In this document: piece after piece, positions 1-64,000 of the stretch | Layout: every line of letters begins with the position of its first letter | Numbering within the stretch: position 1 is the first letter of the stretch | Assembly: GCF_002797675.1 (NCBI RefSeq) | Contig: NZ_PGEX01000001.1 | Location: 372,001 to 436,000, forward strand | DNA length: 64,000 nt | Source: Hallerella succinigenes | GTDB taxonomy: Bacteria > Fibrobacterota > Fibrobacteria > Fibrobacterales > Fibrobacteraceae | Direction: 5' to 3' | Position numbers and translations under genes: made by a program | The notes under the pieces: generated by a model | The model's database searches: none | The model's input: the letters and a program-made list of their open reading frames with translations, nothing else | Told to the model about the DNA's origin: nothing

Positions 1-444
1 CTGCAAACCTTCCACAATGGAGTCGCGCGTTGCGATCAGAGCCGAAATGATTTCCGTTTGGCCAACCATACCGCTGGTCGTAGAATACTGCAACTGCACA
101 CAGTTCGTGCTGAAAAGTTCCTTCTTTAATTCTTCGATGTTGGCAATCAGGCCCACGGTTACGACTGCAAAAGTTCCGAGCTTTGAGCTCATCACGAGCG
201 GCTGCGGGTCCGTATCGGAAATCACGCCGATTCCCACTTTCCCCACGAAAGCAGACAAGTCATGTTCGAACTTGCTGCGGAACGGCGTGTTCTGGATGTT
301 GTGGATGGAACGATGGAAAGTTCCATCCGGTTCCAAGACAGCCATACCGCCACGATGCGTTCCAAGATGCGAATGATAGTCGGTTCCGTAAAAAAGATCG
401 AAGACGCAATCTTCTTTCGAAACAACTCCACAAAAGCCACCCAT
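1..444 (-). CDS. PurF-like amidophosphoribosyltransferase, Bacteroidetes type (5' part, runs off the left edge)
   Basis: The minus strand is open from an ATG at 444 to the window edge. The start is set by an AGGAG ribosome site 7 nt upstream. The protein begins MGGFCGVVSKEDCVFDLF and continues with GTDYHSHLGTHRGGMAV, the start of a class II glutamine amidotransferase domain; Cys5 is the likely nucleophile that releases ammonia from glutamine. The opening matches the longer amidophosphoribosyltransferase paralogue known from Bacteroidetes. Only about 148 residues are visible, so the phosphoribosyltransferase half is not seen. A canonical purF lies at 19308, so this is a second copy with a different N-terminus. 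A TAAATTTT box about 50 nt upstream may be its promoter. Family assignment is fairly sure; the exact reaction is inferred. Confidence 0.8.
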   Translation of the reverse strand, partial: MGGFCGVVSKEDCVFDLFYGTDYHSHLGTHRGGMAVLEPDGTFHRSIHNIQNTPFRSKFEHDLSAFVGKVGIGVISDTDPQPLVMSSKLGTFAVVTVGLIANIEELKKELFSTNCVQLQYSTTSGMVGQTEIISALIATRDSIVEGLQ

Positions 445-645
445 ATAGACACTCCTAAGCAAAAGGATTTGTTCTAGCTGAGCGAAAATTTAGAATTTTT
501 TGTTCCTGTTTTTTTAGACTTTTTTAAAGCTTTTTTAGGCTTGAGAGAGCCTATCCTTGCTTCGAGAAAAAGAACGCAAAAAAATATGTAAAACACCCCT
601 TGCCTAATGATTTGTAGGCAAATAGGAATTTTTCAGGTTGACAAC

Positions 646-1647
646 CTAGTCCTTTACACAACGAACGGAATGCCCGTAGTACTTACTGTTGTAGTACAGG
701 TACGCGCGGTCGTAGTAGTAGTACAAGAGCATGCCGTACGCGTAGTAACTACTGCTCTCCGTAGAACTCCAGAAGTACGCGTAGCGGCCCTCGTCGATGA
801 AATCCCCACTGAGGAACCTGTAGCCGGCAGGCAACGCCGAGAAACCGAAAGAGTCCTCATTGGTGATTCCGTCATATGCCGTCCAACCCGTCTGCGACTT
901 GAGCTTGGCACCGGCTGTGGATTTACCGCCCACTGCCGTGAACAGCGTATTCCATTCATCGTAGCTTGGCAAGTGCCAACCCTCGGGGCAAACTATTTTT
1001 GCTGCCGCCCAGGTGTAAAGGCGACCGTATTTTTCGCAATTTGCAGCGACATTGCCGTAACACCAGCTATTTTCCTTGAGACTCGGGGTCTTCACGCTGT
1101 CTGCATAATTCAGGTTCTCTGCCATCCACACTTGTTCGCCGATTTTCACCGTCTTGTATGTGTTGCCGTCGCGGGAGTCGGTCATGGTGCCGTAGATAAT
1201 ACCCATCTCACTGCTAGAACTTTGCTCATTTTCGCTAGAGCTCGAATTCACATCAGCAGAACTGCTGGATTGCGTCGCTTCGCTCGAACTGGATTGCGGC
1301 GCCTCGCTCGAACTGGATTGTGGCGCCTCGCTTGAACTGGATTGCGTTGCCTCGCTCGAACTGGATTGCGGCGCCTCGCTCGAACTGGATTGTGGCGCCT
1401 CGCTTGAACTGGATTGCGGCGTTTCACTCGAAGAAGAACTTTCCATGACACTCGAAGAAGAACTCTCTATGGCACTAGAAGACAAGCCGTCATTACGAAT
1501 CGTCGAAGAGGACGAAGGAATCTCCACGGCACTCGAGGAAGACAGTTCCTCAATTTCCGTATCCTTGGCAGAAGCACTGTCACTATCGCAGGCGACAAGC
1601 ATCGCAGACAGGGCGAATGCACCAACAAACAGTTTCGTGAAATTCAT
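646..1647 (-). CDS. FISUMP-domain lipoprotein, tandem copy 1, with serine-rich repeat linker
   Basis: A 333-residue lipoprotein. The signal ends in LVAC with Cys20 as the lipidation site, so the protein should be anchored in an envelope membrane. Residues about 35-155 are a serine-rich linker built from a 24-bp tandem repeat (units like QSSSSEAP). The C-terminal 175 residues are the Fibrobacter succinogenes major paralogous domain: DSRDGNTYKTVKIGEQVWMA, then CPEGWHLPSYDEW, FWSSTE and a final SVRCVKD, which suggests a C-type-lectin-like fold. The start is the ATG at 1647, preceded by GGAGG; an in-frame ATG at 1659 overlaps that ribosome site and is less likely. The C-terminal 49 codons before the constant tail are hypervariable against copies 2 and 3 (see the variable-region entries). 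The ligand is unknown. Confidence 0.9.
   Translation of the reverse strand: MNFTKLFVGAFALSAMLVACDSDSASAKDTEIEELSSSSAVEIPSSSSTIRNDGLSSSAIESSSSSVMESSSSSETPQSSSSEAPQSSSSEAPQSSSSEATQSSSSEAPQSSSSEAPQSSSSEATQSSSSADVNSSSSENEQSSSSEMGIIYGTMTDSRDGNTYKTVKIGEQVWMAENLNYADSVKTPSLKENSWCYGNVAANCEKYGRLYTWAAAKIVCPEGWHLPSYDEWNTLFTAVGGKSTAGAKLKSQTGWTAYDGITNEDSFGFSALPAGYRFLSGDFIDEGRYAYFWSSTESSSYYAYGMLLYYYYDRAYLYYNSKYYGHSVRCVKD
670..816 (-). other. Hypervariable region of FISUMP copy 1 (candidate DGR variable repeat)
   Basis: This 147-bp segment (49 codons) aligns without gaps to 1782-1928 and 2670-2816. It is bounded upstream by constant GCCGGCTACAGG and downstream by constant TCCGTTCGTTGTGTA. Variable codons are nearly all NNC: at the first codon the three copies read TTC, AAC and TAC; at the eighth GAC, GGC and CTC; at the thirtieth CTC, TAC and ACC. 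Between them lie fixed blocks such as TTC TGG AGT TCT ACG GAG. This is what reverse transcription of an AAC-rich template with random copying of adenines would give. It is a pattern call; no template repeat was found in the window. Confidence 0.7.
1265..1432 (-). repeat. Seven 24-bp tandem repeats encoding the serine-rich linker
   Basis: The octamer CTGGATTG recurs exactly every 24 bp at 1265, 1289, 1313, 1337, 1361, 1385 and 1409. Each unit encodes an eight-residue block of the type EAPQSSSS. The units also form a 72-bp higher-order period (EAP, EAP, EAT twice), which suggests expansion in blocks of three. Copies 2 and 3 of the gene family lack this expansion, so linker length varies between paralogues, probably by slippage or unequal crossing-over. 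Confidence 0.9.
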
Positions 1648-1757
1648 GAAACCCTCCATTAAATCTATTTACCGCATAAATTTAATAAACAAAAAAACGG
1701 CAGGCGAAGCACTGGCCAGAAAAAGAGGAAATCTAAAAGGATACAACCCTGGAATTG

Positions 1758-2627
1758 CTAGTCCTTTACACAACGAACGGAAAGCCCGTAGTACTTACTG
1801 TAGTACTCCAGGTACGCGTAGTCGCTGCCGTAGTACAAGTACATGTAGTACGCGTAGTTACTACCGTACTCCGTAGAACTCCAGAAGTACGCGTAGTTGC
1901 CCTCGCCGTAGTAATTCCCAATGCTGTTCCTGTAGCCGGCAGGCAACGCCGAGAAACCGAAAGAGTCCTCATTGGTGATTCCGTCATATGCCGTCCAACC
2001 CGTCTGCGATTTGAGCTTGGCACCGGCTGTGGATATACCGCCCACTGCCGTGAACAGCGTATTCCATTCATCGTAGCTTGGCAAGTGCCAACCCTCGGGG
2101 CAAACTGTTTTTGCTGCCGCCCAGGTGTAAAGCCGGCCGTATTTTTCGCAGTATCCAGCGACACCGTCGTAACACCAGCTCTTTCCCTTGAGACTTGCGG
2201 TCGTTACACTGTCGGCATAGTTCAGGTTTTCGGCCATCCAGGTCTGGGTGCCGATGACCACCGTCTTGTAGGTCTGGCCGTCGCGTAAATCTGTCAGCGT
2301 TTTTGCGGTTGCGTCGTAAACACTGCCAGCGCTTATGTTTTCAGAAGAACTGCTGGATTTCGTCGTTTCACTCGAAGAGGAGGAATTGTCATTGCGAATC
2401 GTCGAAGACGATGAAGCAATCTCAATGGCACTCGAAGAGGAACTCTCTATGGCACTGGAAGACAAGCTGTCATTACAAATCGTCGAAGAGGACGAAGCAA
2501 TCTCCACGGCACTCGAGGAAGACAGTTCCTCAATTTCCGTATCCTTGGCAGAGGCACTGTCACTATCGCAGGCGACAAGCATCGCAGACAGGGCGAATGC
2601 ACCAACAAACAGTTTCGTGAGTTTCAT
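1758..2627 (-). CDS. FISUMP-domain lipoprotein, tandem copy 2
   Basis: A 289-residue lipoprotein, with lipobox LVAC at Cys20 and a signal and first linker almost identical to copy 1. The serine-rich linker spans about residues 36-100. The FISUMP domain follows, with CPEGWHLPSYDEW, FWSSTE and C-terminal SVRCVKD. The ATG at 2627 has an AGAGGG ribosome site. The gene ends 110 bp before the start of copy 1 and begins 19 bp after the stop of copy 3, so the three are probably a tandem-duplication cluster and may be co-transcribed. The final 49 codons before the constant tail differ strongly from copies 1 and 3 while the flanks hardly differ. A surface-exposed binding role is inferred; no ligand can be named. 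Confidence 0.9.
   Translation of the reverse strand: MKLTKLFVGAFALSAMLVACDSDSASAKDTEIEELSSSSAVEIASSSSTICNDSLSSSAIESSSSSAIEIASSSSTIRNDNSSSSSETTKSSSSSENISAGSVYDATAKTLTDLRDGQTYKTVVIGTQTWMAENLNYADSVTTASLKGKSWCYDGVAGYCEKYGRLYTWAAAKTVCPEGWHLPSYDEWNTLFTAVGGISTAGAKLKSQTGWTAYDGITNEDSFGFSALPAGYRNSIGNYYGEGNYAYFWSSTEYGSNYAYYMYLYYGSDYAYLEYYSKYYGLSVRCVKD
1782..1928 (-). other. Hypervariable region of FISUMP copy 2 (candidate DGR variable repeat)
   Basis: Same boundaries and same 147-bp length as the regions in copies 1 and 3. Besides NNC codons, single adenine-compatible changes are seen: codon 22 is GGT here and AGT in the others, codon 5 is AAT against GAT, and codon 49 is CTT against CAT. The one column that breaks the rule is codon 41, which reads TAC, GAG and GAC in copies 1, 2 and 3, so a third-position G replaces C here. 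Confidence 0.7.
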
Positions 2628-2645
2628 GGAACCCTCTTATTTTCC

Positions 2646-3539
2646 CTAGTCCTTTACACAACGAACGGAATGCCCGTAGTTCTTACTGTAGTAGTCCAGG
2701 GGCGCGTCGTGGTAGTCGTAGTACAAGGTCATGTAGTACGCGCCGCTACTACTGCCCTCCGTAGAACTCCAGAAGAGCGCGTTGTAGCCCTCGAGGCTGT
2801 AATCCCCACTGTAGTACCTGTAGCCGGCAGGCAACGCCGAGAAACCGAAAGAGTCCTCATTGGTGATTCCGCCATATGCAGCCCAACCAGTCTGCGATTT
2901 GAGCTTGGCACCGGCTGTGGATTTACCGCCCACTGCCGTGAAGAGAGTGTTCCATTCATCGTAACTTGGCAAGTGCCAACCCTCGGGGCAAACACCCTGG
3001 ACTTTGCCAGAAAGACCGCAAATCTTGCCGTAGCCGCAGTCTAGCGGATTGTCCGCATCGGTTGCAAGTTTCACCGAGTCCATCGCCGCCGCCCAGGTGT
3101 ACAGGCGACCGTACTTGGAGCAGTTGGAGGGATCGTCATCATAACAGTAGCTGTTCTCCGTCTCGTAATTCAGGTTTTCGGCCATCCAAGTCTGCTCGCC
3201 GATGACCACCGTCTTGTAGGTCTGGCCGTCGCGCAAATCTTTCAGCGTTTTTGCGGTTGCATCGTAAACACTGCCAGCGCTTATGTTTTCAGAAGAACTG
3301 CTGGATTGCGTCGTTTCACTCGAAGAAGAACTTTCCATGACACTCGAAGAAGAACTCTCTATGGCACTGGAAGACAAGCTGTCATTACGAATCGTCGAAG
3401 ACGATGAAGCAATCTCCACGGCACTCGAAGAAGACAGTTCCTCAATTTCCGTATCCTTGGCAGAGGCACTGTCACTATCGCAGGCGACAAGCATCGCCGT
3501 CAAGGCAAAAGCACCGAGAGAAAACTTGGCGAAATTCAT
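2646..3539 (-). CDS. FISUMP-domain lipoprotein, tandem copy 3
   Basis: A 297-residue lipoprotein. The start is the ATG at 3539 behind GGAGG (an upstream in-frame ATG at 3569 has no such site). The signal ends LVAC at Cys20. A serine-rich linker of about 60 residues follows, then the FISUMP domain. Unlike copies 1 and 2 it carries an insertion of about 30 residues (around AMDSVKLATDADNPLDCGYG) before CPEGWHLP, as also seen in the distant FISUMP gene at 30059. So the array mixes two versions of the domain core but shares signal, linker start and C-terminal framework. It is first in the tandem cluster and lies downstream of the transketolase terminator, so it should have its own promoter. Confidence 0.9.
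   Translation of the reverse strand: MNFAKFSLGAFALTAMLVACDSDSASAKDTEIEELSSSSAVEIASSSSTIRNDSLSSSAIESSSSSVMESSSSSETTQSSSSSENISAGSVYDATAKTLKDLRDGQTYKTVVIGEQTWMAENLNYETENSYCYDDDPSNCSKYGRLYTWAAAMDSVKLATDADNPLDCGYGKICGLSGKVQGVCPEGWHLPSYDEWNTLFTAVGGKSTAGAKLKSQTGWAAYGGITNEDSFGFSALPAGYRYYSGDYSLEGYNALFWSSTEGSSSGAYYMTLYYDYHDAPLDYYSKNYGHSVRCVKD
2670..2816 (-). other. Hypervariable region of FISUMP copy 3 (candidate DGR variable repeat)
   Basis: 147 bp, gap-free against copies 1 and 2. Examples where this copy differs: codon 14 CTC against TAC, codon 25 GGC against TAC, codon 39 CCC against TAC, codon 46 AAC against TAC. Fixed codons GCG, ATG, TTG, CTG, AGT AAG and GGG are interleaved exactly as in the other copies. 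No stop codon can arise from NNC codons, a known design feature of DGR variable repeats. Confidence 0.7.
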
Positions 3540-3575
3540 TAAAACCTCCAAAATAAACCTTATTGGCATGAATGT

Positions 3576-3606
3576 AAAAAAAGTCCGCTCGCTGCGGACT
3601 TTTTTG
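3576..3606 (-). terminator. Intrinsic terminator of transketolase
   Basis: AAGTCCGC and GCGGACTT pair around a 5-nt loop (3581-3601), with A-runs on the left and T-runs on the right, so a U-tract forms on either strand. It lies 20 bp past the transketolase stop and upstream of the FISUMP cluster. Confidence 0.85.
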
Positions 3607-3625
3607 AATTTATTTGTACGAACTC

Positions 3626-5710
3626 TTAGCCGTTTGCCTTCTTGAAATCGGCAACGGACTGAGCAAATTCAGCGAGGTAAGCCTTCGCCTGTTCCACGAC
3701 AGCTGCCGGTTCATAACCGAACTTCTTTTCGAGGACAGATGCCGGAGCCGAAGCACCAAAGCGTTCGAGGCCTGCGACCTTACCAAAGCCACCGACGACA
3801 TCCTTGAACAGGACCGGAAGACCGCTCGAAAGAGCAAACACCGGAGTCCAAGGAACGATGATGGAATCGCGATAAGCCTTGTCCTGGAGCGTGAAGAGCT
3901 TCGGGCTGATCATCGAAACGACGCGCACATTCTTGCCTTCCTTGCGGAGCACTTCTGCGGCTTCGTGTTCGAGATAAACGTCGGAACCGTTCGCAACGAA
4001 AGTCAGGTCCGGATTCTTGCCTGCCGGAGTATTGTCGCTCACGACATAAGCGCCCTTGCGGCACTTGGCGGCTTCCGCATAACGGGAGCTGCCCTGCGGG
4101 CACGGAAGAGAGCCGACCTTCTGACGGGTCAAAATGAGAGCTGTCGGGCTATCGGTATTTTCAAAAGCCATTTCCCATGCGACAGACGTTTCTGCCGGAT
4201 CAGCCGGACGGAGAACGAGCATCTGGGAGCGACCATCTTCCTTCATCAAATCTTCGAGAAGGCGAATCTGCGTTTCGTGTTCGATCGGCTGGTGAGTCGG
4301 ACCGTCTTCGCCGACGCGGAAGCTGTCATGCGTAAAGACGTACTTCACCGGAAGGCCCTGGAGGGCGGCCATACGGATGACCGGCTTCATGAAGTCGCTG
4401 AACACGAAGAACGTGGCGCAAATCGGGTACAGACCTCCATGGAGAGCGAGACCGCAAGCGATAGCGCCCATGGTGAGTTCCGCAACGCCGACCTGGACAA
4501 ATGCACCGCCAAAGTCACCCGGCGTCATGATGCGGGTTTCATTCAAGAACTTCTGAGTTTGGTCGCTGTTCGAAAGGTCTGCGGAGCTGCAGATGATATT
4601 CTTGTAATTCTTGGCGAGGTAAGAAAGGACCGTGCCCGAACTGTTACGGGTGGCAACGCCTTCCTTCTGTTCCAAATCCTTCAGGTTGAGCTGAATGTTC
4701 TTGCCGGAGAGCCATGACTGGATCGTCGCAGCCTTTTCCGGATTCTTCGCATCCCAGTCCGCCTTCTTTGCCTTCCATTCGGCGGCAATCTTTTCGAGTT
4801 CCTTCAAGCGTTCGTCGAAAGCCTTCTTGACTTCCGGGAAGACTTCGAACGGATTTTCCGCATTACCGCCCAAACGACGGACGGTTTCTTCTGTCGAAGC
4901 GCCTGCGCCGGAAAGCGGCTGACCGTGGGTAGAAACCTTGCCTTCGAAAGATTCGCCGGCGGCACCGACTGCGCCCTTTGCCATCGTCGTGTGACCGATG
5001 ATGATCGTCGGACGTTCGGTTTCTGCATAAGCAGCCTTGAAAGCGGTACGGAGTTCATCGACGTTTTCACCGTCGGCTTCGAGAACCCTAAAGCCCCAGG
5101 ATTCATACTGCTTCTTGAAGTCCTGGTCCATGACGTCCTTGGTTTCGCAAGAAAGCTGTACACCGTTTGCGTCATAGAAGAAAATCAAATTGGAGAGCTT
5201 CAAGTGACCAGCCACGCGGCCGACACCGTAAGCGATTTCTTCCTGGATGCCGCCGTCCGAAACGAGCACAACCGTCTTGTGAGAGAGGATGTCACCGAAG
5301 TGGGCGACCTTGTAACGTTCCGCAATCGCAACGCCCACAGCCATACCCTGACCGAGACCGAGAGGGCCCGAAGAGTTTTCGACTCCGTGTTCCACGGAGA
5401 GTTCCGGGTGACCGGAAGTGATGCTGCCGAACTGGCGGAAGTTCTTCAAGTCTTCCAAGGAAAGACGACCGGTGAGGACAAGTTCTGCATAGAGCAGCGG
5501 GGACATGTGGCCCGGGTCCATGAGGAAGCGGTCACGCGCTTCCCACTGCGGATTCTTCGGATCGAAACGGAGGAATTCCGCAAAAAGAAGAGTAATGGCC
5601 GTTGCGGCGCCCATTGCTCCACCCGGGTGTCCGGACTTAGCCTTTTCGACCATGGAGGCGGAAAGGATTCGCACGTTGTCTGCTGCTTTGAGAATAATTG
5701 AATTGTCCAC
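3626..5710 (-). CDS. tkt: Transketolase
   Basis: A 694-residue, full-length transketolase that moves two-carbon ketol units between sugar phosphates in the pentose phosphate pathway, using thiamine diphosphate in the cytoplasm. The N-terminal GHPGGAMGAA, the cofactor region around DGGIQEE with the following YDANG, and the central pyrimidine-binding motif GEDGPTHQPIEH are all present. The usual GDG of the cofactor motif reads SDG here, a mild variation. The start is a GTG at 5710 behind AGAGG. It is a single-gene unit ending in the hairpin at 3576-3606. Identification is secure. Confidence 0.95.
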   Translation of the reverse strand: MDNSIILKAADNVRILSASMVEKAKSGHPGGAMGAATAITLLFAEFLRFDPKNPQWEARDRFLMDPGHMSPLLYAELVLTGRLSLEDLKNFRQFGSITSGHPELSVEHGVENSSGPLGLGQGMAVGVAIAERYKVAHFGDILSHKTVVLVSDGGIQEEIAYGVGRVAGHLKLSNLIFFYDANGVQLSCETKDVMDQDFKKQYESWGFRVLEADGENVDELRTAFKAAYAETERPTIIIGHTTMAKGAVGAAGESFEGKVSTHGQPLSGAGASTEETVRRLGGNAENPFEVFPEVKKAFDERLKELEKIAAEWKAKKADWDAKNPEKAATIQSWLSGKNIQLNLKDLEQKEGVATRNSSGTVLSYLAKNYKNIICSSADLSNSDQTQKFLNETRIMTPGDFGGAFVQVGVAELTMGAIACGLALHGGLYPICATFFVFSDFMKPVIRMAALQGLPVKYVFTHDSFRVGEDGPTHQPIEHETQIRLLEDLMKEDGRSQMLVLRPADPAETSVAWEMAFENTDSPTALILTRQKVGSLPCPQGSSRYAEAAKCRKGAYVVSDNTPAGKNPDLTFVANGSDVYLEHEAAEVLRKEGKNVRVVSMISPKLFTLQDKAYRDSIIVPWTPVFALSSGLPVLFKDVVGGFGKVAGLERFGASAPASVLEKKFGYEPAAVVEQAKAYLAEFAQSVADFKKANG

Positions 5711-5912
5711 AAGAAGCCTCTGTAAAAAATTTGCGCCCCAAATTTAAATTACATTCCCCGATTTCTCAACTATAAAAAGAAAATCCCACAGGAAAAACGG
5801 CAAAGGAAACAGCTTTCCGGCAAAAACGAGGAGCCATTCGGGATGCCCTCGGCGATTCCGGTCAAAATTTTCGAAGAATTTTCAAAAGCATAAGAAAAAA
5901 ACAGCTAATTGT

Positions 5913-5920
5913 TATATTTA
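5913..5920 (+). promoter_or_regulatory. Probable promoter -7 box of the 5953 lipoprotein gene
   Basis: TATATTTA fits the TAnnTTTG-like -7 element of FCB-group promoters and lies 33 nt before the ATG, with a GGAGAG ribosome site in between. No clear TTTG -33 element is seen 19-21 nt upstream. Confidence 0.45.
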
Positions 5921-5952
5921 ACGCAATTCAAAATCACATCAAAGGAGAGCAC

Positions 5953-7635
5953 ATGAAAACCTTCACCTTGAAAGCAGCCACCGCGGGCGCCGCTCTTCTG
6001 GGCATTATCGCCTGCGGAGACGACAGCAGCTCCAGCAGCAAAACGGATATCTTCAGCACGAAGGACAACCTGCCCGAGTGCACCGAGAAAATCGCCGGAG
6101 ACACGCTCTACGTGGAAAGCGATTCCGCGGACTACTTTTGCGAAGACGGCGAATGGGTAATCGTCGCCGATACGACGGGAACGGACACCTCCGCAACGGA
6201 CTCGTCGGACGTTTCCTCTTCGTCGGGAAAGAACCCGAGCAGCTCCTCGGCGGACAGCAGCGCAGCAGACACCCTTTTGAGTTCCTCGGCGTCGGATTCC
6301 CTTTCGAGCAGCTCCAGCACCGAGGCGAGCAGCAGTTCGGAAGCGGCTTCCAGCAGTTCTGCGCTCCCCATTGAAATGCTAAAAACCTGCTCCGACAGCA
6401 TCACGACAATCTCCCTTTACGCTATCGGGGACAGCCTTGTTTTAAACGTACCCTGGCAACTCAAATGGTCGGCTTATACAAATGCGGACAAGCGTCTGGC
6501 AAGCTATTCGGAATGCTTGGTATCGGCGTCCCGCGTAATGGATTCCGCATACGTTTGCAAAAATGAATGGATACAATGCACCGCCTATCAATACGGTTTC
6601 CATGTCGATGCCAAATGCGACTCGAGCCTTGCTCTTTCGCCTTGGGGAATTTATGAATACAAGGGATTGAAAACCGACTTGAGCGTCGCCTATATGTCCG
6701 GTCTAATGGATTCCCAGCTATGCACATATAGCAATTCCATTGTATACGGCTGCCTTGCCGATAATCTCACCCGGGCCGAACTCACTTTTGTCAACGGGAA
6801 AAAGTGGTATTTTGACATCAAGTCTACCAAGTGGTACAGCGATTCGGATTCTTTGACCGCCTTCAACAACGCCGTTTTGGCAATCTCAACGGCAATCGAC
6901 AACGACGATTTTACCAAAGTGCAGTCGCTGACTGGGCTCAAGGCTTCCGATCCTTACATGGAATTTTTCAAGAAAGGCGGAAAGGTAACTTCTTCTAGCA
7001 ACGGCGATGCGCGTTTTTCCATCGAAGGTTTCGAGAATCGTTCTTTCATTGAACCGCTCATCCAGTCCGATTGCGAAGACATCAACAAACACTGGCTGTC
7101 AAAAATTCCTCTCACCCTCACCCCGGCGGTCAGCAGCTCGAGCGCCAAATCTTCGAGCAGCAGCGCGCAGTCCTCGTCCTCCGTTTCCAGCTCCAGCGTC
7201 GCTTCGAGCAGCTCCGCAGTGTCCAGCTCTTCAACGGAATCCTCCAGCTCTTCCGCAGTGTCCAGCTCTTCGGCGGAATCCTCCAGCAGCGAGTCTTCAA
7301 GCTCTTCCGCGCCGACTGTTTTCAACGACGAGAACCTGGACTTTTTGGCGGGACTCGCCTCCTTCACGAAAGACGAGGGGGCATCCAGCGCGGACACCGC
7401 GGTATGGGCGGCGCAACAAAGTTTCTTGTCATCCCAAGGGACAAAGTTGACGACCTTCACCAATTCCTTGTCGTCGGGATTGAGCGATGCGGGCTATGCA
7501 TCGGTATCCGAAAGCGCCGCCACCCAAACGTATGGATTGCAGAAAGGCGGCTCGACGTATCTTGTGATTATCGAGAAGTCGGTTGATACGAAACAAATAA
7601 CCATCAACATTACCGCCAAGAAAATCGAAGGCTAG
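5953..7635 (+). CDS. Serine-rich lipoprotein of unknown function
   Basis: A 560-residue lipoprotein with signal MKTFTLKAATAGAALLGIIAC (Cys21 lipidated) followed by a serine stretch. A first linker (about residues 75-140) and a second one (about 395-455), both rich in SSSS with A, E and V, separate three parts: a short N-terminal domain with paired cysteines (NLPECTEKI, YFCEDGEW), a central domain of about 250 residues with further cysteines, and a C-terminal domain of about 110 residues. No family is recognised in the central or C-terminal domain. The linker style matches the FISUMP lipoproteins, but the FISUMP core motifs are absent. GGAGAG precedes the ATG. The layout suggests an exported, multidomain envelope protein; its role is unknown. 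Confidence 0.85.
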   Translation: MKTFTLKAATAGAALLGIIACGDDSSSSSKTDIFSTKDNLPECTEKIAGDTLYVESDSADYFCEDGEWVIVADTTGTDTSATDSSDVSSSSGKNPSSSSADSSAADTLLSSSASDSLSSSSSTEASSSSEAASSSSALPIEMLKTCSDSITTISLYAIGDSLVLNVPWQLKWSAYTNADKRLASYSECLVSASRVMDSAYVCKNEWIQCTAYQYGFHVDAKCDSSLALSPWGIYEYKGLKTDLSVAYMSGLMDSQLCTYSNSIVYGCLADNLTRAELTFVNGKKWYFDIKSTKWYSDSDSLTAFNNAVLAISTAIDNDDFTKVQSLTGLKASDPYMEFFKKGGKVTSSSNGDARFSIEGFENRSFIEPLIQSDCEDINKHWLSKIPLTLTPAVSSSSAKSSSSSAQSSSSVSSSSVASSSSAVSSSSTESSSSSAVSSSSAESSSSESSSSSAPTVFNDENLDFLAGLASFTKDEGASSADTAVWAAQQSFLSSQGTKLTTFTNSLSSGLSDAGYASVSESAATQTYGLQKGGSTYLVIIEKSVDTKQITINITAKKIEG

Positions 7636-7663
7636 TCCGAAAGGGAATTCCTTCAAACATTTC

Positions 7664-7690
7664 AAGGCTGCCTGCGGGCAGCCTTTTTTG
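7664..7690 (+). terminator. Intrinsic terminator after the serine-rich lipoprotein gene
   Basis: AAGGCTGCC pairs with GGCAGCCTT across a 4-nt loop and is followed by a run of six T. It begins 29 bp after the stop codon at 7635. Confidence 0.9.
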
Positions 7691-8109
7691 TTTTCACGAC
7701 ATCCCCTCTCCTCTCTTTTTTAATCTTGCCCCCCAAACAAATATTCGCCCCGCACAAGAACGAATATCTTCCGAATTCCATCGAAAGCGGAAGCTGGGAA
7801 AAGTGCAAAAAAAAGAATGAATATACAATCTTCCACAGAAAGCGCTAGTTGTCATCAGGGAAGATTTTCTTAGACGGGAATGTTTTCTTCGGAATGGGAA
7901 ATTTTTCTCTCTAACAGGTAGAGTCGCCTTGTTGCGAAACGGTATTTCAAACTTTTCGCAAATTGCGAGATGCCCACCACGCTTTTTTCCTTGAAATCCT
8001 TCTAAAAAGTGCCGAGGTATTACGGGGGAGGAACTTCGTATAGAATCCCCCCCCAAAAAAAACTCCCCGCCCCCTAAAGAAGAGACTGCGGAGAGCGTAA
8101 GAAACGAAA
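7691..8109. other. About 420 bp without a supported gene
   Basis: No reading frame here has a convincing ribosome site or recognisable protein. An open minus-strand frame (7694-8113) overlaps the small coiled-coil gene and reads through homopolymers, so it was not accepted. The notable content is a run of eight C followed by eight A and C-rich blocks at about 8049-8078. On the minus strand this reads as three G-tracts and could form a G-rich structure just downstream of the small gene. Confidence 0.5.
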
Positions 8110-8412
8110 TCACGTTTTCCAGACGATGCAGGATTTGCGTTCGCCATCCTTCTCCATATCGGGGAAGGAAACCCTGAAAGTGGTTGCGCGTTTTTGGTTC
8201 TGAATATCCATCAGCCGGTCGTTTATTTCCGCCAGACGGTTCTGGATATTTTCCAACTGACGATTCAACCGGTCGACTTCCGCGGAACTTAGGGCAAAAA
8301 GCCTGTTTTCCAAGCGTTCTGTTACCCTGTCCATGCTGGCAATCAGCATACGGCGGCTGTTGGTGAGGCGGATTTCCTCCGCATTGATACGGAACTTAGC
8401 TGTATTGGACAT
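8110..8412 (-). CDS. Small coiled-coil protein of unknown function
   Basis: A 100-residue protein behind a good AGGAG ribosome site (start ATG at 8412). Residues about 25-75 show heptad-like spacing of leucine and isoleucine (DRVTERLENRLFALSSAEVD and RLNRQLENIQNRLAEINDRL), so a long coiled coil is likely. No signal peptide or membrane segment is seen, which suggests a cytoplasmic protein. It stands alone between two gene-poor stretches and has no recognisable homologue. The ribosome site and the regular heptads support a real gene. Confidence 0.65.
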   Translation of the reverse strand: MSNTAKFRINAEEIRLTNSRRMLIASMDRVTERLENRLFALSSAEVDRLNRQLENIQNRLAEINDRLMDIQNQKRATTFRVSFPDMEKDGERKSCIVWKT

Positions 8413-9123
8413 AACGACTCCTTATTCAATATGTCAATTAACGCCGGTTCGAAAGAACCGAGATTTAACAAACAAGTATTAAATAGAGATGTCGTTTTTA
8501 TTTCTACATATCGTATTGTCGTTTCCAAAAAAGATTGGTCAAAATCATCAAGACCTTACCGAGCAAAATATACATATTTTTCAAAAAAGGCATGTTTTTA
8601 AATTTATTTTTTGTCGGAATTCCTAACCAGCACAGCCCTATAATCTCCCGTCGAAAAACAATTCCTTATGCCGCTCCGAAGTTTTGCGGGAATAGCGCCA
8701 TCGTTAGGATTTCGCGAGCGTTCAGTTCAGGTAAAGTCCTTTGCGCACCGTCGTACGATTTTCACCCACCTTCACGTTCACCTTAAAAAGCCACGGGTAA
8801 AAACTGTAACCATTTCTTCTTCCAACAACATGTGCGACTGTTGCACAGCAAGCGACTCCAGGCAAATCCGTTTCGCCTCGCAGGGCTGATCAGCGGAATC
8901 CCCCCCGGCTCCTCGTTATTGATAATAGTTGTCCATCACGGCTAAAAGTTCCTTGTCTTGCGAAAGAGCCGTCGTTTCACCTTGCAGGCAACGATCGCAT
9001 CTTAATACAGTCTAATTCATTTGTATATATCATTCATCTAAAGTATAGACGGCACTGGCGTTGGCAAAAGAGAATTAGACCGAACAGCAGTATTCCCAAA
9101 CCTGCAAATCGGAGAAAAAATCC
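8413..9123. other. About 710 bp without a supported gene
   Basis: Short open frames occur on both strands but none has both a ribosome site and a protein-like sequence. A small inverted repeat (CGGTTC GAAA GAACCG) lies near 8453. AT-rich sequence with TATATAT near 9025 could hold the promoter of the glycosyltransferase operon that follows. No tRNA or known RNA fold was recognised. Confidence 0.5.
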
Positions 9124-11781
9124 TTGACCGTTCAAACGGTTCGCCAGATGAAGCTCATCGCCTTTTCCCTTTCCTCAAGAACGTATCAAAAAAAACTATA
9201 TTCGCTTCTGATGAAAAACATACTAGCTCTCTTCAAAAATTTCATGCATCCAGCAGGAATCGCGGGAATTATTATCGCCGCCCTGATTCCTTTTTTGATA
9301 TATCTCGCCCCGAATGTTGGCGAGAAAGAATTCATCCGCGTTCTGGATTTAAAGCTTCCACTGCCGCTATTCCTTGTGCAATTCTGCAGCATGGTAATTC
9401 TTTTCGGTTTTCTCTTTCGAGATTTCCGTTCCTACATCAAGGAACACCTGCCTCCCAAGCCTTTCATTATTTTGACCGTTCTCTTCGCCTTGGGGGCAAC
9501 CCTCTTTGCCGGCTCGCAAATCGAAGCCCGCCACCGTGTGCAGAGCGATGAAAGCGTGTTCATGGCGATCGCCCAGAATATGTACTTCAACCAGACGACC
9601 GGCACTTGTGACGAAGGCGAATTCGAAAAAGGCAAATTGAACTGTTTCAAGGATTCCGACAGCTTTAAAACCAAGGGGCTTTCATTCCTGTACCTGCTCG
9701 GAATGCCGTTCTTTGGACCGGACCTGCACTGGATTTTCCACTGCGAACTCGCGATGCTCTTTTTTGCGGCACTGCTCCTATTTTTTGCCATCCGCGCGTG
9801 GACTTCCGACGACCTGATGTCAGCTCTTACGAGCATTCTTCTTTTTGCACAGCCGACGGTCCTTTTCCAATTCCGTTCGATGTCTGTCGAACCGCTCTAT
9901 ATTTTCCTCAGCGCTCTTTCGCTCTGGGTCCTCAAGTGGGCTTTTGACCGCAACACGCTTCGCCACTGGATCCTTTGCGCCCTCGTACTCGGATTCTTTG
10001 CGCAGACCCGCCAGGAAACGGTTTTCTGTTTTCTCGCCTTCCTCGTCGTCGCCCTGCCGAAGATTCTCGACAAAAAGGATTTGAAAGCCCCGGCGTTCTT
10101 TGTCACACTTTCGCTTTTTTCCGTTCCAATCCTGATTACAATCAGCTACTTCCAAGGTTACGGTTTCCAAGGCGGGCAGTACTCCGCCCACGGTCACTTC
10201 ATTGAAAACCTGAAGAGCAACTGGGAAGTGATGACGAAGCCGCTCTCCGACAGCGGTCTGCTCGCAAATCCATTCCTTTCGAGCTTTAACTGGCTCTTCC
10301 TTTTGGGACTCGTAATCCTTGCCGCCTTGGTGGCCAAGGAGCTTCTTTCGAAAAATTACGGAACGAACACGAAAATCGCCGGATTCCTGCTATTGTACCA
10401 TATTCAGACGTACATGATTCTCGAAAACGTTTCGGGCGACTTCAATATTGAAATCAACCAGCGTTACGCCCTCGTGATGATGCCGACCATGGCGTTCCTT
10501 GCGGCATTCGGCATTCGAAAGCTCCTTAACGTCGCCTATTTCCTCGCCGGAAAGACGAACCTGCAGAACGATTTCAAGGCAAATTTCGCCGTCACTTTGA
10601 TCCTTTCCGTTATCGTCTGCGGCAACACGCTCGGTTACAAGGAAAGCTTCAACAAGAACATCATGTACAACCGCAACCATCTGACGACCGAAGAAGTCGA
10701 AATTTGGAAGTGGTTGAACCAGCAACCGAAAAAGCCTCGCCTGTTCGTGTACGGAAGGCCCTGGCATTTTGTCGCCTACGGACAGTCCGCAATCCATTAC
10801 AACCGCGCCCGTCAGATTTCGAAAGATTCCCTGCAGAGCTTGATTCAAAAGTACGACGGCGAAGTATACTACATTCGCGGTCTCGACTGCTGGGATTCCA
10901 AAACGTACCATGCGAAGGCGGTGGAACATCGCATTCCGACGACCTGCGACATTTTTGAGCGCGAAGTGAAACTCGAAGACGTTTACCAGGTGCTGATTAC
11001 CCGCAACTACTGGGTGACGATTAAAAAGATTTCGACCCGTCGCAATTACGATCCGGAAAAGCTCTTTGCCTTTGGATTCTGGCAGGGAGAACCTTCCACG
11101 CAGACATTCATCTTTAACTCGTCCGAATACTTTGGCACCAAGGCTCCGTGGAAGATCCGCTTTACGTTGAACGGAGATTCGATTTATGCGAAGCCTTACC
11201 AGGCGGGCGATTACAGCGACACGCTCACCGGTCCCGTTTTAAAGCCCGGATACAACAAGCTCGAAGCGGACATTTACGACTCGACGACATCCGAATCGGT
11301 CGCCCACATTGAAAATTACCGTTTCTTCCGCTTTGAAGGGGCACTCGAACTTTCCCAAATGCAGCCGACAGCGCACAAGCAGGCCTGGGGAAACCTGAGC
11401 AGGAACGCATCGGTCGAAGGGCACGCCTTTACGCTCAACGGCAAAAAGTTTACCGAAGGCTTTGGCGTTCACGCTTCGAGCGAAACGCACTTCGACTTGC
11501 AAGGCAAGTTCGAACGCTTGACCGCCATCGTCGGTCTTGACGAAGAAAGCCTTTGCAGCGACGGCATTGCGTACAAAGTTTTTGGCGACGGCAAGCTCCT
11601 TTACCAAAACCCGAACGTTACCATAGGAAAGCTGGATTCGTTAAACGTGATTGTGCACGGCGTCCGTGAACTTTTGATTTCGACCGATTCCCTTTCGAAT
11701 AAAAACTGCGACCATGTGGACATTGTCCATCCGACTCTTTTTCCGAGCGGAAAGGTCGATTTAAAATCCGAGGTGAAATAG
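9124..11781 (+). CDS. GT-C type membrane glycosyltransferase with C-terminal NPCBM domain
   Basis: An 885-residue protein. Residues about 40-510 hold some ten or more hydrophobic segments of a lipid-linked-sugar glycosyltransferase of the mannosyltransferase/ArnT type, with an acidic motif (SDESVFMAIA) in the first large loop. A soluble part follows. The last 145 residues form an NPCBM-like carbohydrate-binding domain (WGNLSRN, LNGKKFTEGFGVHASSE, ATVGLDEE-like, KVFGDGKLLY). The predicted start is a TTG at 9124 with GGAG 9 nt upstream; ATGs at 9148 and 9211 are alternatives, and the last would start just before the first membrane segment. Its stop overlaps by 1 nt the GTG of the family 2 glycosyltransferase at 11781, which could supply the polyprenyl-linked sugar donor. 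Sugar and acceptor are unknown. Confidence 0.8.
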   Translation: MTVQTVRQMKLIAFSLSSRTYQKKLYSLLMKNILALFKNFMHPAGIAGIIIAALIPFLIYLAPNVGEKEFIRVLDLKLPLPLFLVQFCSMVILFGFLFRDFRSYIKEHLPPKPFIILTVLFALGATLFAGSQIEARHRVQSDESVFMAIAQNMYFNQTTGTCDEGEFEKGKLNCFKDSDSFKTKGLSFLYLLGMPFFGPDLHWIFHCELAMLFFAALLLFFAIRAWTSDDLMSALTSILLFAQPTVLFQFRSMSVEPLYIFLSALSLWVLKWAFDRNTLRHWILCALVLGFFAQTRQETVFCFLAFLVVALPKILDKKDLKAPAFFVTLSLFSVPILITISYFQGYGFQGGQYSAHGHFIENLKSNWEVMTKPLSDSGLLANPFLSSFNWLFLLGLVILAALVAKELLSKNYGTNTKIAGFLLLYHIQTYMILENVSGDFNIEINQRYALVMMPTMAFLAAFGIRKLLNVAYFLAGKTNLQNDFKANFAVTLILSVIVCGNTLGYKESFNKNIMYNRNHLTTEEVEIWKWLNQQPKKPRLFVYGRPWHFVAYGQSAIHYNRARQISKDSLQSLIQKYDGEVYYIRGLDCWDSKTYHAKAVEHRIPTTCDIFEREVKLEDVYQVLITRNYWVTIKKISTRRNYDPEKLFAFGFWQGEPSTQTFIFNSSEYFGTKAPWKIRFTLNGDSIYAKPYQAGDYSDTLTGPVLKPGYNKLEADIYDSTTSESVAHIENYRFFRFEGALELSQMQPTAHKQAWGNLSRNASVEGHAFTLNGKKFTEGFGVHASSETHFDLQGKFERLTAIVGLDEESLCSDGIAYKVFGDGKLLYQNPNVTIGKLDSLNVIVHGVRELLISTDSLSNKNCDHVDIVHPTLFPSGKVDLKSEVK

Positions 11782-12788
11782 TGCTTTTATCCGTTATCGT
11801 ACCCCTGTTTAACGAAGAAGAAATCGTCGCAAAGACCTTTTCGGTTCTCGAAGAGGAACTTCAAGATATCGAGCATGAACTGATCTTTGTGAACGACGGT
11901 TCTAAGGATCGTACCCGTGAAATTTTGGAAAAACTCTTAGAGCAGACTCCGCAGAATAAGCTTGTGAATTTTAGCCGCAATTTCGGTCACCAGGCAGCAT
12001 TCAGCGCGGGATTAAAGCACGCCCAGGGCGACGCCGTCGTAATCATTGACGGCGACTTGCAGGATCCCCCTTCGCTGATCAAGGATATGCTTGTAAAATG
12101 GCGCGAAGGTTACCAGGTGGTCTATGCACAGCGCCACAAGCGCAAAGGCGAAACAATTTTTAAAAAGGCGACAGCGCACCTTTTTTACAAGGTCTTGCAT
12201 TCGCTCACGAGCATTGAAATTCCGCAGGATACAGGCGACTTCCGTTTAATGGACCGTATCGTCGTGGACCAATTGAACGCCCTTCCCGAACGCAACCGTT
12301 TTTTGCGCGGGCTCGTCTGTTGGGTGGGATTCAAAAAAATCGGCATTCTTTACGATCGTGCAGAACGCACAGCGGGAACGTCCAAGTATCCGCTTCGCAA
12401 AATGTTGCGCCTTGCAATGGACGGTATCACAGGCTTTAGCACGACGCCATTGAAAATCAGCTTTTTGATGGGATTCCTTGCGACGATCATCGCCTTTGGC
12501 GTGTTCATCTGGAGCATTCTCGAAAAATTCTTAAGTCCTACGACAACGGTTCCGGGCTGGGCTTCCCTCATGACCGTAATCGTTTTCTTTGGCGGAATCC
12601 AGCTGATGTCGATCGGCATTGTCGGCGAATATATTGGGCGCATCTACGAAGAGGTCAAACAAAGACCGCTCTATATTGAGGATAAATCGAAATCCGGGTG
12701 CGGAATCCGGAATCCGAGCCGGGATGCCGTCCAAGATGGACCGTATGGACTGCCACAATCTGCCGTTAAGCGATTCCCCGGAAAATGA
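11781..12788 (+). CDS. Polyprenyl-phosphate glycosyltransferase, GT2 family (GtrB/DPM1-like)
   Basis: A 335-residue GT-A fold enzyme followed by two membrane segments, the architecture of enzymes that move a sugar from a nucleotide to undecaprenyl phosphate at the inner membrane. Visible motifs: SVIVPLFNEEE at the N-terminus, VNDGSKDRT, the metal-binding IDGDLQDPP, and QDTGDFRLMDR. The two transmembrane helices span about residues 225-290. The C-terminus beyond RPLYIED carries an extra tail of about 30 residues rich in G, P and R that is unusual for the family and may be an extension over formerly non-coding DNA. GTG start overlapping the previous stop (TAGTG) indicates translational coupling with the GT-C enzyme. 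Confidence 0.9.
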   Translation: MLLSVIVPLFNEEEIVAKTFSVLEEELQDIEHELIFVNDGSKDRTREILEKLLEQTPQNKLVNFSRNFGHQAAFSAGLKHAQGDAVVIIDGDLQDPPSLIKDMLVKWREGYQVVYAQRHKRKGETIFKKATAHLFYKVLHSLTSIEIPQDTGDFRLMDRIVVDQLNALPERNRFLRGLVCWVGFKKIGILYDRAERTAGTSKYPLRKMLRLAMDGITGFSTTPLKISFLMGFLATIIAFGVFIWSILEKFLSPTTTVPGWASLMTVIVFFGGIQLMSIGIVGEYIGRIYEEVKQRPLYIEDKSKSGCGIRNPSRDAVQDGPYGLPQSAVKRFPGK

Positions 12789-12907
12789 AGCCTTTGAAAA
12801 GGCGCTTTCGTCAAACAAAGCCATCCTAGAGCCTTAGGAACCACTAAGAAAGCGATTTCAGTTTTTTTCAACTTTTTCTTTTTGAAAGTTTATGGGAAAA
12901 AAATTCC

Positions 12908-12915
12908 TATATTTT
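12908..12915 (+). promoter_or_regulatory. Promoter -7 box of gmk, directly before the start codon
   Basis: TATATTTT ends 5 nt before the ATG at 12921 and no ribosome site lies between. A TTTG at 12881-12884 is 23 nt upstream, slightly longer than the usual 19-21 nt gap. The transcript would begin at or within a few bases of the start codon. Confidence 0.5.
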
Positions 12916-12920
12916 TCGCA

Positions 12921-13478
12921 ATGAAATCCAAACTGTTTGTAATGAGCGCTCCGTCCGGAGCAGGAAAAACGACCTTAAAGGACTTGGTGATCAAGGAATT
13001 CCCGGATATGGTTTATTCCATTTCCGCAACGACCCGCGCTCCGCGGGAAGGCGAAGTGGACGGCACTCACTACTTCTTTAAGAGCCGTGACGAATTCAAA
13101 CGCATGATTGAAAACAACGAACTTGTGGAATGGAACGAAGTCCACGGCAACTTCTACGGTACCCCGAAGAGCTTCGTTGAAAAGATGCTTTCCGAAGGCA
13201 AGCGCGTTCTTTTTGACCTAGATGTTTTCGGAAAAGTCAATTTCGACAAGGTTTACCCGGAAGCGATCGGTATTTTGATCCTTCCGCCGTCGCTCGAAAT
13301 TCTCGAACAGCGCCTCCGCAACCGCCACACAGACTCGGACGAAGTCATCAGCCTGCGTTTGCACAACGCCCGCAAGGAAATCGAATTTGCCAAGCAGAAC
13401 GGCAAGTATGAATACAAAATTGTCAACGACAATCTCAATGACGCAGTAAACCAGCTTCGAAAGATTCTTTCCAAGTAG
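12921..13478 (+). CDS. gmk: Guanylate kinase
   Basis: A 185-residue kinase that converts GMP to GDP with ATP. The P-loop SAPSGAGKTT is at residues 8-17. The GMP-binding part is seen as SISATTRAPREGEVDGTHYFF and the lid region as RLRNRHTDSDEV. The ATG at 12921 is chosen because the protein then begins MKSKLFVMSAPSGAG as in the family; an in-frame ATG at 12882 would add an unlikely tail. No ribosome site precedes it, but a TATATTTT box does, suggesting leaderless expression. Slightly shorter than the E. coli enzyme, but all core motifs are present. Confidence 0.93.
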   Translation: MKSKLFVMSAPSGAGKTTLKDLVIKEFPDMVYSISATTRAPREGEVDGTHYFFKSRDEFKRMIENNELVEWNEVHGNFYGTPKSFVEKMLSEGKRVLFDLDVFGKVNFDKVYPEAIGILILPPSLEILEQRLRNRHTDSDEVISLRLHNARKEIEFAKQNGKYEYKIVNDNLNDAVNQLRKILSK

Positions 13479-13507
13479 TTTTGCAACAAATTTTCAAGTA
13501 AAATCCC

Positions 13508-13539
13508 TTTGCTAGTGCAAATGGATTTTTTTATCTTTG
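13508..13539 (+). promoter_or_regulatory. FCB-type promoter of the aminotransferase-citrate synthase operon
   Basis: TTTG at 13508-13511, a 20-nt spacer and TATCTTTG at 13532-13539 match the FCB consensus TTTG-N19-21-TAnnTTTG exactly. The start codon at 13571 follows after a leader of about 25 nt containing AAGGA. Confidence 0.75.
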
Positions 13540-13570
13540 CCCGCTGGAAAATTCTTCAAGGACACGCACT

Positions 13571-14869
13571 ATGAATCTTAATCCTCTTGCTGAAGCGCTC
13601 AACAGCGATCTCTCCGCTAACGGATCCTCCATCCTCCAAATGCTTTCCGAAAAGGGAAAGGCCATTTTCTTCCCGAGCAAGGGTATTCTTGGCCAAGGTG
13701 GCGAAGCAAAGGGTAAAGAAATCAATGCGACAATCGGTACCGCTCTCGAAGATGACGGTAGCCCGCTCGTTCTTCCGAGCGTGCTGAAGTCTTTGAACAT
13801 GCCGAAGCAGTCCTTCCTCTATGCACCGAGCTACGGCAACCCGGACATCCGTGACGCATGGAAGGCTCAAGTCATTCGCAAGAACCCGAGCCTCGAAGGC
13901 AAGTCCTTTTCCCGCCCGGTCGTTACCGCCGCTTTGACGCACGCCATTTCCATGGCCGGCTACCTGTTCCTCGATCCAAACGATAAGGTCATCATTCCTG
14001 ACCTCTACTGGGACAATTACGAACTCGTGTTCGAAAACGCCTATGGTGCCAAGATTCAGACATACAACACCTTCAAGAACGGCGGTTTTGACGTCGAAGC
14101 TCTCGAAGAAGCTCTGAACAAGGACGGAATCGGCAAAAAGGTTCTCCTCTTGAACTTTCCGAACAACCCGACCGGCTACACCGCTACCGAAGAAGAAGCA
14201 AAGAAGATTACGGAAGTCCTCGTCCGCGCAGCCGAAAAGGGCAACAAGGTCGTCGCCCTCCTCGATGACGCCTACTTTGGACTTGTATACGAAGACGGCG
14301 TGACCCGCGAATCCCTCTTCACGAAGCTCCTCGACGCCCACAAGGACATCCTCGCTGTGAAGCTCGACGGTCCGACAAAGGAAGACTACGTCTGGGGATT
14401 CCGCGTGGGCTTTATGACCTTCGGTTTCAAGGGTGCAACTCCAGAACAGCTCAAGGCTCTCGAAAGCAAGGCTGCAGGAGCTGTCCGCGGCAACATTTCC
14501 AACGCTCCGAACATTTCCCAGCTCATTCTCCTTGCCGCTTACAACAGCCCGGAATACGTCAAAGAAAAGGAAGAAAAGTATGCCGTGTTGAAGAAGCGTT
14601 ACGACATCATCCAGGAAACGCTCGCTTCCCATCCGGAATACTCCGAAGCATTTGAACCTATGCCGTTCAACAGCGGTTACTTTATGTGCGTCAAGCCGAA
14701 GGGTGTCGACGCAGAAGCCGTTCGCGTTGAACTTCTTCAGAACTACAGCACGGGTACCATCATGCTCAAGGGCTTGCTTCGCCTCGCCTTCTCGGCCGTG
14801 CCGACGGCGAAGCTCCCGCAGCTCTTTGACAACGTGTACCACGCGATTCTAGCTCTCAAATCCAAGTAA
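13571..14869 (+). CDS. Class I/II PLP-dependent aminotransferase
   Basis: A 432-residue fold-type I aminotransferase. NNPTGYT marks the conserved Asn-Pro pair, DDAYFGL the Asp-x-x-Tyr that contacts the cofactor, and K270 in GPTKEDYVWGFRVG is the probable PLP lysine, followed by the conserved Arg. The substrate is not clear from sequence; the family includes aspartate and aromatic aminotransferases. The gene is 11 bp upstream of citrate synthase with AGGAGG between them, so the two form an operon. A link to 2-oxoglutarate, oxaloacetate or glutamate metabolism is inferred from that. Its promoter is the 13508-13539 element. Confidence 0.88.
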   Translation: MNLNPLAEALNSDLSANGSSILQMLSEKGKAIFFPSKGILGQGGEAKGKEINATIGTALEDDGSPLVLPSVLKSLNMPKQSFLYAPSYGNPDIRDAWKAQVIRKNPSLEGKSFSRPVVTAALTHAISMAGYLFLDPNDKVIIPDLYWDNYELVFENAYGAKIQTYNTFKNGGFDVEALEEALNKDGIGKKVLLLNFPNNPTGYTATEEEAKKITEVLVRAAEKGNKVVALLDDAYFGLVYEDGVTRESLFTKLLDAHKDILAVKLDGPTKEDYVWGFRVGFMTFGFKGATPEQLKALESKAAGAVRGNISNAPNISQLILLAAYNSPEYVKEKEEKYAVLKKRYDIIQETLASHPEYSEAFEPMPFNSGYFMCVKPKGVDAEAVRVELLQNYSTGTIMLKGLLRLAFSAVPTAKLPQLFDNVYHAILALKSK

Positions 14870-14880
14870 TAGGAGGCATC

Positions 14881-16173
14881 ATGCCCGATTTCGCTACCTT
14901 GAACTACGACGGTAAGGATTACAACCTTCCGCTCGTAACTGGAACGGAAAACGAAAAGGCGATTGACATTTCCAAGCTCCGCAAGGACTCGGGTCTTGTC
15001 TCGCTGGACTACGGCTACACGAACACGGGTAGTACGAAGAGCCAGATCACCTTTGTGGATGGTGAAAAAGGCATTCTTCGCTATCGCGGTTACAATATCG
15101 AAGACCTCGCCGCCTACACGACCTTCCCAGAAACGGCATGGCTTCTCATTTATGGAAATCTTCCGACACGTGAAGAACTCGGCACGTTCCGTCGTCTTTT
15201 GACGGAAAATGCCCTGATTCACGAAAACCTGTTGAACTTCTTCCGTGAAATGCCGCCTTCGGCGCACCCGATGGGCATTCTCGGTGCAGTCGTGAATGCG
15301 CTCGGCCTCTTTACCCCGCGCTTCTATGACGACGAAAGCAAGCAGGACGCATTCAACCTAACTGTCGCAAGCCTGATTTCCAAGGTGCGCACGATTGCAG
15401 CCTTCTCTTACAAGGCAAGCATCGGCGAACCGTTCGTCTATCCGGATGCGGAAAAGAGCTACTGTTCGAACTTCCTCAACATGATGTTTTCGAGCAAGGC
15501 AAAGCCTTACAACGTTGACCCGCTCTTTGTCCACGCACTGAACGTTCTTTTGATCGTCCACGCAGACCACGAACAGAACTGTTCGACTTCTACCGTCCGC
15601 ATGGTCGGCAGTTCCCAGGCAAGCCTCTACGCAAGTATCTGCGCAGGCATCTGCGCCTTGTGGGGTCCGCTCCACGGTGGTGCAAACCAGGCAGCTCTCG
15701 AAACTTTGATGAACATTCACCAGAGCGGTCTCACGGTCAAGCAGGTCATCGAAAAGGCAAAGAACAAAAAGGATCCGTTCAAACTGTACGGCTTCGGTCA
15801 CCGCGTCTACAAGAACTATGACCCGCGTGCCAAGGTTCTCAAAGGCCTCGTTCACACGATTTTCGATCGCGAACATATTGCCGATCCACTGCTCGACATC
15901 GCAAGCGAACTCGAAGAAGCAGCCCTCAATGACGACTACTTCATTGAACGTAAGCTCTACCCGAACGTGGACTTCTACTCGGGCATCCTTTACCACGCCA
16001 TGGAAATCCCGACGAACATGCTCACGGTGATGTTCGCCATCGGACGTCTCCCGGGCTGGATCGCTCATTGGAAGGAAATGCACGACGATCCTCTGTCGAA
16101 GATCAACCGTCCGCGTCAAATCTACACGGGCTACGCAGAACGTCCGTGGCTCCCGATTGACAACCGCGGTTAA
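14881..16173 (+). CDS. gltA: Citrate synthase
   Basis: A 430-residue enzyme that condenses acetyl-CoA and oxaloacetate to citrate. The catalytic histidines are in GPLHGGANQA (H265) and GFGHRVYKNYDPRA (H307), and the aspartate in NVDFYSG. Length fits the type II (hexameric) class. AGGAGG sits just upstream. It is the second gene of the aminotransferase operon and ends in a bidirectional terminator shared with rsgA. Identification is secure. Confidence 0.95.
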   Translation: MPDFATLNYDGKDYNLPLVTGTENEKAIDISKLRKDSGLVSLDYGYTNTGSTKSQITFVDGEKGILRYRGYNIEDLAAYTTFPETAWLLIYGNLPTREELGTFRRLLTENALIHENLLNFFREMPPSAHPMGILGAVVNALGLFTPRFYDDESKQDAFNLTVASLISKVRTIAAFSYKASIGEPFVYPDAEKSYCSNFLNMMFSSKAKPYNVDPLFVHALNVLLIVHADHEQNCSTSTVRMVGSSQASLYASICAGICALWGPLHGGANQAALETLMNIHQSGLTVKQVIEKAKNKKDPFKLYGFGHRVYKNYDPRAKVLKGLVHTIFDREHIADPLLDIASELEEAALNDDYFIERKLYPNVDFYSGILYHAMEIPTNMLTVMFAIGRLPGWIAHWKEMHDDPLSKINRPRQIYTGYAERPWLPIDNRG

Positions 16174-16185
16174 TTCCCAAGATTC

Positions 16186-16222
16186 AAAAAGAGGCTCGCA
16201 TCAAACGATGCGGGCCTTTTTT
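16186..16222. terminator. Bidirectional terminator between citrate synthase and rsgA
   Basis: GAGGCTCGCATC and GATGCGGGCC form a stem with one mismatch around a CAAAC loop, with five A on the left and six T on the right. It serves both converging genes. Confidence 0.85.
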
Positions 16223-16234
16223 CAACTTAAAAAA

Positions 16235-17350
16235 TTATTCGTCGGAATCCAAGATGCGCAAGTAGCTCGCATAGCGGGCCTTCGGAATTTCGCCCGATTC
16301 TACACGGGCAAGCACATCGCAGCCCGGTTCGTTGATATGCATGCAATCGTTGTACTTGCAAGTAAAGAATTCACCAGGGAAAAATCCCGGGAACGAACGA
16401 GCCAAATCATGACCGTCCATTTCCACGACTCCTAGTTCACGGATCCCCGGCGTATCGATTATGCGACCGCCGAAAGGAAGATCGAAGAGGCTCGAAGAAG
16501 TCGTCGTATGACGGCCCTTGCCGTCGAGTTCACGGACTTCTCCCACGTTCAGCTGAGCCTCGGGCACAAGAGCGTTCACTAGGCTCGACTTGCCGACTCC
16601 GCTCTTTCCCGAAAGCACGGAATTTTTGCCTTTCAAAACTTCACGCAGTTCATCGAGGCCTTTACCCGATTTGCAGCTCACGCAAATGAACTTGTCGACG
16701 ATCGAAATAAAATCCTTCACGTTCTGCGGAATTTCTTCGATAAGGTCCGTCTTGTTCAAGACCATCACGAGCGGCAAATTGCAAAGGTTCGCCGCGAGCA
16801 AAAAGCGGTCCGCAAAGCCGTAGTTGAACGGAGGCTCGGCAACACTCGAAACGACCACGACCTGGTCGATGTTTGCCGCGAGAACGAGTTCCCTGCGGGA
16901 CTTGTCCTTGGGACCGGGACGCACGAGTGCCGACTTTCTCGGCAGCACGCGGAGCAGCGAATAAGGTGCATCTTCTTCCGCGTTTTTAGCACGGGCAATA
17001 ATCACCTGATCACCAACGACCGGAAATTCCTTTAATTCGTAAACGACCGCGGCGCGGTAAGTCGCATTCACGCTGTCGCCGTTCGGCAGTCTCACGACGC
17101 AAGTTCTGCGGTGGACTTCCACAACCAAGCCTTCCACGGAATCGTCCGCATCAAACTTTTCGGAAGGATCCTTGATTTTTTTGATTTTAGGCTTTTTGAA
17201 TTCACGACTCCAACGTTCCTTGATCGGGCGGTCGTCGAGCGTTCCGCGCTTCCACATTTCCATCGTGTTCACACGTCGAGCGCGTGCGTCGCGGCGGAAT
17301 GAGCGGCCAGAGTGTTCTTCTTCCTGATCGTTGTCGAGTTCGTGATTCAT
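16235..17350 (-). CDS. rsgA: Ribosome small subunit-dependent GTPase A
   Basis: A 371-residue, circularly permuted GTPase that acts late in 30S ribosome assembly. An OB fold spans about residues 70-140 (VEGLVVEVHRRTCVVRLPNG). The GTPase motifs appear in permuted order: NKTD (G4), then the P-loop SGKSGVGKSS (G1) and DTPGI (G3). A C-terminal zinc site is CKYNDCMHINEPGC. An N-terminal basic extension of about 65 residues is longer than usual. AAGG lies before the ATG at 17350. The gene is divergent from the UbiA-like gene, with only 45 bp between. Confidence 0.95.
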   Translation of the reverse strand: MNHELDNDQEEEHSGRSFRRDARARRVNTMEMWKRGTLDDRPIKERWSREFKKPKIKKIKDPSEKFDADDSVEGLVVEVHRRTCVVRLPNGDSVNATYRAAVVYELKEFPVVGDQVIIARAKNAEEDAPYSLLRVLPRKSALVRPGPKDKSRRELVLAANIDQVVVVSSVAEPPFNYGFADRFLLAANLCNLPLVMVLNKTDLIEEIPQNVKDFISIVDKFICVSCKSGKGLDELREVLKGKNSVLSGKSGVGKSSLVNALVPEAQLNVGEVRELDGKGRHTTTSSSLFDLPFGGRIIDTPGIRELGVVEMDGHDLARSFPGFFPGEFFTCKYNDCMHINEPGCDVLARVESGEIPKARYASYLRILDSDE

Positions 17351-17382
17351 CTGCCTTAATTTAGAATATTTTCTTCTTTTTT

Positions 17383-17391
17383 TATCTTTTG
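17383..17391 (+). promoter_or_regulatory. Promoter -7 box directly before the UbiA-like gene
   Basis: TATCTTTTG ends 4 nt before the ATG at 17396, with no ribosome site between. It is a one-base-longer version of TAnnTTTG and implies a leaderless or near-leaderless transcript. Confidence 0.5.
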
Positions 17392-17395
17392 ACGT

Positions 17396-18223
17396 ATGCC
17401 TTCGCTTTTTAAAATGTCCCGAGCCGAAAACATCGTGATTGCAATCGTCACGCTTTCCGTCGGATACTTTCTGTCGAAAGGGATCTATACCCCATCCAGT
17501 TTTATCGCTGACGCATGCGCTTTTGCATTCGCTATCGCCTTTGGAAATATTTACAACGACCTGTTGGACGTGGAAGCGGACAGGGTGAACAAGCCTGATC
17601 GTCCGATTCCTTCGGGAAAAGTTTCCCCGTTTGCGGCCAAGGTCGCATGCCTCATCTGCATCGTTTTAACACTTCTCCTCTCGGCGATCCCCGGAACGCA
17701 GCACCTGGTGCACCTCGGATTTTTTGCAGGCATTTTGTTTCTGCTCTTTTTATACGACAAAATTTTGAAAAAGATTCCTCTTGTGAAAAACGTCACGGTC
17801 GCCGTCCTCTGTGCAACGCCCATTCTGCGAGCCGCATTCCTGACAGACGCCGTATTTGAACCTCTTTACGCCACCGCAGGCTTCGCCTTTTTGTTCACGC
17901 TCGCCCGGGAAATCTTAAAGGACTTGGAAGATGCAAACGGAGACTTGAAAGCAGGCATCGCCACATTCCCTCTAATCGCCGGCCAAGAACAAGCTCAAAT
18001 GCTTGCAAGCCTCATCATCGGATTTGGACTTTTTTCGATTCCGATGCCCGTCCTTTTGAACTGGTTCCACCCAGCCTTTTTGTTTGTGCTCATTCCGCTA
18101 ATGCCCACATGTATCGCCTTGATTCACACGACCTATAAAAAGAAGTACCGCGCAGCCCAAAAGATGACAAAGCTTGCGATGATCACGGGTCTTGTCGCAC
18201 TGATTCTGACCGGTTTTCTATAA
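17396..18223 (+). CDS. UbiA-family prenyltransferase, DGGGP synthase-like
   Basis: A 275-residue integral membrane protein with about eight helices. The first aspartate motif is NIYNDLLDVEADRVNKPDRP and the second REILKDLEDANGD. The pairing of NKPDRPIPSG with REI-KD-ED-GD is typical of geranylgeranylglyceryl-phosphate geranylgeranyltransferase rather than UbiA or MenA, so this enzyme may attach an isoprenoid chain to a glycerol-phosphate backbone. Function cannot be proven here, since such enzymes are also annotated in Bacteroidetes without archaeal lipids. A geranylgeranyl reductase-type enzyme occurs at 42712. It is followed 9 bp later by the zinc-protease-like gene. Confidence 0.82.
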   Translation: MPSLFKMSRAENIVIAIVTLSVGYFLSKGIYTPSSFIADACAFAFAIAFGNIYNDLLDVEADRVNKPDRPIPSGKVSPFAAKVACLICIVLTLLLSAIPGTQHLVHLGFFAGILFLLFLYDKILKKIPLVKNVTVAVLCATPILRAAFLTDAVFEPLYATAGFAFLFTLAREILKDLEDANGDLKAGIATFPLIAGQEQAQMLASLIIGFGLFSIPMPVLLNWFHPAFLFVLIPLMPTCIALIHTTYKKKYRAAQKMTKLAMITGLVALILTGFL

Positions 18224-18232
18224 GAAGTTCCT

Positions 18233-19234
18233 ATGAAGAAAGTCCTCGGCTTTATCGTTCTCGGCGTCCTGTTCATCGCTTCGCTCCACATCACGCGATT
18301 TTTTTTGCAGCAGAAAAAAGACGCCGAAACCTTCAACAGCCACGTGGACGAATTCAACGCTTGCTCCGAATTAAGGCACTGGAAGTGCGCCGAGAAGAAT
18401 CTCGACTTTCTCTTAAAAGAACTTCCAAACGACACCAATCTGCAAATGCATTATGCAGGCATTCTCTTTGAACAGGGCCGCTACGAGGAATGCATTTCCT
18501 ACATCGAATCCCGCAACTTCCATTCGGCGGATTTTGACTTTCTGATTGAAAAGTCCAAATTTTTGATCCGCGAACGGGATGAACTCGGCATTCAAAATTT
18601 CGGGCATTTCCGTTTAGAGCTCGAAGATTACGCAGACCCGATCGAAGTGCAAGAAGCCCTGAGCGTTCTCGAAATCGCTTACGATTCCCTCGCGAACCTT
18701 TTCCAGTTCTACCCCGAAAACACCATTCTCGTGGTGATGTACCAGTCCAAGGATTTTCAAGGCGTGGGTGATCATCCCGACTGGGTCGGAGCCGTTTACG
18801 ACGGAAAGATCCGAATCCCAGCGAACCTGATGCACTACCGCGCAATTTACCGTCCGATTCTTTTTCATGAGCTGACCCACGCCTTTGTGCATCAGATGAC
18901 CCGCGCCAAGGTTCCGCAATGGTTGAACGAAGGCATTGCGCAGGTAATCGACGGATCGCGCTCCGGTCTTCCGCAGCCGACAGGTCCAGTGCCGAGCCTC
19001 CAAGCTTTAACGGAAAGCTTCACCAAGTATTCTGACCGAACGACCGTAGAACGCTTGTACTGGTACTCTCAAAAGATGGTGGAAACGCTCCTATCGAACG
19101 CACAAGACGACCGGTTCGTCAAACTTCGCAACGTATTTGTCGATTTGCAAAAATCCAGCGTAGACGATGCACTGACACGACATTTTTGTAAAAAACAGGG
19201 GGACCTGCTTTACAATTTTGTTGAAAGAAAATAA
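18233..19234 (+). CDS. Membrane-anchored gluzincin-type metallopeptidase-like protein with TPR-like region
   Basis: A 333-residue protein. Residues 5-24 are a single hydrophobic segment (anchor or uncleaved signal). Helical repeats resembling TPRs (about residues 40-115, e.g. MHYAGILFEQGRYEECISYI) follow. The HELTH motif at residues 212-216 lies in PILFHELTHAFVHQM and is followed by WLNEGIAQVI, whose glutamate fits the third zinc ligand of peptidase MA-like proteins. So a zinc-dependent envelope peptidase is likely; the substrate is unknown. It starts 9 bp after the UbiA-like gene and is probably co-transcribed with it. Confidence 0.8.
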   Translation: MKKVLGFIVLGVLFIASLHITRFFLQQKKDAETFNSHVDEFNACSELRHWKCAEKNLDFLLKELPNDTNLQMHYAGILFEQGRYEECISYIESRNFHSADFDFLIEKSKFLIRERDELGIQNFGHFRLELEDYADPIEVQEALSVLEIAYDSLANLFQFYPENTILVVMYQSKDFQGVGDHPDWVGAVYDGKIRIPANLMHYRAIYRPILFHELTHAFVHQMTRAKVPQWLNEGIAQVIDGSRSGLPQPTGPVPSLQALTESFTKYSDRTTVERLYWYSQKMVETLLSNAQDDRFVKLRNVFVDLQKSSVDDALTRHFCKKQGDLLYNFVERK

Positions 19235-19307
19235 AAAACCGAAACGCCCTCGTATTGTGATACTGAAGCCCCCTTTTTAAATTAACGGCATCACTAGAGA
19301 GGTCCCC

Positions 19308-20693
19308 ATGTTGGATGAACTTCACGAAGAATGCGGCGTCATCGGAATTTACAATGGTGAAAACGTCGCCCGCAATGTTTGTATGGGACTCTACGCTCTA
19401 CAGCATCGCGGCCAAGAAAGCGCCGGCTTCGCCATCTCCAACGGAGAAAAAATCCGAGTCCGTAAATCCATGGGACTGGTTTCCACTCTCCTTCGCGAAC
19501 ACAACGTCGACGAATTGCAAGGCTTTGCCGGAGTCGGTCACGTCCGCTACAGCACAACAGGCTCAAGCACCCTTGCAAATGCCCAACCGATTCTCATCAG
19601 CTGCAAATGGGGACAGCTCGCAATTGCGCACAACGGCAACCTGACCAACGCAGCCGAACTCCGTGAAGAAATGGAAGAAGCGGGTCACATTTTCCAGACC
19701 ACTTCCGACTCCGAAATCTTTTTGCACGAAATCGCCCGCACACAGGCTCCAAACTTAAAGGAAGCGATCAAGAAAGCGATTTCCAAGCTCACCGGTTGCT
19801 TCTGCATGCTGATCCTTTCGAAAGACACTCTCTACGTTGCCCGAGACGGTTTCGCCTTTAGACCGCTTTCCATCGCAAGACTTGGAAACAGCTGGTGCGT
19901 CGCCAGCGAAACCTGCGCATTTGACCTTTTAGGCGCAAACTACGTGCGAGACATTCAACCGGGAGAACTTTTGACGATTACGAAAGAAGGCCTCCAGTCC
20001 GAAACCTTCACCCAAAAAGGTCGCCTCGCCCACTGTATTTTCGAATACATCTACTTTGCCCGCCCGGACTCCAAGATCTTTGAGCAGAGCTGCGACAAGA
20101 TCCGCCGCAAAATGGGCAAGCAGCTCGCCCGTGAATGCCCTGTCGATGCGGACATCGTAATTCCGGTCCCGGATTCTTCGACAACAGCGGCTTTGGGCTT
20201 TGCCCGCGAATCCGGCATCAAGTTTGAAATCGGACTCTTGCGGAACCACTACGTCGGCAGAACCTTTATCGACCCGACACAAAACGTACGTTCCCAAAAG
20301 GTGCGCCTCAAGTTCAACCCGATCGAAGGCGTTCTCAAAGGTCGCAAGGTCTGCGTTGTCGATGATTCCATTGTCCGCGGCACGACGCTGAAAATCCTGT
20401 CCAAAATGCTCCGCGATTCGGGCGCCTTAGAGGTTCACATCCGCATCGCATCGCCTCCCGTCGCGCACGCCTGCTACTTCGGCATGGATTTTCCAAACGC
20501 AGGCGAACTGGCCGCAAGCAGCATGAGCCCGCAGGAAATCGCTAAAATGCTCGGAGTCGAAAGCCTTGGCTACCTGAGCATTGCAGGCATGAAGGAATGT
20601 ACTTCGGCTCCTAGCGACTACTGCGCAGCCTGTTTTGACGGCATTTACCCCGAATACATCGGAAAAGAAGCCGGTAAATTCAGCTGCGGCTAG
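19308..20693 (+). CDS. purF: Amidophosphoribosyltransferase
   Basis: A 461-residue enzyme for the first step of purine synthesis: PRPP plus glutamine gives phosphoribosylamine. It begins MLDELHEECGVIGIYNGE, where Cys9 is the nucleophile exposed after removal of a short propeptide, as in the Bacillus type. The PRPP loop is VCVVDDSIVRGTTLKIL. Cysteines late in the chain, including DYCAACFDG, fit the iron-sulfur cluster of that class. GAGAGG precedes the ATG. The window also holds the start of a different PurF-like gene at 1-444. Confidence 0.95.
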   Translation: MLDELHEECGVIGIYNGENVARNVCMGLYALQHRGQESAGFAISNGEKIRVRKSMGLVSTLLREHNVDELQGFAGVGHVRYSTTGSSTLANAQPILISCKWGQLAIAHNGNLTNAAELREEMEEAGHIFQTTSDSEIFLHEIARTQAPNLKEAIKKAISKLTGCFCMLILSKDTLYVARDGFAFRPLSIARLGNSWCVASETCAFDLLGANYVRDIQPGELLTITKEGLQSETFTQKGRLAHCIFEYIYFARPDSKIFEQSCDKIRRKMGKQLARECPVDADIVIPVPDSSTTAALGFARESGIKFEIGLLRNHYVGRTFIDPTQNVRSQKVRLKFNPIEGVLKGRKVCVVDDSIVRGTTLKILSKMLRDSGALEVHIRIASPPVAHACYFGMDFPNAGELAASSMSPQEIAKMLGVESLGYLSIAGMKECTSAPSDYCAACFDGIYPEYIGKEAGKFSCG

Positions 20694-20701
20694 TTTTTTG
20701 T

Positions 20702-20709
20702 TATAATTG
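20702..20709 (+). promoter_or_regulatory. Promoter -7 box directly before azlC
   Basis: TATAATTG ends 5 nt before the GTG at 20715, and there is no ribosome site between them. A leaderless transcript is expected. Confidence 0.5.
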
Positions 20710-20714
20710 GCGCC

Positions 20715-21416
20715 GTGAAATTCTCTAAAGGCGTCATCGACGGACTTCCCATCGGAATCGGCTATTTTGCCGTTTCTTTCTCTTTCGGTATCGCAGGTTC
20801 CAAGATTCTCTCTTGGCCGCTTGTAACGCTTATATCCATGACCAATCTGACTTCTGCAGGTCAATTTGCAGGACTTCAGATTATGCAGGCGGCAGGCACG
20901 CTGATCGAAATGATCATTGCGATGTTCTTTATCAACCTGCGCTATTCCCTCATGGCCATTTCCCTTTCGCAAAAGGTGACGCCGAGTTTTGGAACTTTGC
21001 AACGCCTTCTTTTGAGTATTGGCATTACCGATGAAATTTACGCCGTCGCAATCGGTTCCAAGGAAAAAGTGAATCCGCTGTATTTTTTTGGTCTCTCGGT
21101 TCTTCCGTATCTCGGCTGGTCCACGGGAACGCTTTGCGGTGCAATCGCCGGCGAAATTTTGCCTGCCATTTTGACGAACGCCTTGGGCGTTGCGCTTTAC
21201 GGCATGTTCATTGCGATTGTCGTTCCGCCGATGAAGACGCATAAGCCTACAAGCATTGCCGTCGCGATTGCAGTCGCCCTCAGTTGCGCTTTTTATTACG
21301 TGCCTGTGCTGCAAAACGTTTCTGCGGGCTTTGCGATCATTATTTGCGCGGTCATCGCTTCGCTTCTTTGCGCGAGGTTCTTCCCGATCAAGAAAACAGA
21401 AGAGGCGAAAGCATGA
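20715..21416 (+). CDS. azlC: AzlC-family branched-chain amino acid exporter, large subunit
   Basis: A 233-residue membrane protein of the AzlC family, which with AzlD exports branched-chain amino acids or analogues. The N-terminal GVIDGLPIGIGYFAVSFSFG and the following TSAGQFAGLQIM are typical. Several hydrophobic segments cover the whole chain. GTG start immediately downstream of TATAATTG. The stop codon overlaps the azlD start in ATGA, showing coupled translation. Confidence 0.9.
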   Translation: MKFSKGVIDGLPIGIGYFAVSFSFGIAGSKILSWPLVTLISMTNLTSAGQFAGLQIMQAAGTLIEMIIAMFFINLRYSLMAISLSQKVTPSFGTLQRLLLSIGITDEIYAVAIGSKEKVNPLYFFGLSVLPYLGWSTGTLCGAIAGEILPAILTNALGVALYGMFIAIVVPPMKTHKPTSIAVAIAVALSCAFYYVPVLQNVSAGFAIIICAVIASLLCARFFPIKKTEEAKA

Positions 21417-21724
21417 AACTACACGATTTTGCCCTGTATCTGTTTGCGATGTCGGGCGTTACTTACTTGCTTCGGACGATTCCTTTCATTTTGCTGAAAA
21501 AGCAGTTGAAAAGCGAATTCTGGAATTCTTTCCTCGCTTATATTCCGTACACGGTGCTTGCCGCGATGACTGTCCCTGTGATTTTCCATGCGACGAATAA
21601 CCGGATTTCGGGCATTGCAGCCTTTATCGCTGCGGTCACCGCATCGCTTTTGGGGCGCGGTCTTGTTATCGTCGCCTGCGCAGCGACAGCCGCCGTGCTT
21701 TTTGTCGACGGAATAATCCCTTAA
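21413..21724 (+). CDS. azlD: AzlD-family branched-chain amino acid exporter, small subunit
   Basis: A 103-residue protein with four hydrophobic segments. It starts MKLHDFALYLFAMSGVTYLL and contains LRTIPFILLKK and YIPYTVLAAM, as in AzlD. The ATG at 21413 overlaps the azlC stop. The longer in-frame start at 21284 would lie inside azlC and is not needed. Together with AzlC it should form the exporter in the inner membrane. Confidence 0.9.
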   Translation: MKLHDFALYLFAMSGVTYLLRTIPFILLKKQLKSEFWNSFLAYIPYTVLAAMTVPVIFHATNNRISGIAAFIAAVTASLLGRGLVIVACAATAAVLFVDGIIP

Positions 21725-21762
21725 TTTGTTATCTTTTGCCACAAACTTAGATGAGGTAAGCC

Positions 21763-23385
21763 ATGCATTCTTCACGCGAGAATTGGGGCTCGAAACTTGG
21801 CGTTATTTTGGCAGTCGCCGGTAGCGCCGTCGGACTCGGCAATTTTTTACGTTTTCCTGTGCAAGCGGCTACAAACGGCGGCGGCACATTCATCATCCCT
21901 TACATCATTGCGTTCATCGTACTAGGCATTCCCCTGTCGTGGATTGAATGGACTCTTGGACGTTATGCGGGCATTCTCCGCCACGGGACTTCTCCGGGCG
22001 CTTACGACAAGATTATCGGCAAGCCTTGGGGAAAGTACCTCGGTTCGATCGGTCTTCTTCCGCCGCTCTTTATTATTTTCTATTACGTCTTTATTGAATC
22101 CTGGATCCTCGCCTTTACCTGGTATTCCCTCAACGGTAAGTTGATGGAAGTCGTCCAGGCGGGTAAAATCACGGAATTCTTTGGGAACTTTATTGCGTTG
22201 AACGAAAAGATTGGCGCCTTCCCGGCTGCAATCGTCTTCTTTGCCATTACCTTTGTCTGCAACATGGCCTTGATTTCCTTCGGTGTGCGCAAGGGCATCG
22301 AACGTGTGAACAAGATTTCGATGCCGATCCTTGTGGTCATGGGCATCATCCTTGTGATTCGCGTTCTCACGCTTCCGGGCATTAGCAAGGGCCTCGCCTT
22401 TATGTGGAATCCGGACTTTTCGGCTCTGACAAACCCACAGGTTTGGCTTGCTGCCGCAGGCCAGGTATTCTTCACCATGAGCCTTGGCATGGGCATCGTG
22501 TTCTGCTATGCGAGCTACACCAAGCGTCACGAAGACCTGGTGGTATCCTCCCTTTCCGCTGACGCCGCAAACGGTTTTGCAGAAATCATCCTAGGCGGTA
22601 CGATTGTGATTCCACTCGCGGTCATCGTCATCGGTGCAAACATAGACGAATGTGCAAAGCTCGGAACTTTCGGTCTCGCATTCCAGAGCATGCCGCTCGT
22701 CTTTAGCAAGCTTCCGTTCGGCAGTGCCTTTATGACGCTCTGGTTCTTAATGCTCTTTATCGCCGGCGTGACAAGCGCCATTTCGATTATCCAGCCGCTC
22801 ATCAGCTTCTGCGAAGACGACCTCAAGTTCAGCCGCAAGAGCGCCGTGACGACGGTCGGTCTCATTTCCCTTGTCGGTGGCATTCTCGCGATTGCGGGCC
22901 TTGCCGCAGGCGCCGTCGACGAACTCGACTTCTGGGGCGGAAGCTTCCTACTTGTGCTTCTCGGAACGATTCAAGCGATTGTCTTCGCCTTTGTCCTCGT
23001 CCGTAAAAAGTCCGAAACGGTTCCTCTCGAATCCGAAGCCTTCGCCCTCTTGAACGAAGGCGCGACGATCAAGCTTCCGAAGGTGTTCCGTGTGATCATC
23101 CAGTACGTCTGTCCGACAGCTCTTGTCGTTTTGCTCATTTCTTGGATCCTTCACGACGGTTTGAACATTCTGTTGCTCCGTCATATTGCCGATGACGCCA
23201 TGGTGCAGTTCTTTGGAATTTCCCTGTCGCAAAAGGCATTCACCCAAGGTTTCCGCCTGTTCTTGATTCTTTCGGCAGTCCTTGTGAACGTCGCCATTTG
23301 GTACGCCTGGAAGAGCGGTCGCGCAACGGGCCGTGATCCGAAGATCAAAAAGGTTAGCATTGGTCAATCCGAGGAGGACGCATAA
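21763..23385 (+). CDS. Sodium-dependent amino acid transporter, NSS (SNF) family
   Basis: A 540-residue transporter with about 12 membrane helices. The N-terminal WGSKLGVILAVAGSAVGLGN holds the sodium- and substrate-binding unwound first helix of the family, followed by FLRFP. The substrate is likely an amino acid; the family and the tiny partner gene resemble bacterial methionine/alanine importers, but the residues that decide this were not checked. A TATCTTTTG promoter box lies at 21730 and GAGG before the ATG. Its stop overlaps by 1 nt the start of the 34-residue gene at 23385. Confidence 0.92.
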   Translation: MHSSRENWGSKLGVILAVAGSAVGLGNFLRFPVQAATNGGGTFIIPYIIAFIVLGIPLSWIEWTLGRYAGILRHGTSPGAYDKIIGKPWGKYLGSIGLLPPLFIIFYYVFIESWILAFTWYSLNGKLMEVVQAGKITEFFGNFIALNEKIGAFPAAIVFFAITFVCNMALISFGVRKGIERVNKISMPILVVMGIILVIRVLTLPGISKGLAFMWNPDFSALTNPQVWLAAAGQVFFTMSLGMGIVFCYASYTKRHEDLVVSSLSADAANGFAEIILGGTIVIPLAVIVIGANIDECAKLGTFGLAFQSMPLVFSKLPFGSAFMTLWFLMLFIAGVTSAISIIQPLISFCEDDLKFSRKSAVTTVGLISLVGGILAIAGLAAGAVDELDFWGGSFLLVLLGTIQAIVFAFVLVRKKSETVPLESEAFALLNEGATIKLPKVFRVIIQYVCPTALVVLLISWILHDGLNILLLRHIADDAMVQFFGISLSQKAFTQGFRLFLILSAVLVNVAIWYAWKSGRATGRDPKIKKVSIGQSEEDA

Positions 23386-23489
23386 TGGAACTCACTACTG
23401 GTGGACTGATTTTTATGATTGCATCTTGGGTTGCGATTCTTGGCCTGAACATTTTCTGCTTCTCCAAGATCTTTGGAAAAAAGAAATAA
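23385..23489 (+). CDS. Small single-helix partner of the NSS transporter (MetS-like)
   Basis: A 34-residue protein: MELTTGGLIFMIASWVAILG, then LNIFCFSKIFGKKK. It is a single hydrophobic helix with a short basic C-terminus. A very strong GAGGAGG ribosome site lies 7 nt before the ATG, and the ATG overlaps the transporter stop (TAATG), so it is clearly translated with the transporter. Bacterial NSS methionine/alanine importers have small subunits of this kind (MetS); the similarity is in position, size and helix pattern. It probably assembles with the transporter in the inner membrane. Confidence 0.8.
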   Translation: MELTTGGLIFMIASWVAILGLNIFCFSKIFGKKK

Positions 23490-23520
23490 GAGAACAGACA
23501 GTCTGATTTCAAAAAGTAAC

Positions 23521-23590
23521 CCGCCGGCCATAGCCGGCGGTTTTGAATACATACAATGAAAATCGCACCCGAATGGGTGCGATTTTTTTT
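23521..23590. terminator. Two adjacent hairpin terminators between the transporter operon and panC
   Basis: The first hairpin pairs CCGCCGGC with GCCGGCGG around CATA (23521-23540) and is followed by TTTT. The second pairs AAATCGCACCC with GGGTGCGATTT around GAAT, followed by a T-run (23558-23590). They separate converging operons, and each can act on either strand. Confidence 0.8.
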
Positions 23591-23614
23591 GAACTTCTGA
23601 AATTCAAAAAGAAC

Positions 23615-24463
23615 TCAGTTCAATTCCATATTATCGATCAAGCGGGTCTTGCCAAAGAAAGCGGCAATGAGGATCACGGACGGTTCATCAACGGTGCCGC
23701 TTGTATTCGCAAAAAGAGTCTTCTGACTTGCGATTTCAATGTACTGCACCACGCCGCCGGCCTTCGCCACGTTTTCCTGGATTTTGGAACGGAGCCTGTT
23801 CACATCCTTTTCGCCTGCTTCATAAGAAGCCTTGGCATCGAGGAGAGCCTTGGAAATCGCAACCGCTGCGCCGCGTTCCACATCGTTCATGTATTCGTTG
23901 CGACTCGAACGGGCAAGTCCCGAAGCTTCGCGCACAATCGGAAGCGTGTGAATTTCAATCGGCATATTCAGATCCTTCACCATGCGCTTGATAAGGAAAG
24001 CCTGCTGGTAATCTTTTTTGCCGAAATAGGCACGGTCTGCGCCAGAGATGTTGAAGAGCTTTGTCACCACGGTCAATACGCCGCGGAAATGTCCCGGACG
24101 GGTCGCACCGCAGTAAAGGCATTCCATCGTTTCATCGCGCACGAGCGTCAGCGGATCTCCATCCGGATACATTTCTGCCGGAGTCGGAGCAAACACAAAA
24201 TTGCCGCCGTGAGCGTCGACGAGTTCTGCATCTTTTTCCAAGCGACGCGGATACTTGTCGAGATCTTCATTCTTGCCAAACTGGATCGGATTCAGAAATA
24301 CGCTCACGACCGTCACATCGTTTTCCTTGGCAGAAGCGTCCACCAAGCTCATATGACCTTCATGCAAAGCGCCCATCGTCGGAACGAGGCCGATGCTCTT
24401 GCCTGCTTTCTTCAACGGGAGAAGTTCTGCACGGAGTTCTGCAATCGTCTTGACAATTTTCAT
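23615..24463 (-). CDS. panC: Pantothenate synthetase (pantoate-beta-alanine ligase)
   Basis: A 282-residue enzyme that joins pantoate and beta-alanine with ATP to give pantothenate. The nucleotide-binding VPTMGALHEGHMSLV includes the HxGH motif, and GKKDYQQ and RSSRNEYM are the usual later signatures. It is the last gene of a folK, deoxynucleoside kinase, panC operon, 5 bp after the kinase stop. Identification is secure. Confidence 0.95.
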   Translation of the reverse strand: MKIVKTIAELRAELLPLKKAGKSIGLVPTMGALHEGHMSLVDASAKENDVTVVSVFLNPIQFGKNEDLDKYPRRLEKDAELVDAHGGNFVFAPTPAEMYPDGDPLTLVRDETMECLYCGATRPGHFRGVLTVVTKLFNISGADRAYFGKKDYQQAFLIKRMVKDLNMPIEIHTLPIVREASGLARSSRNEYMNDVERGAAVAISKALLDAKASYEAGEKDVNRLRSKIQENVAKAGGVVQYIEIASQKTLFANTSGTVDEPSVILIAAFFGKTRLIDNMELN

Positions 24464-24468
24464 TTTAT

Positions 24469-25161
24469 TTAGCCACCTTCAGGAGCAAAGTAAGTTGTCT
24501 GCGTCGGCGCTGCTGCTATCGCGTTCAGCACCATCTGCAGATGTTTTTCGTTGTTGACAAAATCGATTTTATTCGTATTGATGATCAGAACAGGCGCCTT
24601 GGTGTAATGCCAAAAATGATGATCGTAGCGCTGTAACAGATCGCGCAGATAATTGCCTTCGATGGATTTTTCCATCGCGCGTCCGCGCTTGCTGATGCGG
24701 CTCAAGAGGGTCGGAACATCGGCTTGCAAATAGATGATCAAATCCGGATGCGGAAGGCTCGTCGAAAGGCTGTTCGAAACCGTATCGTACATGGCCATTT
24801 CGCTGTCCGTCAAATTCTGGAGAGCAAAGATGCGGTCCTTTTCAAACGTGTAATCGCTCACGACGTTGTGACGGAACAGGTCGTTCTGCACAAAGGCGTC
24901 CTGGAACTGGCGCAGGCGCGACAACAAAAAGAAGAGCTGCGTCTGGAAAGCATAAGCAGCCGGATTTTCATAAAAGCGTTCCAGGAACGGGTTTTCTTCG
25001 AACTGTTCCAATACGAGATTCGCCCCGAGTTCCTTGGCAAGGATTCGAGCGAGCGAAGTTTTACCGGCACCGATCACACCGTCAATCGCGACAAAATGCA
25101 CACGTTCCGGAAGCTTTATTGTCGCTTCCGATCTCGACTGTCCTACAAATGCTTCATTCAT
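24469..25161 (-). CDS. Deoxynucleoside kinase
   Basis: A 230-residue kinase of the dAdo/dGuo kinase family, which salvages deoxynucleosides. The P-loop is IDGVIGAGKTSLA. LEQFEENPFLERFY and the DRIFALQNL and RGRAMEKSIEGNYL (lid) segments match the family. The start is the ATG at 25161, preceded by GGAGGTGG and overlapping the folK stop by 8 nt; a longer in-frame start at 25191 lies inside folK. It sits between folK and panC, an arrangement seen in several bacteria with no clear pathway reason. Confidence 0.9.
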   Translation of the reverse strand: MNEAFVGQSRSEATIKLPERVHFVAIDGVIGAGKTSLARILAKELGANLVLEQFEENPFLERFYENPAAYAFQTQLFFLLSRLRQFQDAFVQNDLFRHNVVSDYTFEKDRIFALQNLTDSEMAMYDTVSNSLSTSLPHPDLIIYLQADVPTLLSRISKRGRAMEKSIEGNYLRDLLQRYDHHFWHYTKAPVLIINTNKIDFVNNEKHLQMVLNAIAAAPTQTTYFAPEGG

Positions 25162-25672
25162 CGCCCACCTCCACTTTCTTGAAATCCACATCGGCGCCGG
25201 TGAATCTCAGTTCATCCAAGATTTTCTTCGCCTTCTTTCCGAGCAACGGATCGACCCAGTCCGGGTCCAGTTCCACAAGCGGGACCATCACAAAGCCACG
25301 GCTCGTGACAAGAGGATGCGGCACCGTCGGACCGTCCTGTTTCCCCTTGCGAATGCATTCGCCGTAGTAGAGCAGGTCCATGTCGATTTCACGTTGTTCC
25401 CAATGTCCACGCGGACGTCTTCCCAAAAAGAGTTCCGCGCCCTTGAGATAATTCAAAAGTTTTTCGGGACCTTTGCCATACCAGAATGTAACGACCTGAT
25501 TCAAGAAAGGTCCTTGGTTTTGCGGACCGACAGGCGAGGTCTCGTAGATGGAACTTTCCTTCCAACCGCCCAAGGATATTTTTTTTAACATCAATCGAGC
25601 TTCCGCGAGACGTTTGCCTCGTGGAGTGATGTTACTGCCTAAAGCGATGAAGACGCGTTCCAAAGATTCCAC
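25154..25672 (-). CDS. folK: 2-amino-4-hydroxy-6-hydroxymethyldihydropteridine pyrophosphokinase
   Basis: A 172-residue enzyme of folate synthesis that pyrophosphorylates hydroxymethyl-dihydropterin. FIALGSNITPRGKRL, the GPQNQGPFLNQV loop and REIDMDLLYYG with VPHPLVTSRGFVMVPL are diagnostic. The GTG at 25672 is preferred over a TTG at 25681, because TATATTGG at 25685-25678 looks like the promoter -7 box and overlaps the TTG. The transcript would then begin close to the GTG and be leaderless. First gene of the folK, kinase, panC operon. Confidence 0.92.
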   Translation of the reverse strand: MESLERVFIALGSNITPRGKRLAEARLMLKKISLGGWKESSIYETSPVGPQNQGPFLNQVVTFWYGKGPEKLLNYLKGAELFLGRRPRGHWEQREIDMDLLYYGECIRKGKQDGPTVPHPLVTSRGFVMVPLVELDPDWVDPLLGKKAKKILDELRFTGADVDFKKVEVGDE

Positions 25673-25677
25673 AAGTG

Positions 25678-25685
25678 CCAATATA
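25678..25685 (-). promoter_or_regulatory. Promoter -7 box directly before folK
   Basis: On the minus strand TATATTGG is followed after 5 nt (CACTT) by the GTG of folK. On the plus strand a separate TATATTTA at 25698-25705 may drive rho, so the interval carries two divergent promoters. Confidence 0.45.
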
Positions 25686-25785
25686 GATTTTTTTATGTAT
25701 ATTTAGCGGCGGACAAAGCATTCTCGCTTTTTCCTTTATTCATATTACATCTTTTTTATTTCTTTTATAGTTCGCAGGAGACCCT

Positions 25786-27666
25786 GTGCCAAGACCGAAG
25801 AAAAATAACGGTTCTTTTTCCGTTCAATTGATTTCTGATATGGTTCCCCCGGATGCCCCGACCCCAGATCTTTCCGCTCTGGGAGATCTCGCCGCTCCGA
25901 TTACTTTCCCCGAAGACCAGCCGAAGCCTGAAGAAGCTCCGAAACGCCGCGGACGCCCCCGTAAAAACGCAGTCCCCAAAGAAATAAGCATAAAACAGGA
26001 TTCCGCACCGGAAGTGCAAGAACAGCCTAACACCGTCGAAGCACCGGAAATGTCCGCTCCAACATCGGAACTTTTCGGTGAACCGGAAGCCGTCGTCACT
26101 CCGGGCACAAGCGAACTCACTGAAGAAAATCAGGGTTCTCTCCCGAACAACGACGGAACCTTCTCCGAAAATTCCATGGAAGCCGCACAGAATAATCCGG
26201 CGCTCGAAGCTCCGGCACCCGATGCCCCGGCATTCGGCGGAAACGGCAACAACAATCGCCGTTTCAACAACAACGGCAATAATCGACAACACGGCAAGTT
26301 CAATAAGTTTAGCAAGAACAAGTACGGTCGCAACAACCGTTTCTTGCCGCAAGACGATATCCCGGACGATCAGCTCCAGGCTCCTCCGGCCGACCCGGAA
26401 AAGGTCGCCATCGCCATGCATCGCTGGCGCGAACTCCGCAATACGCCGATGTTCGATTTGCAGGAAAAAGCAAACGCACTGAACATACCGGACGTGAAGA
26501 GACTTCGCAAGCAGGCTTTGATTTACCGCTTGCTCGCGGCCATTTCCGGCGAAGGCGCTCCGATTTATACGGAAGGCACTCTCGAAATTATGAAGGAAGG
26601 CTACGGATTCCTCCGCAACGCCGACCTGAACTACCTCGCCGGTCCTGACGATATCTATATCAGCCCGAACCAGATTCGCCGTTTCGAGCTCAAGTCCGGC
26701 GACTCGATCACGGGTCTTGTCCGTCAGCCGCGCGACAACGAACGCTACTTCGGTCTCGCCCGCGTCGATACGATCAACGGCGAAGATCCGGCAAAAGCAA
26801 AGCACCGTGTCGCCTTCGAATACTTGACCCCGATTCATCCGTATCAAAAGCTGAATCTCGAATGGCGTCAGGACGAATATTCGACCCGCATCATGGATCT
26901 TTTCTCCCCGATCGGTAAGGGTCAGCGCAGCATCTTGCTCGCTCCGCCGCGTACCGGTAAGACGGTTCTTTTGCAGAACATCGCAGGCGCGATTGCCAAG
27001 AACCATCCGGAAGTCAAGCTCTTTGTGCTTTTGATCGATGAACGTCCGGAAGAAGTGACCGACATGCGTCGCCATGTGAAGGGTGAAGTCATCGCTTCCA
27101 CTTTCGATGAACCTCCTGAACATCACACGCAGGTTGCCGACATCCTTCTTGAAAAGGCAAAGCGCCTTGTCGAATACGGCAACGACGTCGTAATCCTTCT
27201 TGATTCCATTACGCGCTTTGCCCGTGCAAACAACGTGGTGATTCCGCATTCCGGCAAGATTCTTTCCGGTGGCGTAGATGCTCTTGCCATGCAACGCCCG
27301 AAGCGTTTCTTCGGTGCAGCCCGAAAAATCGAAAATGGCGGTTCCCTCACGATTATCGGTACCGCTTTGATCGAAACCGGCAGCCGTATGGATGAAGTCA
27401 TCTTTGAAGAATTCAAAGGTACCGGCAACATGGAACTCGTGCTCGACCGTCGCATTTCCGAAAAGCGTATCTGGCCGGCTATCGACATTTTCAAATCCGG
27501 CACTCGCAAGGAAGAACTTCTTCTCGACGAAGATACCCTCCGCCGCGTCTGGATTTTGCGCAAGTTCCTCCAGGAACAGACCTCCGTGGAAATCATGGAA
27601 TTCATGCGAGACAAGCTTCAAAAGACAAAGAACAACGAAGAATTTTTAGCCTCGATGAATGGCTAG
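25786..27666 (+). CDS. rho: Transcription termination factor Rho with long disordered N-terminal extension
   Basis: A 626-residue Rho, against about 420 in E. coli. The extra 200 residues at the N-terminus are low in complexity: an AT-hook-like RRGRPRKN near residue 56, acidic and proline-rich parts, and an Asn/Arg-rich stretch ([20 protein letters not shown]). The normal Rho follows: RNA-binding cold-shock-like domain ([27 protein letters not shown]) and the ATPase with P-loop [25 protein letters not shown] and [13 protein letters not shown] start behind AGGAG. It unwinds RNA and ends transcription. Long N-terminal inserts are known in Bacteroidetes and Actinobacteria. Confidence 0.95.
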
Positions 27667-27676
27667 GAGTCAAAAC

Positions 27677-28486
27677 ATGTCTCAGAGAATCGCATTTGCT
27701 GGTGCAGGTAACATGGGCGGAGCCATTCTCCGCGGATTGCTTCAGGCGGGGCACAATCCCCAGGACGTTCTCTTTTTTGAACCCTTTGAAAGCACGGCAA
27801 AATCCGTCGCCGATCTCGGGGCCGTTCGTTACAGCGACTTCGGAAAAATGGCAAACGAAGCCGACGTTCTTTTCCTTTGCGTCAAGCCTCAAATTTTCAA
27901 GGCGGTCGCGAGCGAATGGAATGCCAGCGCCCAAAGCAACACGTCCAAACCGGAAATCATTTCCATCATGGCCGGGGTTTCTCGCCAAAAAATTCTGGAC
28001 GCGCTGAACTTTGCCCACGGCGACGTCGTCCGGGTCATGCCCAATTTGCCATTGACCGTCGGGAAAGGCGCCATCGCCATCGCTTCGGACGGCGTTTCCC
28101 AAGAATCCCTCGAAGTCGCTAAAGAACTCCTTTCGACTGTCGGCATCACCGTGACCGTCGGTGAAAACCTAATTGACGCGGTGACGGGCCTTTCGGGCAG
28201 CGCTCCGGCTTATGTCTTCGAATTCATCGAAGGTCTTGTGCGTGGCGGTGTGAAGATGGGCCTTTCCCGCCCTGTCGCAATGCAGCTGACTCTCGCCACC
28301 ATCGAAGGCAGCGTCGAACTGCTGAAAAAATCCGGCAAGGACACAGGTGAACTCTCCGCCATGGTTTCTTCCCCGGCCGGCACGACGATTGCAGGCGTCC
28401 AGGTTCTGGAAGACGCCGGTCTTCGTGGAACCTTGATGCACACGGTCGAAGCGGCAACGCTCCGTTCCCAGGCTCTCGGCAAATAA
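27677..28486 (+). CDS. proC: Pyrroline-5-carboxylate reductase
   Basis: A 269-residue NAD(P)H-dependent reductase for the last step of proline synthesis. The nucleotide-binding IAFAGAGNMGGAI is at the N-terminus. RVMPNLPLTVGKGA, LSGSAPAYVFEFIE and SPAGTTIAGVQVLE are the family signatures. The ATG at 27677 follows AGGAG; the in-frame ATG at 27659 overlaps the rho stop and lacks a site. It lies 10 bp after rho and 6 bp before the sigma-54 activator, so the three are likely co-transcribed. Confidence 0.95.
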   Translation: MSQRIAFAGAGNMGGAILRGLLQAGHNPQDVLFFEPFESTAKSVADLGAVRYSDFGKMANEADVLFLCVKPQIFKAVASEWNASAQSNTSKPEIISIMAGVSRQKILDALNFAHGDVVRVMPNLPLTVGKGAIAIASDGVSQESLEVAKELLSTVGITVTVGENLIDAVTGLSGSAPAYVFEFIEGLVRGGVKMGLSRPVAMQLTLATIEGSVELLKKSGKDTGELSAMVSSPAGTTIAGVQVLEDAGLRGTLMHTVEAATLRSQALGK

Positions 28487-28492
28487 AATTCC

Positions 28493-29836
28493 ATGGGCAA
28501 AACTCGGATTTTCTTCCTTTCCGAAGAGAACGAAAGCATTTCTTTTTTAGAAGACGTGCTTTCCAACGTGGACGGGTATGAAACCTTTCTTTGCCCAGAC
28601 TCTTTGAATGCCGTCGAAGATTTCCGCCGATTTCTCCCGGCAATAGCTGTAGTCGATTTGGACAAGACATACCCCGAATCGCTCTTTCAGACCTTGCAGG
28701 ATATTTCTCCGGCAACGCGCTTTATGGGCGTCGGTTCGGACATTCTCCATTTAAATCCATTCCAGCAGCGATTGTACAGCGGCGTCTTAAGCAAAGAAGA
28801 ACTCCGGCTGCGCTTTATGACTGTCGTCAATGAACTCAAGCAGCAGTCCGAAATCCTTGCCGCCATCAAAGAATCCCTGAAAAAAATTGTCGGAAAAAGC
28901 GACGCCATCAAACGCCTTTACGACTCCATTCTCAAGGCCATCCGAAGCAAAGGGGCGACCGTTTTAATCCAAGGAGAATCCGGAGTCGGCAAGGAACTGG
29001 TCGCCAAAGCGATCGCATCGGTTTCAAACCATCTGATTTCCGTGAATTGCAGCGCCATTACGGAAAGCCTTTTTGAAAGCGAGCTGTTCGGCCACGTTCG
29101 CGGAGCCTTTACAGGCGCCATTTCCGAACATCGGGGGCTTTTTGAAGCGGCAAACGGCGGCATTCTCTATTTAGACGAAGTCGGCGACATTCCGCTGCCC
29201 ATGCAAGCCAAACTTTTGCGGGCATTGCAAGAGGGCGAAATCCGTCCCGTCGGTTCCAACGAAACCAAAAAAGTCAAAGTGCGGATTATCGCAGCGACCA
29301 ATCGCGATTTGCAAAAAGAAACCCTTGCCGGACGTTTCCGAAGCGATTTGTTCTACCGCTTGAATGTCATTCCCATTTACGTCCCCGCCCTTCGAGAACG
29401 CAAAGAGGACATCCCGGAACTGGTCGCGCATTTTATCCGCGAATACTCCATTCGGCCAGGCCTCTCGCCCCGCATTTCCCCGCAAACCATGCAGGAACTC
29501 ATCCGATACGATTGGCCGGGCAACATTCGGGAACTCGAAAACGCCATCCACCGCGGGCTCGTGCTGATGAACGGCGACGAACTCAAGAGCGAAAACATCT
29601 TTACCACGCCCATTTCCGCACAGGCGAACACCCCGATTCGACGCGATTGGAGAGGCATTTCCTATGCCGCGTTTCAAGAGCTGCAAAAGCAGGAATTGCG
29701 GGAATACATCGTGGCGAAAATCCGGGAAAACGACGGTTCCATCTCCAGAACCGCCGAAAGTTTTGGCATTTTACGCCCCGGGCTCTACGCCCTCGCCCGC
29801 CGATTGGGGCTAGATATTTCCAAGCGGAATAAATAG
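28493..29836 (+). CDS. Sigma-54-dependent transcriptional activator, NtrC type, with degenerate receiver
   Basis: A 447-residue regulator. The N-terminal 120 residues look like a receiver fold with Asp in VVDLDKT, but the usual acidic pair (here SEEN), the Thr and the Lys-Pro are not conserved, so control by phosphorylation is doubtful. The central AAA+ domain carries GESGVGKE (Walker A), GAFTGA (the sigma-54 contact loop), GGILYLDEVGDI (Walker B) and RSDLFYRLNV. The C-terminal 50 residues (NDGSISRTAESFGILRPGLY) are a Fis-type helix-turn-helix. It should drive genes with -24/-12 promoters; its targets are not visible here. No histidine kinase is adjacent. Confidence 0.92.
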   Translation: MGKTRIFFLSEENESISFLEDVLSNVDGYETFLCPDSLNAVEDFRRFLPAIAVVDLDKTYPESLFQTLQDISPATRFMGVGSDILHLNPFQQRLYSGVLSKEELRLRFMTVVNELKQQSEILAAIKESLKKIVGKSDAIKRLYDSILKAIRSKGATVLIQGESGVGKELVAKAIASVSNHLISVNCSAITESLFESELFGHVRGAFTGAISEHRGLFEAANGGILYLDEVGDIPLPMQAKLLRALQEGEIRPVGSNETKKVKVRIIAATNRDLQKETLAGRFRSDLFYRLNVIPIYVPALRERKEDIPELVAHFIREYSIRPGLSPRISPQTMQELIRYDWPGNIRELENAIHRGLVLMNGDELKSENIFTTPISAQANTPIRRDWRGISYAAFQELQKQELREYIVAKIRENDGSISRTAESFGILRPGLYALARRLGLDISKRNK

Positions 29837-29919
29837 ACGGGACTTCCAAGGCTCCCATCAGCTATTGCGGGGAATCCGGCGATTTCTCGTCAACGAACAA
29901 CTAATAATTGATAACAACC

Positions 29920-30054
29920 AGCCGACCGCCCAAAAAACGGGGCGGCCTTGCCTACGGCTAGGCAGGCTCGGATATACAAACAAATGAACTTGTCGAAGCA
30001 TGGTTGCTGTCCTTCGACAAGCTCAGGGACCGTTTGTCGAACTCGTCGAAGCAC
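29920..30054. repeat. Inverted-repeat cluster, left flank of the collagen-like FISUMP gene
   Basis: GACCGCCC and GGGGCGG face each other around 29924-29945. GCCTTGCCTA and TAGGCAGGC pair around CGG just after. CTTGTCGAAG at 29989 pairs perfectly with CTTCGACAAG at 30012, followed by GCTCAGGGAC and a degenerate second copy (TTTGTCGAACTCGTCGAAGC). The same CTTCGACAAGCTCAGGGA word recurs at about 31817-31835 on the other side of the gene. These look like dispersed REP-type palindromes. Confidence 0.7.
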
Positions 30055-30058
30055 TGCC

Positions 30059-31663
30059 TCAGTCCGAGTCCCTGAGGCAACGTACGGAATACCCGAAGTC
30101 CTTGAAGTCGTCGTAGTAATTCAAGAGCACGGACTCGTTGCCGTAGTGGAAGTACCAGCGGTACGCATTGCCACTGCTGCGCTCCGTAGAACTCCAGATG
30201 TTGGCGCTCTCGCCGGCGTAGTAGTAATTGCCAGGGCCAAGGAGGCCCGCCGGCAACACGGAAAAGCCGGATTCGTCCGTGCCGTTCCCGGTCTTTCCTC
30301 CATGATCATCATAGTCCCAACCGCTGGTGGACTTGAGCTTTGTTCCTGCGACATCCTCTCCACCGACGGCCTCGAAAAGCACACTCCATTCCTCTTTACT
30401 TGGCAAGTGCCAACCTTCGGGGCAGACGCCGCGGACCGGTTCCGTCGCGTTGCACTCTACATCGTAACCGCAGCCCTTGCCGCCGTCGCTGAACACCCCG
30501 GCACTATCCATGGCAGCACTCCACAGGTAGAGCCGCCCGTACTTGGCGCAGGAATCCGGCTTGTCGTTGTAGCAGTAACTTTTAGCGGTTCCTTCATTGT
30601 AATCATAGTTCAAGTTCTCCGCCATCCAGGTCTGGGTTCCAACAGTCACGGTCTTGTAAACCTGGCCGTCGCGGGAATCCGTGAACATTCCATAGGAAAT
30701 CGCAGGATTCAGATATTGCCAATTCGCCTTTTCTTCAATCCACTTCTGTTCCCAGCACTGGTAGGAAGTCCCGTTCACCGTAATTTTCTCGCCGTCCAGC
30801 GAATCCGAACACACCAAAACGATTTGGTTGTCTAGGCACATTTGCGTCGCGGGATCGTAAGATTCCGTTCCGCATAACTCGTAGATGGAATCGGCAGCGC
30901 AGAATTGCGTTGCTAGGTCGTAAGATTTGGAGTCGCACAAGTCGTAGGTAGCACCATCGATGCAGAACTTTTTCGCCGGATCGTAGGCTGCCGCTCCGCA
31001 CATGGCCTTATACAGAGTCGTCGTCGAGGCGTTCTCCCCTTCGCCGCAGGTCACTTCCACAACGCCATCGCCCTGGTCGGCGATTTCGCAGCCCGAGCCA
31101 TTTTCACCGGCTTCCCCCTTCTCCCCATTTTTCAATACGCCAATGGTATCGCCGCCGCATATAACATTAAATCCTGAATTGTCTTCTAACGCTACGGCGG
31201 TGCAACTTGCGCCATCCAAGCCCTTTTCGCCTTGCTCGCCTTTTTCACCCTGAATTCCCTGCTCGCCCTGTTCGCCTTTTTCGCCCTGTTCGCCGTTCAG
31301 CAATACGCCGATGGAGTCGCCACCGCAAAGTATCTTGTAACCGTTGTCGATGGCTTCCGCAATGCAGCCTTTTCCATCCGAACCCACTTCGCCGTCCGTT
31401 CCATCCTTGCCGGCTTCGCCCTGCTCGCCCTTGAGCGTCGTCCATTTTCCGTCGGCGCAGTAATAAACCTGCGCGGAATCCTCGGCAAATACGATTTCGC
31501 CCACGTTCTCCTCGCCACAGGCGGGCAGCGAATCCCCCGCTGCGACAACGTCAATGCCGGAAGTCTCCGTGACATTCGTTACATTTGTCGTATTTTCATC
31601 GCCGCAAGCAACGATCAAAGCCATGAATGCGACCGTCAAAACAACTGGAAGTGACTTTTTCAT
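30059..31663 (-). CDS. FISUMP-domain lipoprotein with collagen-like repeats
   Basis: A 534-residue lipoprotein with signal MKKSLPVVLTVAFMALIVAC (Cys20). Three blocks of collagen-like Gly-X-Y triplets follow: GEQGEAGKDGTDGEVGSDG near residue 79, GEQGEKGEQGEQGIQGEKG near 123, and GEKGEAGENGSG near 183. Between and after them are small cysteine-containing repeats (YDPAKKFCIDGATYDLC and two relatives). The C-terminal 200 residues are a FISUMP domain (TDSRDGQVYKTVTVGTQTWM, CPEGWHLPSKEEW, IWSSTE, SVRCLRD). Collagen-like stalks with a lectin-like head suggest a trimeric surface display protein. The gene is flanked by repeat clusters on both sides, which hints at local mobility. Confidence 0.88.
   Translation of the reverse strand: MKKSLPVVLTVAFMALIVACGDENTTNVTNVTETSGIDVVAAGDSLPACGEENVGEIVFAEDSAQVYYCADGKWTTLKGEQGEAGKDGTDGEVGSDGKGCIAEAIDNGYKILCGGDSIGVLLNGEQGEKGEQGEQGIQGEKGEQGEKGLDGASCTAVALEDNSGFNVICGGDTIGVLKNGEKGEAGENGSGCEIADQGDGVVEVTCGEGENASTTTLYKAMCGAAAYDPAKKFCIDGATYDLCDSKSYDLATQFCAADSIYELCGTESYDPATQMCLDNQIVLVCSDSLDGEKITVNGTSYQCWEQKWIEEKANWQYLNPAISYGMFTDSRDGQVYKTVTVGTQTWMAENLNYDYNEGTAKSYCYNDKPDSCAKYGRLYLWSAAMDSAGVFSDGGKGCGYDVECNATEPVRGVCPEGWHLPSKEEWSVLFEAVGGEDVAGTKLKSTSGWDYDDHGGKTGNGTDESGFSVLPAGLLGPGNYYYAGESANIWSSTERSSGNAYRWYFHYGNESVLLNYYDDFKDFGYSVRCLRDSD
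30089..30229 (-). other. NNC-rich C-terminal segment of the collagen-like FISUMP gene (possible DGR variable repeat)
   Basis: The last 47 codons before TCC GTA CGT TGC are dominated by NNC codons (TAC, GGC, CGC, CAC, TTC, GAC) around the same fixed frame TGG AGT TCT ACG GAG, NNC, AGY AGT, and GCG TAC as in the 646-3539 cluster. The 15-nt core TGGAGTTCTACGGAG is identical although the rest of the gene is quite different. With only one copy of this type present, variation itself cannot be shown here. Confidence 0.5.
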
Positions 31664-31774
31664 GCATTTTCCTCGAGTTCAAAATGTTTGGTTAGGCGTT
31701 TCCGGGAAAATATAGCCAAAGAATGCAAAGAATGCAAAGATTGCAATGCTAGGCGAGTTGTCAGTCGTCAGTGG

Positions 31775-31940
31775 CCGAGCTATGGCTCGTGCGCCTGTCG
31801 AAGCATGGTTGGTGCCCTTCGACAAGCTCAGGGAGCGCCGGTCATTGAGCTTGTCGAAATGACCACACCAAACCGCTCTCTTCGATGAGCACAGGGAGCG
31901 GTTATCAAAGCACGGTTGCTGAGCCTGTCGAAGCAAACCG
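31775..31940. repeat. REP-like palindrome cluster, right flank of the collagen-like FISUMP gene
   Basis: CGAGC-TATG-GCTCG, then CCTGTCGAAGCATGGTTG, CTTCGACAAGCTCAGGGAGC, TTGAGCTTGTCGAAATGAC, a degenerate CTCTTCGATGAGCACAGGGAGC and a final GCCTGTCGAAGCA. The arms alternate in orientation and can pair. The words match the cluster at 29989-30054, so the FISUMP gene between them is bracketed by the same repeat family. Confidence 0.7.
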
Positions 31941-32060
31941 GTTTTTGCGCGTTTTTACGTGAAAATTGTCCGTCAAGAAAAATTTTGGCCCGTGTGTACG
32001 TGAAAACGGCTACAGTTGTCATGGCGAACGTTTTTCCGTCATTGCGAACCCCGCAGGGGT

Positions 32061-32152
32061 TATACGACACTTGTCAATTTATTGACTTAGTGGAGTTATC
32101 CTCTATGTGGATATACGACACTTGGTAACTTTGTTACCTTAGTGGAGTTATA
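32061..32152. repeat. Two copies of a 39-40 bp hairpin element with compensating stem changes
   Basis: Copy 1 (32061-32099) and copy 2 (32112-32152) share TATACGACACTT on the left and TTAGTGGAGTTAT on the right. The centres differ but each is a perfect stem: GTCAAT-TT-ATTGAC in copy 1 and GGTAAC-TTT-GTTACC in copy 2. CACT and AGTG extend the stem past a mismatch. Between the copies TATCC and GGATA also pair. Keeping a stem while changing its sequence suggests selection on structure or a mobile hairpin family. Confidence 0.65.
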
Positions 32153-32267
32153 CTCGAAGTGTAGAAGCAATCCTTTCCCGCAATCAAGATTGCCACGCCG
32201 CTATCGCGCCTCGCAATGACGGGAGGACCGCAGGGATGAGCGCAGGGATGCCGCGCCTGAAATCGGC

Positions 32268-32900
32268 TTATGCGCCTTCCACGACGGCGATTTCTTCGGA
32301 GGAAAGGCCGTAGAGGGCATAGACCTGCGCATTGATTTGCGCATTCAAAATGGCGATGCGCTGCTGGAGCGTTTTCTTGTCGGCGTCGGACTTGGCAGAA
32401 GCAAGCTGCGTGTGCGCGGCAAGCATTTGGTCTGCAAGGGCGGCGAGAGTTTGCTGCTGTTCGGGCGTGGCGGTGGGAAGAGGAAAATTCTCCAAATATT
32501 TGGTCTTAAAACGGAAATATCCTCCACGAAGAGAAGTTCCTGTTTCTTTCAAGTAAAACCAAATAATAGGCGAGTTCAAAATAGCCAAATATGTTTTGTA
32601 CAAATTAGAATCTGGATTTTTCAAAACAAACGCATATGAAGTGTCGTTATGATAATGTTCTCCGGAATCGAGATACATTGTTGCACCATAGCATACATCA
32701 GGCGTTAAGATTCTTTCCACTGAAAGATTATCGATATTTCGGAAATTCCACAGCGAATACCAAGATGGGTATTTCATACTGGCGGTTCCTCGACTAGCCA
32801 ATCTTTTTCTTAAAGACGAAAAATATCCGTAACAATATGGAAATTGATTTTTCAATTCTTGTTCTTCATAGAGAACGGTTTTTCCATTATCCTTTTTATA
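32268..32900 (-). pseudogene. 3' fragment of a type IIG restriction-modification gene, cut off by the IS630-like element
   Basis: The frame continues from the IS edge as YKKDNGKTVLYEEQELKN and encodes about 210 residues of the target-recognition region of an Eco57I/TaqI-like enzyme: LASRGTASMKYPSWYSLWNF, RILTPDVCYGA and NSPIIWFYLKETGTSLRGGY, then a helical tail. The N-terminal part lies at 34019-36556. Deleting the IS plus one TA joins IYPY directly to KKDNGK in frame. A TTG at 32855 is the only candidate start in the fragment and has no good ribosome site, so this piece is probably not expressed usefully. Confidence 0.85.
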
Positions 32901-34034
32901 ATATTGCTCCGGCGGATATATTTTTTACATAGTCATGCTGCATAAGAGACATGCTTGTCGCCAAAATACTTGATTACTCGTTCAGGGCTGTTGCTCACCA
33001 TTTTCATGTGGGATTCCGCATGGGAGCGTAGCTTTTCGCGAGTCCGAGCCGGTGCGTTGGAAGATATTTCGTGTTTCAGGTCGGCATTAAGACGTTCGTC
33101 AGGATTCAGCTCGGGACTGTAGCTGGGCAGGTAGAATACGCTTATCTTGTCCGTGTTCGCTTCAAGCCATTCCTTTACCGGCTTGCTGTGGTGAACCCTC
33201 AGGTTGTCCATCACGAGAAACACTTTCTTCCCTTTCCCGTCTGCATACACATCCTTCACCAGAGCCGTCATGAAGTCGATGAGCTTCGTCGCGTCGAACG
33301 CCCCGTCAATCATCATCCAGTGGCACTTCCCGCGATTGTTCACCGCCGATATCATGGAAAAGCGCTCCCTGCATCCGGGAGCCTTCACGACCGGGGTCTG
33401 CCCGCAGGGGGCGTAGCTGCGGCCACGGACATCCGTGTTCACGATGGCGGTCTCGTCCGCCCAGTGGATTTCCGCATTCTCGCATACCGCATCGGCCTTT
33501 ATTTTCGGGTATTCCTCTTCGAGCCACTTCTTCACCGCTTCGGGGTTTTGCTCGTACGCGCGGACAATCGGTTTTTGCGGGGTGAAGTTCCATCTTTTGA
33601 GGTAGTCGCCGACCGTTCTCTTGGCCAGCTTCACTCCAAATTTGCTGCGGACAAGCTCCGCAACCGCTTCGCGGGTCCAGAGGGCGAACTTGAACTTGAG
33701 CTGTTCGGGACGCTTGTCCCGGATTAGTTTCTGTATCTCGGATTCTTGATTGGCGGAAAGGAGCCTTTTTTCCCTTTCCTTGCGGCCCCTTGTCTTCGGC
33801 TTGAGCGCATTCATCCCGCCTTTCTCGTAAAGCGATAGAACTGCATCCACCATGGGGCGGCTCACGCCGCAGGTCTCTGCGATCTTGCTTTTCTTGAATC
33901 CCGCCTTCTTCATTTTTACGATTGTCTTCCGTTTTTCGAGAAGGCTCTGGACATTCTTTCTTGCATCATCTTTTTCCATGATGCAAATATAGTAAACTTT
34001 GCTTGTTTTGTAAAGTATTTATCTGCCTAATCTA
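32901..34034 (-). mobile_element. IS630-family insertion sequence, about 1.13 kb, inserted at TA
   Basis: The element holds a single transposase gene and is flanked by TA dinucleotides (TATA on both sides, so the exact cut can shift by 2 bp). Near the ends imperfect inverted repeats are seen: GGCAGATAAATACTTTACA on one side and GGCGGATATATTTTTTACA on the other, 5-10 bp inside the boundary. TA target duplication and one DDE transposase frame are typical of IS630. It interrupts the RM gene in the middle of a Tyr codon. Confidence 0.85.
32933..33979 (-). CDS. IS630-family transposase
   Basis: A 348-residue transposase. The N-terminal part is a winged or homeodomain-like helix-turn-helix (KKSKIAETCGVSRPMVDAVL) followed by a second helical region. 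The DDE nuclease is complete: Asp in IHWADETAI (about residue 170), Asp in FLVMDNLRVHHS (about 260) and Glu in SPELNPDERLN (about 297). No frameshift or early stop is seen, so the element could still be active, in line with a recent insertion into the RM gene. Confidence 0.93.
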   Translation of the reverse strand: MEKDDARKNVQSLLEKRKTIVKMKKAGFKKSKIAETCGVSRPMVDAVLSLYEKGGMNALKPKTRGRKEREKRLLSANQESEIQKLIRDKRPEQLKFKFALWTREAVAELVRSKFGVKLAKRTVGDYLKRWNFTPQKPIVRAYEQNPEAVKKWLEEEYPKIKADAVCENAEIHWADETAIVNTDVRGRSYAPCGQTPVVKAPGCRERFSMISAVNNRGKCHWMMIDGAFDATKLIDFMTALVKDVYADGKGKKVFLVMDNLRVHHSKPVKEWLEANTDKISVFYLPSYSPELNPDERLNADLKHEISSNAPARTREKLRSHAESHMKMVSNSPERVIKYFGDKHVSYAA

Positions 34035-36556
34035 TAAGGATAAATCATGTATTCTTTTTTATCGTTAAAAGAATATCTCTGAATGGTTTTGCCTGTCAAT
34101 ACAGGTTTGCAAATTCCTTTTTCTATTTGGACGTCTTGATCTAGAGCCTCTGAATAACCTGTAATAAATTTTTTGGTTTCTGTACAGTTTTCTAAATAAA
34201 ATGCTTTGTTATCGCCGGTGACAATGCCTTGATAAATCCCTTTAAATACCTCTTTCACTGTATTTTTTTGTTGATGTAATTTTTCAAGAACTGTTGCAGC
34301 CATTCCTGTTTGAAAACTCCATCGGCTTGTATCGCTTAATTTTTCTATGGGGAACGTTTCCGACACAACGCCGTTTTCAATTTCAGTGGGTATCACTTGC
34401 GCATAAGAAAAATTTTTGTTCTGATGGGAAAGTCCGATGACGCAGGTATAAACCGATGCCGAAGAAAAGACTTGCTCCGAGCCAAAATGCGTTAAAAAAT
34501 TCAGCGCACGATTTTTGTATATGAAAGAGCGTAATCCCACGCCAAAGTCGCTGTTCAAGAATTTATGCGGACAAATAAAAGAGAGATAGCCGTCTTTGTT
34601 CAACAAGGTGAATCCTTTTTCCAGGAATAGAACATAAAAATCGAACCGTCCTGTTGCAGACTGGTAATTCTGTTCATAAAACTTCGCTTCTTCTTCATAA
34701 TTTTCGCGCAGACCTTGCACACGCAAATACGGCGGGTTGCCGATGACGCAGTCAAATCCGCCAGTCCGCGTTTTTTTCGGGGCGTTGCGGGGTGTCCCCG
34801 CAGAGGGGGTAGCGAAAGACGCTTTGGCTTTCGCGAGGGGGAGGCTTCCCCCGTCCGTAAATACTTGGGGAAATTCCTTTTCCCAGTCGAAGGCGTTCAC
34901 CTTTCTTTGCTCTTCCATGCAAAAGTCCAGAAAGTTTTTGTCGGCGTAGAAGTCGCTTCCGATGAGCGAGTTGCCACACTTGATGTTTTCCCGCATGTCG
35001 GGGAGGATTTTGTTTTGCGCAAGATCCGAAGAGCGGAACATTTCGCCCATGCCGCTTTGGGAGAGGGCCTTGCCTTCGTTTTCGAGCAGCTTGAGGAAGA
35101 GCGAGAGTTTGGTGACTTCCACCGCCTGCGCGTCGATGTCCACGCCGTAGATGTTGTTCAAAAGGATGCGTTTTTTTTCTTCGACGGAAAGTTTGTAAGA
35201 AAGGGTTGCGGAGTCTTTGTAAATGATTCCCGATTTTTCGGCCCTGGCGCGGTTTTTGTCGCTGTCGTAGTAGTCAAGGTGGTAGGCAAGAAGATACTGG
35301 TATGCGCCGATGAGAAAGCTCCCCGAGCCGCAAGCGGGGTCCACGAAACGCATTTTCGCAATCTGCTCGGGAGTGCGTCCGGCGATTTTTTTGCCGATGG
35401 TGTTTTCCACGATGTAATTCACGATGTAAGTGGGGGTGTAATACACGCCGCCGGCTTTTTGCACTTCGGGCTTTTCAACGACTTCCACGCTGTGTCCGTT
35501 TTTCGTCTTTCGGCTGAAGCGGATGATTTTGCCGAGGAAGCGTTCGTAAATCGAGCCCAGGATTTCCACGGGAAGGACGCTGAACTCGTATGGGCATTTG
35601 GGGTAGTAAAGTTCGCCGACGATGCTTTCGAGGGTTTTGTCCTGAATGGAAAGGCTGTCGGTAAAGTCGTCCTTGGCGAAAAGGCCGGAGTTGAATTTTT
35701 TGTCCGACGCGTCGAAGAGTTTTTGGAGGCGGGGGTAAATGCCGTTTTTGCTCCGGGCGATTTTTCCTAGAGCGTCGTATTCTTCGATTTCCTTGTCTTC
35801 GCAGATGCGCAAGAAGAGGATGCGGTCGATGATTTTCTGGACGCTGGAGGTGAGATTGTATTCGTCGATTTCGGCGTTGTGGAGCGCGATGTCTTCGGCT
35901 AGGAGAAGTCGCCAACGTTCTATCATGGAAAGGATGTCGTCGTCCACGCTGGCCGTCCCCTTTTTGTCTTTCGCGCTTTCAAAATAAGTGTCGAACTTGC
36001 CCAGATCCACAGCTTCGTAGCTGAAGCGGTTGTAAAGCTCTTCAAATTTTTCGGCGTATTCTTCGAAGGTGTAATATCCGATGCGCGCCGTGCCGGCGGT
36101 GTCCTTGGAGTTGGGCTTGATGCGCGTGTCGTAAACGGCGAATTCCGAGAAGTCCGTGAGGATGGCGATGGGCATTTTGGAGGTATAGGCGTAGCGGCGC
36201 ACTTGCAAGGCGGGGGCTGGGTCCTTTTTCAGGTCCACGCTGGGCTGCTTGGCTTCCACGTAGATTTTTTTGATGCCCCCGAAACAGAGGGAATAGTCCG
36301 GGTGTTTGGTGCGGTTGTCGATGGTCACGCGGTCTTCGGGGATGACTTCCCGCTTGTCCGGGCGGGCACCCTTTTCGTTTTTCACGTCCCAGCCGAGGCA
36401 CTCCAAAAGAACATCGATGAATTGTCCACGGCAGTTGGCTTCGTTAAATTCTTTAGAAAGATAATAGGTTTTGTTCTCGTTGAAGAGCCGGGCTAATTCT
36501 GCAACGCGCGCTTTGCGCTCTTCCAAGGTCATCGTTTTGCATTTTGGCTGCGACAT
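34019..36556 (-). pseudogene. 5' part of a type IIG restriction-modification gene (Eco57I-like), interrupted by IS630
   Basis: The first 841 of 845 residues belong to the original enzyme; the last four (RLGR) and the stop come from the IS. An N-terminal nuclease-like domain shows PDYSLCFGG and VEAKQPS, fitting a PD-(D/E)xK site. The adenine methyltransferase has FVDPACGSGSFLIG (motif I) and CVIGNPPYLRV (motif IV). A recognition domain starts around IYQGIVTGDNKAFY and continues in the fragment at 32268. The intact protein would have been about 1,050 residues. The start ATG at 36556 follows GGAG. Without most of its recognition domain the product is probably inactive. Confidence 0.9.
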
Positions 36557-36671
36557 GGTTTGCTCCGTTTGCGATTTTTCCGTAAAATATATATAAAGCA
36601 GCTCTGGAGCCGCAAGGAATATCGGAGCCTCCGAGGATTCCGTTTTTCTTTTGGCGGTTACGGGAAATCCC

Positions 36672-37625
36672 CTATCTCTGCCGAATCCGGTAGCCTTTCT
36701 TTTCCAAAAGCCTTAAAACATTATCCCCGGAACCGACCAAATGCGCCGCACCGACAACGATAAACGCCTTTTCCCCGGCTGTCGCCAACGAATCGATACT
36801 CTCTGCCATGCGCAAATTCCGCTTTGTATAAAGCGCTTCCTCGTAATCCGCGTCCGTCTTATCCATAGCAAAGATCCGCTGCATTTTTGGCACGTCACCG
36901 CATTTCCAAGCGTTCGCAATTTCGGTAATCAACGAATCCGCATGTGTAATCTCATCGAGCGTATTCTTCAGGTAGCGAACGCCTAAAGAATCTTCTGCAT
37001 CCGAAAAAATGCTCACCTGTTCCCCGGGTGTTTCTATCGCAAAGACCTTCTTGTTCTGATCTTCGGCACGGAAAAGCAGTTCCTTGTCAATGCCATATTC
37101 GCCCGAAAGCCCCGTGCGTTCAATGGCCACGGCAGAAAGCGAAAGTGCGATCATCCACGGGCGAAATGGCTTCAAAATTTCAAGCGGAATGTTCCAAGCC
37201 TTTGTCACGGAATCGAGTTCCGCATACAATTCCTGGGGAAGAATACTGTCCAGTTTCACGCCAGCCGGAAGCCTTCCCTTTTCTGCCATCAAACGGCCCG
37301 TTTCCTGCATTGTACTTTCTTCAGTCAAATCGAGTTCCGCGGCAAGAAGGCTCGAAGCATCAAAAGCCGAATCGATCACAGGCGCAAACGGGTAAAAAGA
37401 GGAATCCGCCAAATGGATACTGCCGAGCAGCCACACGGCAGGCGCTCCTGATTTTTCCGCCTTCCAGAGCAAATGCTTTTCGCCGCACACAGGGCTTTTC
37501 AAAGGCTCCGCAGATTCTTCCGAACGATTCCCTGCACAGCCAACGCATTGCGCACAAAAGAATCCCAGAATGCCGAACTTCCAAAGTTTATTCCACACAG
37601 GACCACCCCAAGAATCCGGATTCAT
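36672..37625 (-). CDS. TraB/GumN family lipoprotein
   Basis: A 317-residue protein with a hydrophobic N-terminus ending in a lipobox-like CVGC, so probably a lipoprotein. The family signature is seen as VWLLGSIHLADSSF near the start, GEYGIDKELL in the middle and VVGAAHLVGSGDNVLRLLEK at the end. TraB/GumN proteins share two GxxH motifs and are suspected metal-dependent proteases; the role is not established. The ATG at 37625 overlaps the ABC ATPase gene by 38 bp; a GTG at 37598 has a better upstream GGGGTGG and may be the true start. It likely belongs to the transporter operon. Confidence 0.85.
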   Translation of the reverse strand: MNPDSWGGPVWNKLWKFGILGFFCAQCVGCAGNRSEESAEPLKSPVCGEKHLLWKAEKSGAPAVWLLGSIHLADSSFYPFAPVIDSAFDASSLLAAELDLTEESTMQETGRLMAEKGRLPAGVKLDSILPQELYAELDSVTKAWNIPLEILKPFRPWMIALSLSAVAIERTGLSGEYGIDKELLFRAEDQNKKVFAIETPGEQVSIFSDAEDSLGVRYLKNTLDEITHADSLITEIANAWKCGDVPKMQRIFAMDKTDADYEEALYTKRNLRMAESIDSLATAGEKAFIVVGAAHLVGSGDNVLRLLEKKGYRIRQR

Positions 37626-38310
37626 TCATTTCTTGCGGAGTCGCTTCGCGAACAAAGCCTTTTCCGTCAAAACCGATAATCCTATCCGAAAAACGCAGAG
37701 CGTAATCCACATGCTGCGTCGAAAGCAGAACGGTCAGATTCCGTTCCGAAGCCATCGTTTTCAAAATGCGGAAAAGATTCAAAATATTGGGAACGTCCAA
37801 AAAGGCGGTCGGTTCATCGAACAAAAGAACCTTGGGTTCAGCCGCTATCGCACGGGCGATCAACACGCGGGAACGTTCCCCGTCCGAAAGGTTGAGCACG
37901 CCGCGGTCGACAAATTTTTCAAGTTGAACGCTCGCAATCGCTTTGTCGATCGCCGCTTCATCTTCTTCCGTTCGGGCATCCAAAAATCCGGAATACGGAA
38001 TGCGTCCGAGCGAAATGAATTCCCGTACCGACATTCCGTAAGGAACGCGTTCCTGCGTAAAAACAGAAGCGACCGTCTGAGCCCGCTTGCGCATCGTAAA
38101 GTTTTCCATCGACATTCCGCACAACGTAAGCTCGCCTGACCACGGGTCAAGAATCCCTGCAAAACTTTTGAGCAAAGTACTCTTGCCCACCCCGTTCGGT
38201 CCTACGAGGGAAACGAGTTCCCCTTCAAAAAGGTTCAAATCGACCGGGGCAAACAGTGCATAGGTATAGCCCGCCGAAAAATTCTTCGCTTCAAGAATCG
38301 CGTTAGGCAC
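37588..38310 (-). CDS. ABC transporter ATP-binding protein, FecE/BtuD type
   Basis: A 240-residue ATPase. Walker A is GPNGVGKSTLL, the signature LSDGERSRVLIARAI and Walker B VLLFDEPTAFLD. It belongs to the iron-siderophore, haem or vitamin B12 uptake class by its pairing with the FecCD permease. The GTG at 38310 is chosen: GAGGAGGGG precedes it and it overlaps the permease stop by 8 nt; the longer frame from 38364 would lie inside the permease gene. Confidence 0.92.
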   Translation of the reverse strand: MPNAILEAKNFSAGYTYALFAPVDLNLFEGELVSLVGPNGVGKSTLLKSFAGILDPWSGELTLCGMSMENFTMRKRAQTVASVFTQERVPYGMSVREFISLGRIPYSGFLDARTEEDEAAIDKAIASVQLEKFVDRGVLNLSDGERSRVLIARAIAAEPKVLLFDEPTAFLDVPNILNLFRILKTMASERNLTVLLSTQHVDYALRFSDRIIGFDGKGFVREATPQEMNESGFLGWSCVE

Positions 38311-39295
38311 GTTCCCCTCCTCGTCTCGACCGCAAGAAAATCCACAAGACGATCGGAGCTCCAAAAAGGCTCGTCACGCTCGCAAGCGGAATTCCAGGAA
38401 CAAGCCCCGAAAGCAAAGCCAGTTCCGTACCCACCAGTGCAGACGCCGGAAGCAGCACGCGGTGATTCGATGACTTAAAAATTCCATAGGCGATATGCGG
38501 AGAAGCAAGCCCGATAAAGCCGATCGGACCGCAGCAGACCGTCGCCCCTGCGGCAAGAAGGCTCGCCCCCAAAAGAACCGCCATGCGCGAAAGGCGCACG
38601 TTCACCCCCAGCGACTGCGCAAAGGAATCTCCGACCTGCGCTGCATTCAGGTAACGCACACAGAAACCGCACAAAATCACGCCCACAAGAGTCACCACAA
38701 AAAAAGTCGGGACTACATCCAAAGAAACTCTCGAAAACGAACCAAGTCCCCATGTCATAAATCCGCGAAGCGCTTCCGAAGAGCTCGTCGCCATCAAAAA
38801 AGAAACAATCGCATCGACAAAGTAGCCGAGCATCAAACCGACAATCAAAAGCGAAACGGAGTGCGCCACGAACTTCGACGCAAAGAGTACCAGCAGCACC
38901 ACGCCAAAGGCTCCGCAAGCCGCGCAGGGAAACACGCCTATCGAACCGCCAAAGCCGGCGAGCAGCACCAGCGCCACGCCGAGATTTGCCCCGGAACTTA
39001 CGCCTAGCACAAAAGGCCCCGCCAACGGATTCTTAAAAACGCTCTGCAGCACAAGGCCCGAGATCGCAAGTGAAATGCCCGTGAGGAGGGCCGCACAGGC
39101 TTTCGGCAAACGGATCTGCCAAACGATATCGCTCGCCACGACATCGCTCTTTCCTAAAAATGTTTGGATAACATCCGAAACGCCCACCGAAGAAGGGCCC
39201 GAAAGAATCGTCAGCAAAAAAAGGATGGCGGTAAAAATTCCGAGGAAGAGAAATCCCCCCCAAATTCTTGCCGCGGATTTTGCATTACTTGGCAT
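38303..39295 (-). CDS. FecCD-family ABC transporter permease
   Basis: A 330-residue permease with about nine to ten hydrophobic segments. WQIRLPKACAALLTGISLAI (matching the R-LPR-L-A-G-LA pattern), LQSVFKNPLAGPFVLGVSSGA and CCGPIGFIGLASPHI are conserved in the siderophore/haem/B12 class. It overlaps the upstream secreted-protein gene by 11 bp and the ATPase by 8 bp. No periplasmic binding protein gene is adjacent, so the substrate cannot be named. Confidence 0.92.
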   Translation of the reverse strand: MPSNAKSAARIWGGFLFLGIFTAILFLLTILSGPSSVGVSDVIQTFLGKSDVVASDIVWQIRLPKACAALLTGISLAISGLVLQSVFKNPLAGPFVLGVSSGANLGVALVLLAGFGGSIGVFPCAACGAFGVVLLVLFASKFVAHSVSLLIVGLMLGYFVDAIVSFLMATSSSEALRGFMTWGLGSFSRVSLDVVPTFFVVTLVGVILCGFCVRYLNAAQVGDSFAQSLGVNVRLSRMAVLLGASLLAAGATVCCGPIGFIGLASPHIAYGIFKSSNHRVLLPASALVGTELALLSGLVPGIPLASVTSLFGAPIVLWIFLRSRRGGERA

Positions 39296-40064
39296 TGACC
39301 TGCAAAACGGACTTCGGCGTATTGGAGTTCGAACCTTCCACCTTCAGGTAGGTTTCCGGATCGACCTTGTCAAAGCCCTGCAAGGCATTCAACCAGTTGT
39401 CGTTCAGATCGCGGAATTCGATTTTCTTCAGATGGTACAGGAATTTCTTGCCATCGATCTTGAACTGGATAAAGTCCCAGCGCACGACGCCACGGTCCTT
39501 AAAGACTTCTCGCGTCACGATCGTCGAATCGTCCTGGAAGCGGTAACGGGCGCGGTAGGTATATTCACCCGTCATCTGGTAACGTCCGGAATCCGAATAG
39601 GTGCGGGTCGTTCCGACAAGCGTATCGTTCATCTGGAACGTGAGAGCCGCGTCGCGGAAAGCGTGACCGTGCGAAAGAATCGGCGTGCGCCAATCTCCAG
39701 AAACCTTTTCCTTCATCGACTTCTGGTAAACCGTATCGATCTTCCAAGAGTCAAAGTTGCTCTTGTCATACTGGGCACGGCCCACATAGTTTCCGGCCTT
39801 GAGAGCGGAACGGACGCTGTCTGCCTTTGCCTTGGCGAGACTGTCGGAATTTTCCTTCGAGTCCGCTTCGAGTGCACGGCTGATGGAATCCATCTTCGCC
39901 TCGATAGCCTTGCCCAAATCCTCTGTTCCACGGATTAAGCTTGCAGATGACGAAGAGGCGCCTATTCCCGAAGACGACGTAAGCACCATAGGCGAAGGCG
40001 TTTGTGCAAAAACCAAGCAGGACGAGCCTAGAATAGCAAGAAGGGTACAGCAAATTCGATTCAA
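39285..40064 (-). CDS. Exported protein of unknown function, first gene of the ABC transporter operon
   Basis: A 259-residue protein with a cleavable signal peptide (LNRICCTLLAILGSSCLVFA, then QTPSP). A TTG start at 40064 is preferred because GAGAGG lies 7 nt upstream; the longer frame to 40130 would run into nspC. A charged helical part (DLGKAIEAKMDSISRALEAD) precedes a domain rich in beta strands (TLVGTTRTYSDSGRYQMTGE). No family is recognised. It overlaps the permease by 11 bp and so is translated with it; it may be an accessory factor of the uptake system, but it does not look like a substrate-binding protein. Confidence 0.7.
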   Translation of the reverse strand: MNRICCTLLAILGSSCLVFAQTPSPMVLTSSSGIGASSSSASLIRGTEDLGKAIEAKMDSISRALEADSKENSDSLAKAKADSVRSALKAGNYVGRAQYDKSNFDSWKIDTVYQKSMKEKVSGDWRTPILSHGHAFRDAALTFQMNDTLVGTTRTYSDSGRYQMTGEYTYRARYRFQDDSTIVTREVFKDRGVVRWDFIQFKIDGKKFLYHLKKIEFRDLNDNWLNALQGFDKVDPETYLKVEGSNSNTPKSVLQVNAK

Positions 40065-40077
40065 AAGAAAACCTCTC

Positions 40078-40108
40078 TTGGAGAGAAATCTAGTAAAAAG
40101 TAAATTTG
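40078..40108 (+). promoter_or_regulatory. FCB-type promoter of nspC, start codon 4 nt downstream
   Basis: CTTG ending at 40080, a 20-nt spacer, then TAAATTTG at 40101-40108, a perfect TAnnTTTG. The nspC ATG is at 40113 with only AATC between and no ribosome site. The element overlaps the ribosome site region of the divergent gene. Confidence 0.7.
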
Positions 40109-40112
40109 AATC

Positions 40113-41240
40113 ATGATTGATTATTCTCAAGTTCCTAGTCCTTGTTACGTTCTCGAAGAAAGCCGCTTAATCCGTAACCTTGAAATCCTCAAGCGTGTAC
40201 AGGACGAAGCGGATGTCAAGATCATCTGTGCCTTGAAAGGCTACAGCATGTGGAGCACGTTTCCTCTTATTGGAAAATATCTTGCAGGGGCGACCGCGTC
40301 AAGTTTAAATGAAGCAATTCTTGCACGCGAAGAGATGAATAAGGAAGTGCACGTTTTTGCACCCACCTACAGCGACGACGAAATCAACGAAATCCTGACC
40401 ATCGCAAACCACATTACATTCAACAGTTTTAGCCAGTGGCAGCGCTTCAAAAAGAAGTCCCTCGCCGCTAAAGTAAGCCCGGGCATCCGCATCAATCCGG
40501 AATTTTCAACCGTCGACACCGACATTTACAACCCCTGCGGCAAGTATTCCCGTTTGGGCGTCACCCGCAAGGAATTCCGCGAAGACCAGCTCGAAGGCAT
40601 CGAAGGCTTGCACTTCCACGCCCTTTGCGAACAGAACGCGGACGCTCTCGAAGCGGTCCTCAAGAACTTTGAAGAACGCTTCGGCGAATTCATTCCGAAG
40701 ATGAAGTGGGTAAACTTTGGCGGTGGCCATCATATTACCCGCGCCGATTACGAAGTCGACCGTCTGATTTCCATCTTGAAAGGCTTCCACAGCCGCTACC
40801 CGGGCGTTCAGATCATTCTTGAACCGGGCGAAGCCGTGGGCTGGCAAACGGGCGAACTCGTCGCCACCGTCGAAGACATTGTCCGCAACGAAAAGGACAT
40901 CGCCATTCTGAACGTTTCCGTGAGCGCTCACATGCCGGACTGCCTTGAAATGCCTTACCGCCCGATGATCCTCGGCTCCGGCATGCCCGGCGAAAAGAAG
41001 TACGAATACCGCCTGGGTGGAAACACTTGCCTCGCCGGTGATATCGTCGGAGACTACAGTTTCGACGAACCGCTCCAAGTAGGCGACAAGATCGTCTTCT
41101 TCGATATGATCCACTACACCATGGTCAAGACGACGTTCTTCAACGGCGTCAAGCACCCAGACATCGGCATCTGGCATCTCGACAACCACTTTGAACTCGT
41201 CCGCAGTTTCTGCTACCAGCAGTACAAGGACAACCTATGA
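40113..41240 (+). CDS. nspC: Carboxynorspermidine decarboxylase
   Basis: A 375-residue PLP enzyme of the alanine racemase-like fold III decarboxylases, which makes norspermidine or spermidine from the carboxy form. The PLP lysine is in IICALKGYSMWS, GGGHHI binds the phosphate, and the C-terminal FFDMIHYTMVKTTFFNG is typical of NspC. It begins in SQVPSPCYVLEE as in the family. No carboxynorspermidine dehydrogenase is adjacent. Expression seems leaderless. It overlaps tsaE in ATGA. Confidence 0.93.
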   Translation: MIDYSQVPSPCYVLEESRLIRNLEILKRVQDEADVKIICALKGYSMWSTFPLIGKYLAGATASSLNEAILAREEMNKEVHVFAPTYSDDEINEILTIANHITFNSFSQWQRFKKKSLAAKVSPGIRINPEFSTVDTDIYNPCGKYSRLGVTRKEFREDQLEGIEGLHFHALCEQNADALEAVLKNFEERFGEFIPKMKWVNFGGGHHITRADYEVDRLISILKGFHSRYPGVQIILEPGEAVGWQTGELVATVEDIVRNEKDIAILNVSVSAHMPDCLEMPYRPMILGSGMPGEKKYEYRLGGNTCLAGDIVGDYSFDEPLQVGDKIVFFDMIHYTMVKTTFFNGVKHPDIGIWHLDNHFELVRSFCYQQYKDNL

Positions 41241-41698
41241 CCGAATTCGTCAAAGCATTAGAAGTCCAGACCCACTCCGAAGCAGAAACCTTGAAGTGGG
41301 CAGAAGACTTTGCAAAGACCCTTCCCAAGGGTTCTGTCCTTGCGCTTTACGGAACGCTCGGTGCAGGTAAAACGGTCATTAGCCGTGGCATCTGCAAGGG
41401 CCTTGGATTCCAAGGTCAGGTCAATTCCCCGACTTACACGATCGTCCACGAATACCCGAATCCAAACGGAATGCCCCTTTTCCATTTGGACCTCTACCGC
41501 CTTTCGCCCCATGCGGACCTCGGCGAAATCGGCGTGGATTACTATATGACACGCGACGGCGTCACGCTCATCGAATGGCCGGAACGCCTAGACGACGAAA
41601 CGGTGGGCATCACCCACCGCCTCACGCTTTCCATTCTCGAAGATGATTCGAGAAATATCTTCGTCGAAACGTCTACTTCGCAGCCGTCGAATCCTTAA
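41237..41698 (+). CDS. tsaE: tRNA threonylcarbamoyladenosine biosynthesis ATPase TsaE
   Basis: A 153-residue P-loop protein that works with TsaB and TsaD in making the t6A base of tRNA. ALYGTLGAGKTVISRGI is the P-loop, SPTYTIVHEY and FHLDLYRL the later conserved blocks, and LIEWPERL near the end. Its ATG overlaps the nspC stop. Its 3' end overlaps the converging gene at 41673 by 26 bp. Confidence 0.93.
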   Translation: MTEFVKALEVQTHSEAETLKWAEDFAKTLPKGSVLALYGTLGAGKTVISRGICKGLGFQGQVNSPTYTIVHEYPNPNGMPLFHLDLYRLSPHADLGEIGVDYYMTRDGVTLIEWPERLDDETVGITHRLTLSILEDDSRNIFVETSTSQPSNP

Positions 41699-42236
41699 CC
41701 GTATTCACCACGGAATCCTGCATGGCAGAAGCAAAAGCCGTCTGCAAGGACTTCCATTCTTCGGCGTCGTCCTCATTCAAAAGGATCGGCCCCTGAAAGC
41801 TCTTCATCGCCTTGATTGCGGCAACGGTATCGTTTCCCTGCAAAGCGGTGCGCGTTGTTTCGAGCACATATTCCTGAGAAACCTTCATGTCTTCGATTGC
41901 ACCGAGACGCACCACACGAATACTGTCGAGGTCGGCAGGAGCATAGCTCAGTTCCCATGTCGATTCATAGCAGTCCTTCGCCACGGCAAAATCCCCACCG
42001 TCAAAGAGCAGGGCGCAACGGGCAAACGTTTCTGCGCTTTTTTTCTTCGTGTATTGGTAATACTTATAACCACCGATGATACCGCCGATAATGAGGAGCA
42101 GAACAAGAGCGTCCGACCAGCTCATGAAGCCTTTGACTTCGACTTTCTTCTTGCCTTCGCCGCCTTCGGTGGATTCTTCATCTTCCGGATCGTCCAGCGG
42201 ATTTTTTCCGCCCATGATATTGATAAAGCTCAGCAT
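41673..42236 (-). CDS. Single-pass membrane protein of unknown function
   Basis: A 187-residue protein with an acidic N-terminus (PLDDPEDEESTEGGEGKKK), one transmembrane helix (ALVLLLIIGGIIGGYKYY, about residues 44-62) and a C-terminal soluble part of 120 residues that is probably helical. GGAGGG precedes the ATG at 42236. No family is recognised; the size of the soluble part and its cysteine-flanked helices recall TPR-like assembly proteins but this is weak. It follows sufE by 8 bp and may share its transcript. Confidence 0.7.
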   Translation of the reverse strand: MLSFINIMGGKNPLDDPEDEESTEGGEGKKKVEVKGFMSWSDALVLLLIIGGIIGGYKYYQYTKKKSAETFARCALLFDGGDFAVAKDCYESTWELSYAPADLDSIRVVRLGAIEDMKVSQEYVLETTRTALQGNDTVAAIKAMKSFQGPILLNEDDAEEWKSLQTAFASAMQDSVVNTVKDSTAAK

Positions 42237-42244
42237 AATCCCTC

Positions 42245-42697
42245 CTATTCCTTTGCACGTGTCGCCAAAGCGCTATAGACCTTGGCATACAGGTAGATTT
42301 GTTTCAAGAGGCTCGCAAAACCGTTTGCGCGCGTCGGCGAAAGCCCCTGCTGCAGACCGATATTCTGAAAGAATGCCGGATCCGCGGAAAGGATTTCTTC
42401 CGGAGTGCGACCGTCATAGATTTTGAGAGCGAGAGCGCCCAGGCCACGGCTGATCAACGGGTTCGCTTCCCCGACTTCCGTGTCCATGTGCAAGTGTAAA
42501 ATTCCATCCTTGAATTCCGGTACAAGGAACATGCGCGAAGCGCACCCCTTCACCAGGAACTTTTCGGCTTTCAAACGATCATCCATCCCCGGATGTTCAC
42601 GGGCGATTTTCAAGAGATAAGCCCATTTATCGTCGGACGAAGTGAATGCGGCAAATGTCGCGCGAATTTCTTCTTCAACTTCTAGAATGCTTTTCAC
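42245..42697 (-). CDS. sufE: SufE-family sulfur acceptor for iron-sulfur cluster assembly
   Basis: A 150-residue SufE. Cys in LVKGCASRMFLV is the sulfur-accepting residue; GEANPLISRGLGALALKIYDG and GLSPTRANGFASLLKQI match the family. It would take sulfur from a SufS cysteine desulfurase, which is not in the window. The GTG at 42697 gives the family length; the open frame upstream belongs to the preceding gene region. It starts 14 bp after the reductase gene and likely forms one unit with it. Confidence 0.9.
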   Translation of the reverse strand: MKSILEVEEEIRATFAAFTSSDDKWAYLLKIAREHPGMDDRLKAEKFLVKGCASRMFLVPEFKDGILHLHMDTEVGEANPLISRGLGALALKIYDGRTPEEILSADPAFFQNIGLQQGLSPTRANGFASLLKQIYLYAKVYSALATRAKE

Positions 42698-42711
42698 GGA
42701 ACAATAACCTG

Positions 42712-43914
42712 TTAAATAAAGAACGATTTCAGCTTCCAGAGAATGCTCGGCGAAGAGGCGAGCACCGCCCAGAAGATGCGGAAGATCGAGCGCTTTTCCA
42801 CAGGAATCGAAGCGAGGCGGTGAGCCGCCTTGTTGAACTGCGCATCCGAGATCCTTGCAAAACCGCTTTTTCCGCGGGAATAATTTAAATGCGTCTTTCC
42901 CTGGATCTTCATCCAGCGGTCGTAGGCAGACTTTTCTATTTCGCGGCGTTCTTCTTCCGAAGTCGCGGAAAGCCATTCCAAGGCGCATTCCGCAGCAATC
43001 TTTCCACTCTTCATCGCTTCGACAATGCCCGACCGGCTGATCGGGTTCACGGTACTCGCCGAGTCCCCCGCCTTAAAGACGCCGTTCGCCGCAATCGGAT
43101 GTTCCGACTGGCCACAGGGAATCGCACCGCCGTGGAAAGCGAGAATTTTCGCATCCGGATAAGCTTCCTGGATAAATTTTTCGAGAGTCGCACGTGGCGG
43201 ATGCGTTTTCAAGAAATCACGGCCGCCGACAAGGCCCACATTGACCGTTTCGCCGTCACGCGGGAACACCCAGCCGTAACCGCCTTCAAAGAAACGCTGA
43301 CCAAAAAGAAGTTCAATATGCCGCGTGCTGTGCGGAACGCCTTTCGCAATCGCAAAAATGGCCGATTCCTGGTCAAAATCCCCCGTTTCGAGCGCATCAA
43401 GGCCCGGAACGCGACGAGAAATCTTTGCACCGGGACCCGTCGCATCGATCACGACCTTCGTTTTCAAGACGGATTCCGTCTCTCCCGAGCAGACCGTCAC
43501 CGCCCAAAGGCCGTTTTCAGCCGGGGCAAGGGCAGAGACCCTATTTTCAAAATGGCATTCAACGCCGAGTTCCGCCGCCTTATCCGCCATTTCGTGATGA
43601 AAAGCGGCTCGGTTCAAAATCAAACCGCAATCTTTTTGGAAATATTCCACACGCGTCATATCGGGCGCCGTAAAATAGACGCCGTTCAAATGCTGACGGA
43701 TCCATTCCTCTTTTGGAGTCCAATAGCGGGAGAAAATCTTACGGGAAACCGCTTCCGCACAGGCGACAGGTTCCTTCCACGGGGATTTTTTGTCGACGAG
43801 AAGCACCGAAAGCTTGCCAGCGGAGGCTTTTTGAAGGCAATTTGCAGCATAAAGCCCGGCTGGGCCTGCGCCACAGATGATTACGTCATAATTTTCCTTC
43901 AAATAGCATGTCAT
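42712..43914 (-). CDS. Geranylgeranyl reductase family FAD-dependent oxidoreductase
   Basis: A 400-residue flavoprotein. YDVIICGAGPAGLYAANCL is the FAD-binding motif at the N-terminus. EPVACAEAVS fits the cysteine region of the family, GYGWVFPRDGETVNVGL is the conserved substrate-side motif, and GDSASTVNPISRSGIVEAM the second FAD motif. Members reduce isoprenoid chains, for example in archaeal lipids, menaquinone or chlorophyll. The ATG at 43914 follows CAGG; the longer frame to 43965 lacks a site. Substrate unknown; the DGGGP synthase-like gene at 17396 makes an ether-lipid or quinone context possible. Confidence 0.87.
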   Translation of the reverse strand: MTCYLKENYDVIICGAGPAGLYAANCLQKASAGKLSVLLVDKKSPWKEPVACAEAVSRKIFSRYWTPKEEWIRQHLNGVYFTAPDMTRVEYFQKDCGLILNRAAFHHEMADKAAELGVECHFENRVSALAPAENGLWAVTVCSGETESVLKTKVVIDATGPGAKISRRVPGLDALETGDFDQESAIFAIAKGVPHSTRHIELLFGQRFFEGGYGWVFPRDGETVNVGLVGGRDFLKTHPPRATLEKFIQEAYPDAKILAFHGGAIPCGQSEHPIAANGVFKAGDSASTVNPISRSGIVEAMKSGKIAAECALEWLSATSEEERREIEKSAYDRWMKIQGKTHLNYSRGKSGFARISDAQFNKAAHRLASIPVEKRSIFRIFWAVLASSPSILWKLKSFFI

Positions 43915-44034
43915 AACCTGCAAAATAGCTTTTTTATAGAAACATCTTATCTTTTTTTTATCCAAAGTGTGTTTTTTAATTTATTTTAGGTGCAACATAA
44001 ATTTTGATTGGACTCTTACAAAGGGATATACAGA

Positions 44035-45459
44035 ATGAATATGCACCTCAATTTGACATCCAAGTTCGGTGTCTTGTTGCTCGCATCCATGACCGCTGGC
44101 GCATTTGCCCAGCAGACCGACTGGAGCGGCAAGGATATCAACGTTTCTTTCCGCAGCAAAAACATCGATGGATTCAACTTTGAAAATGCGAAGGCAGTCA
44201 AGAACGTGACGGACTTTACCGGTTCCAACGCAACGCATGAACCTGTCAACTTCCGCGGTTCCGATCTCCGTGGCGTAAAGTTCCAGAACTCCGTGATGAA
44301 CAATCCGGACTTCCGTGAAGCCAATCTGGAAGGCGCAATCATTTCCGGCGCGGACCTGCGTGGCTCCGATTTTAAGGAAGCCAACTTGAAGGGCGCAAAC
44401 CTCTACCGTGCAACCCTTCTGGATTCCCGCTTCCCGAAGGCAAACCTCGAAAACGCCCGTCTGGACGCTATGAAGGTTTCCGACCAGGCAGACTTTAGCG
44501 ATGCAAACCTCAAGAACGCATCCTTCATCGATGTCGACTTGACTATGGCCGACTTCAGCGATGCCAATTTGACGAACACGAACTTCTCCCGCTCCTTGAT
44601 GGGTGCCGCCAAACTCGATGACGCAACGATCGTCAAGACGGACTTTACGGCTTGCAACCTGATCAACGCAGACTTCAGCGGCGTGGAACTCCGCGATGTG
44701 AACTTCACCAAGGCGGGTCTTTCCAAGGCTGACTTCTCCGGTACCAAGTTCATCAATGTGAACCTCCAGAGCGCAGACCTTTCCTTGACCGACTTCAACG
44801 ACGTCGATCTTTCCAAGACTCAGCTCCAAAAGGCTTCCTTCGCCCAGTCTAACCTGAAGAACATGGAATTCAACGGCCAGGATCTTTCTGGCGTGGTTTT
44901 CGATAAGGGCGTCGTCACCAAGAGCTCTTTCGAAAAGGCTAAGATGAACAAGGCGTCCTTCTTCGATGGCGAAGCAAGCAAGAGCATTTTCCGCGGTGCC
45001 ATCATGCAGAAGGCAATCTTCGACGGCACCTACATCTTCAAGAACATCTTCGATAACGCGGACCTCACCAAGGCCAACTTCTCGAACTCGACAATCAGCC
45101 GTACGAGCTATGACCTTGCCAACTTGACCGGTGCAAACTTCTCCGGTGCCAAGCTCGACAACGTCACCTTCCTCAACGCAAACATGCAGAACGTAAAGAT
45201 CGACGCTGACACCAAGATGGAAAACGTCGACTTCTCCGGTGCAGACCTCACCCACGCTCACATCGAAAAGTTCACCGCCAAGAAGGTAATTTACGATGCA
45301 AAGACCAAGTTCCCGGACGGCTTCGAACCGCGTAAGTACGGCTTCACGAAGCTCGGCGAAAAGGCTGTGGAAGTCAAGTCCGAAACCGCAAGCGATCAGC
45401 CGAAGAAGAAAAAGAAGCGCCGTAAGAAGTCTGCCGAAGAAGCTGCAGGCATCGAATAA
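44035..45459 (+). CDS. Exported pentapeptide-repeat protein
   Basis: A 474-residue protein with a cleaved signal (ASMTAGAFAQQ). From about residue 60 to 415 it is made of pentapeptide repeats of the A(D/N)LXX type, such as ANLEGAIISGADLRGSDFKE, which fold as a right-handed quadrilateral beta helix. The C-terminus is very basic (KKKKKRRKKS). AAGGG lies before the ATG at 44035; an in-frame ATG at 44008 is less well placed. Function unknown; a periplasmic or surface rod is inferred. It ends in an intrinsic terminator. Confidence 0.88.
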   Translation: MNMHLNLTSKFGVLLLASMTAGAFAQQTDWSGKDINVSFRSKNIDGFNFENAKAVKNVTDFTGSNATHEPVNFRGSDLRGVKFQNSVMNNPDFREANLEGAIISGADLRGSDFKEANLKGANLYRATLLDSRFPKANLENARLDAMKVSDQADFSDANLKNASFIDVDLTMADFSDANLTNTNFSRSLMGAAKLDDATIVKTDFTACNLINADFSGVELRDVNFTKAGLSKADFSGTKFINVNLQSADLSLTDFNDVDLSKTQLQKASFAQSNLKNMEFNGQDLSGVVFDKGVVTKSSFEKAKMNKASFFDGEASKSIFRGAIMQKAIFDGTYIFKNIFDNADLTKANFSNSTISRTSYDLANLTGANFSGAKLDNVTFLNANMQNVKIDADTKMENVDFSGADLTHAHIEKFTAKKVIYDAKTKFPDGFEPRKYGFTKLGEKAVEVKSETASDQPKKKKKRRKKSAEEAAGIE

Positions 45460-45478
45460 AGCACCAATCAAATTTGTC

Positions 45479-45512
45479 AAAAACTGTCACTTTATCAAGT
45501 GGCAGTTTTTTA
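45479..45512 (+). terminator. Intrinsic terminator after the pentapeptide-repeat gene
   Basis: AAACTGTCACTT and AAGTGGCAGTTT pair with one mismatch around TATC, followed by a T-run. The T-run passes directly into the radA promoter box. Confidence 0.85.
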
Positions 45513-45518
45513 TTTTTA
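45511..45518 (+). promoter_or_regulatory. Promoter -7 box directly before radA
   Basis: TATTTTTA ends 4 nt before the ATG at 45523 with AAGC between and no ribosome site. It overlaps the tail of the preceding terminator, so termination and new initiation are packed into the same bases. Confidence 0.45.
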
Positions 45519-45522
45519 AAGC

Positions 45523-46905
45523 ATGGCTAAGAACGATACCGAATTTTTTTGCAAGGAATGTGGCGAAGTCACTTCCAAATGGGCTGGCAAATGTCCGCAT
45601 TGCGGCGCATGGTCTAGCCTTGTCGAACGTCCCGTCGAAAGCAAGGCGACCCGCCGAGGGCTCGGCCATAACAGTCTCGACACCGACGGACTTTCCGGCG
45701 TTCCGCGAAAGCTCGCCGACATCGAAACGACAGCCGCAAAAAGGTTAAGTTCCGCAAGTCCCGAATTTGACAGAACGCTCGGCGGAGGCTTTGCTCCAGG
45801 TTCCCTCGTCTTAATCGGTGGCGATCCGGGTATCGGAAAATCGACGCTCGTGCTGCAGACGCTTGCCACCATGGCAAGCGCAGGCGTCAAAGCCTTGTAT
45901 GTCAGCGGCGAAGAGAGCGCTGTGCAAGTCAAGTTGCGCAGTGAAAGACTCAGCGTTTCGGGCAGCGACCTCCTTCTGCTTTGCGAAACGAACCTCGACA
46001 AGATCCTTGAAAAAGCGAAAGCGATCCAACCAGAAGTTCTTGTCATCGACTCCATTCAAACGGTCTACAACGCCGATTTGCCAGGGACTCCTGGAAGCGT
46101 TTCACAGCTTCGCGAAAGCACCCTTTCGCTGATGGTCTTTGCCAAGAATTCGGGCTGTATCACGATCTTGATTGGGCACGTGACAAAGGACGGTCAGATC
46201 GCCGGTCCGCGAATCCTCGAACACATGGTCGATACAGTCGCCTATTTTGAAGGCGATCGCAATGGGCAGTACCGTATTCTGCGTACAATCAAGAACCGTT
46301 TCGGAGCCACCGATGAAATCGGCGTCTTTGAAATGACATCCGGCGGACTTGTGAGCGTTTCAAATCCGAGTAAGATTTTTCTCGACGCGACGAACATGAA
46401 TTCCCCGGGTAGCGTCGTCAGCTGCACGATCGAAGGTTCCCGTGCGATGCTCTTTGAAACGCAGGCCCTGGTGAACCAGACGAATTATGCGGTCGCCCAG
46501 CGTGTCGCTGCAGGCATCGACCAAAAGCGTTTAACGATTATCCTCGCGTTGCTCGACAAGTTCGGAGGCGTCCCCATCGGAAACTCCGACGTTTTCGCAA
46601 GCATCGCCGGGGGCTTAAAAATTGCCGATACGGGAACGGACCTCGCTATCGCCCTCGCGATCGTCTGCAACCATTTGGGAATTTCCCTGCCGCCGCATAC
46701 GATTGTCATCGGCGAACTCGGGCTTTCGGGAGAAATCCGCTCCGTCAGCCAAACGGACCTACGCGTCAAAGAAGCGCAGCGTCTTGGCTTTGAGCATATC
46801 ATCCTGCCTGCATCCGCCAAGATTTCGAAATCGGCAAAAATCGACATCCTCCGCTTTAAGCACCTTGCCGAAGCGGTGCAATTCGTACAAGATCAGAAAA
46901 ATTGA
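45523..46905 (+). CDS. radA: DNA repair protein RadA
   Basis: A 460-residue recombination helicase that drives branch migration. The N-terminal zinc finger is CKECGEVTSKWAGKCPHCG, Walker A GGDPGIGKSTL, the RadA signature IKNRFGATDEIGVFEM, and the C-terminal half is Lon-protease-like (IAGGLKIADTGTDLAIALAI). Full length. Likely leaderless from the box at 45511. Confidence 0.95.
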   Translation: MAKNDTEFFCKECGEVTSKWAGKCPHCGAWSSLVERPVESKATRRGLGHNSLDTDGLSGVPRKLADIETTAAKRLSSASPEFDRTLGGGFAPGSLVLIGGDPGIGKSTLVLQTLATMASAGVKALYVSGEESAVQVKLRSERLSVSGSDLLLLCETNLDKILEKAKAIQPEVLVIDSIQTVYNADLPGTPGSVSQLRESTLSLMVFAKNSGCITILIGHVTKDGQIAGPRILEHMVDTVAYFEGDRNGQYRILRTIKNRFGATDEIGVFEMTSGGLVSVSNPSKIFLDATNMNSPGSVVSCTIEGSRAMLFETQALVNQTNYAVAQRVAAGIDQKRLTIILALLDKFGGVPIGNSDVFASIAGGLKIADTGTDLAIALAIVCNHLGISLPPHTIVIGELGLSGEIRSVSQTDLRVKEAQRLGFEHIILPASAKISKSAKIDILRFKHLAEAVQFVQDQKN

Positions 46906-46920
46906 ACCCTTCGGGGATCT

Positions 46921-46955
46921 GAAAAAAGGCCCGTTGCAAAGCGAGCCTTTCTTGT
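46921..46955. terminator. Possible bidirectional terminator between radA and folA
   Basis: AAAAGGC and GCCTTT pair around an imperfect inner stem (46923-46950), with A-rich and T-rich ends, between two converging genes. The inner stem is weak. Confidence 0.5.
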
Positions 46956-46976
46956 ACACCGTTGAATTTGGGAATT

Positions 46977-47471
46977 CTAGAGCGAACGTTCCAAAACTTG
47001 GAAGGTCGTTTCGTAATCGTCCTTTTCGGACTTTCCGATATGCTCCTCGCTCAAAAGCTTCCAGCCTTCTCCAAGAGTCGGCATTTTGACGTCGCCATCG
47101 ATTTCGGCATGGACTTTTGTCAGGTAAAGCTTTGTCGACTTCGGCATGGCTCTTGCATAAACGCTGGCACCGCCGATGATAAAGAGTTCTTCTTCCCCGC
47201 TCTGTTCCGCAATCTTCAAAGCCTGTTCCATGTCGCGCACGACGATACAGCCCGGAGCTTCAAAGTTCTCATTCCGTGAAAGCACCAGATTGACGCGGTT
47301 CGGCAGAGGGCGTCCGATATCTTCATAGTTCTTGCGACCTAGCAAAACGTGATGTCCCGTCGTAATCGCCTTAAAACGCTTGAGGTCCTGGGAAAGATGC
47401 CACGGCAAATGGCCATCCTTACCAATCACGCCGTTGTCCGAAACTGCAACAATTACCGAAATTTTCATCAT
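46977..47471 (-). CDS. folA: Dihydrofolate reductase
   Basis: A 164-residue enzyme that reduces dihydrofolate with [28 protein letters not shown], here read in two parts around the Trp of [20 protein letters not shown] and [15 protein letters not shown] are diagnostic. The start is one of two adjacent ATGs (47471 or 47468) that overlap the thyA stop, so translation is coupled. thyA and folA together recycle folate during dTMP synthesis. Confidence 0.95.
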
Positions 47472-48280
47472 ACTGCAATCGGAGCCTTGATGGTCGGCCA
47501 CGGGTCATAGTTTTCCAAGGAGAAATCTTCGAACTTGAAGTCGAACAGGTTCTTGACATCCGGATTCAACTTCATCGTCGGCAGCGCTCGCGGTGTGCGG
47601 GAAAGCTGCTCCTTCGCCTGGTCAAAGTGATTGCAGTACAGGTGCAAATCGCCGAACGTGTGCACAAATTCCGCCGGTTCGTAATCAAGGACCTGGGCGA
47701 GCATCAACGTCAAAAGCGAGTAAGAAGCGATGTTGAAGGGCACGCCGAGGAACATGTCCGCGCTACGCTGATACAGCTGGCAGCTGAGCTTTCGCTTGCC
47801 GCTTGCGCCGACGCCACCCACGTAGAACTGGAACAGGCAATGGCATGGCGGCAAAGCCATTTTGTCGACTTCTGCCACATTCCATGCGCAAACAAGATGA
47901 CGGCGGGAATCCGGATTATTCTTGAGACTGTCCAGAAGGTTCTGGATCTGGTCAATGTGACCGCCTTCCGGCGTGGGCCAGCTTCTCCATTGATGGCCGT
48001 ATACCGGACCGAGATCGCCGTTTTCATCGGCCCATTCATCCCAGATCGTCACCTTGTTGTCGTGAAGATACTGGATGTTCGTATCGCCCTTCAAAAACCA
48101 GAGCAATTCATGAATAATGCTCCGCAGATGGAGTTTTTTTGTCGTCAAGCATGGGAAACCTTTTGAAAGATCATAACGAGCCTGCCGGCCAAAAACGGAA
48201 CGCGTCCCTGTCCCAGTTCGGTCAGAACGGTCCACCCCATTTTCCATAATGTCGCGGAGTAAATCAAGATATTGCTGCAT
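47468..48280 (-). CDS. thyA: Thymidylate synthase
   Basis: A 270-residue ThyA that methylates dUMP with methylene-tetrahydrofolate. [11 protein letters not shown] near the N-terminus, the catalytic Cys in [12 protein letters not shown] and the GDLHLYCNH block are conserved. Its ATG at 48280 has no ribosome site, but a TAATTTG sequence ends 5 nt upstream, consistent with leaderless expression. The stop overlaps the folA start. Divergent from the DUF4416 gene across 65 bp. Confidence 0.95.
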
Positions 48281-48345
48281 GCTTTCAAATTAGTATTTTT
48301 TAGTCCGTAAAAGATCGTTGGAGATTCTTTCTTTTAGAGGTTCTT

Positions 48346-48885
48346 ATGGGTATTGCGAAAAAGCCTCTCCCGGCGAGACTCGTCATGGGATTTTTGGCAA
48401 AAGACGCGGCACTGATCGATGAAATCCGCCCGCGTCTCTGCAAGCTCTACGGCGAAGAACTCGAGGTTCTGACCGCATTCCCGTTCCGTTTCACGAACTA
48501 CTACAAGGACGAAATCGGCAAATCCCCCGTGCGCGCCTTTGTCACCTATAAGACTCTGATCGACCGCGAATCGATTGTAGATATCAAGCTTGCCACGAAC
48601 CATCTAGAACTCGAATTTGCCAAGGAACACGGAACCGAAGGACTGCGCCCGGTGAACCTCGACCCTGGTTACATCACGCTTGGACAGTTCTTTTTGGCGA
48701 CGACCAAGGACCAACGTCAGCGCGTGTACATTCGAGACGGCATTTACGTGGAACCGACTCTCTACTTCCAAGATGGACACTTTCACGCATTCCCGTGGAC
48801 GTACAGAGATTACCAGAGCAAGGAATACATTGAATTTTTGGAAGCCGTGAGAAACCAACTGAAATCATCCATGCACAATCCATGA
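48346..48885 (+). CDS. DUF4416 family protein
   Basis: A 179-residue protein that matches the DUF4416 pattern: FRFTNYYKDEIG, VDIKLATNHLELEF, PVNLDPGYITLGQFFLAT, RVYIRDGIYVEPTL and FPWTYRDYQS. The function of the family is unknown; the proteins are soluble and are found in several deep-branching and FCB bacteria. GAGG lies before the ATG. It is divergent from thyA and stands alone. Confidence 0.87.
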   Translation: MGIAKKPLPARLVMGFLAKDAALIDEIRPRLCKLYGEELEVLTAFPFRFTNYYKDEIGKSPVRAFVTYKTLIDRESIVDIKLATNHLELEFAKEHGTEGLRPVNLDPGYITLGQFFLATTKDQRQRVYIRDGIYVEPTLYFQDGHFHAFPWTYRDYQSKEYIEFLEAVRNQLKSSMHNP

Positions 48886-48981
48886 ACTTCGAACGTATCC
48901 GCTACAGCAGGACATTTATTCTGCCGTAGAATTTCTCTTCCAATTCTCTGATAATGGATGACTGGCAACAGTCCGTGCGCA

Positions 48982-49848
48982 TTACTTCACAACGTTCTTT
49001 CTAAATTCAGGCGTCAGCGCTTCACAGGCTTCGATGTCCGGACGCGCGACGTAAGTTTTCAATTCCTTGGAAAAGAATCCGATGACTTCAAACGAAATTC
49101 TCCATGAGCTCGCTTCCGGGCATTCTTCCCATGCCTGAATATTCTTGGCGCGCCAAGAATACTTTCCTTTTTTCTCGAAGATAAAATTTTCCGATTTCAG
49201 GGCTTCGTAACCGATCTGCGCCCAAGTTCCAATCGCCTTGTTCTTTTGGAAATAAGCTTTTTGCAAAGAATAGAACCTCGCCGCTTCCCGCTCCAGTTCC
49301 TGGACCTTTGCCGGAGTATCTCGATTCGGATCGGTAAAATGCAAAACAAGTCCGATGGCAACGGCGATAACCGCAACAGCGCCGGCGGCCATCGAGAGGA
49401 TTTTCAGTCTTCTGCGGAAAGATTCCGGCAGTTCGTGCAAATCGCCATGCGCCGGTTTCAAAACGTGAAGTTTCAAAAGGGCCTTCGCCACATAATTCGG
49501 AAACACTTCGCAAGCGCTCCCAAGAAGGGCCGTCAAAACGCTGATTGAGAAAGCGAAAGGTTTTGCCGTAGCGATCAGCGGCAAAAGTTCCTTCTTGACC
49601 GACTGGACTACGGACATCAACTGACGATCTTCCGAGAAGCTGCTGAGCGCAATCTGTCCCGTGAAGCTGCTGTAACGCGCGAGAGCCAGATCCACGATAT
49701 GCGAAGCATAGTCATGCGCATAATCCAAAACAAAGCCAAGGACGATAAAGACCGCCGCGAGCAACAGGAAATTCAATCCGAGGAATCGAATCGTACGGGA
49801 CTTCGAGAATCCCTCGTCAACAACACGTCCTTCCTCGTAAATCATCAT
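48982..49848 (-). CDS. Membrane protein of unknown function
   Basis: A 288-residue protein with three hydrophobic segments: about residues 24-44, 90-112 and 150-172. The C-terminal 110 residues are soluble: a helix (QELEREAARFYSLQKAYFQK) then a beta-rich part with two cysteines. The sequence order (small helix, tyrosines, WAQIGYEALKSENF) recalls pilin-like head domains, but there is no prepilin cleavage motif at the N-terminus, so this is only a resemblance. It lies 7 bp downstream of the acyltransferase gene at 49856 and is probably in its operon. Confidence 0.7.
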   Translation of the reverse strand: MMIYEEGRVVDEGFSKSRTIRFLGLNFLLLAAVFIVLGFVLDYAHDYASHIVDLALARYSSFTGQIALSSFSEDRQLMSVVQSVKKELLPLIATAKPFAFSISVLTALLGSACEVFPNYVAKALLKLHVLKPAHGDLHELPESFRRRLKILSMAAGAVAVIAVAIGLVLHFTDPNRDTPAKVQELEREAARFYSLQKAYFQKNKAIGTWAQIGYEALKSENFIFEKKGKYSWRAKNIQAWEECPEASSWRISFEVIGFFSKELKTYVARPDIEACEALTPEFRKNVVK

Positions 49849-49855
49849 TTCCCCG

Positions 49856-52800
49856 CTACTTTGCCTTTGCCGCTTTGCTCAATTCCAATGCGACCTTCTT
49901 CGCTGTAGAAAAGTCCGCCTTGCCCGAACCGAGCTTCGGAACAGCATCCACCTTGAAGGCTTCACCCGGAATCATCATTGGAGGGATTCCCGACTTGCGA
50001 ATTTCACGGAGTACTTCATCCGCATCCTTTTTGCCTTCAAACAAGAGGACAATCTTTTCGCCCTTGACTTCATCCGGAATCGCGACAATGATAAAGTCCA
50101 TGCCGGCAATCACGCCCGAATCATTGATCTTTGCTTCGACAGCGCCGAGTGAAATCATTTCCCCACCGAGCTTTGCAAAGCGGCTGTAACGGTCCACGAT
50201 AATGACAAAGCCATCCTTGTCGAGATAACCCTTGTCGCCCGTCTTGTACCAGCGATGACCGTTGATTTCCAGGATGACGCTCTTGGTGCGTTCCGGATCC
50301 TTCAGGTATCCCTTCATGACCTGGCAGCCACCGATAAGAATCATCCCCTGTTCACCCTGCGGCAATTCTTTGTCCGTAATCGGATCGATAATCTTGACCC
50401 CGACGCCCGGAATCGCCATGCCCACGGAATTCAAATTCGTACGCGGATCCATGGTGAGATAGTCATCGAGAAGCACGTCTTCGGAATTGTACGTAGCGAC
50501 CGGAGCCGTTTCCGTGCAACCGTAGCCTTCGTAAATTTCCTTTTTGAACTTGCGGGCAAACAGATCTCGGATTTCGGGACGGAGCTTTTCTGCACCCGAA
50601 AGGACAAATCTCAAATGCTTGAAGCACATCGGGTGCACCCAGCGGTTGATGCCCACGGCACGGAGGAAGGTCGGGGTGCCGACGAGGATCGTAACGCGGA
50701 ATTCGGCGCAGACACGCGCCATCGTCTTCACATCGGTCGGCTCCGAGCAAGTCACCATCGGAATGCCTTCAAAGAGAGGCAAAAGCACCGTCACGGTCAA
50801 ACCGAAGGAATGGAAAATCGGAAGTTCCGCAAGCATCACATCGTTCGGATGGATACAAAGGATCGCGTTCGTCTGCTGGGTATTCGAAACGAGGTTACGG
50901 TGCGAAAGCATCACACCCTTCGGCGTTCCTTCGGAGCCCGAGCTGAAGAGAATCACCGCGGTATCGTCCGGCTTTGCCGACTTCACATACAGAAGTTCAA
51001 TGAGGCGCGTCGGCAAAACGATCGCCGAAGCAAGAGCGATAAAGCGGTAGAATGGATTTACCATTTTATCCAAATCTTCCACGCAAATGAGCTTGCAGAC
51101 CGTGCCGAGCTTAAAGTAATCCTGGCCGCGGTTCTGCAGTTTATTCAACAGAGCCCAGCTGGTAAAGACCGTATGGATTTCAGAACGTTCAATGCACTTG
51201 AGGACCGATTCAACGCCCGACGTAAAGTTCAGATGCACACTGGTCTTGCCCGAAGTCCAAATACCAAGCATCATGGAGACGCCTTCCGGAGACGGCGGAA
51301 GCATAAATCCAACGCGTTCTTCCTTGCGAGTGATCTTCTTTAAGATATGCGCATAAACAAGAGCCTGTTGAATCGAGCCGTAACCCGTCAAATGGTTGCC
51401 GAGCGGACTGTAAACCGCCACACGGTGACGGACTCGACGTTTCATCGCCTGCAGCCAGAACGGAACAATCGTCGGATAGTAAGAAAGCGACTTGGACCAG
51501 GCGACCATCGAAAGTTCGCGCAGAATATTGCGGAGCTTCGCGGTTTCCGTTTCCGCCGGGATTTCCTCGCCAAAAGCGATAGAAACGATACTCGTCAGCT
51601 TTTCACCGAAGTTGACATTTTCATCAGCATAGCTTCTCTTGCCACCCCAAACGCCCTGGATGTAGAAAGGAATGAGCTTTGCACTCGTATCCTTGATGGC
51701 CGAGGAATAGTCCATCGAGAAGCGTCCGATATTGCAGGATTTTGCAATTTCACCTTCCGGGAAAATCACGACGGCTTCGCCCTGCAAAAGGGCTTTGCGA
51801 ATCTGCGCCATCGCAGGTTCCGTATTGCGACGGTTAATGCGGATCGCGCCGAGAAGTTTCAAAATCCAGCGGGAATAACCGTGTTCCAGCTTATCTTCAT
51901 TCACCGCCATACGGAGCGACCTCGGGCTCGCCATCTGCAAAAGCACCCAGTCGATATAGCTCGTATGATTGCCGAGCAAAAGCACCGGACCTTCGAGAGG
52001 AATGTTTTCGTTACCGATGATCTTCAAATCATAACGGAACACATAATAGGCGCGGAACAACGTACGGATGAGCGACTGCGGGAACCGGATAAAAGCCCAC
52101 ACAAATGCGGCAAGCAAAAAAAGCGAGAAGAAGAAAAGGAACGTTTCCTTGTCGATTGACGTGTACTTGAGCAGCAAGACTTCCGAGGCCACCACGAACA
52201 CGAGAAAGAGCATCGTCACCATGTTCGAAACAGCCACAATTCGACCTGAAGACGCCGGTCTTGAATAGAGCAGCAAAAGCGAATTCAAAACCGTGCCAAG
52301 CGCACCGAAGAAAAGACCGAGGAACGCATACAAAATGCGAACGAGTACCGGATTATCCACAAACGGAACAAGGAAAGCGCACACGCCGCAACCGAGGACC
52401 GAAACCGGAATCAAGCCGACTTCGATAAACTGATGCGAAGAACGGGACGCCAGATAACCGCCAAACATCATGCCGACGGCCGAGAACACAAGACCATTGC
52501 GAATAACCGAAAGGAATCCTTCTCCCGAAAGGCTCGACGAGAGCAAAACGAACACCTGTGCAAGACCCCAAAACACCGCCAAGCCGATGATGATCACACG
52601 CGAAAGGCTAATGTACCACGTCGCATGGAAAATGCGCGCCGGAGAACGGAACTGCAAAGATTCACTATCCTTGGCCGTCTTCGGAATAAAGAAGGCCGCG
52701 ACTTCCGAAAGCACCGCCACACCGACAAAGATCCAAAGCAGGTAATCCACGCCAAGGAGCGTCGCCGTTTCTTTATAAAGGCTAATCACACCGACCGCAG

Positions 52801-53254
52801 AAACAAAAGCACCCGCAATCATCATATTGAACATATGAGCGACACCCGTCGCAAGCCGCTGATTACCGAACATTTCCTTCACAAGACCGTATTTCGCCGG
52901 ACTTCCCAAGGCAAAGGATGTCGAAACGAGCATCACAAACCAGATCGCGATCTGGGGAAGCCCCACCGTCCAAAGGACACCGATTACGATTGAACCTGCG
53001 ACAAATCCCAAGGAAGACCAGGCAATCACTTTTCCCTTTCCGAATCGGTCCGCCAAAAAGCCCGCTAACGGGAAGAACAACAGATACGGCACATAGAACA
53101 TCGCCTGCAAAACGGCACTGTAAACGACGCTTTCCGCAGAATCCTTCACGACCGAATATTTGATCCATTGTTCAAAAAACAGAAAAAGCCCCATCTGGAT
53201 AAAGGATGAGGCAAGAACCGAAACTAAATAAGGGAAAAGGCCTTTAATCTTCAT
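49856..53254 (-). CDS. Three-domain MFS / acyltransferase / acyl-ACP synthetase protein (LplT-Aas type), copy B
   Basis: A 1,132-residue fusion. Residues about 1-400 are a 12-helix MFS transporter of the lysophospholipid type (LplT-like). Residues about 410-600 are a PlsC-type acyltransferase with the HX4D motif in NHTSYIDWVL and FPEGEI. Residues about 630-1,130 are an AMP-forming acyl-ACP/CoA synthetase with ILFSSGSEGTPKGVMLSH, YEGYGCTETAP and YKTGDKGYLDKDGF. The known role of the Aas/LplT system is to import lysophospholipid and re-acylate it. The gene lies 33 bp downstream of a paralogue (53288-56737) with the same layout, so the pair arose by duplication. Confidence 0.9.
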   Translation of the reverse strand: MKIKGLFPYLVSVLASSFIQMGLFLFFEQWIKYSVVKDSAESVVYSAVLQAMFYVPYLLFFPLAGFLADRFGKGKVIAWSSLGFVAGSIVIGVLWTVGLPQIAIWFVMLVSTSFALGSPAKYGLVKEMFGNQRLATGVAHMFNMMIAGAFVSAVGVISLYKETATLLGVDYLLWIFVGVAVLSEVAAFFIPKTAKDSESLQFRSPARIFHATWYISLSRVIIIGLAVFWGLAQVFVLLSSSLSGEGFLSVIRNGLVFSAVGMMFGGYLASRSSHQFIEVGLIPVSVLGCGVCAFLVPFVDNPVLVRILYAFLGLFFGALGTVLNSLLLLYSRPASSGRIVAVSNMVTMLFLVFVVASEVLLLKYTSIDKETFLFFFSLFLLAAFVWAFIRFPQSLIRTLFRAYYVFRYDLKIIGNENIPLEGPVLLLGNHTSYIDWVLLQMASPRSLRMAVNEDKLEHGYSRWILKLLGAIRINRRNTEPAMAQIRKALLQGEAVVIFPEGEIAKSCNIGRFSMDYSSAIKDTSAKLIPFYIQGVWGGKRSYADENVNFGEKLTSIVSIAFGEEIPAETETAKLRNILRELSMVAWSKSLSYYPTIVPFWLQAMKRRVRHRVAVYSPLGNHLTGYGSIQQALVYAHILKKITRKEERVGFMLPPSPEGVSMMLGIWTSGKTSVHLNFTSGVESVLKCIERSEIHTVFTSWALLNKLQNRGQDYFKLGTVCKLICVEDLDKMVNPFYRFIALASAIVLPTRLIELLYVKSAKPDDTAVILFSSGSEGTPKGVMLSHRNLVSNTQQTNAILCIHPNDVMLAELPIFHSFGLTVTVLLPLFEGIPMVTCSEPTDVKTMARVCAEFRVTILVGTPTFLRAVGINRWVHPMCFKHLRFVLSGAEKLRPEIRDLFARKFKKEIYEGYGCTETAPVATYNSEDVLLDDYLTMDPRTNLNSVGMAIPGVGVKIIDPITDKELPQGEQGMILIGGCQVMKGYLKDPERTKSVILEINGHRWYKTGDKGYLDKDGFVIIVDRYSRFAKLGGEMISLGAVEAKINDSGVIAGMDFIIVAIPDEVKGEKIVLLFEGKKDADEVLREIRKSGIPPMMIPGEAFKVDAVPKLGSGKADFSTAKKVALELSKAAKAK

Positions 53255-53287
53255 AGATTCCTTGAGAAGTGAATCAAATTTAAGAAC

Positions 53288-56200
53288 TTATTGTTGAGCT
53301 AGTTCCAGTGCAATTTTCTTGGACGCCTTGAAATCCGCTTTGCCCGTACCGAGCTTCGGAATCGCGGGTACCTTGAACGCGAGCCCCGGAACCATCAAAG
53401 GTGGAATTCCCGACTTGCGAAGGGCTCGGAGCACATCCGACGGTTCCATTTCGACACCCGTATACAGAAGCACGAGGCATTCACCCTTTGCGCTGTCCGG
53501 AATGGATGTCACCATGTAGTCTCCCCCTTCGAGAATTTTCGTATCGTTGATGCGAATTTCCACAGCGCCGTGCGAAATCATTTCACCGCCGAGCTTTGCA
53601 AAGCGACTGTAACGGTCCACAATCGTAAGGAAGCCGTCTTCGTCCAAGTGGCCCTTATCGCCGGTACGGTACCAACGACGACCGTCGAGTTCAATGATCG
53701 CATCCTTCGTGTGCGAAGAATCCTTCAGGTATCCCTTCATCACCTGACATCCACCGATGAGAATCATGCCATCTTCACCGGTCGGAAGTTCCACGTTCGT
53801 TTCCGGATCGACAATCTTGTAGAGCGTTCCCGGAAGCGGCATGCCGACAGAACCGGGCTTATTGTTCACCTGCATCGTCAGGTAGTCATTCAAAAGGATG
53901 TTTTCAAAGTTCACCGAAGCGACCGGAGCCGTTTCCGTACAGCCGTAGCCTTCAAAGATTTCCTTGCCGAACTTGAGTCGGAAGGCCGTGCTGATTTCCG
54001 GGCGAAGCTTTTCTGCCCCCGCAATGATCAATCGCAGATACTTGAAGCACATCGGGTGCACCCAGCGGTTCACGGTAAAGGCGCGGAGGAACGTCGGCGT
54101 ACCCACAAATGCCGTCACATGGAATTCCGCACAGACACGCGCCATCGTCTTCACGTCCGTCGGGTCTGCGACCACCACCATCGGAGTCCCCTCGATCAAG
54201 CAGAGGAGCACGTTCACCGTAAGTCCAAACGAGTGGAAAAGCGGAAGTTCCGCAAGCATCACGTCATTCTTCGTCGGGTTGAAAATGCAAGAAAGCTGGG
54301 CGCAGTTACCGATCATATTGTAATGAGTCAGTTCCACCCCCTTAGGAACGCCTTCTGTTCCCGAGCTAAAAAGCACCACGGCGGTATCGTTCAGCTTCAC
54401 ATTCTTCTTGAAGTAGAAGAACTTGATGAGCGGAATCGGAAGGATCACGCCCATGAGCATGTGGAAGATCATTTTCCATTTCGGAATGCTCTTCATCACG
54501 TCTTCGGCGTAAACCAGGTTGCACTTATCCGCAAGAACCGTATAGTCGGTTCCCTTCTGCTTCAAACGCTGCAAAAAGACACGGCTCGTAATCACCGTTT
54601 TCACATCGGCGCGTTCCATGCACTTCAAAACGATATCTGGCGCAGACGTGTAATTCAAGTTCACATTTACCTTACCAGTCACCCAGCCGGCAAGGTTCGC
54701 AATAATGCCACCGCCCGAAGGAGGAAGCATAATACCCACATGCTTCTGGCCATTGAGCATCTTCTTGAAGACTCGGCTAAAGGCAAGGGTCGCGCAAAGG
54801 AGCTTATAACCGGAAAGATGTGCACCGTCCGGGCTGTAAATCGACGGACCGGAGCCTGTCACCTTCTTACAGGCGACAAGCCAAGATTCCGCAATCGGCT
54901 TATAAGCGCGCAAGGAAGAGCACCAGGCGTCGATCGAGATTTCACGGACAATGTTTCGAATCTTATTCGGTTCGGTATCCTTCGGTACCGGAGCGCCAAA
55001 CGAGACCGTAATAATGCGAGTAAGCTTTGCCGCAAGAGACTGCGCATCTGCCGAAGCCGCATAGGCAAAACGGCTACCCCACAGCCCCTGGATATAGAAC
55101 GGCACTATCACCGCATCCGTATCCTTGATCGCTTCGGCATAGTCAAAGCGGAACGGACCGACAAACGGAGTCTTCGCCACTTCCCCTTCCGGGAAAAGCA
55201 CAACGGCATCGCCATTTTTCAAAGCATCATGAATTTGCTTCAAGGCTTCCGCTTCATTGTTCTTATGAATACGGATAACGCCCATGCGCTTCAAGACCCA
55301 GCGCAAAGTCCACTTTTCATAATGGTCCTTGTTACTGGCAATTCGAAGCGGACGCGGGGTCGCCATCTGCAAAACAGCCCAGTCGATAAAGCTAAAGTGA
55401 TTTCCCAAAAGCAGAACCGGACCGTCGGTCGGAATATTGTTAATGCCCAGAACCTTCAAACGGTACGAGCTAAAGAACGTGCGCAAGAGCGAACGGAGCA
55501 GGGCCTGCGGCAAATGCTTGAGCGAATAAGCAAAGCCGATAAGCGACATCACCGCGAGCGTAAAGAAAAGAATCGGGAAAATCGCATGGCGTTGATCCGG
55601 GAACCACTTCCCCGTATAGTGGATAATCAGAGCTTCACCGCCGAGGAAAAGACCGAGGATTACGATCTGGATCAAGTTCGAAACGGCAAGGATTCGACCG
55701 GAATTCGTCGGAACCGTATTGTACTGCAACAAGGCGTTCAACGTCACAAGGAACATCGAACTGAAAAAGCCGATCAAGAAGAAGATAACCGTAACCAGAA
55801 ACTGGGAGTGCAGAAACGGAACGAGCAAAAAACAGATCGAAGAGCCCAGGGCGCCCATCGGCACTAGACCCGTTTCAATGAAGTCCTTGGAAGCGCGTGC
55901 CACGATCAAGGATCCAAGCAGCAAACCGAGAACCGCAAAGAAAAGTCCGTTCTTGAAAAGGACTATCGTATCGCTCCAGTTCGAATTCTGCTGAAAGAGC
56001 ATCACAAAGATCTGCGTGCCCGCCCAGAAAATCGAGATTCCCACAATGCACGCACGCACAGTCGGAAGCTTCCACGTATGGACGACATTGTTCACCACCG
56101 AAGAACGGCGAACCGAAGCGTATTCTCGACCGACCTTCGGGATAAAGAACGCAAGCACACTCGAAACGAGGCTCACCGCCATAAAGACCCAAGGCCAAGC

Positions 56201-56737
56201 CACCGCCTTGCGCAAGAACAGCTTCACAGACGGCGCGGAATTGAACGTAGAATCCAAAGAATCAAGGCCCGGAACGAGAAGAGCCGCAAGCACAAGGGCT
56301 GCCACCGTAAAGATCTGGAGGAAAGCATTCGAATAGCCGAGGAGCTTTGTCCCGAACATTTCCTTCAGCACACCGTACTTTGCAGGGCTATGAACCGCAA
56401 AAGCGGATGCGGTCAAAAGAGTAAAGAAAATGGCGAGATTGTAGAACTTCAGCGTATAAAAGACGCCAGTCGCAATCAAGGATGCGGTCATCACGATCGA
56501 TGTCCAAGCGATCACGCGACTCTTCGAAAAACGGTTCGAAAAGAAGCTCGCCGGCACCACCATAAAGACGAACGGCAACAGGAAGAACAATTGGAAAAGA
56601 ACGCTCCAGAACAAAAGTTGCGAGCCTTCATAATGGGTCGCAATCACCTTCTGCGTAAAGACGAAATGCCCCATGACTGCAAAATTTGTCAAGAAGATTG
56701 AAAGGAATAAAGGCCAAGCTCCTTTGATTTTCCACAT
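53288..56737 (-). CDS. Three-domain MFS / acyltransferase / acyl-ACP synthetase protein (LplT-Aas type), copy A
   Basis: A 1,149-residue paralogue of the next gene, with the same order: MFS transporter (about residues 1-410), PlsC-type acyltransferase (HX4D in NHFSFIDWAVL, FPEGEV) and acyl-activating enzyme (VLFSSGTEGVPKGVELTH, FEGYGCTETAP, YRTGDKGHLDEDGF). All key motifs are intact in both copies. The two differ throughout, so the duplication is old and they may prefer different acyl chains or head groups. It is the first gene of the three-gene unit ending at 48982. Confidence 0.9.
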   Translation of the reverse strand: MWKIKGAWPLFLSIFLTNFAVMGHFVFTQKVIATHYEGSQLLFWSVLFQLFFLLPFVFMVVPASFFSNRFSKSRVIAWTSIVMTASLIATGVFYTLKFYNLAIFFTLLTASAFAVHSPAKYGVLKEMFGTKLLGYSNAFLQIFTVAALVLAALLVPGLDSLDSTFNSAPSVKLFLRKAVAWPWVFMAVSLVSSVLAFFIPKVGREYASVRRSSVVNNVVHTWKLPTVRACIVGISIFWAGTQIFVMLFQQNSNWSDTIVLFKNGLFFAVLGLLLGSLIVARASKDFIETGLVPMGALGSSICFLLVPFLHSQFLVTVIFFLIGFFSSMFLVTLNALLQYNTVPTNSGRILAVSNLIQIVILGLFLGGEALIIHYTGKWFPDQRHAIFPILFFTLAVMSLIGFAYSLKHLPQALLRSLLRTFFSSYRLKVLGINNIPTDGPVLLLGNHFSFIDWAVLQMATPRPLRIASNKDHYEKWTLRWVLKRMGVIRIHKNNEAEALKQIHDALKNGDAVVLFPEGEVAKTPFVGPFRFDYAEAIKDTDAVIVPFYIQGLWGSRFAYAASADAQSLAAKLTRIITVSFGAPVPKDTEPNKIRNIVREISIDAWCSSLRAYKPIAESWLVACKKVTGSGPSIYSPDGAHLSGYKLLCATLAFSRVFKKMLNGQKHVGIMLPPSGGGIIANLAGWVTGKVNVNLNYTSAPDIVLKCMERADVKTVITSRVFLQRLKQKGTDYTVLADKCNLVYAEDVMKSIPKWKMIFHMLMGVILPIPLIKFFYFKKNVKLNDTAVVLFSSGTEGVPKGVELTHYNMIGNCAQLSCIFNPTKNDVMLAELPLFHSFGLTVNVLLCLIEGTPMVVVADPTDVKTMARVCAEFHVTAFVGTPTFLRAFTVNRWVHPMCFKYLRLIIAGAEKLRPEISTAFRLKFGKEIFEGYGCTETAPVASVNFENILLNDYLTMQVNNKPGSVGMPLPGTLYKIVDPETNVELPTGEDGMILIGGCQVMKGYLKDSSHTKDAIIELDGRRWYRTGDKGHLDEDGFLTIVDRYSRFAKLGGEMISHGAVEIRINDTKILEGGDYMVTSIPDSAKGECLVLLYTGVEMEPSDVLRALRKSGIPPLMVPGLAFKVPAIPKLGTGKADFKASKKIALELAQQ

Positions 56738-56792
56738 ATTTAGTCAACCTTTGATGTTTTGTCGCGCTTTCGCTGAAATGGTTAGAATCGGA

Positions 56793-57614
56793 TTAGAACT
56801 TCAGGTGCGCTGCGCAACCCAAAGTGTATCCGTAATACAAATTCGCCGCATCATTCGTATATTCCCAAATCGGAATATGGAAGTACGGTTCCACCTCGAT
56901 CAGTCCCAAATTCACAGTCACCTTCGGCTCAATGCCCACCGACATCGTATAGCCGAATTCATCTTTACCCGAGTAACCCTGCGTACGGACATTGCCCGGA
57001 GTGTTCGAAATAAAACCTCCATCACTTCCATAAAGGAACTCAAACGGGAATCCAAGACCCACACGGATTGTTCCAAAGTTGAATTCCGGGCGGATCAACA
57101 CGTATAATTCATCGGACGAACGATCGTTAAAGTCCCAGAAGTACCAGCTGTGCAGACGCACGCCGAAAGACTTCCAATCTCCGTAAAAGTTCGAACCGCC
57201 AAAGATCAACGCAGGGGAAGGTTTTTCACCGTTGCCTAGAAGCTTTTTCGAACCCGCCGGGAATACGAAATCGATAAAGCCCGCCGAAGAGGGTGAACCG
57301 TACTTAAAGCCGAGAATCGGACCCCAGACTCCCGTCACGCTCTTCATGCCGTCATCGCGAATCGGATAAGAAAAGCTGAATTCGATGCCTCGGGCAGGAC
57401 TCACGCGAATCGTCGGCATCAGATTCAACTGGGATTCTTCTGCGTCATCCGAAAGATCGGCATCGTTATCATCGTGGAAAACGGAACGGTAAAAAACACC
57501 GTAAGCGTTCAAATCCACCTGGAATGTTTTCGATATCACGCCATATTCATTCATCATCGCATACGCGGACGAACTTAAAACAGCAAACAGGGCAATCGCA
57601 AAAAATTTTCTCAT
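56793..57614 (-). CDS. Outer-membrane beta-barrel-like protein
   Basis: A 273-residue exported protein. The signal peptide ends around SSSAYA, and the mature part is a series of amphipathic strands with many aromatic residues (GIEFSFSYPIRDD, GFIDFVFPAG, YVLIRPEFNFGTIRVGLGFP) ending in a C-terminal Phe, the usual mark of an outer-membrane barrel. No family is recognised. The ATG at 57614 with AAGG upstream is preferred over an in-frame TTG six bases before. It precedes the acyltransferase pair on the same strand, but 55 bp separate them. Confidence 0.75.
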   Translation of the reverse strand: MRKFFAIALFAVLSSSAYAMMNEYGVISKTFQVDLNAYGVFYRSVFHDDNDADLSDDAEESQLNLMPTIRVSPARGIEFSFSYPIRDDGMKSVTGVWGPILGFKYGSPSSAGFIDFVFPAGSKKLLGNGEKPSPALIFGGSNFYGDWKSFGVRLHSWYFWDFNDRSSDELYVLIRPEFNFGTIRVGLGFPFEFLYGSDGGFISNTPGNVRTQGYSGKDEFGYTMSVGIEPKVTVNLGLIEVEPYFHIPIWEYTNDAANLYYGYTLGCAAHLKF

Positions 57615-57662
57615 GTCCAAACCTTTTCAAAAAAATCCAAGTTTTCCCTAAAAAATAGCTTT

Positions 57663-59036
57663 TTAGCCCAAAAGTATTTCCAGATCCTCTATTTCACGCG
57701 GGATTTCAGCCGAAATATCCTCACAGCCGTCTTCCGTCACGAGCAAATCGTTTTCGATTCGAATGCCCACGTCTTCCGCGTAATGGATGCCGTCCAAATC
57801 GATTTCAAAATAGCCGTAAAGCCCCGGTTCGTTAGAAAGGAGCATTCCCGGCTTCAAGGGCTTCTGCATGTAGCAGCGGAACGGATCCCCTTCATGGATT
57901 TGCTCCCCGATCAGATGGCTTACCCCATGCGGACGTCTATCATAAAGCAGTTTGAACTTGCCGCCCTTCGAAACAAAGCGTTCCTGTAAAGCGTCCCAAA
58001 TAAAATTCCAGACCATCGGATTCAAATCGGCGAGCTTGACGCCCGGTTTCACATTCTTCTGGTGAAATTTTTGGGCATCGAGAACGATTGAATAAAGAAT
58101 TTTCTGCAACGAATTGAACTTACCGTTCACCGGGACCGTGCGCGAGATATCACTGTGCTGCGTTCCCGCGCGAACGCCAAAATCCATCAGTAAAAGATTT
58201 CCCGGTTGCAGCGGTTCGTCGTTCTTTACATAGTGCAGGCAGCAGGCATTCTTGCCGTTCGCCATGATCGTCGGGAACGCGAGATCCCCGTCGCTCTGGA
58301 CCTGCATTTTGTAGTCGAGAAACAGCTGCGCTTCCCGTTCCGTTCTAAAATTCTTCAAATTTTTTAAAAAATCGCAGAAAGCGTTGTTCGTCCAGACTTG
58401 AGCCCGGCGAGAATCCGCGATGCGGGCGTAATCCAGAACAACGCGTAAATCAAAGTGTTTGTCGGCAAGGCTTTTGACTTCCAAGCGTCCCGCAAAGCGC
58501 TTTTTCACTTCCTCGGCAAATTTCGCATTGTGATCATCCGACACCGACTTAGTCGATAGTTCGCAGAGGAATTCCAGGTAAAAGACTTCTAGCGTTTTCA
58601 AATCCTGCTTTTGGACCTGGGAATTCAAGTATTTCCAGAAATCGTCTTCGGGAAGAATCGTCTTAAAGCCTGTCAATTCCTGGACTTCGGCAAGGGAATC
58701 CTCCGAATAGGTCACCTTCAGACCGGTCCAAAATTCCTCTTTTTCGTTTTTTTTCGGCAAAAAAAGCACTTCCCGATGATCCGCATCGCCATGAGGATCC
58801 AGTAACAGTTTGCACCCCGCCTGATTCAATCCCGTAAGGAACAGAAAACTAGGTTCCTGCACCATTTTATTCCAAATTTCAACGTAGACTTCTTCAGTGC
58901 CCGGATTCCGCTCAATTCCGCAAAAAAGGCCGATTGTGTCCAATTTTTGGAGAAGTGCCTCTCGGCGGGAATGATAGACTTCGGTCGACGGCACATCGCC
59001 GACAGGCTCGATAAAGACCTGTGAATAGCAATTCAT
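57663..59036 (-). CDS. pepP: Xaa-Pro aminopeptidase (aminopeptidase P family)
   Basis: A 457-residue metallopeptidase that removes an N-terminal residue before proline. The metal ligands are visible in order: Asp in LLMDFGVR, Asp in HSDISRTV, His in GVSHLIGEQ, Glu in LLSNEPGLYGY and Glu in GIRIENDLLV. The N-terminal creatinase-like domain covers about residues 1-190. Length fits the family. It stands alone, with short spacers on both sides. Confidence 0.93.
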   Translation of the reverse strand: MNCYSQVFIEPVGDVPSTEVYHSRREALLQKLDTIGLFCGIERNPGTEEVYVEIWNKMVQEPSFLFLTGLNQAGCKLLLDPHGDADHREVLFLPKKNEKEEFWTGLKVTYSEDSLAEVQELTGFKTILPEDDFWKYLNSQVQKQDLKTLEVFYLEFLCELSTKSVSDDHNAKFAEEVKKRFAGRLEVKSLADKHFDLRVVLDYARIADSRRAQVWTNNAFCDFLKNLKNFRTEREAQLFLDYKMQVQSDGDLAFPTIMANGKNACCLHYVKNDEPLQPGNLLLMDFGVRAGTQHSDISRTVPVNGKFNSLQKILYSIVLDAQKFHQKNVKPGVKLADLNPMVWNFIWDALQERFVSKGGKFKLLYDRRPHGVSHLIGEQIHEGDPFRCYMQKPLKPGMLLSNEPGLYGYFEIDLDGIHYAEDVGIRIENDLLVTEDGCEDISAEIPREIEDLEILLG

Positions 59037-59130
59037 GCCTTAAAATCTAATTTTTTTAACAACTTCAGTCCAAAATAATCCATTTTTCTATATATATTTC
59101 GGTTAACATCATTTATGCATGGAGTTTATC

Positions 59131-59448
59131 ATGTCTTTATCTAAAATTTGGAAACTCGCCCTCGCTTCTCTTTGCGCTATTTCTCTCGCCGCTTGCGCTG
59201 GCTCTCACCAGGGTGGTAGCGAATCCTACGACGCAGGTGAATCTTCCGAAGAATCGGAAGGCGGTTCCACAAAGGCTCAGAAGGTCGACGAAGACGAACT
59301 CAAGAAGACCCAGGATGCTGCTGTGAAGGTTACGGAAGAAAACCACGAACTCCGTCGTCAGATTTTCGAAGCCAAGACTCAGCTTGGTATTTCCACACAG
59401 ACTCAGACGGAAGAAACTGCCACGGAAGAAGCTGCCGACGCTCAGTAA
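59131..59448 (+). CDS. Small lipoprotein with coiled-coil tail
   Basis: A 105-residue lipoprotein; the signal ends in LAAC with Cys22. An acidic Ser/Glu/Gly-rich part (about residues 30-50) precedes a helix (DEDELKKTQDAAVKVTEENH) likely to form a coiled coil, and an acidic tail. The ATG at 59131 has GGAG 6 nt upstream; an earlier ATG at 59119 does not. TATATTTC at 59093 is a probable promoter box. The small size and helix recall murein-type lipoproteins, but there is no sequence proof. It lies 3 bp before phoH. Confidence 0.75.
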   Translation: MSLSKIWKLALASLCAISLAACAGSHQGGSESYDAGESSEESEGGSTKAQKVDEDELKKTQDAAVKVTEENHELRRQIFEAKTQLGISTQTQTEETATEEAADAQ

Positions 59449-59451
59449 TTG

Positions 59452-60423
59452 ATGGATTCTGAAGTACGTTATCCTCTTTCCGATGATTTGAAACGGATCA
59501 TCGCGGGTGAAAATGAAACGGTCTTCCGCATGGTGGAAGACCGTTTTTCCGTTATTATTCACTCAAGGCTTCCCGGACTGCGCATCGAAGCCAAGGGCAA
59601 AAAAGCCGATATCCAGGGAGCTCTCTCCCTGCTCGACCAGGTGAAGCTCGCCGCAAAAAGCGGCACATTCCTTTCCAAGGGCTTCCTTTCCCGCTTGGCA
59701 GACGACACGTCCAAACATTCTTGTTCAAAGAAAAGCGTCTCCAAGCCATTCATTCCCGACACGCCGATTCTCAGGAACAAGCTCGGACTTCCGGTTGTTC
59801 CCAAGACCGCTTCGCAGGCGGAGCTCGTCAAAGCCTGTGACTCAAACGACATCATTTTTGCCGACGGTCCTGCCGGTACGGGTAAAACCTTCCTCGCTGT
59901 CGCGATTGCGGTCGCAAGCCTGGAGCGCCATGAAGCAGAACGGATATGCCTTGTGCGTCCGGCCGTCGAAGCAGGAGAATCCCTCGGTTACCTTCCGGGC
60001 GACTTAAAGGAAAAAATCGCCCCGTACCTGCGTCCAATCCAGGACAGCCTTGCGGAGCTTTTGCCGCAGGAAAAACTCCGCAAGTACCAAGAAGACGGTC
60101 TGATCGAAGTCGCGCCCCTCGCCTATATGCGCGGACGCACACTCAAACACGCCTTTATCATTTTGGACGAAGCGCAGAACACGACCATTCCGCAGATGCA
60201 GATGTTCCTCACGCGACTCGGCCAACATTCCAAAGCGATTATTACCGGAGACTCTTCGCAAATCGACCTCGGTCCGCGTCAGGTTTCCGGCTTTGCACAT
60301 GCAATCCGCTTGCTGTCAAAGATCCAAGGCATCGCACACATCGCGTTCCCGCAGACCGACGTTCTCCGTCATCCGCTGGTTCGTGAAATCGTGAAAGCCT
60401 ACGAACATGGAGGCAAAAAGTGA
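59452..60423 (+). CDS. phoH: PhoH-family ATPase
   Basis: A 323-residue PhoH-like protein. An N-terminal KH-like part (about residues 20-70) is followed by the P-loop ATPase: [50 protein letters not shown] and [10 protein letters not shown]. It is thought to act on RNA or in ribosome-linked processes together with YbeY. The ATG at 59452 follows the lipoprotein stop. Its stop overlaps the pgpH start in GTGA; the phoH-pgpH order is typical of many bacteria, although ybeY does not follow here. Confidence 0.92.
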
Positions 60424-62711
60424 ACAAGAAGTCTCTCAAACTTCACCTGATCATCGGATGGGCCATTATAGTTGCCCTGGGAATCGTTTTGTTCCCGGAC
60501 AAGGACCTTGCCCAAAAATCCGAAGTTCCGCACTTGGGGCAGATCAGCGCCCGCACAATCGTCGCGCCGATTTCTTTTGAAGTTCCCAAGTCCGCGCAAG
60601 AAATTGCAAACGAAAAGGCGCGAGCTGCCGACAAGGTTTATGCGGTTTTCGAATTCAACCACGACGAAACGGTCCGCATTGCAAACGACTTGAAGTCCTA
60701 CCTCACCAAAGTCGCCCGCTATGGCGCTTTGCAGGCAGAAATTTCCGAGGGCTCCGCTGACGCTGCGGACTCGTCCCTGCAACTGAAGGTGCAACAAGCT
60801 TCTCAAGCTTTCCACGTGCTCACCAAGCGCCTTTCGAACACCGCCGTGCAACAGCTCTCTTCGAGCAAACGCGCCCGAGATTCCCTCGAAAGCGTTTTCA
60901 ACCGCATGCTCGACAACGGTGTTTCGAACACGCTCCTCGCCACGAACAACACGAGCGTCCAGCTCTTCCGCGACACGTATAACGTTCAGGATGTGAACTT
61001 CATTCCGTATTCCAAAACGGAAGTTTCTTTTGTGCGCGACAACGAAGAACGCAAGCTCGACGCGAGCCGCATCCAGCCTCGCGAACGCGCTATCGACGAA
61101 GCCTTTACCGACCTGCAGCAGTACTTCAAAAACCAAGGTTTGCAGAGCGCGTTCTATGAAGCCCTATATGTGTTCACCCTGCCGAACGTCTTTTACTTGA
61201 AGAAAGAAACGGAACATCGCCGCGTCGCCGCCGAAGCCCAAGTGAACGCTTCCAAGGGTATGGTTCCCCGTGGCATGGAACTGATTTCCCAAGGCTCGAT
61301 CGTGACCAAAGACGTCCTTGAACGTTTGGAAGCCTTGCAGAACGCGCTGCAGAAAGAAGAAGGATCTCGCCACTTCACGGCGGTCTACGGCCAGATGATC
61401 TTTATCGCGGTCATCATCACGCTCTTCTTCCTATACTTCTTCTATTTCAACGCCAAGCGGTTCCGCAACCACCGTCAGCTGTGGTCAATCGTGGCTCTTG
61501 CCGCTCTCCAGTTGATCGCTTTTGCGGCGATTCACCATTTTGTAGGATACATTCAAAAGACTTCGACGACCATCCCGGATATCGACGTCATCTGGTTCTA
61601 TCCGTTTATCCTTTCCCCGGTGATTGCGACGGTTCTTTATGACCGACGTATCGGTACACTGTTTGCGGTCTTCTCTGCCTCGTTCCTCGGTATTCTTTCG
61701 GGCTATGACCTTTCGACGTCGATGCTCGCCTTTGGAATTTCCTGGGCAGGGCTTCACAACTTGAACAGCATCCGTTACCGTTCGCAGTTCATTTGGAGTA
61801 TTCTCTTTGCGCTCCTTGCCTTCGCCGGAGCCCTTGCGATTCAACTTTTGCTGCGCAACCGCTTTAACTGGGAAATCATTTACCCGACCTTTATCGCGGG
61901 CGTCATCAACATCGTCTTCTGGAGCGCGATTTCCTCGGTACTTCTCATTCACCTTTCGGAACGCATCTTCGGCATTACAACGGACTTGACGCTCATGGAA
62001 CTTTCGGACTTTAACCGTCCGGCTTTGAAGCGCATTTCGGATCTTTCCCCGGGAACCTTCCACCATTCGATCCAGGTGGCAAACCTCGCCGAAAAGGTCG
62101 CCGACGAAATCGGTGCAAACGCACTCCTTGTACGCACCATGGCGCTTTACCACGACATCGGCAAGACCATGCGACCGGAATTCTTCACCGAAAACCAGAA
62201 GCAAGGCATCAATCCGCACAAGAACCTGCCGCCGCGTGATTCCGCAAAGATCATCATCGGTCACGTAACACAAGGCCTTGAACTCGCCAAGGAATTCAAG
62301 CTTCCAGCAGTTATCAGCGACGGCATCGCCGAACACCACGGTTCAGGCATCGTCCAATACTTCTATCAGGAATCGAAAAAGCTCGATCCGGAAAATACCC
62401 GCGTCGAAGACTTTACGTATCCGGGACCAAAGCCTCAATCCAAGGAAACGGCAATTCTCATGATTTCGGACGTAATCGAAGCATCGAGCCGCGCCATGCC
62501 GGATCCGAGCGCCGAAAAGCTCGAAGACCTTGTCAACACGACCATCAACGCCCGCTTAAACGAAGGTCAGCTTTCGGAAAGCGGACTCAATCTGCGCGAC
62601 CTTTCGAAGCTTTCCAAGGCATTCTTGCAGAGTCTCGACGGGACGTACCATACGCGTATAAAATATCCCGCTGCGGCACTTGCAGCGGGAAGAATCGGGC
62701 GTCAAGTTTAA
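60420..62711 (+). CDS. pgpH: PgpH-type HD-domain phosphohydrolase (c-di-AMP phosphodiesterase family)
   Basis: A 763-residue membrane protein of the 7TMR-HDED family. One N-terminal membrane helix, an extracellular domain (about residues 40-310), seven membrane helices (about 320-540) and a cytoplasmic HD domain with [35 protein letters not shown] and [14 protein letters not shown]. In the best-known members this domain hydrolyses cyclic di-AMP; here that is inferred. GTG start coupled to phoH. Confidence 0.92.
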
Positions 62712-62723
62712 ACGTTCGAAGCT

Positions 62724-64000
62724 TTATTCCAAGGTTCCCAGATTCTTTGACTGGGAGCCTTTTTTTGTTTTGAGTTCATAAAGGCCCGGATACCCGCGGA
62801 AATGCACGGCACCGTTTTCGTCTGCGACAAGAGTTTCGTTCGTCGTCCAGACCTTGTGCCACAAGTCGTAAACCCTTTTACCCGCAGGCTTTTCCGTTCC
62901 GTCCGCAGCAATGAAGCCTCCGTTGCCCGGAATCCAATGACGGCTATCCCAGAAGCCCCAGAAGAGAATTCCCTTCACTGCAGGATGGCTAAAGGCGGAA
63001 CGGAGGAACATTTCATACTGCTCCGCGCGTTCTTCTTCCGAGAAGACAAATCCGCGATCATACGAACCCATGTCGAATTCCGTCACCTTGATCGGAAGGC
63101 CGAGTTCCGCTAAACGGTCCAGGCGTTCCTTGATCAGCGCAGGCACGACCTTTCCACCGTTGAAGTGACACTGCACACCGATGCCCATCACCGGAACCTT
63201 GCGGTCGAGCATGCCCTTGATGAGTTCGTAATAACGTTCCGTTTCGCCCATCGCGACGACGTTATAATCGTTCACGTAAAGCTTCGCGCTCGGATCGGCG
63301 CGGTGCGCCCATACAAAGGAGCTGTCGAGAAGATCCCAGCCGCACTTGTCAAAGAGATACGTTTCGTGGATCGGTTCGTTCCAAACGTCGTACTCGGTGA
63401 TTCTGCCCTTGTATTCCTTCACGTCGCGGTCAATGCGGTCATGAATCTTTTGGGCGATTTCCTTGCAGGAACCTTGATTGCCGAAATGCTTGTCGTAGTC
63501 GTACTTTTGAATGCCCCAAACGAGCGTGTGAGCTCGGAAGCCCCAGTTGTAAGCCTTTGCAAAGTCCAGGTATTTCTTCAGTTCTTCACGGCGAATTTTT
63601 CCCTTTTTCGGTTCGTATTCCGGCCACTTGAACTGGTTTTCGGGAACCGCATACCAGAAGTACTTATTGGCGGTATTACGGTACCAAGTTTCCAGGCTAT
63701 CATTCATTTTGCCGTAGAAGGCAATTGCCGTACCGAATGGGAACGCATGACGCTTGAGCGCCATGTGGACCGTATCGCCCGGAGTAAATCCGTCCGCCGT
63801 CAGATTCTGCTTGCGAATGGAATCGATACGCGCCGGTGAATTCTTGTACCAGTTTACGTCAAAGCTTTCATCGACCGTTTCCACGGAGACATCATCCAAG
63901 TAAACGTTACCCGTCAAATATCCCAGCTGGAAAACCACATTGTTCACGCCGTAACCTTTTTGATCCGGCAAGAACTTCATCTTGTAAGTTTTCCATTCCG
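62724..64000 (-). CDS. GH10 endo-1,4-beta-xylanase with N-terminal carbohydrate-binding domain (5' end beyond the window)
   Basis: At least 425 residues are visible. The first about 35 (WKTYKMKFLPDQKGYG, then GYLTGNVYLDDVSVE) are the end of a CBM4/9-type carbohydrate-binding domain. The GH10 barrel follows: RAHTLVWGIQ, the acid/base Glu in EYDVWNEPIHE, the nucleophile Glu in IKVTEFDMGS and GILFWGFWDSRHW. It cleaves internal bonds of xylan outside the cell. The frame stays open to the right edge with conserved sequence before the ATG at 63980, so the gene is cut by the window. Its last codons overlap the pgpH terminator. Confidence 0.92.
   Translation of the reverse strand, partial: EWKTYKMKFLPDQKGYGVNNVVFQLGYLTGNVYLDDVSVETVDESFDVNWYKNSPARIDSIRKQNLTADGFTPGDTVHMALKRHAFPFGTAIAFYGKMNDSLETWYRNTANKYFWYAVPENQFKWPEYEPKKGKIRREELKKYLDFAKAYNWGFRAHTLVWGIQKYDYDKHFGNQGSCKEIAQKIHDRIDRDVKEYKGRITEYDVWNEPIHETYLFDKCGWDLLDSSFVWAHRADPSAKLYVNDYNVVAMGETERYYELIKGMLDRKVPVMGIGVQCHFNGGKVVPALIKERLDRLAELGLPIKVTEFDMGSYDRGFVFSEEERAEQYEMFLRSAFSHPAVKGILFWGFWDSRHWIPGNGGFIAADGTEKPAGKRVYDLWHKVWTTNETLVADENGAVHFRGYPGLYELKTKKGSQSKNLGTLE
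62729..62768 (+). terminator. Intrinsic terminator after pgpH, embedded in the end of the xylanase gene
   Basis: AAGGTTCCCAG pairs with CTGGGAGCCTT (one mismatch) around a 9-nt loop, followed by a T-run. The same bases encode the last residues KGSQSKNLGTLE of the xylanase on the minus strand. Confidence 0.8.

What the first reader, a model, noticed from the sequence alone, without database searches (positions are those of the whole stretch)
30089..30229. The distant collagen-like FISUMP gene has the same NNC-rich C-terminal frame
The C-terminal codons are again mostly NNC around the identical 15-nt core TGGAGTTCTACGGAG, although the protein is otherwise very different from the cluster at 646-3539. 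Nucleotide identity of the fixed frame beyond what the protein needs suggests that this gene is, or was, served by the same or a related template.
Basis: partly seen in the sequence, partly recalled or inferred. Interest (0 to 1): 0.6.

Follow-up and report, generated by a model that had tools for sequence, protein, structure and literature searches.

The report
Orphan DGR target gene, horizontally imported
The end of this surface-protein gene carries the scars of a bacterial mutation machine (a diversity-generating retroelement) that this genome does not possess, and the gene arrived recently in a roughly 9-kb piece of DNA from a related bacterium whose lineage does have that machine.

Summary
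Window 30066-30271(-), the 3' end of the collagen-like FISUMP lipoprotein gene 30059-31663, is a bona fide variable region (VR) of a diversity-generating retroelement (DGR). The TGGAGTTCTACGGAG core has a chance of 1.6e-4 from background codon usage. The matching template is not in this complete 3.127-Mb genome: no DGR reverse transcriptase (RT), Avd or template repeat (TR) was found. It lies in same-genus genome G005, in an Avd-TR-RT locus serving about ten dispersed FISUMP VRs. Against that TR, 25 of 57 template adenines differ but only 11 of 143 other bases (p=1.5e-8; 0 of 200,000 codon-position-matched shuffles). Seven of the 11 recur in G005's own VRs, so an older template version probably wrote this VR. 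The template is related to, but not the same as, whatever wrote cluster 646-3539. The gene sits in a sharply bounded import, window about 27.70-36.74 kb: 97-100% identical to G005 in most of its alignable parts, against a 70-80% background. The nearest relative, G004, is 92% identical outside and lacks the gene. Best explanation: DGR-written in a G005-like donor, imported by homologous recombination, now frozen. Orphan targets are known (Treponema denticola).

The parts
30059..31663 (-). Target gene D: lipoprotein (lipobox-like LIVAC by eye) with collagen-like repeats and a C-terminal FISUMP domain, 534 aa, intact
   Evidence: ORF; PF09603 and PF01391; TIGR02145
30066..30271 (-). DGR variable region (VR) of gene D
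   Evidence: Best match outside G005 to the G005 template repeat, E 2.8e-44; A 25/57 vs non-A 11/143 mismatches
30182..30196 (-). Fixed core TGGAGTTCTACGGAG (WSSTE), identical in the G005 template repeat
27700..36740 (.). Imported segment of G005-like origin. Breakpoints at about 27.70 kb (inside proC) and 36.70-36.75 kb; a resident-like patch at about 28.15-28.45 kb. Window 29.84-34.72 kb has no full-length counterpart in G005, only repeats and parts of the methylase gene
   Evidence: 50-bp and 250-bp identity profiles vs G004, G005, G003, G001
27659..28486 (+). proC, pyrroline-5-carboxylate reductase; left homology arm with the left breakpoint
   Evidence: TIGR00112
28493..29836 (+). Sigma-54 activator gene, 99-100% identical to G005 and about 70-78% to G004
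   Evidence: PF00158
32036..32221 (.). Dispersed repeat typical of the G005 lineage (over 15 related copies listed in G005; apart from a 51-base partial match, one in this genome)
34019..36556 (-). Eco57I-type restriction-modification methylase, 5' part, 95-99% identical to G005 where it aligns
   Evidence: PF07669
32933..33979 (-). DDE-type (IS630-like) transposase inside the import, between the two pieces of the methylase gene
   Evidence: PF13358; about seven near-identical copies in the genome
32268..32855 (-). Detached 3' part of the methylase (TaqI_C specificity domain)
   Evidence: PF12950; the G005 counterpart L206:3-1379 carries both domains
646..1659 (-). Cluster FISUMP gene A, with a VR-like C-terminus of a different template lineage
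1758..2627 (-). Cluster FISUMP gene B, as A
2646..3569 (-). Cluster FISUMP gene C, as A

Best explanation
Gene D is an orphan DGR target. In a G005-like donor, an error-prone reverse transcriptase copied a template repeat, scrambled its adenines and wrote the copy into the 3' end of D (mutagenic retrohoming). That changed the ligand-facing residues of the FISUMP domain of a surface lipoprotein displayed on a collagen-like stalk. A segment of about 9 kb carrying D then replaced the resident region here by homologous recombination between proC and the TraB-family gene. Since this genome has no RT, Avd or TR, D is now a frozen variant. Shown by sequence: the A-specific TR-VR relation, the TR/RT/Avd locus in G005, no detectable machinery here, and the import tract. 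Inferred: donor identity, order of events, ligand binding, loss of diversification.
For: G005 has Avd-like gene, TR and RT in order; the RT carries IGxxxSQ, typical of DGR RTs (motif from general knowledge). Nine G005 VRs differ from the TR mainly at adenines (20-33 of 46-59 A; 1-12 of 133-143 non-A), as D does: 25/57 and 11/143, Fisher p=1.5e-8, 0 of 200,000 position-matched shuffles; 21 of 23 altered codons keep the template third base, including T-ending ones such as AAT to CTT. Of 18 family TRs, G005's fits D far best (score 233 vs 91). Seven of D's 11 non-A differences recur in G005 VRs. Import: in most alignable parts of window 27.70-36.74 kb identity to G005 is 97-100%, against 70-80% around it; G004 is 92% identical outside but 68-81% or absent inside, with 105 bp in place of 6.9 kb. 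D's scaffold outside the VR falls in the G005 FISUMP clade (93/91, 87/82). No RT with two models, no Avd, no TR pattern in the complete genome, while the custom RT and Avd models recover G005.
Against: D itself, its collagen-like part above all, is not in the G005 assembly; that spot in G005 holds other genes and a contig break at a transposase-like sequence. The exact donor is therefore not in hand, and D lies inside the import by position rather than by its own 97-100% match. D carries small in-frame indels and four or five private non-A changes relative to the TR. Tree support for D inside the G005 clade is moderate. The C-type lectin fold could not be shown.
Confidence: 0.86

Rival explanations
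1. Vertical leftover: the ancestor of this genome had a G005-type DGR that wrote D in place, and the RT, TR and Avd were later lost.
For: RT presence is patchy (27 of 101 family genomes) and several RT or Avd genes are broken (stops in G006, G038, G040, G107). The other FISUMP genes here, including cluster 646-3539, also look like VRs without a template.
Against: D is embedded in a recent import and is absent from the nearest relative G004 at an otherwise syntenic site. Its scaffold groups with G005 FISUMPs. This does remain the best guess for the A/B/C cluster.
Confidence: 0.07
2. D is still diversified in trans by machinery that was missed (plasmid, prophage, or a divergent RT).
For: Remote VRs served in trans are common: about ten in G005, and reported elsewhere (PMC10907252, PMC4891356). 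Related RTs occur in contigs of the viral collection.
Against: The genome is one contig, scored 100% complete, with no RT at E<=10 by the custom model and no TR pattern beyond the reversed-pattern control. D keeps older-template bases, so it was not recently rewritten.
Confidence: 0.05
3. No DGR: the NNC-rich frame is codon preference plus ordinary divergence of paralogues under protein constraint.
For: C-ending codons are preferred in this genome (62%). WSSTE and SVRC are conserved protein motifs.
Against: The A-specific mismatch excess to a real TR next to an RT persists after matching codon position; third bases follow the template even when it ends in T; the core uses rare codons.
Confidence: 0.02

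Closest known systems
Treponema denticola orphan and remote DGR targets (PMC4891356)
   Same: Lipoprotein target genes in strains with no RT or TR, whose VRs differ from the TR of other strains mostly at adenines. For one SP32 gene the authors raise 'acquired alone' as an alternative to leftover.
   Different: Here the gene lies in a recombination tract with mapped breakpoints from another species of the genus, which favours acquisition alone over leftover. The target is a FISUMP domain in Fibrobacteraceae.
DGR targets with Fib_succ_major (FISUMP) domains in human gut metagenomes (PMC4159848; also cited in PMC8934634)
   Same: Lipoprotein whose C-terminal FISUMP domain is the likely DGR-diversified region.
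   Different: That report concerns human gut data. Here the FISUMP family's namesake lineage is shown to carry FISUMP-coding TRs, with one TR serving about ten dispersed genes in G005.
FISUMP (TIGR02145/PF09603) paralogues of Fibrobacteres (PMC4704652)
   Same: The amplified family (54-119 in most of the Fibrobacteraceae and Fibromonadaceae genomes listed there, 47 matches here), filed there under cellulose-binding proteins.
   Different: A text search of that paper for 'retroelement' gave nothing; here part of the family carries DGR signatures.
Bordetella phage BPP-1 DGR
   Same: Adenine-specific TR-to-VR writing with an RT and an Avd-like partner (in G005).
   Different: Bacterial, many remote targets, and in this genome a VR only.

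Membership tests
DGR variable region | Differs from a template repeat chiefly at template adenines | tested here: met
   25/57 A vs 11/143 non-A against the G005 TR; p=1.5e-8; 0 of 200,000 shuffles
DGR variable region | Lies at the 3' end of a target gene, typically a surface or ligand-binding protein | tested here: met
   30066-30271 is the 3' end of a FISUMP lipoprotein-like gene
Complete DGR in this genome | DGR-type reverse transcriptase | tested here: not met
   No match with PF00078 (E<=0.001) or a 5-sequence DGR-RT profile (E<=10); G005 scores 7e-197 with that profile
Complete DGR in this genome | Template repeat | tested here: not met
   TR homologues with E below 0.01 lie in FISUMP genes; none is an A-only template of another; TR pattern no more frequent than its control
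Complete DGR in this genome | Accessory protein Avd | tested here: not met
   No match in this genome; G005 7.6e-130
DGR in same-genus genome G005 | Avd, TR, RT and VR together | tested here: met
   L056/L092: Avd-like ORF, TR, RT, plus about ten VRs. The Avd itself is only weakly matched by public models (E 0.037)
DGR variable protein | C-type lectin fold | tested here: inconclusive
   Model pLDDT 76, pTM 0.78, but no PDB match at E<=0.001; some weak C-type lectin hits among others; no sequence match to solved structures
Active DGR target | VR varies between strains or cells | not testable with these tools
   No second genome or reads of this strain or species were available
DGR variable region | IMH sequence and nearby hairpin or cruciform | not tested
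   Only the 3' bases GGGTATTCCGTACGTTGCCTCAGGGACTC were compared; D shares them with older G005 VRs
FISUMP (TIGR02145) | Domain above curated cut-off | tested here: met
   194 bits vs cut-off 41.65

The most novel reading that the evidence does not exclude
FISUMP genes form a shared, recombining repertoire in Fibrobacteraceae. A minority of genomes hold the retroelement that writes new variants, and finished variants spread as frozen genes by homologous recombination to genomes without it, so that a community shares one diversification machine.
Probability: 0.3. Interest if true: 0.65.

Novelty: new member of a known kind. Interest (0 to 1): 0.5.

Why it matters
It gives a mechanism for the hypervariable ends of the FISUMP family, the large paralogue family of the Fibrobacter group with no settled function. 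It also separates two fates of DGR targets that are usually confounded: left behind after machinery loss, or received without machinery. The precise donor-type tract makes the second case concrete and testable.

Tried and rejected
Same template as the 646-3539 cluster: rejected, 39-42 of 146 non-A mismatches to the G005 TR, against 11 of 143 for D.

Any FISUMP gene of this genome acting as template for another: rejected, no pair showed A-only differences.

The truncated FISUMP frame at G000:C1:2492736-2493023 as a silent template: rejected, it is another VR-like end.

Hidden RT, TR or Avd in the genome: none found.

D orthologue in G005: not in the assembly.

Fold evidence for a C-type lectin: inconclusive.

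Naming the organism: the one genome-contig scan left the own genome out.

Full report
Setting. The window is G000:C1:372001-436000 of a one-contig 3.127-Mb genome scored 100% complete. It has 47 matches to the FISUMP domain, which points to Fibrobacteraceae; no tool named the species. Gene D, window 30059-31663(-), encodes a 534-aa protein with a lipobox-like start (read by eye), collagen-like repeats and a C-terminal FISUMP domain.

Observation. The 15-nt core is exact in D and in the three cluster genes A, B and C, and six times in the genome. It uses rare codons, so chance codon agreement is about 1.6e-4 per gene. The C-terminal codons are NNC-rich relative to background.

Template. This genome has no detectable reverse transcriptase. 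Relatives do: 27 of 101 Fibrobacteraceae genomes match a DGR-RT profile, and the TR next to most of the RTs encodes an asparagine-rich FISUMP C-terminus. In same-genus genome G005 an Avd-like gene, a TR and an RT lie in order. A search with that TR finds about ten dispersed VRs in G005, and its best match in any other genome searched is the finding's own segment, window 30066-30271 (E 2.8e-44).

Against the G005 TR, D differs at 25 of 57 adenines and 11 of 143 other bases. Nine of G005's VRs show 20-33 of 46-59 A and 1-12 of 133-143 non-A; two further ones are more eroded. Shuffling mismatches within codon position never reaches the observed number at A in 200,000 trials, and 21 of 23 altered codons keep the template third base. 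Seven of D's 11 non-A differences recur in G005 VRs (for example AAT to AAC, GGT to GGG, GTC to GTA), which suggests an older template version. G005's TR fits D far better than 17 other family TRs.

Relation to the cluster. A, B and C also look DGR-written. Among them, VR codon positions 1 and 2 differ in 49 and 40 of 198 comparisons and position 3 in only 2. They fit the G005 TR poorly (39-42 of 146 non-A mismatches) and no TR available here well. They belong to a different template lineage, now without a found template.

How D got here. An identity profile shows a sharp switch. Outside window 27.70-36.74 kb the genome is about 92% identical to G004 and 70-85% to G005. Inside, it is 97-100% identical to G005 over most aligned stretches, apart from a resident-like patch near 28.15-28.45 kb and a dip near 36.6 kb, and 68-81% to G004 or absent there. 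G003 and G001 side with G004, so this genome is the recombinant. G004 has 105 bp where this genome has 6.9 kb containing D, a G005-type dispersed repeat and a methylase gene split by a transposase. The FISUMP scaffold of D, VR excluded, falls among G005's FISUMPs with moderate support. D itself is not in the G005 assembly, where the spot carries other genes and a contig break, so the donor was a G005-like strain or relative.

Mechanism. Shown: TR-VR relation, complete DGR in G005, no detectable machinery here, import tract. Inferred from established DGR biology: mutagenic retrohoming wrote the VR in the donor lineage; the varied residues bind a ligand; D is frozen here. The expected C-type lectin fold could not be demonstrated.

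Known or new. FISUMP domains as DGR targets are known (PMC4159848), and orphan VRs in RT-less strains are known in Treponema denticola, where acquisition alone was raised as an alternative (PMC4891356). This is a new member of a known kind, with unusually direct evidence for acquisition without the machinery. I found no paper in the held library linking Fibrobacter FISUMP paralogues to DGRs, but that library is incomplete.

Noticed in passing
646-3539: The three tandem FISUMP genes show near-total third-base conservation (2 of 198 differences) with many first- and second-base changes in the VR: a DGR signature with no template or RT in this genome or in near relatives G004 and G003.
   Followed up: partly
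32268-36556: An Eco57I-type restriction-modification methylase gene inside the import is split by an IS630-like transposase (32933-33979); the G005 counterpart L206:3-1379 is uninterrupted over the matching stretch. About seven near-identical transposase copies exist in the genome.
   Followed up: partly
28150-28450: A resident-like patch inside the imported proC, consistent with mosaic (discontinuous) recombination.
   Followed up: no
L092-L097 (G005): One TR appears to serve about ten dispersed FISUMP VRs; two of these VRs carry frameshifting indels (C116 +2, C41a -22).
   Followed up: partly
L115/L227 (G006), L111 (G040), L114 (G038), L123 (G107): RT or Avd open frames with in-frame stop codons, suggesting decay of DGRs in several Fibrobacteraceae genomes.
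   Followed up: no
L229-L238: Contigs of the viral collection carry RTs up to 56% identical with FISUMP-type TRs; whether they are phages or host DNA was not checked.
   Followed up: no
G000:C1:2492736-2493023 (L037): A short FISUMP C-terminal fragment with the same core, in an open frame of about 117 aa and without the rest of the domain.
   Followed up: partly

What the first reader, a model, noticed from the sequence alone, without database searches (positions are those of the whole stretch)
30074..31663. Lipoprotein with collagen-like stalk and FISUMP head
Gly-X-Y triplets in three blocks, a lipid anchor at the N-terminus and a lectin-like head at the C-terminus make a plausible trimeric stalked binder on the cell surface. 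If the head is hypervariable, this is an anchored, stalked, diversified receptor. The combination of collagen-like repeats with a FISUMP head is at least unusual.
Basis: partly seen in the sequence, partly recalled or inferred. Interest (0 to 1): 0.5.

Follow-up and report, generated by a model that had tools for sequence, protein, structure and literature searches.

The report
Collagen-stalked receptor with retroelement-diversified head
A gut bacterium related to Fibrobacter carries a surface-type lipoprotein with a short collagen-like stalk and a lectin-like head whose tip bears the pattern left by sequence-scrambling retroelements, and relatives of the gene sit beside such retroelements, which suggests that part of this large and poorly understood protein family is a set of diversified receptors.

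Summary
The gene is on the minus strand (30059-31663, 534 aa): lipobox, three Gly-X-Y blocks (7, 10, 4 triplets), Cys-rich repeats, FISUMP head. The architecture is common in the family: 95 of 111 genomes have a collagen match; 13 of 14 complete collagen-selected ORFs end in FISUMP. The head model's best structural match is the Legionella Lcl C-terminal domain (Z 8.4).

Relatives carry diversity-generating retroelements (DGRs): 21 of 32 reverse-transcriptase loci examined hold template/variable pairs with adenine-directed mismatches; in 18 of 21 the variable repeat lies in a FISUMP domain, four times in lipoproteins with Gly-X-Y runs. In a same-genus species one template fits six FISUMP genes. 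Our gene's 3' end is this genome's best match to that template: changed at 25/56 template adenines but 11/135 other sites; 13 of 14 changed AAY codons keep their third base. No reverse transcriptase, accessory protein or free template was found here, so the head looks frozen. Trimer, surface exposure and ligand are untested.

The parts
30059..31663 (-). ORF, 534 aa lipoprotein with collagen-like stalk and FISUMP head (P0001)
31604..31663 (-). signal peptide and lipobox, residues 1-20 (IVAC, Cys20)
   Evidence: sequence; lipobox pattern recalled
31430..31603 (-). N-terminal linker and small two-Cys module, residues 21-78, similar in relatives (CGD..T..., C...DS..YYCADGKW)
31367..31429 (-). Gly-X-Y block 1, residues 79-99, 7 triplets
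31295..31366 (-). two-Cys module (CIAEAIDNGYKILCGGDSIGVLLN), residues 100-123, similar to residues 154-179
   Evidence: sequence; strands predicted only at low confidence
31205..31294 (-). Gly-X-Y block 2, residues 124-153, 10 triplets
31127..31204 (-). second two-Cys module, residues 154-179
   Evidence: sequence
31091..31126 (-). Gly-X-Y block 3, residues 180-191, 4 triplets
30815..31051 (-). Cys-rich Galaxin-like repeats, residues 205-283
   Evidence: E 1.7e-4, below the family cut-off
30071..30649 (-). FISUMP (PF09603 / TIGR02145) head, residues 339-531
   Evidence: model
30066..30271 (-). VR-like 3' segment, best match in this genome to the DGR template of same-genus genome G005; mismatches concentrated at template adenines
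646..1659 (-). tandem FISUMP lipoprotein with poly-Ser linker; last 62 codons differ from its two neighbours by nonsynonymous changes only
1758..2627 (-). second tandem FISUMP lipoprotein of the same cluster
2646..3569 (-). third tandem FISUMP lipoprotein of the same cluster

Best explanation
The gene encodes a secreted lipoprotein that holds a lectin-like FISUMP head away from the membrane on an interrupted collagen-like, Cys-rich stalk and works as a receptor or adhesin. Its head belongs to a class written by DGRs: in relatives a reverse transcriptase copies an adenine-rich template and overwrites the last roughly 60 codons of FISUMP heads, randomising AAY codons in the last strands of the lectin-like fold. 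In this genome the retroelement appears lost, or acted elsewhere before the gene was acquired, leaving a frozen variant among some 44 FISUMP ORFs on different stalks. Shown: anatomy, recurrence in the family, adenine-directed template/variable pairs in relatives, template-like pattern in this gene. Inferred: surface exposure, trimer, ligand binding, the copying mechanism itself (known from other DGRs), and that the variable face is the binding face.
For: Anatomy. Recurrence: 95 of 111 genomes with a collagen match; Pfam FISUMP in 22 of 39 collagen-type ORFs; 13 of 14 complete ones among those drawn by collagen alone, two of them near-identical. DGRs: (24 pairs in 21 of 32 RT loci, dominant mismatch base always A or T, that is adenine on the strand of the target ORF, never C or G; 18 of 21 loci with the VR in FISUMP); RT motif IGNLTSQ and YVDD in all five loci checked; accessory ORF in G005, G021, G087, G076. 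Stalked VPs: L192 and L195, Pfam Collagen over the cut-off; L193 and L211 below it. One template, several targets in G005: six FISUMP ORFs, 26-33 of 58 adenines changed, 2-11 of 136-137 other sites. This gene: template's best hit, 78%, E 3.1e-44; 26/58 vs 13/144, p 3.4e-8; 13 of 14 changed AAY codons keep base 3; upstream control has 27/24/66 changes at codon positions 1/2/3. Window cluster 646-3569: 61 nonsynonymous, 0 synonymous in 186 codon comparisons. Fold.
Against: No RT, no accessory protein, no free template in this genome, which is one contig. The gene has 11-13 non-adenine mismatches and a one-codon and a two-codon indel against the G005 template, more than the cassette's own VR (2), and level with the most deviant of G005's other VRs (11). 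Its closest VR is a G005 gene (29 mismatches), nearer than the template (36), so part of the pattern is shared descent or another template. 14 of 23 rows of collagen-type proteins show no such bias (p about 0.1 or more) with the best of 21 templates. The full-length model is uninformative (pLDDT 39.7). No strain series was available.
Confidence: 0.66

Rival explanations
1. The head is a fixed binder of plant polymer, such as a cellulose adhesin or the suggested cohesin analogue, and paralogue differences at the tip come from ordinary divergence under positive selection and gene conversion, not from a retroelement.
For: FISUMP was reported as a putative cellulose-binding protein and possible cohesin analogue with 17-119 copies in the Fibrobacteres genomes examined, one excepted; one FISUMP protein was seen in the cell envelope only on cellulose. 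No RT in this genome.
Against: Changes fall at template adenines with the third codon base kept, and RT-linked template/variable pairs hit the same segment in relatives. A plant-polymer ligand is not excluded by a DGR.
Confidence: 0.17
2. The Gly-X-Y blocks do not form a triple helix: they are flexible hydrophilic spacers, interchangeable with the poly-Ser linkers of paralogues, and the protein is monomeric.
For: Blocks of 7, 10 and 4 triplets without proline at X or Y; 20 of 44 FISUMP ORFs of the genome have runs of four or more Ser; a collagen match is missing from 4 of 6 genomes of the genus.
Against: Relatives have unbroken runs of up to 67 triplets (L071); K(Y)-G-D/E(X) pairs, recalled as triple-helix-stabilising, number 218 against 123 +/- 6 in within-run shuffles (periodic repeats may account for part). 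The best structural match, Lcl-CTD, is a trimer in crystal and solution (PMC11162425).
Confidence: 0.33
3. It is a Lcl-type adhesin whose fixed head and stalk bind sulphated or other acidic glycans.
For: Same order of parts as Lcl and best fold match (Z 8.4, rmsd 2.5 over 102 residues, 21% identity).
Against: Lcl_C profile match is below its cut-off (18.1 of 34.9 bits); Lcl has an N-terminal helix instead of a lipid anchor and a CTD over 97% conserved between strains, unlike a DGR-type head.
Confidence: 0.1

Closest known systems
Legionella pneumophila Lcl (collagen-like adhesin, PDB 8q4e; PMC11162425)
   Same: Collagen-like stalk followed by a C-terminal C-type-lectin-like head of the DUF1566 kind; 8q4e is the top structural match of the head model
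   Different: Lcl is held by an N-terminal helix, not a lipid; 8 to 19 regular 15-residue repeats by strain; head conserved between strains; head family Lcl_C, not FISUMP. The homologue list in the section read names no Fibrobacter genus (its supplementary data were not read)
DGR variable proteins with Fib_succ_major or DUF1566 heads (PMC4159848; Bacteroides phages PMC8143477)
   Same: VR in a C-terminal FISUMP-type domain; one example is a predicted lipoprotein; Fib_succ_major is cited as a common DGR target domain
   Different: No collagen stalk in the passages read; 9 Fib_succ_major cases in PMC4159848, the example joined to an Mfa2 domain; phages or human microbiome, not Fibrobacter
Treponema denticola TvpA-type DGR lipoproteins (PMC4891356)
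   Same: Lipoprotein targets, remote targets, and isolates that keep target genes while lacking RT and template, which is the state proposed here
   Different: No collagen-like stalk or FISUMP head described in what was read (abstract and passages)
FISUMP / TIGR02145 paralogues of Fibrobacter
   Same: Same head domain, inferred extracytoplasmic, many copies
   Different: Read in print as possible cohesin analogue or cellulose binder; in this genome other linkers, 20 of 44 ORFs with poly-Ser runs

Membership tests
FISUMP (PF09603 / TIGR02145) | profile match over the curated cut-off | tested here: met
   107.9 bits against 33.9; 194.2 against 41.65
Bacterial collagen-like proteins | Gly-X-Y run with Collagen profile match over the cut-off | tested here: met
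   30.8 bits against 27.2; runs of 7, 10, 4
Bacterial collagen-like proteins | triple helix / trimer | not testable with these tools
   only monomer prediction offered; full-length model pLDDT 39.7
Lcl family | Lcl_C (DUF1566) head over its cut-off | tested here: not met
   18.1 bits against 34.9, E 0.0033
Lcl family | Lcl-CTD fold | tested here: inconclusive
   Z 8.4 to 8q4e, top of 997 chains aligned, but the lead over other lectin-like folds is small and the aligner warns about Z near 8; Foldseek has no match at E <= 0.001
Lcl family | N-terminal surface-binding helix without lipid anchor | tested here: not met
   lipobox with Cys20
DGR variable protein | 3' VR that differs from a template mainly at template adenines | tested here: met
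   with the template of same-genus genome G005, not one of its own: 25/56 against 11/135; p 3.4e-8 (best of 5 templates)
DGR variable protein | DGR reverse transcriptase in the same genome | tested here: not met
   RVT_1: none in G000, found in 36 of 111 family genomes in the same run; G005 RT: no match at E <= 10
DGR variable protein | template repeat in the same genome | tested here: not met
   the ten hits of the G005 template at E < 0.01 all lie in FISUMP matches; no adenine-directed pair in 27 own FISUMP loci
DGR variable protein | C-type-lectin fold around the VR | tested here: inconclusive
   5vf4 (TaqVP) Z 6.9; model pLDDT 75.7, pTM 0.78
Bacterial lipoprotein | signal peptide with lipobox | tested here: met
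   MKKSLPVVLTVAFMALIVAC, judged by eye and pattern
Bacterial lipoprotein | exposure on the outer surface | not testable with these tools
   acidic residue at +2 to +4 in 24 of 26 lipobox FISUMP ORFs of this genome is only a hint

The most novel reading that the evidence does not exclude
Fibrobacter-type bacteria hold a repertoire of lipid-anchored receptors, some on collagen stalks and some on poly-Ser stalks, whose lectin-like FISUMP heads are rewritten in trans by one or a few DGRs per genome, so that the lineage's namesake paralogous family is in good part a retroelement-edited recognition system, and lineages such as this one keep a frozen set after losing the retroelement.
Probability: 0.5. 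Interest if true: 0.78.

Novelty: new variant of a known kind. Interest (0 to 1): 0.62.

Why it matters
The role of the FISUMP domain, present in tens of copies per Fibrobacter genome and guessed to be a cohesin analogue or cellulose binder, has been open. That FISUMP heads can be DGR targets is in print for phages and human microbiomes. Finding adenine-rich templates aimed at FISUMP heads across Fibrobacter relatives points to recognition of changing targets (phage, host, neighbours or plant glycans) and makes the question testable: compare head tips within a species, delete the reverse transcriptase, screen head variants for ligands. The collagen stalk on DGR-type heads is a combination that my paper searches did not turn up (open-licence PMC papers, listings and passages only), and it is a natural format for extended, perhaps trimeric, display of diversified lectin-like binders.

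Tried and rejected
Plus-strand reading: several stops. PDB by sequence with the head alone or its profile: no match. Foldseek against PDB: nothing at E <= 0.001. Full-length structure: pLDDT 39.7, not used beyond a hint of strands between the collagen blocks. DGR in this genome: rejected after RVT_1, G005 RT, accessory ORF and template searches; one search carries no control of its own, but one search found the G005 RT and nothing in G000 in one run. The truncated FISUMP ORF at L141:1177-1527 was considered as a template and rejected by reading it: a 117-aa remnant of a FISUMP gene whose tip is not AAY-rich. Adenine bias in every collagen-FISUMP protein: rejected; of 23 rows, 5 have p < 1e-4 (L014 = this gene, L067, L071, L052, L016) and 14 have p of about 0.1 or more, L068 among them having no FISUMP head. 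The second FISUMP cluster (L128) is messier: 148 nonsynonymous and 12 synonymous in the last 62 codons, 38 third-position changes, with gaps. Viral contigs: 2 of 57 FISUMP loci have a pair. I fetched 32 of the 49 RT places listed; 11 of the 32 gave no pair, and their RTs were not classified. In one search, four further G005 FISUMP ORFs do not follow the G005 template, and two fetched G005 loci (L236, L240) gave no row. The best-of-several choice of template (5; 6; 21) lowers p values; for this gene the G005 template was also the best hit in an independent search. The FISUMP profile used was built from nine of these proteins, L053 included; Pfam gave the same number, 22 of 39. The K-G-D/E excess left out one near-duplicate locus (L061) and may come partly from repeat periodicity. 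L024 was mis-picked in the script (a 19-aa ORF) and is not used.

Full report
Check of the observation. The ORF lies on the minus strand at 30059-31663 and gives 534 aa. It has a signal peptide ending in IVAC, Gly-X-Y blocks of 7, 10 and 4 triplets at residues 79-99, 124-153 and 180-191, and a C-terminal FISUMP domain at 339-531 (E 9.9e-31). Pfam Collagen reaches 30.8 bits (cut-off 27.2). In 2000 shuffles of residues 70-209 no run exceeded 8 and no total exceeded 14 triplets, against 10 and 21 observed. Between the blocks sit two similar two-Cys modules (C...CGGD.IGVL.NG), and a Cys-rich Galaxin-like stretch (205-283, below cut-off) precedes the head.

Setting. The genome is one contig of 3.13 Mb. 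The closest named matches are Fibrobacter MAGs, so the family is inferred to be Fibrobacteraceae. It holds 47 FISUMP matches; my scan of 27 fetched stretches gives 44 ORFs, fragments included, 26 with a lipobox by a simple pattern and 20 with runs of four or more Ser; only this one has Gly-X-Y runs over 4 triplets. Collagen matches occur in 95 of 111 family genomes, but in only 2 of 6 of the genus. Of the 30 loci returned for the best collagen matches (a small, top-scoring part of all matches), 14 ORFs are complete at the 3' end in the fetched stretch, and 13 of these end in FISUMP (L068 does not; L060 and L061 are near-identical); the other 16 run off the stretch. Pfam finds FISUMP in 22 of 39 collagen-type ORFs, a set that includes this gene and relatives picked for similarity to it. 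So the architecture is ordinary for the family.

Head fold. A model of residues 322-534 from 10 sequences has pLDDT 75.7 and pTM 0.78. Among 997 chains aligned the top match is the Legionella Lcl C-terminal domain 8q4e (Z 8.4, rmsd 2.5 A, 102 residues, 21% identity), followed by Bdellovibrio Bd2740 (Z 7.7), C-type lectins (about 6-7), a formylglycine-generating enzyme (7.0) and the DGR variable protein TaqVP (6.9). Foldseek itself has no match at E <= 0.001. The fold assignment is therefore good but not decisive; it agrees with a published HHsearch link of DUF1566 and Fib_succ_major (PMC4159848, passages). Lcl is a trimer with a lollipop shape (PMC11162425: outline, Discussion part 1, section 10 and passages).

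Hypervariability. Three tandem FISUMP lipoproteins in this window (646-3569) differ in their last 62 codons by 61 nonsynonymous and 0 synonymous changes in 186 codon comparisons (codon positions 1/2/3: 49/40/2), but just upstream by 17 and 12 in 174 (8/13/22). That is the mark expected of DGR writing at AAY codons. RVT_1 is found in 36 of 111 family genomes and not in this one. I fetched 32 of the 49 RT places listed there and looked for repeat pairs of at least 70 bases with at least 8 mismatches, 80% or more at one base of one copy: 24 pairs in 21 loci, dominated by A or T (adenine on the strand of the target ORF), none by C or G; 11 loci gave none. In 18 of the 21 loci the VR lies in a FISUMP domain; in L209 and L215 it does not by my profile, and in L198 no ORF covered it at the contig end. 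Examples: L192, 11 of 11 mismatches at template A; L193, 15 of 15; L195, 12 of 12; L191, 14 of 14 and 11 of 12.

Stalked and diversified. L192 (900 aa) and L195 (955 aa) have a lipobox, Gly-X-Y runs of 17 and 21+4, Pfam Collagen over the cut-off, a C-terminal FISUMP head and a VR in it; L193 and L211 (1023 aa each) have runs of 10 and 8 and Collagen below the cut-off. The five cassettes checked hold an RT with IGNLTSQ and YVDD. The accessory ORF of the G005 cassette has relatives in G021, G087 and G076 but not in G000-G004. Pfam gives that ORF no name; calling it Avd-like is recall.

One template, many heads. In G005, same genus, the template fits VRs of six FISUMP ORFs on four contigs (L191 twice, L233, L234, L235 twice), with 26-33 of 58 adenines and 2-11 of 136-137 other sites changed; four other G005 FISUMP ORFs in the same listing do not follow it (non-A mismatch 46/132, 54/136, or a different best template). 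The template differs from the six VRs by 29-44 bases, the VRs from one another by 38-53.

This gene. Searching this genome with the G005 template, the best hit is this gene's 3' end, 30066-30271 (78%, E 3.1e-44); the next by E-value is 70% identical. Mismatches: 26 of 58 template adenines, 13 of 144 other sites, Fisher p 3.4e-8 (25/56 and 11/135). Of 19 aligned AAY codons 14 changed and 13 of these kept the third base; in the upstream control region changes by codon position are 27/24/66, with 38 synonymous and 39 nonsynonymous in 146 codons. The changed residues are L475, Y481, Y482, S486, R495, G498, Y504, H506, S511, L513, Y517, D518, D522 and F523. Against a direct copy: one codon missing, two extra, and a G005 VR is nearer (29 mismatches) than the template (36). 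With no RT, accessory ORF or free template here, the head is best read as a remnant target. The same state is described in Treponema denticola isolates that lack RT and template yet keep targets (PMC4891356, abstract and passages).

How it most likely works. Exported by Sec and lipidated (inferred), the protein stands on an interrupted collagen-like and Cys-rich stalk, perhaps trimerised by the head as in Lcl, and binds something outside through the last strands of the head. The stalk seems interchangeable with poly-Ser linkers; the head tip was set by a retroelement. The ligand is unknown; plant polymer, phage, host or neighbour glycans are all open.

Literature limits. Searches of open-licence PMC papers for DGR with Fibrobacter, DGR with collagen, Fibrobacter with collagen-like, and FISUMP or its model names (only the top 20 listed) showed no title or abstract start that reports this combination. 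Passages read: PMC4159848, PMC8143477 and PMC8934634 name Fib_succ_major as a DGR target domain; PMC8144416 has Fibrobacteres only within the FCB group and no 'collagen' or 'Fib_succ' in the main text; PMC4704652 and PMC4619616; PMC11080232, PMC7495880 and PMC5745447; in PMC7517822, PMC7159879 and PMC8195603 'collagen' occurs only in references. Supplementary tables were not read, so such cases may be listed there.

Noticed in passing
window 32268-36556, minus strand: A restriction-modification gene with an Eco57I-type methylase part and a TaqI_C specificity part seems to be split by an IS630-type transposase gene at 32933-33979 (the IS630 label is recalled).
   Followed up: no
L055, L062, L069, L070, L075: Other collagen-type lipoproteins of the family seem to end in a histidine-phosphatase-like domain (ATFILRHAAR or similar) instead of FISUMP; one of 39 members matched His_Phos_1.
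   Followed up: no
L053, L060, L083-L086 and others: A recurring module KSAYE...EEWLASLKG or similar sits after collagen blocks in relatives but not in this gene.
   Followed up: no
L192 and L195: The same template sequence and a similar collagen-stalked target occur in two species (G021, G087), as if the cassette moved recently.
   Followed up: no
L254 (IMGVR_UViG_2728369487_000001) 6301-6494 and 7495-7688: A viral contig carries a FISUMP variable repeat and template, 13 of 14 mismatches at adenine.
   Followed up: no
window 29980-30080 and 31790-31930: Copies of a repeat around CTTCGACAAGCTCAGGGA flank the gene on both sides.
   Followed up: no
G000 FISUMP lipoproteins: An acidic residue occurs at +2 to +4 after the lipid Cys in 24 of 26, perhaps a surface-export signal as known from Bacteroidetes (recalled).
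   Followed up: partly
L209 and L215: Two adenine-directed template/variable pairs hit ORFs without a FISUMP match by my profile; heads not identified.
   Followed up: no
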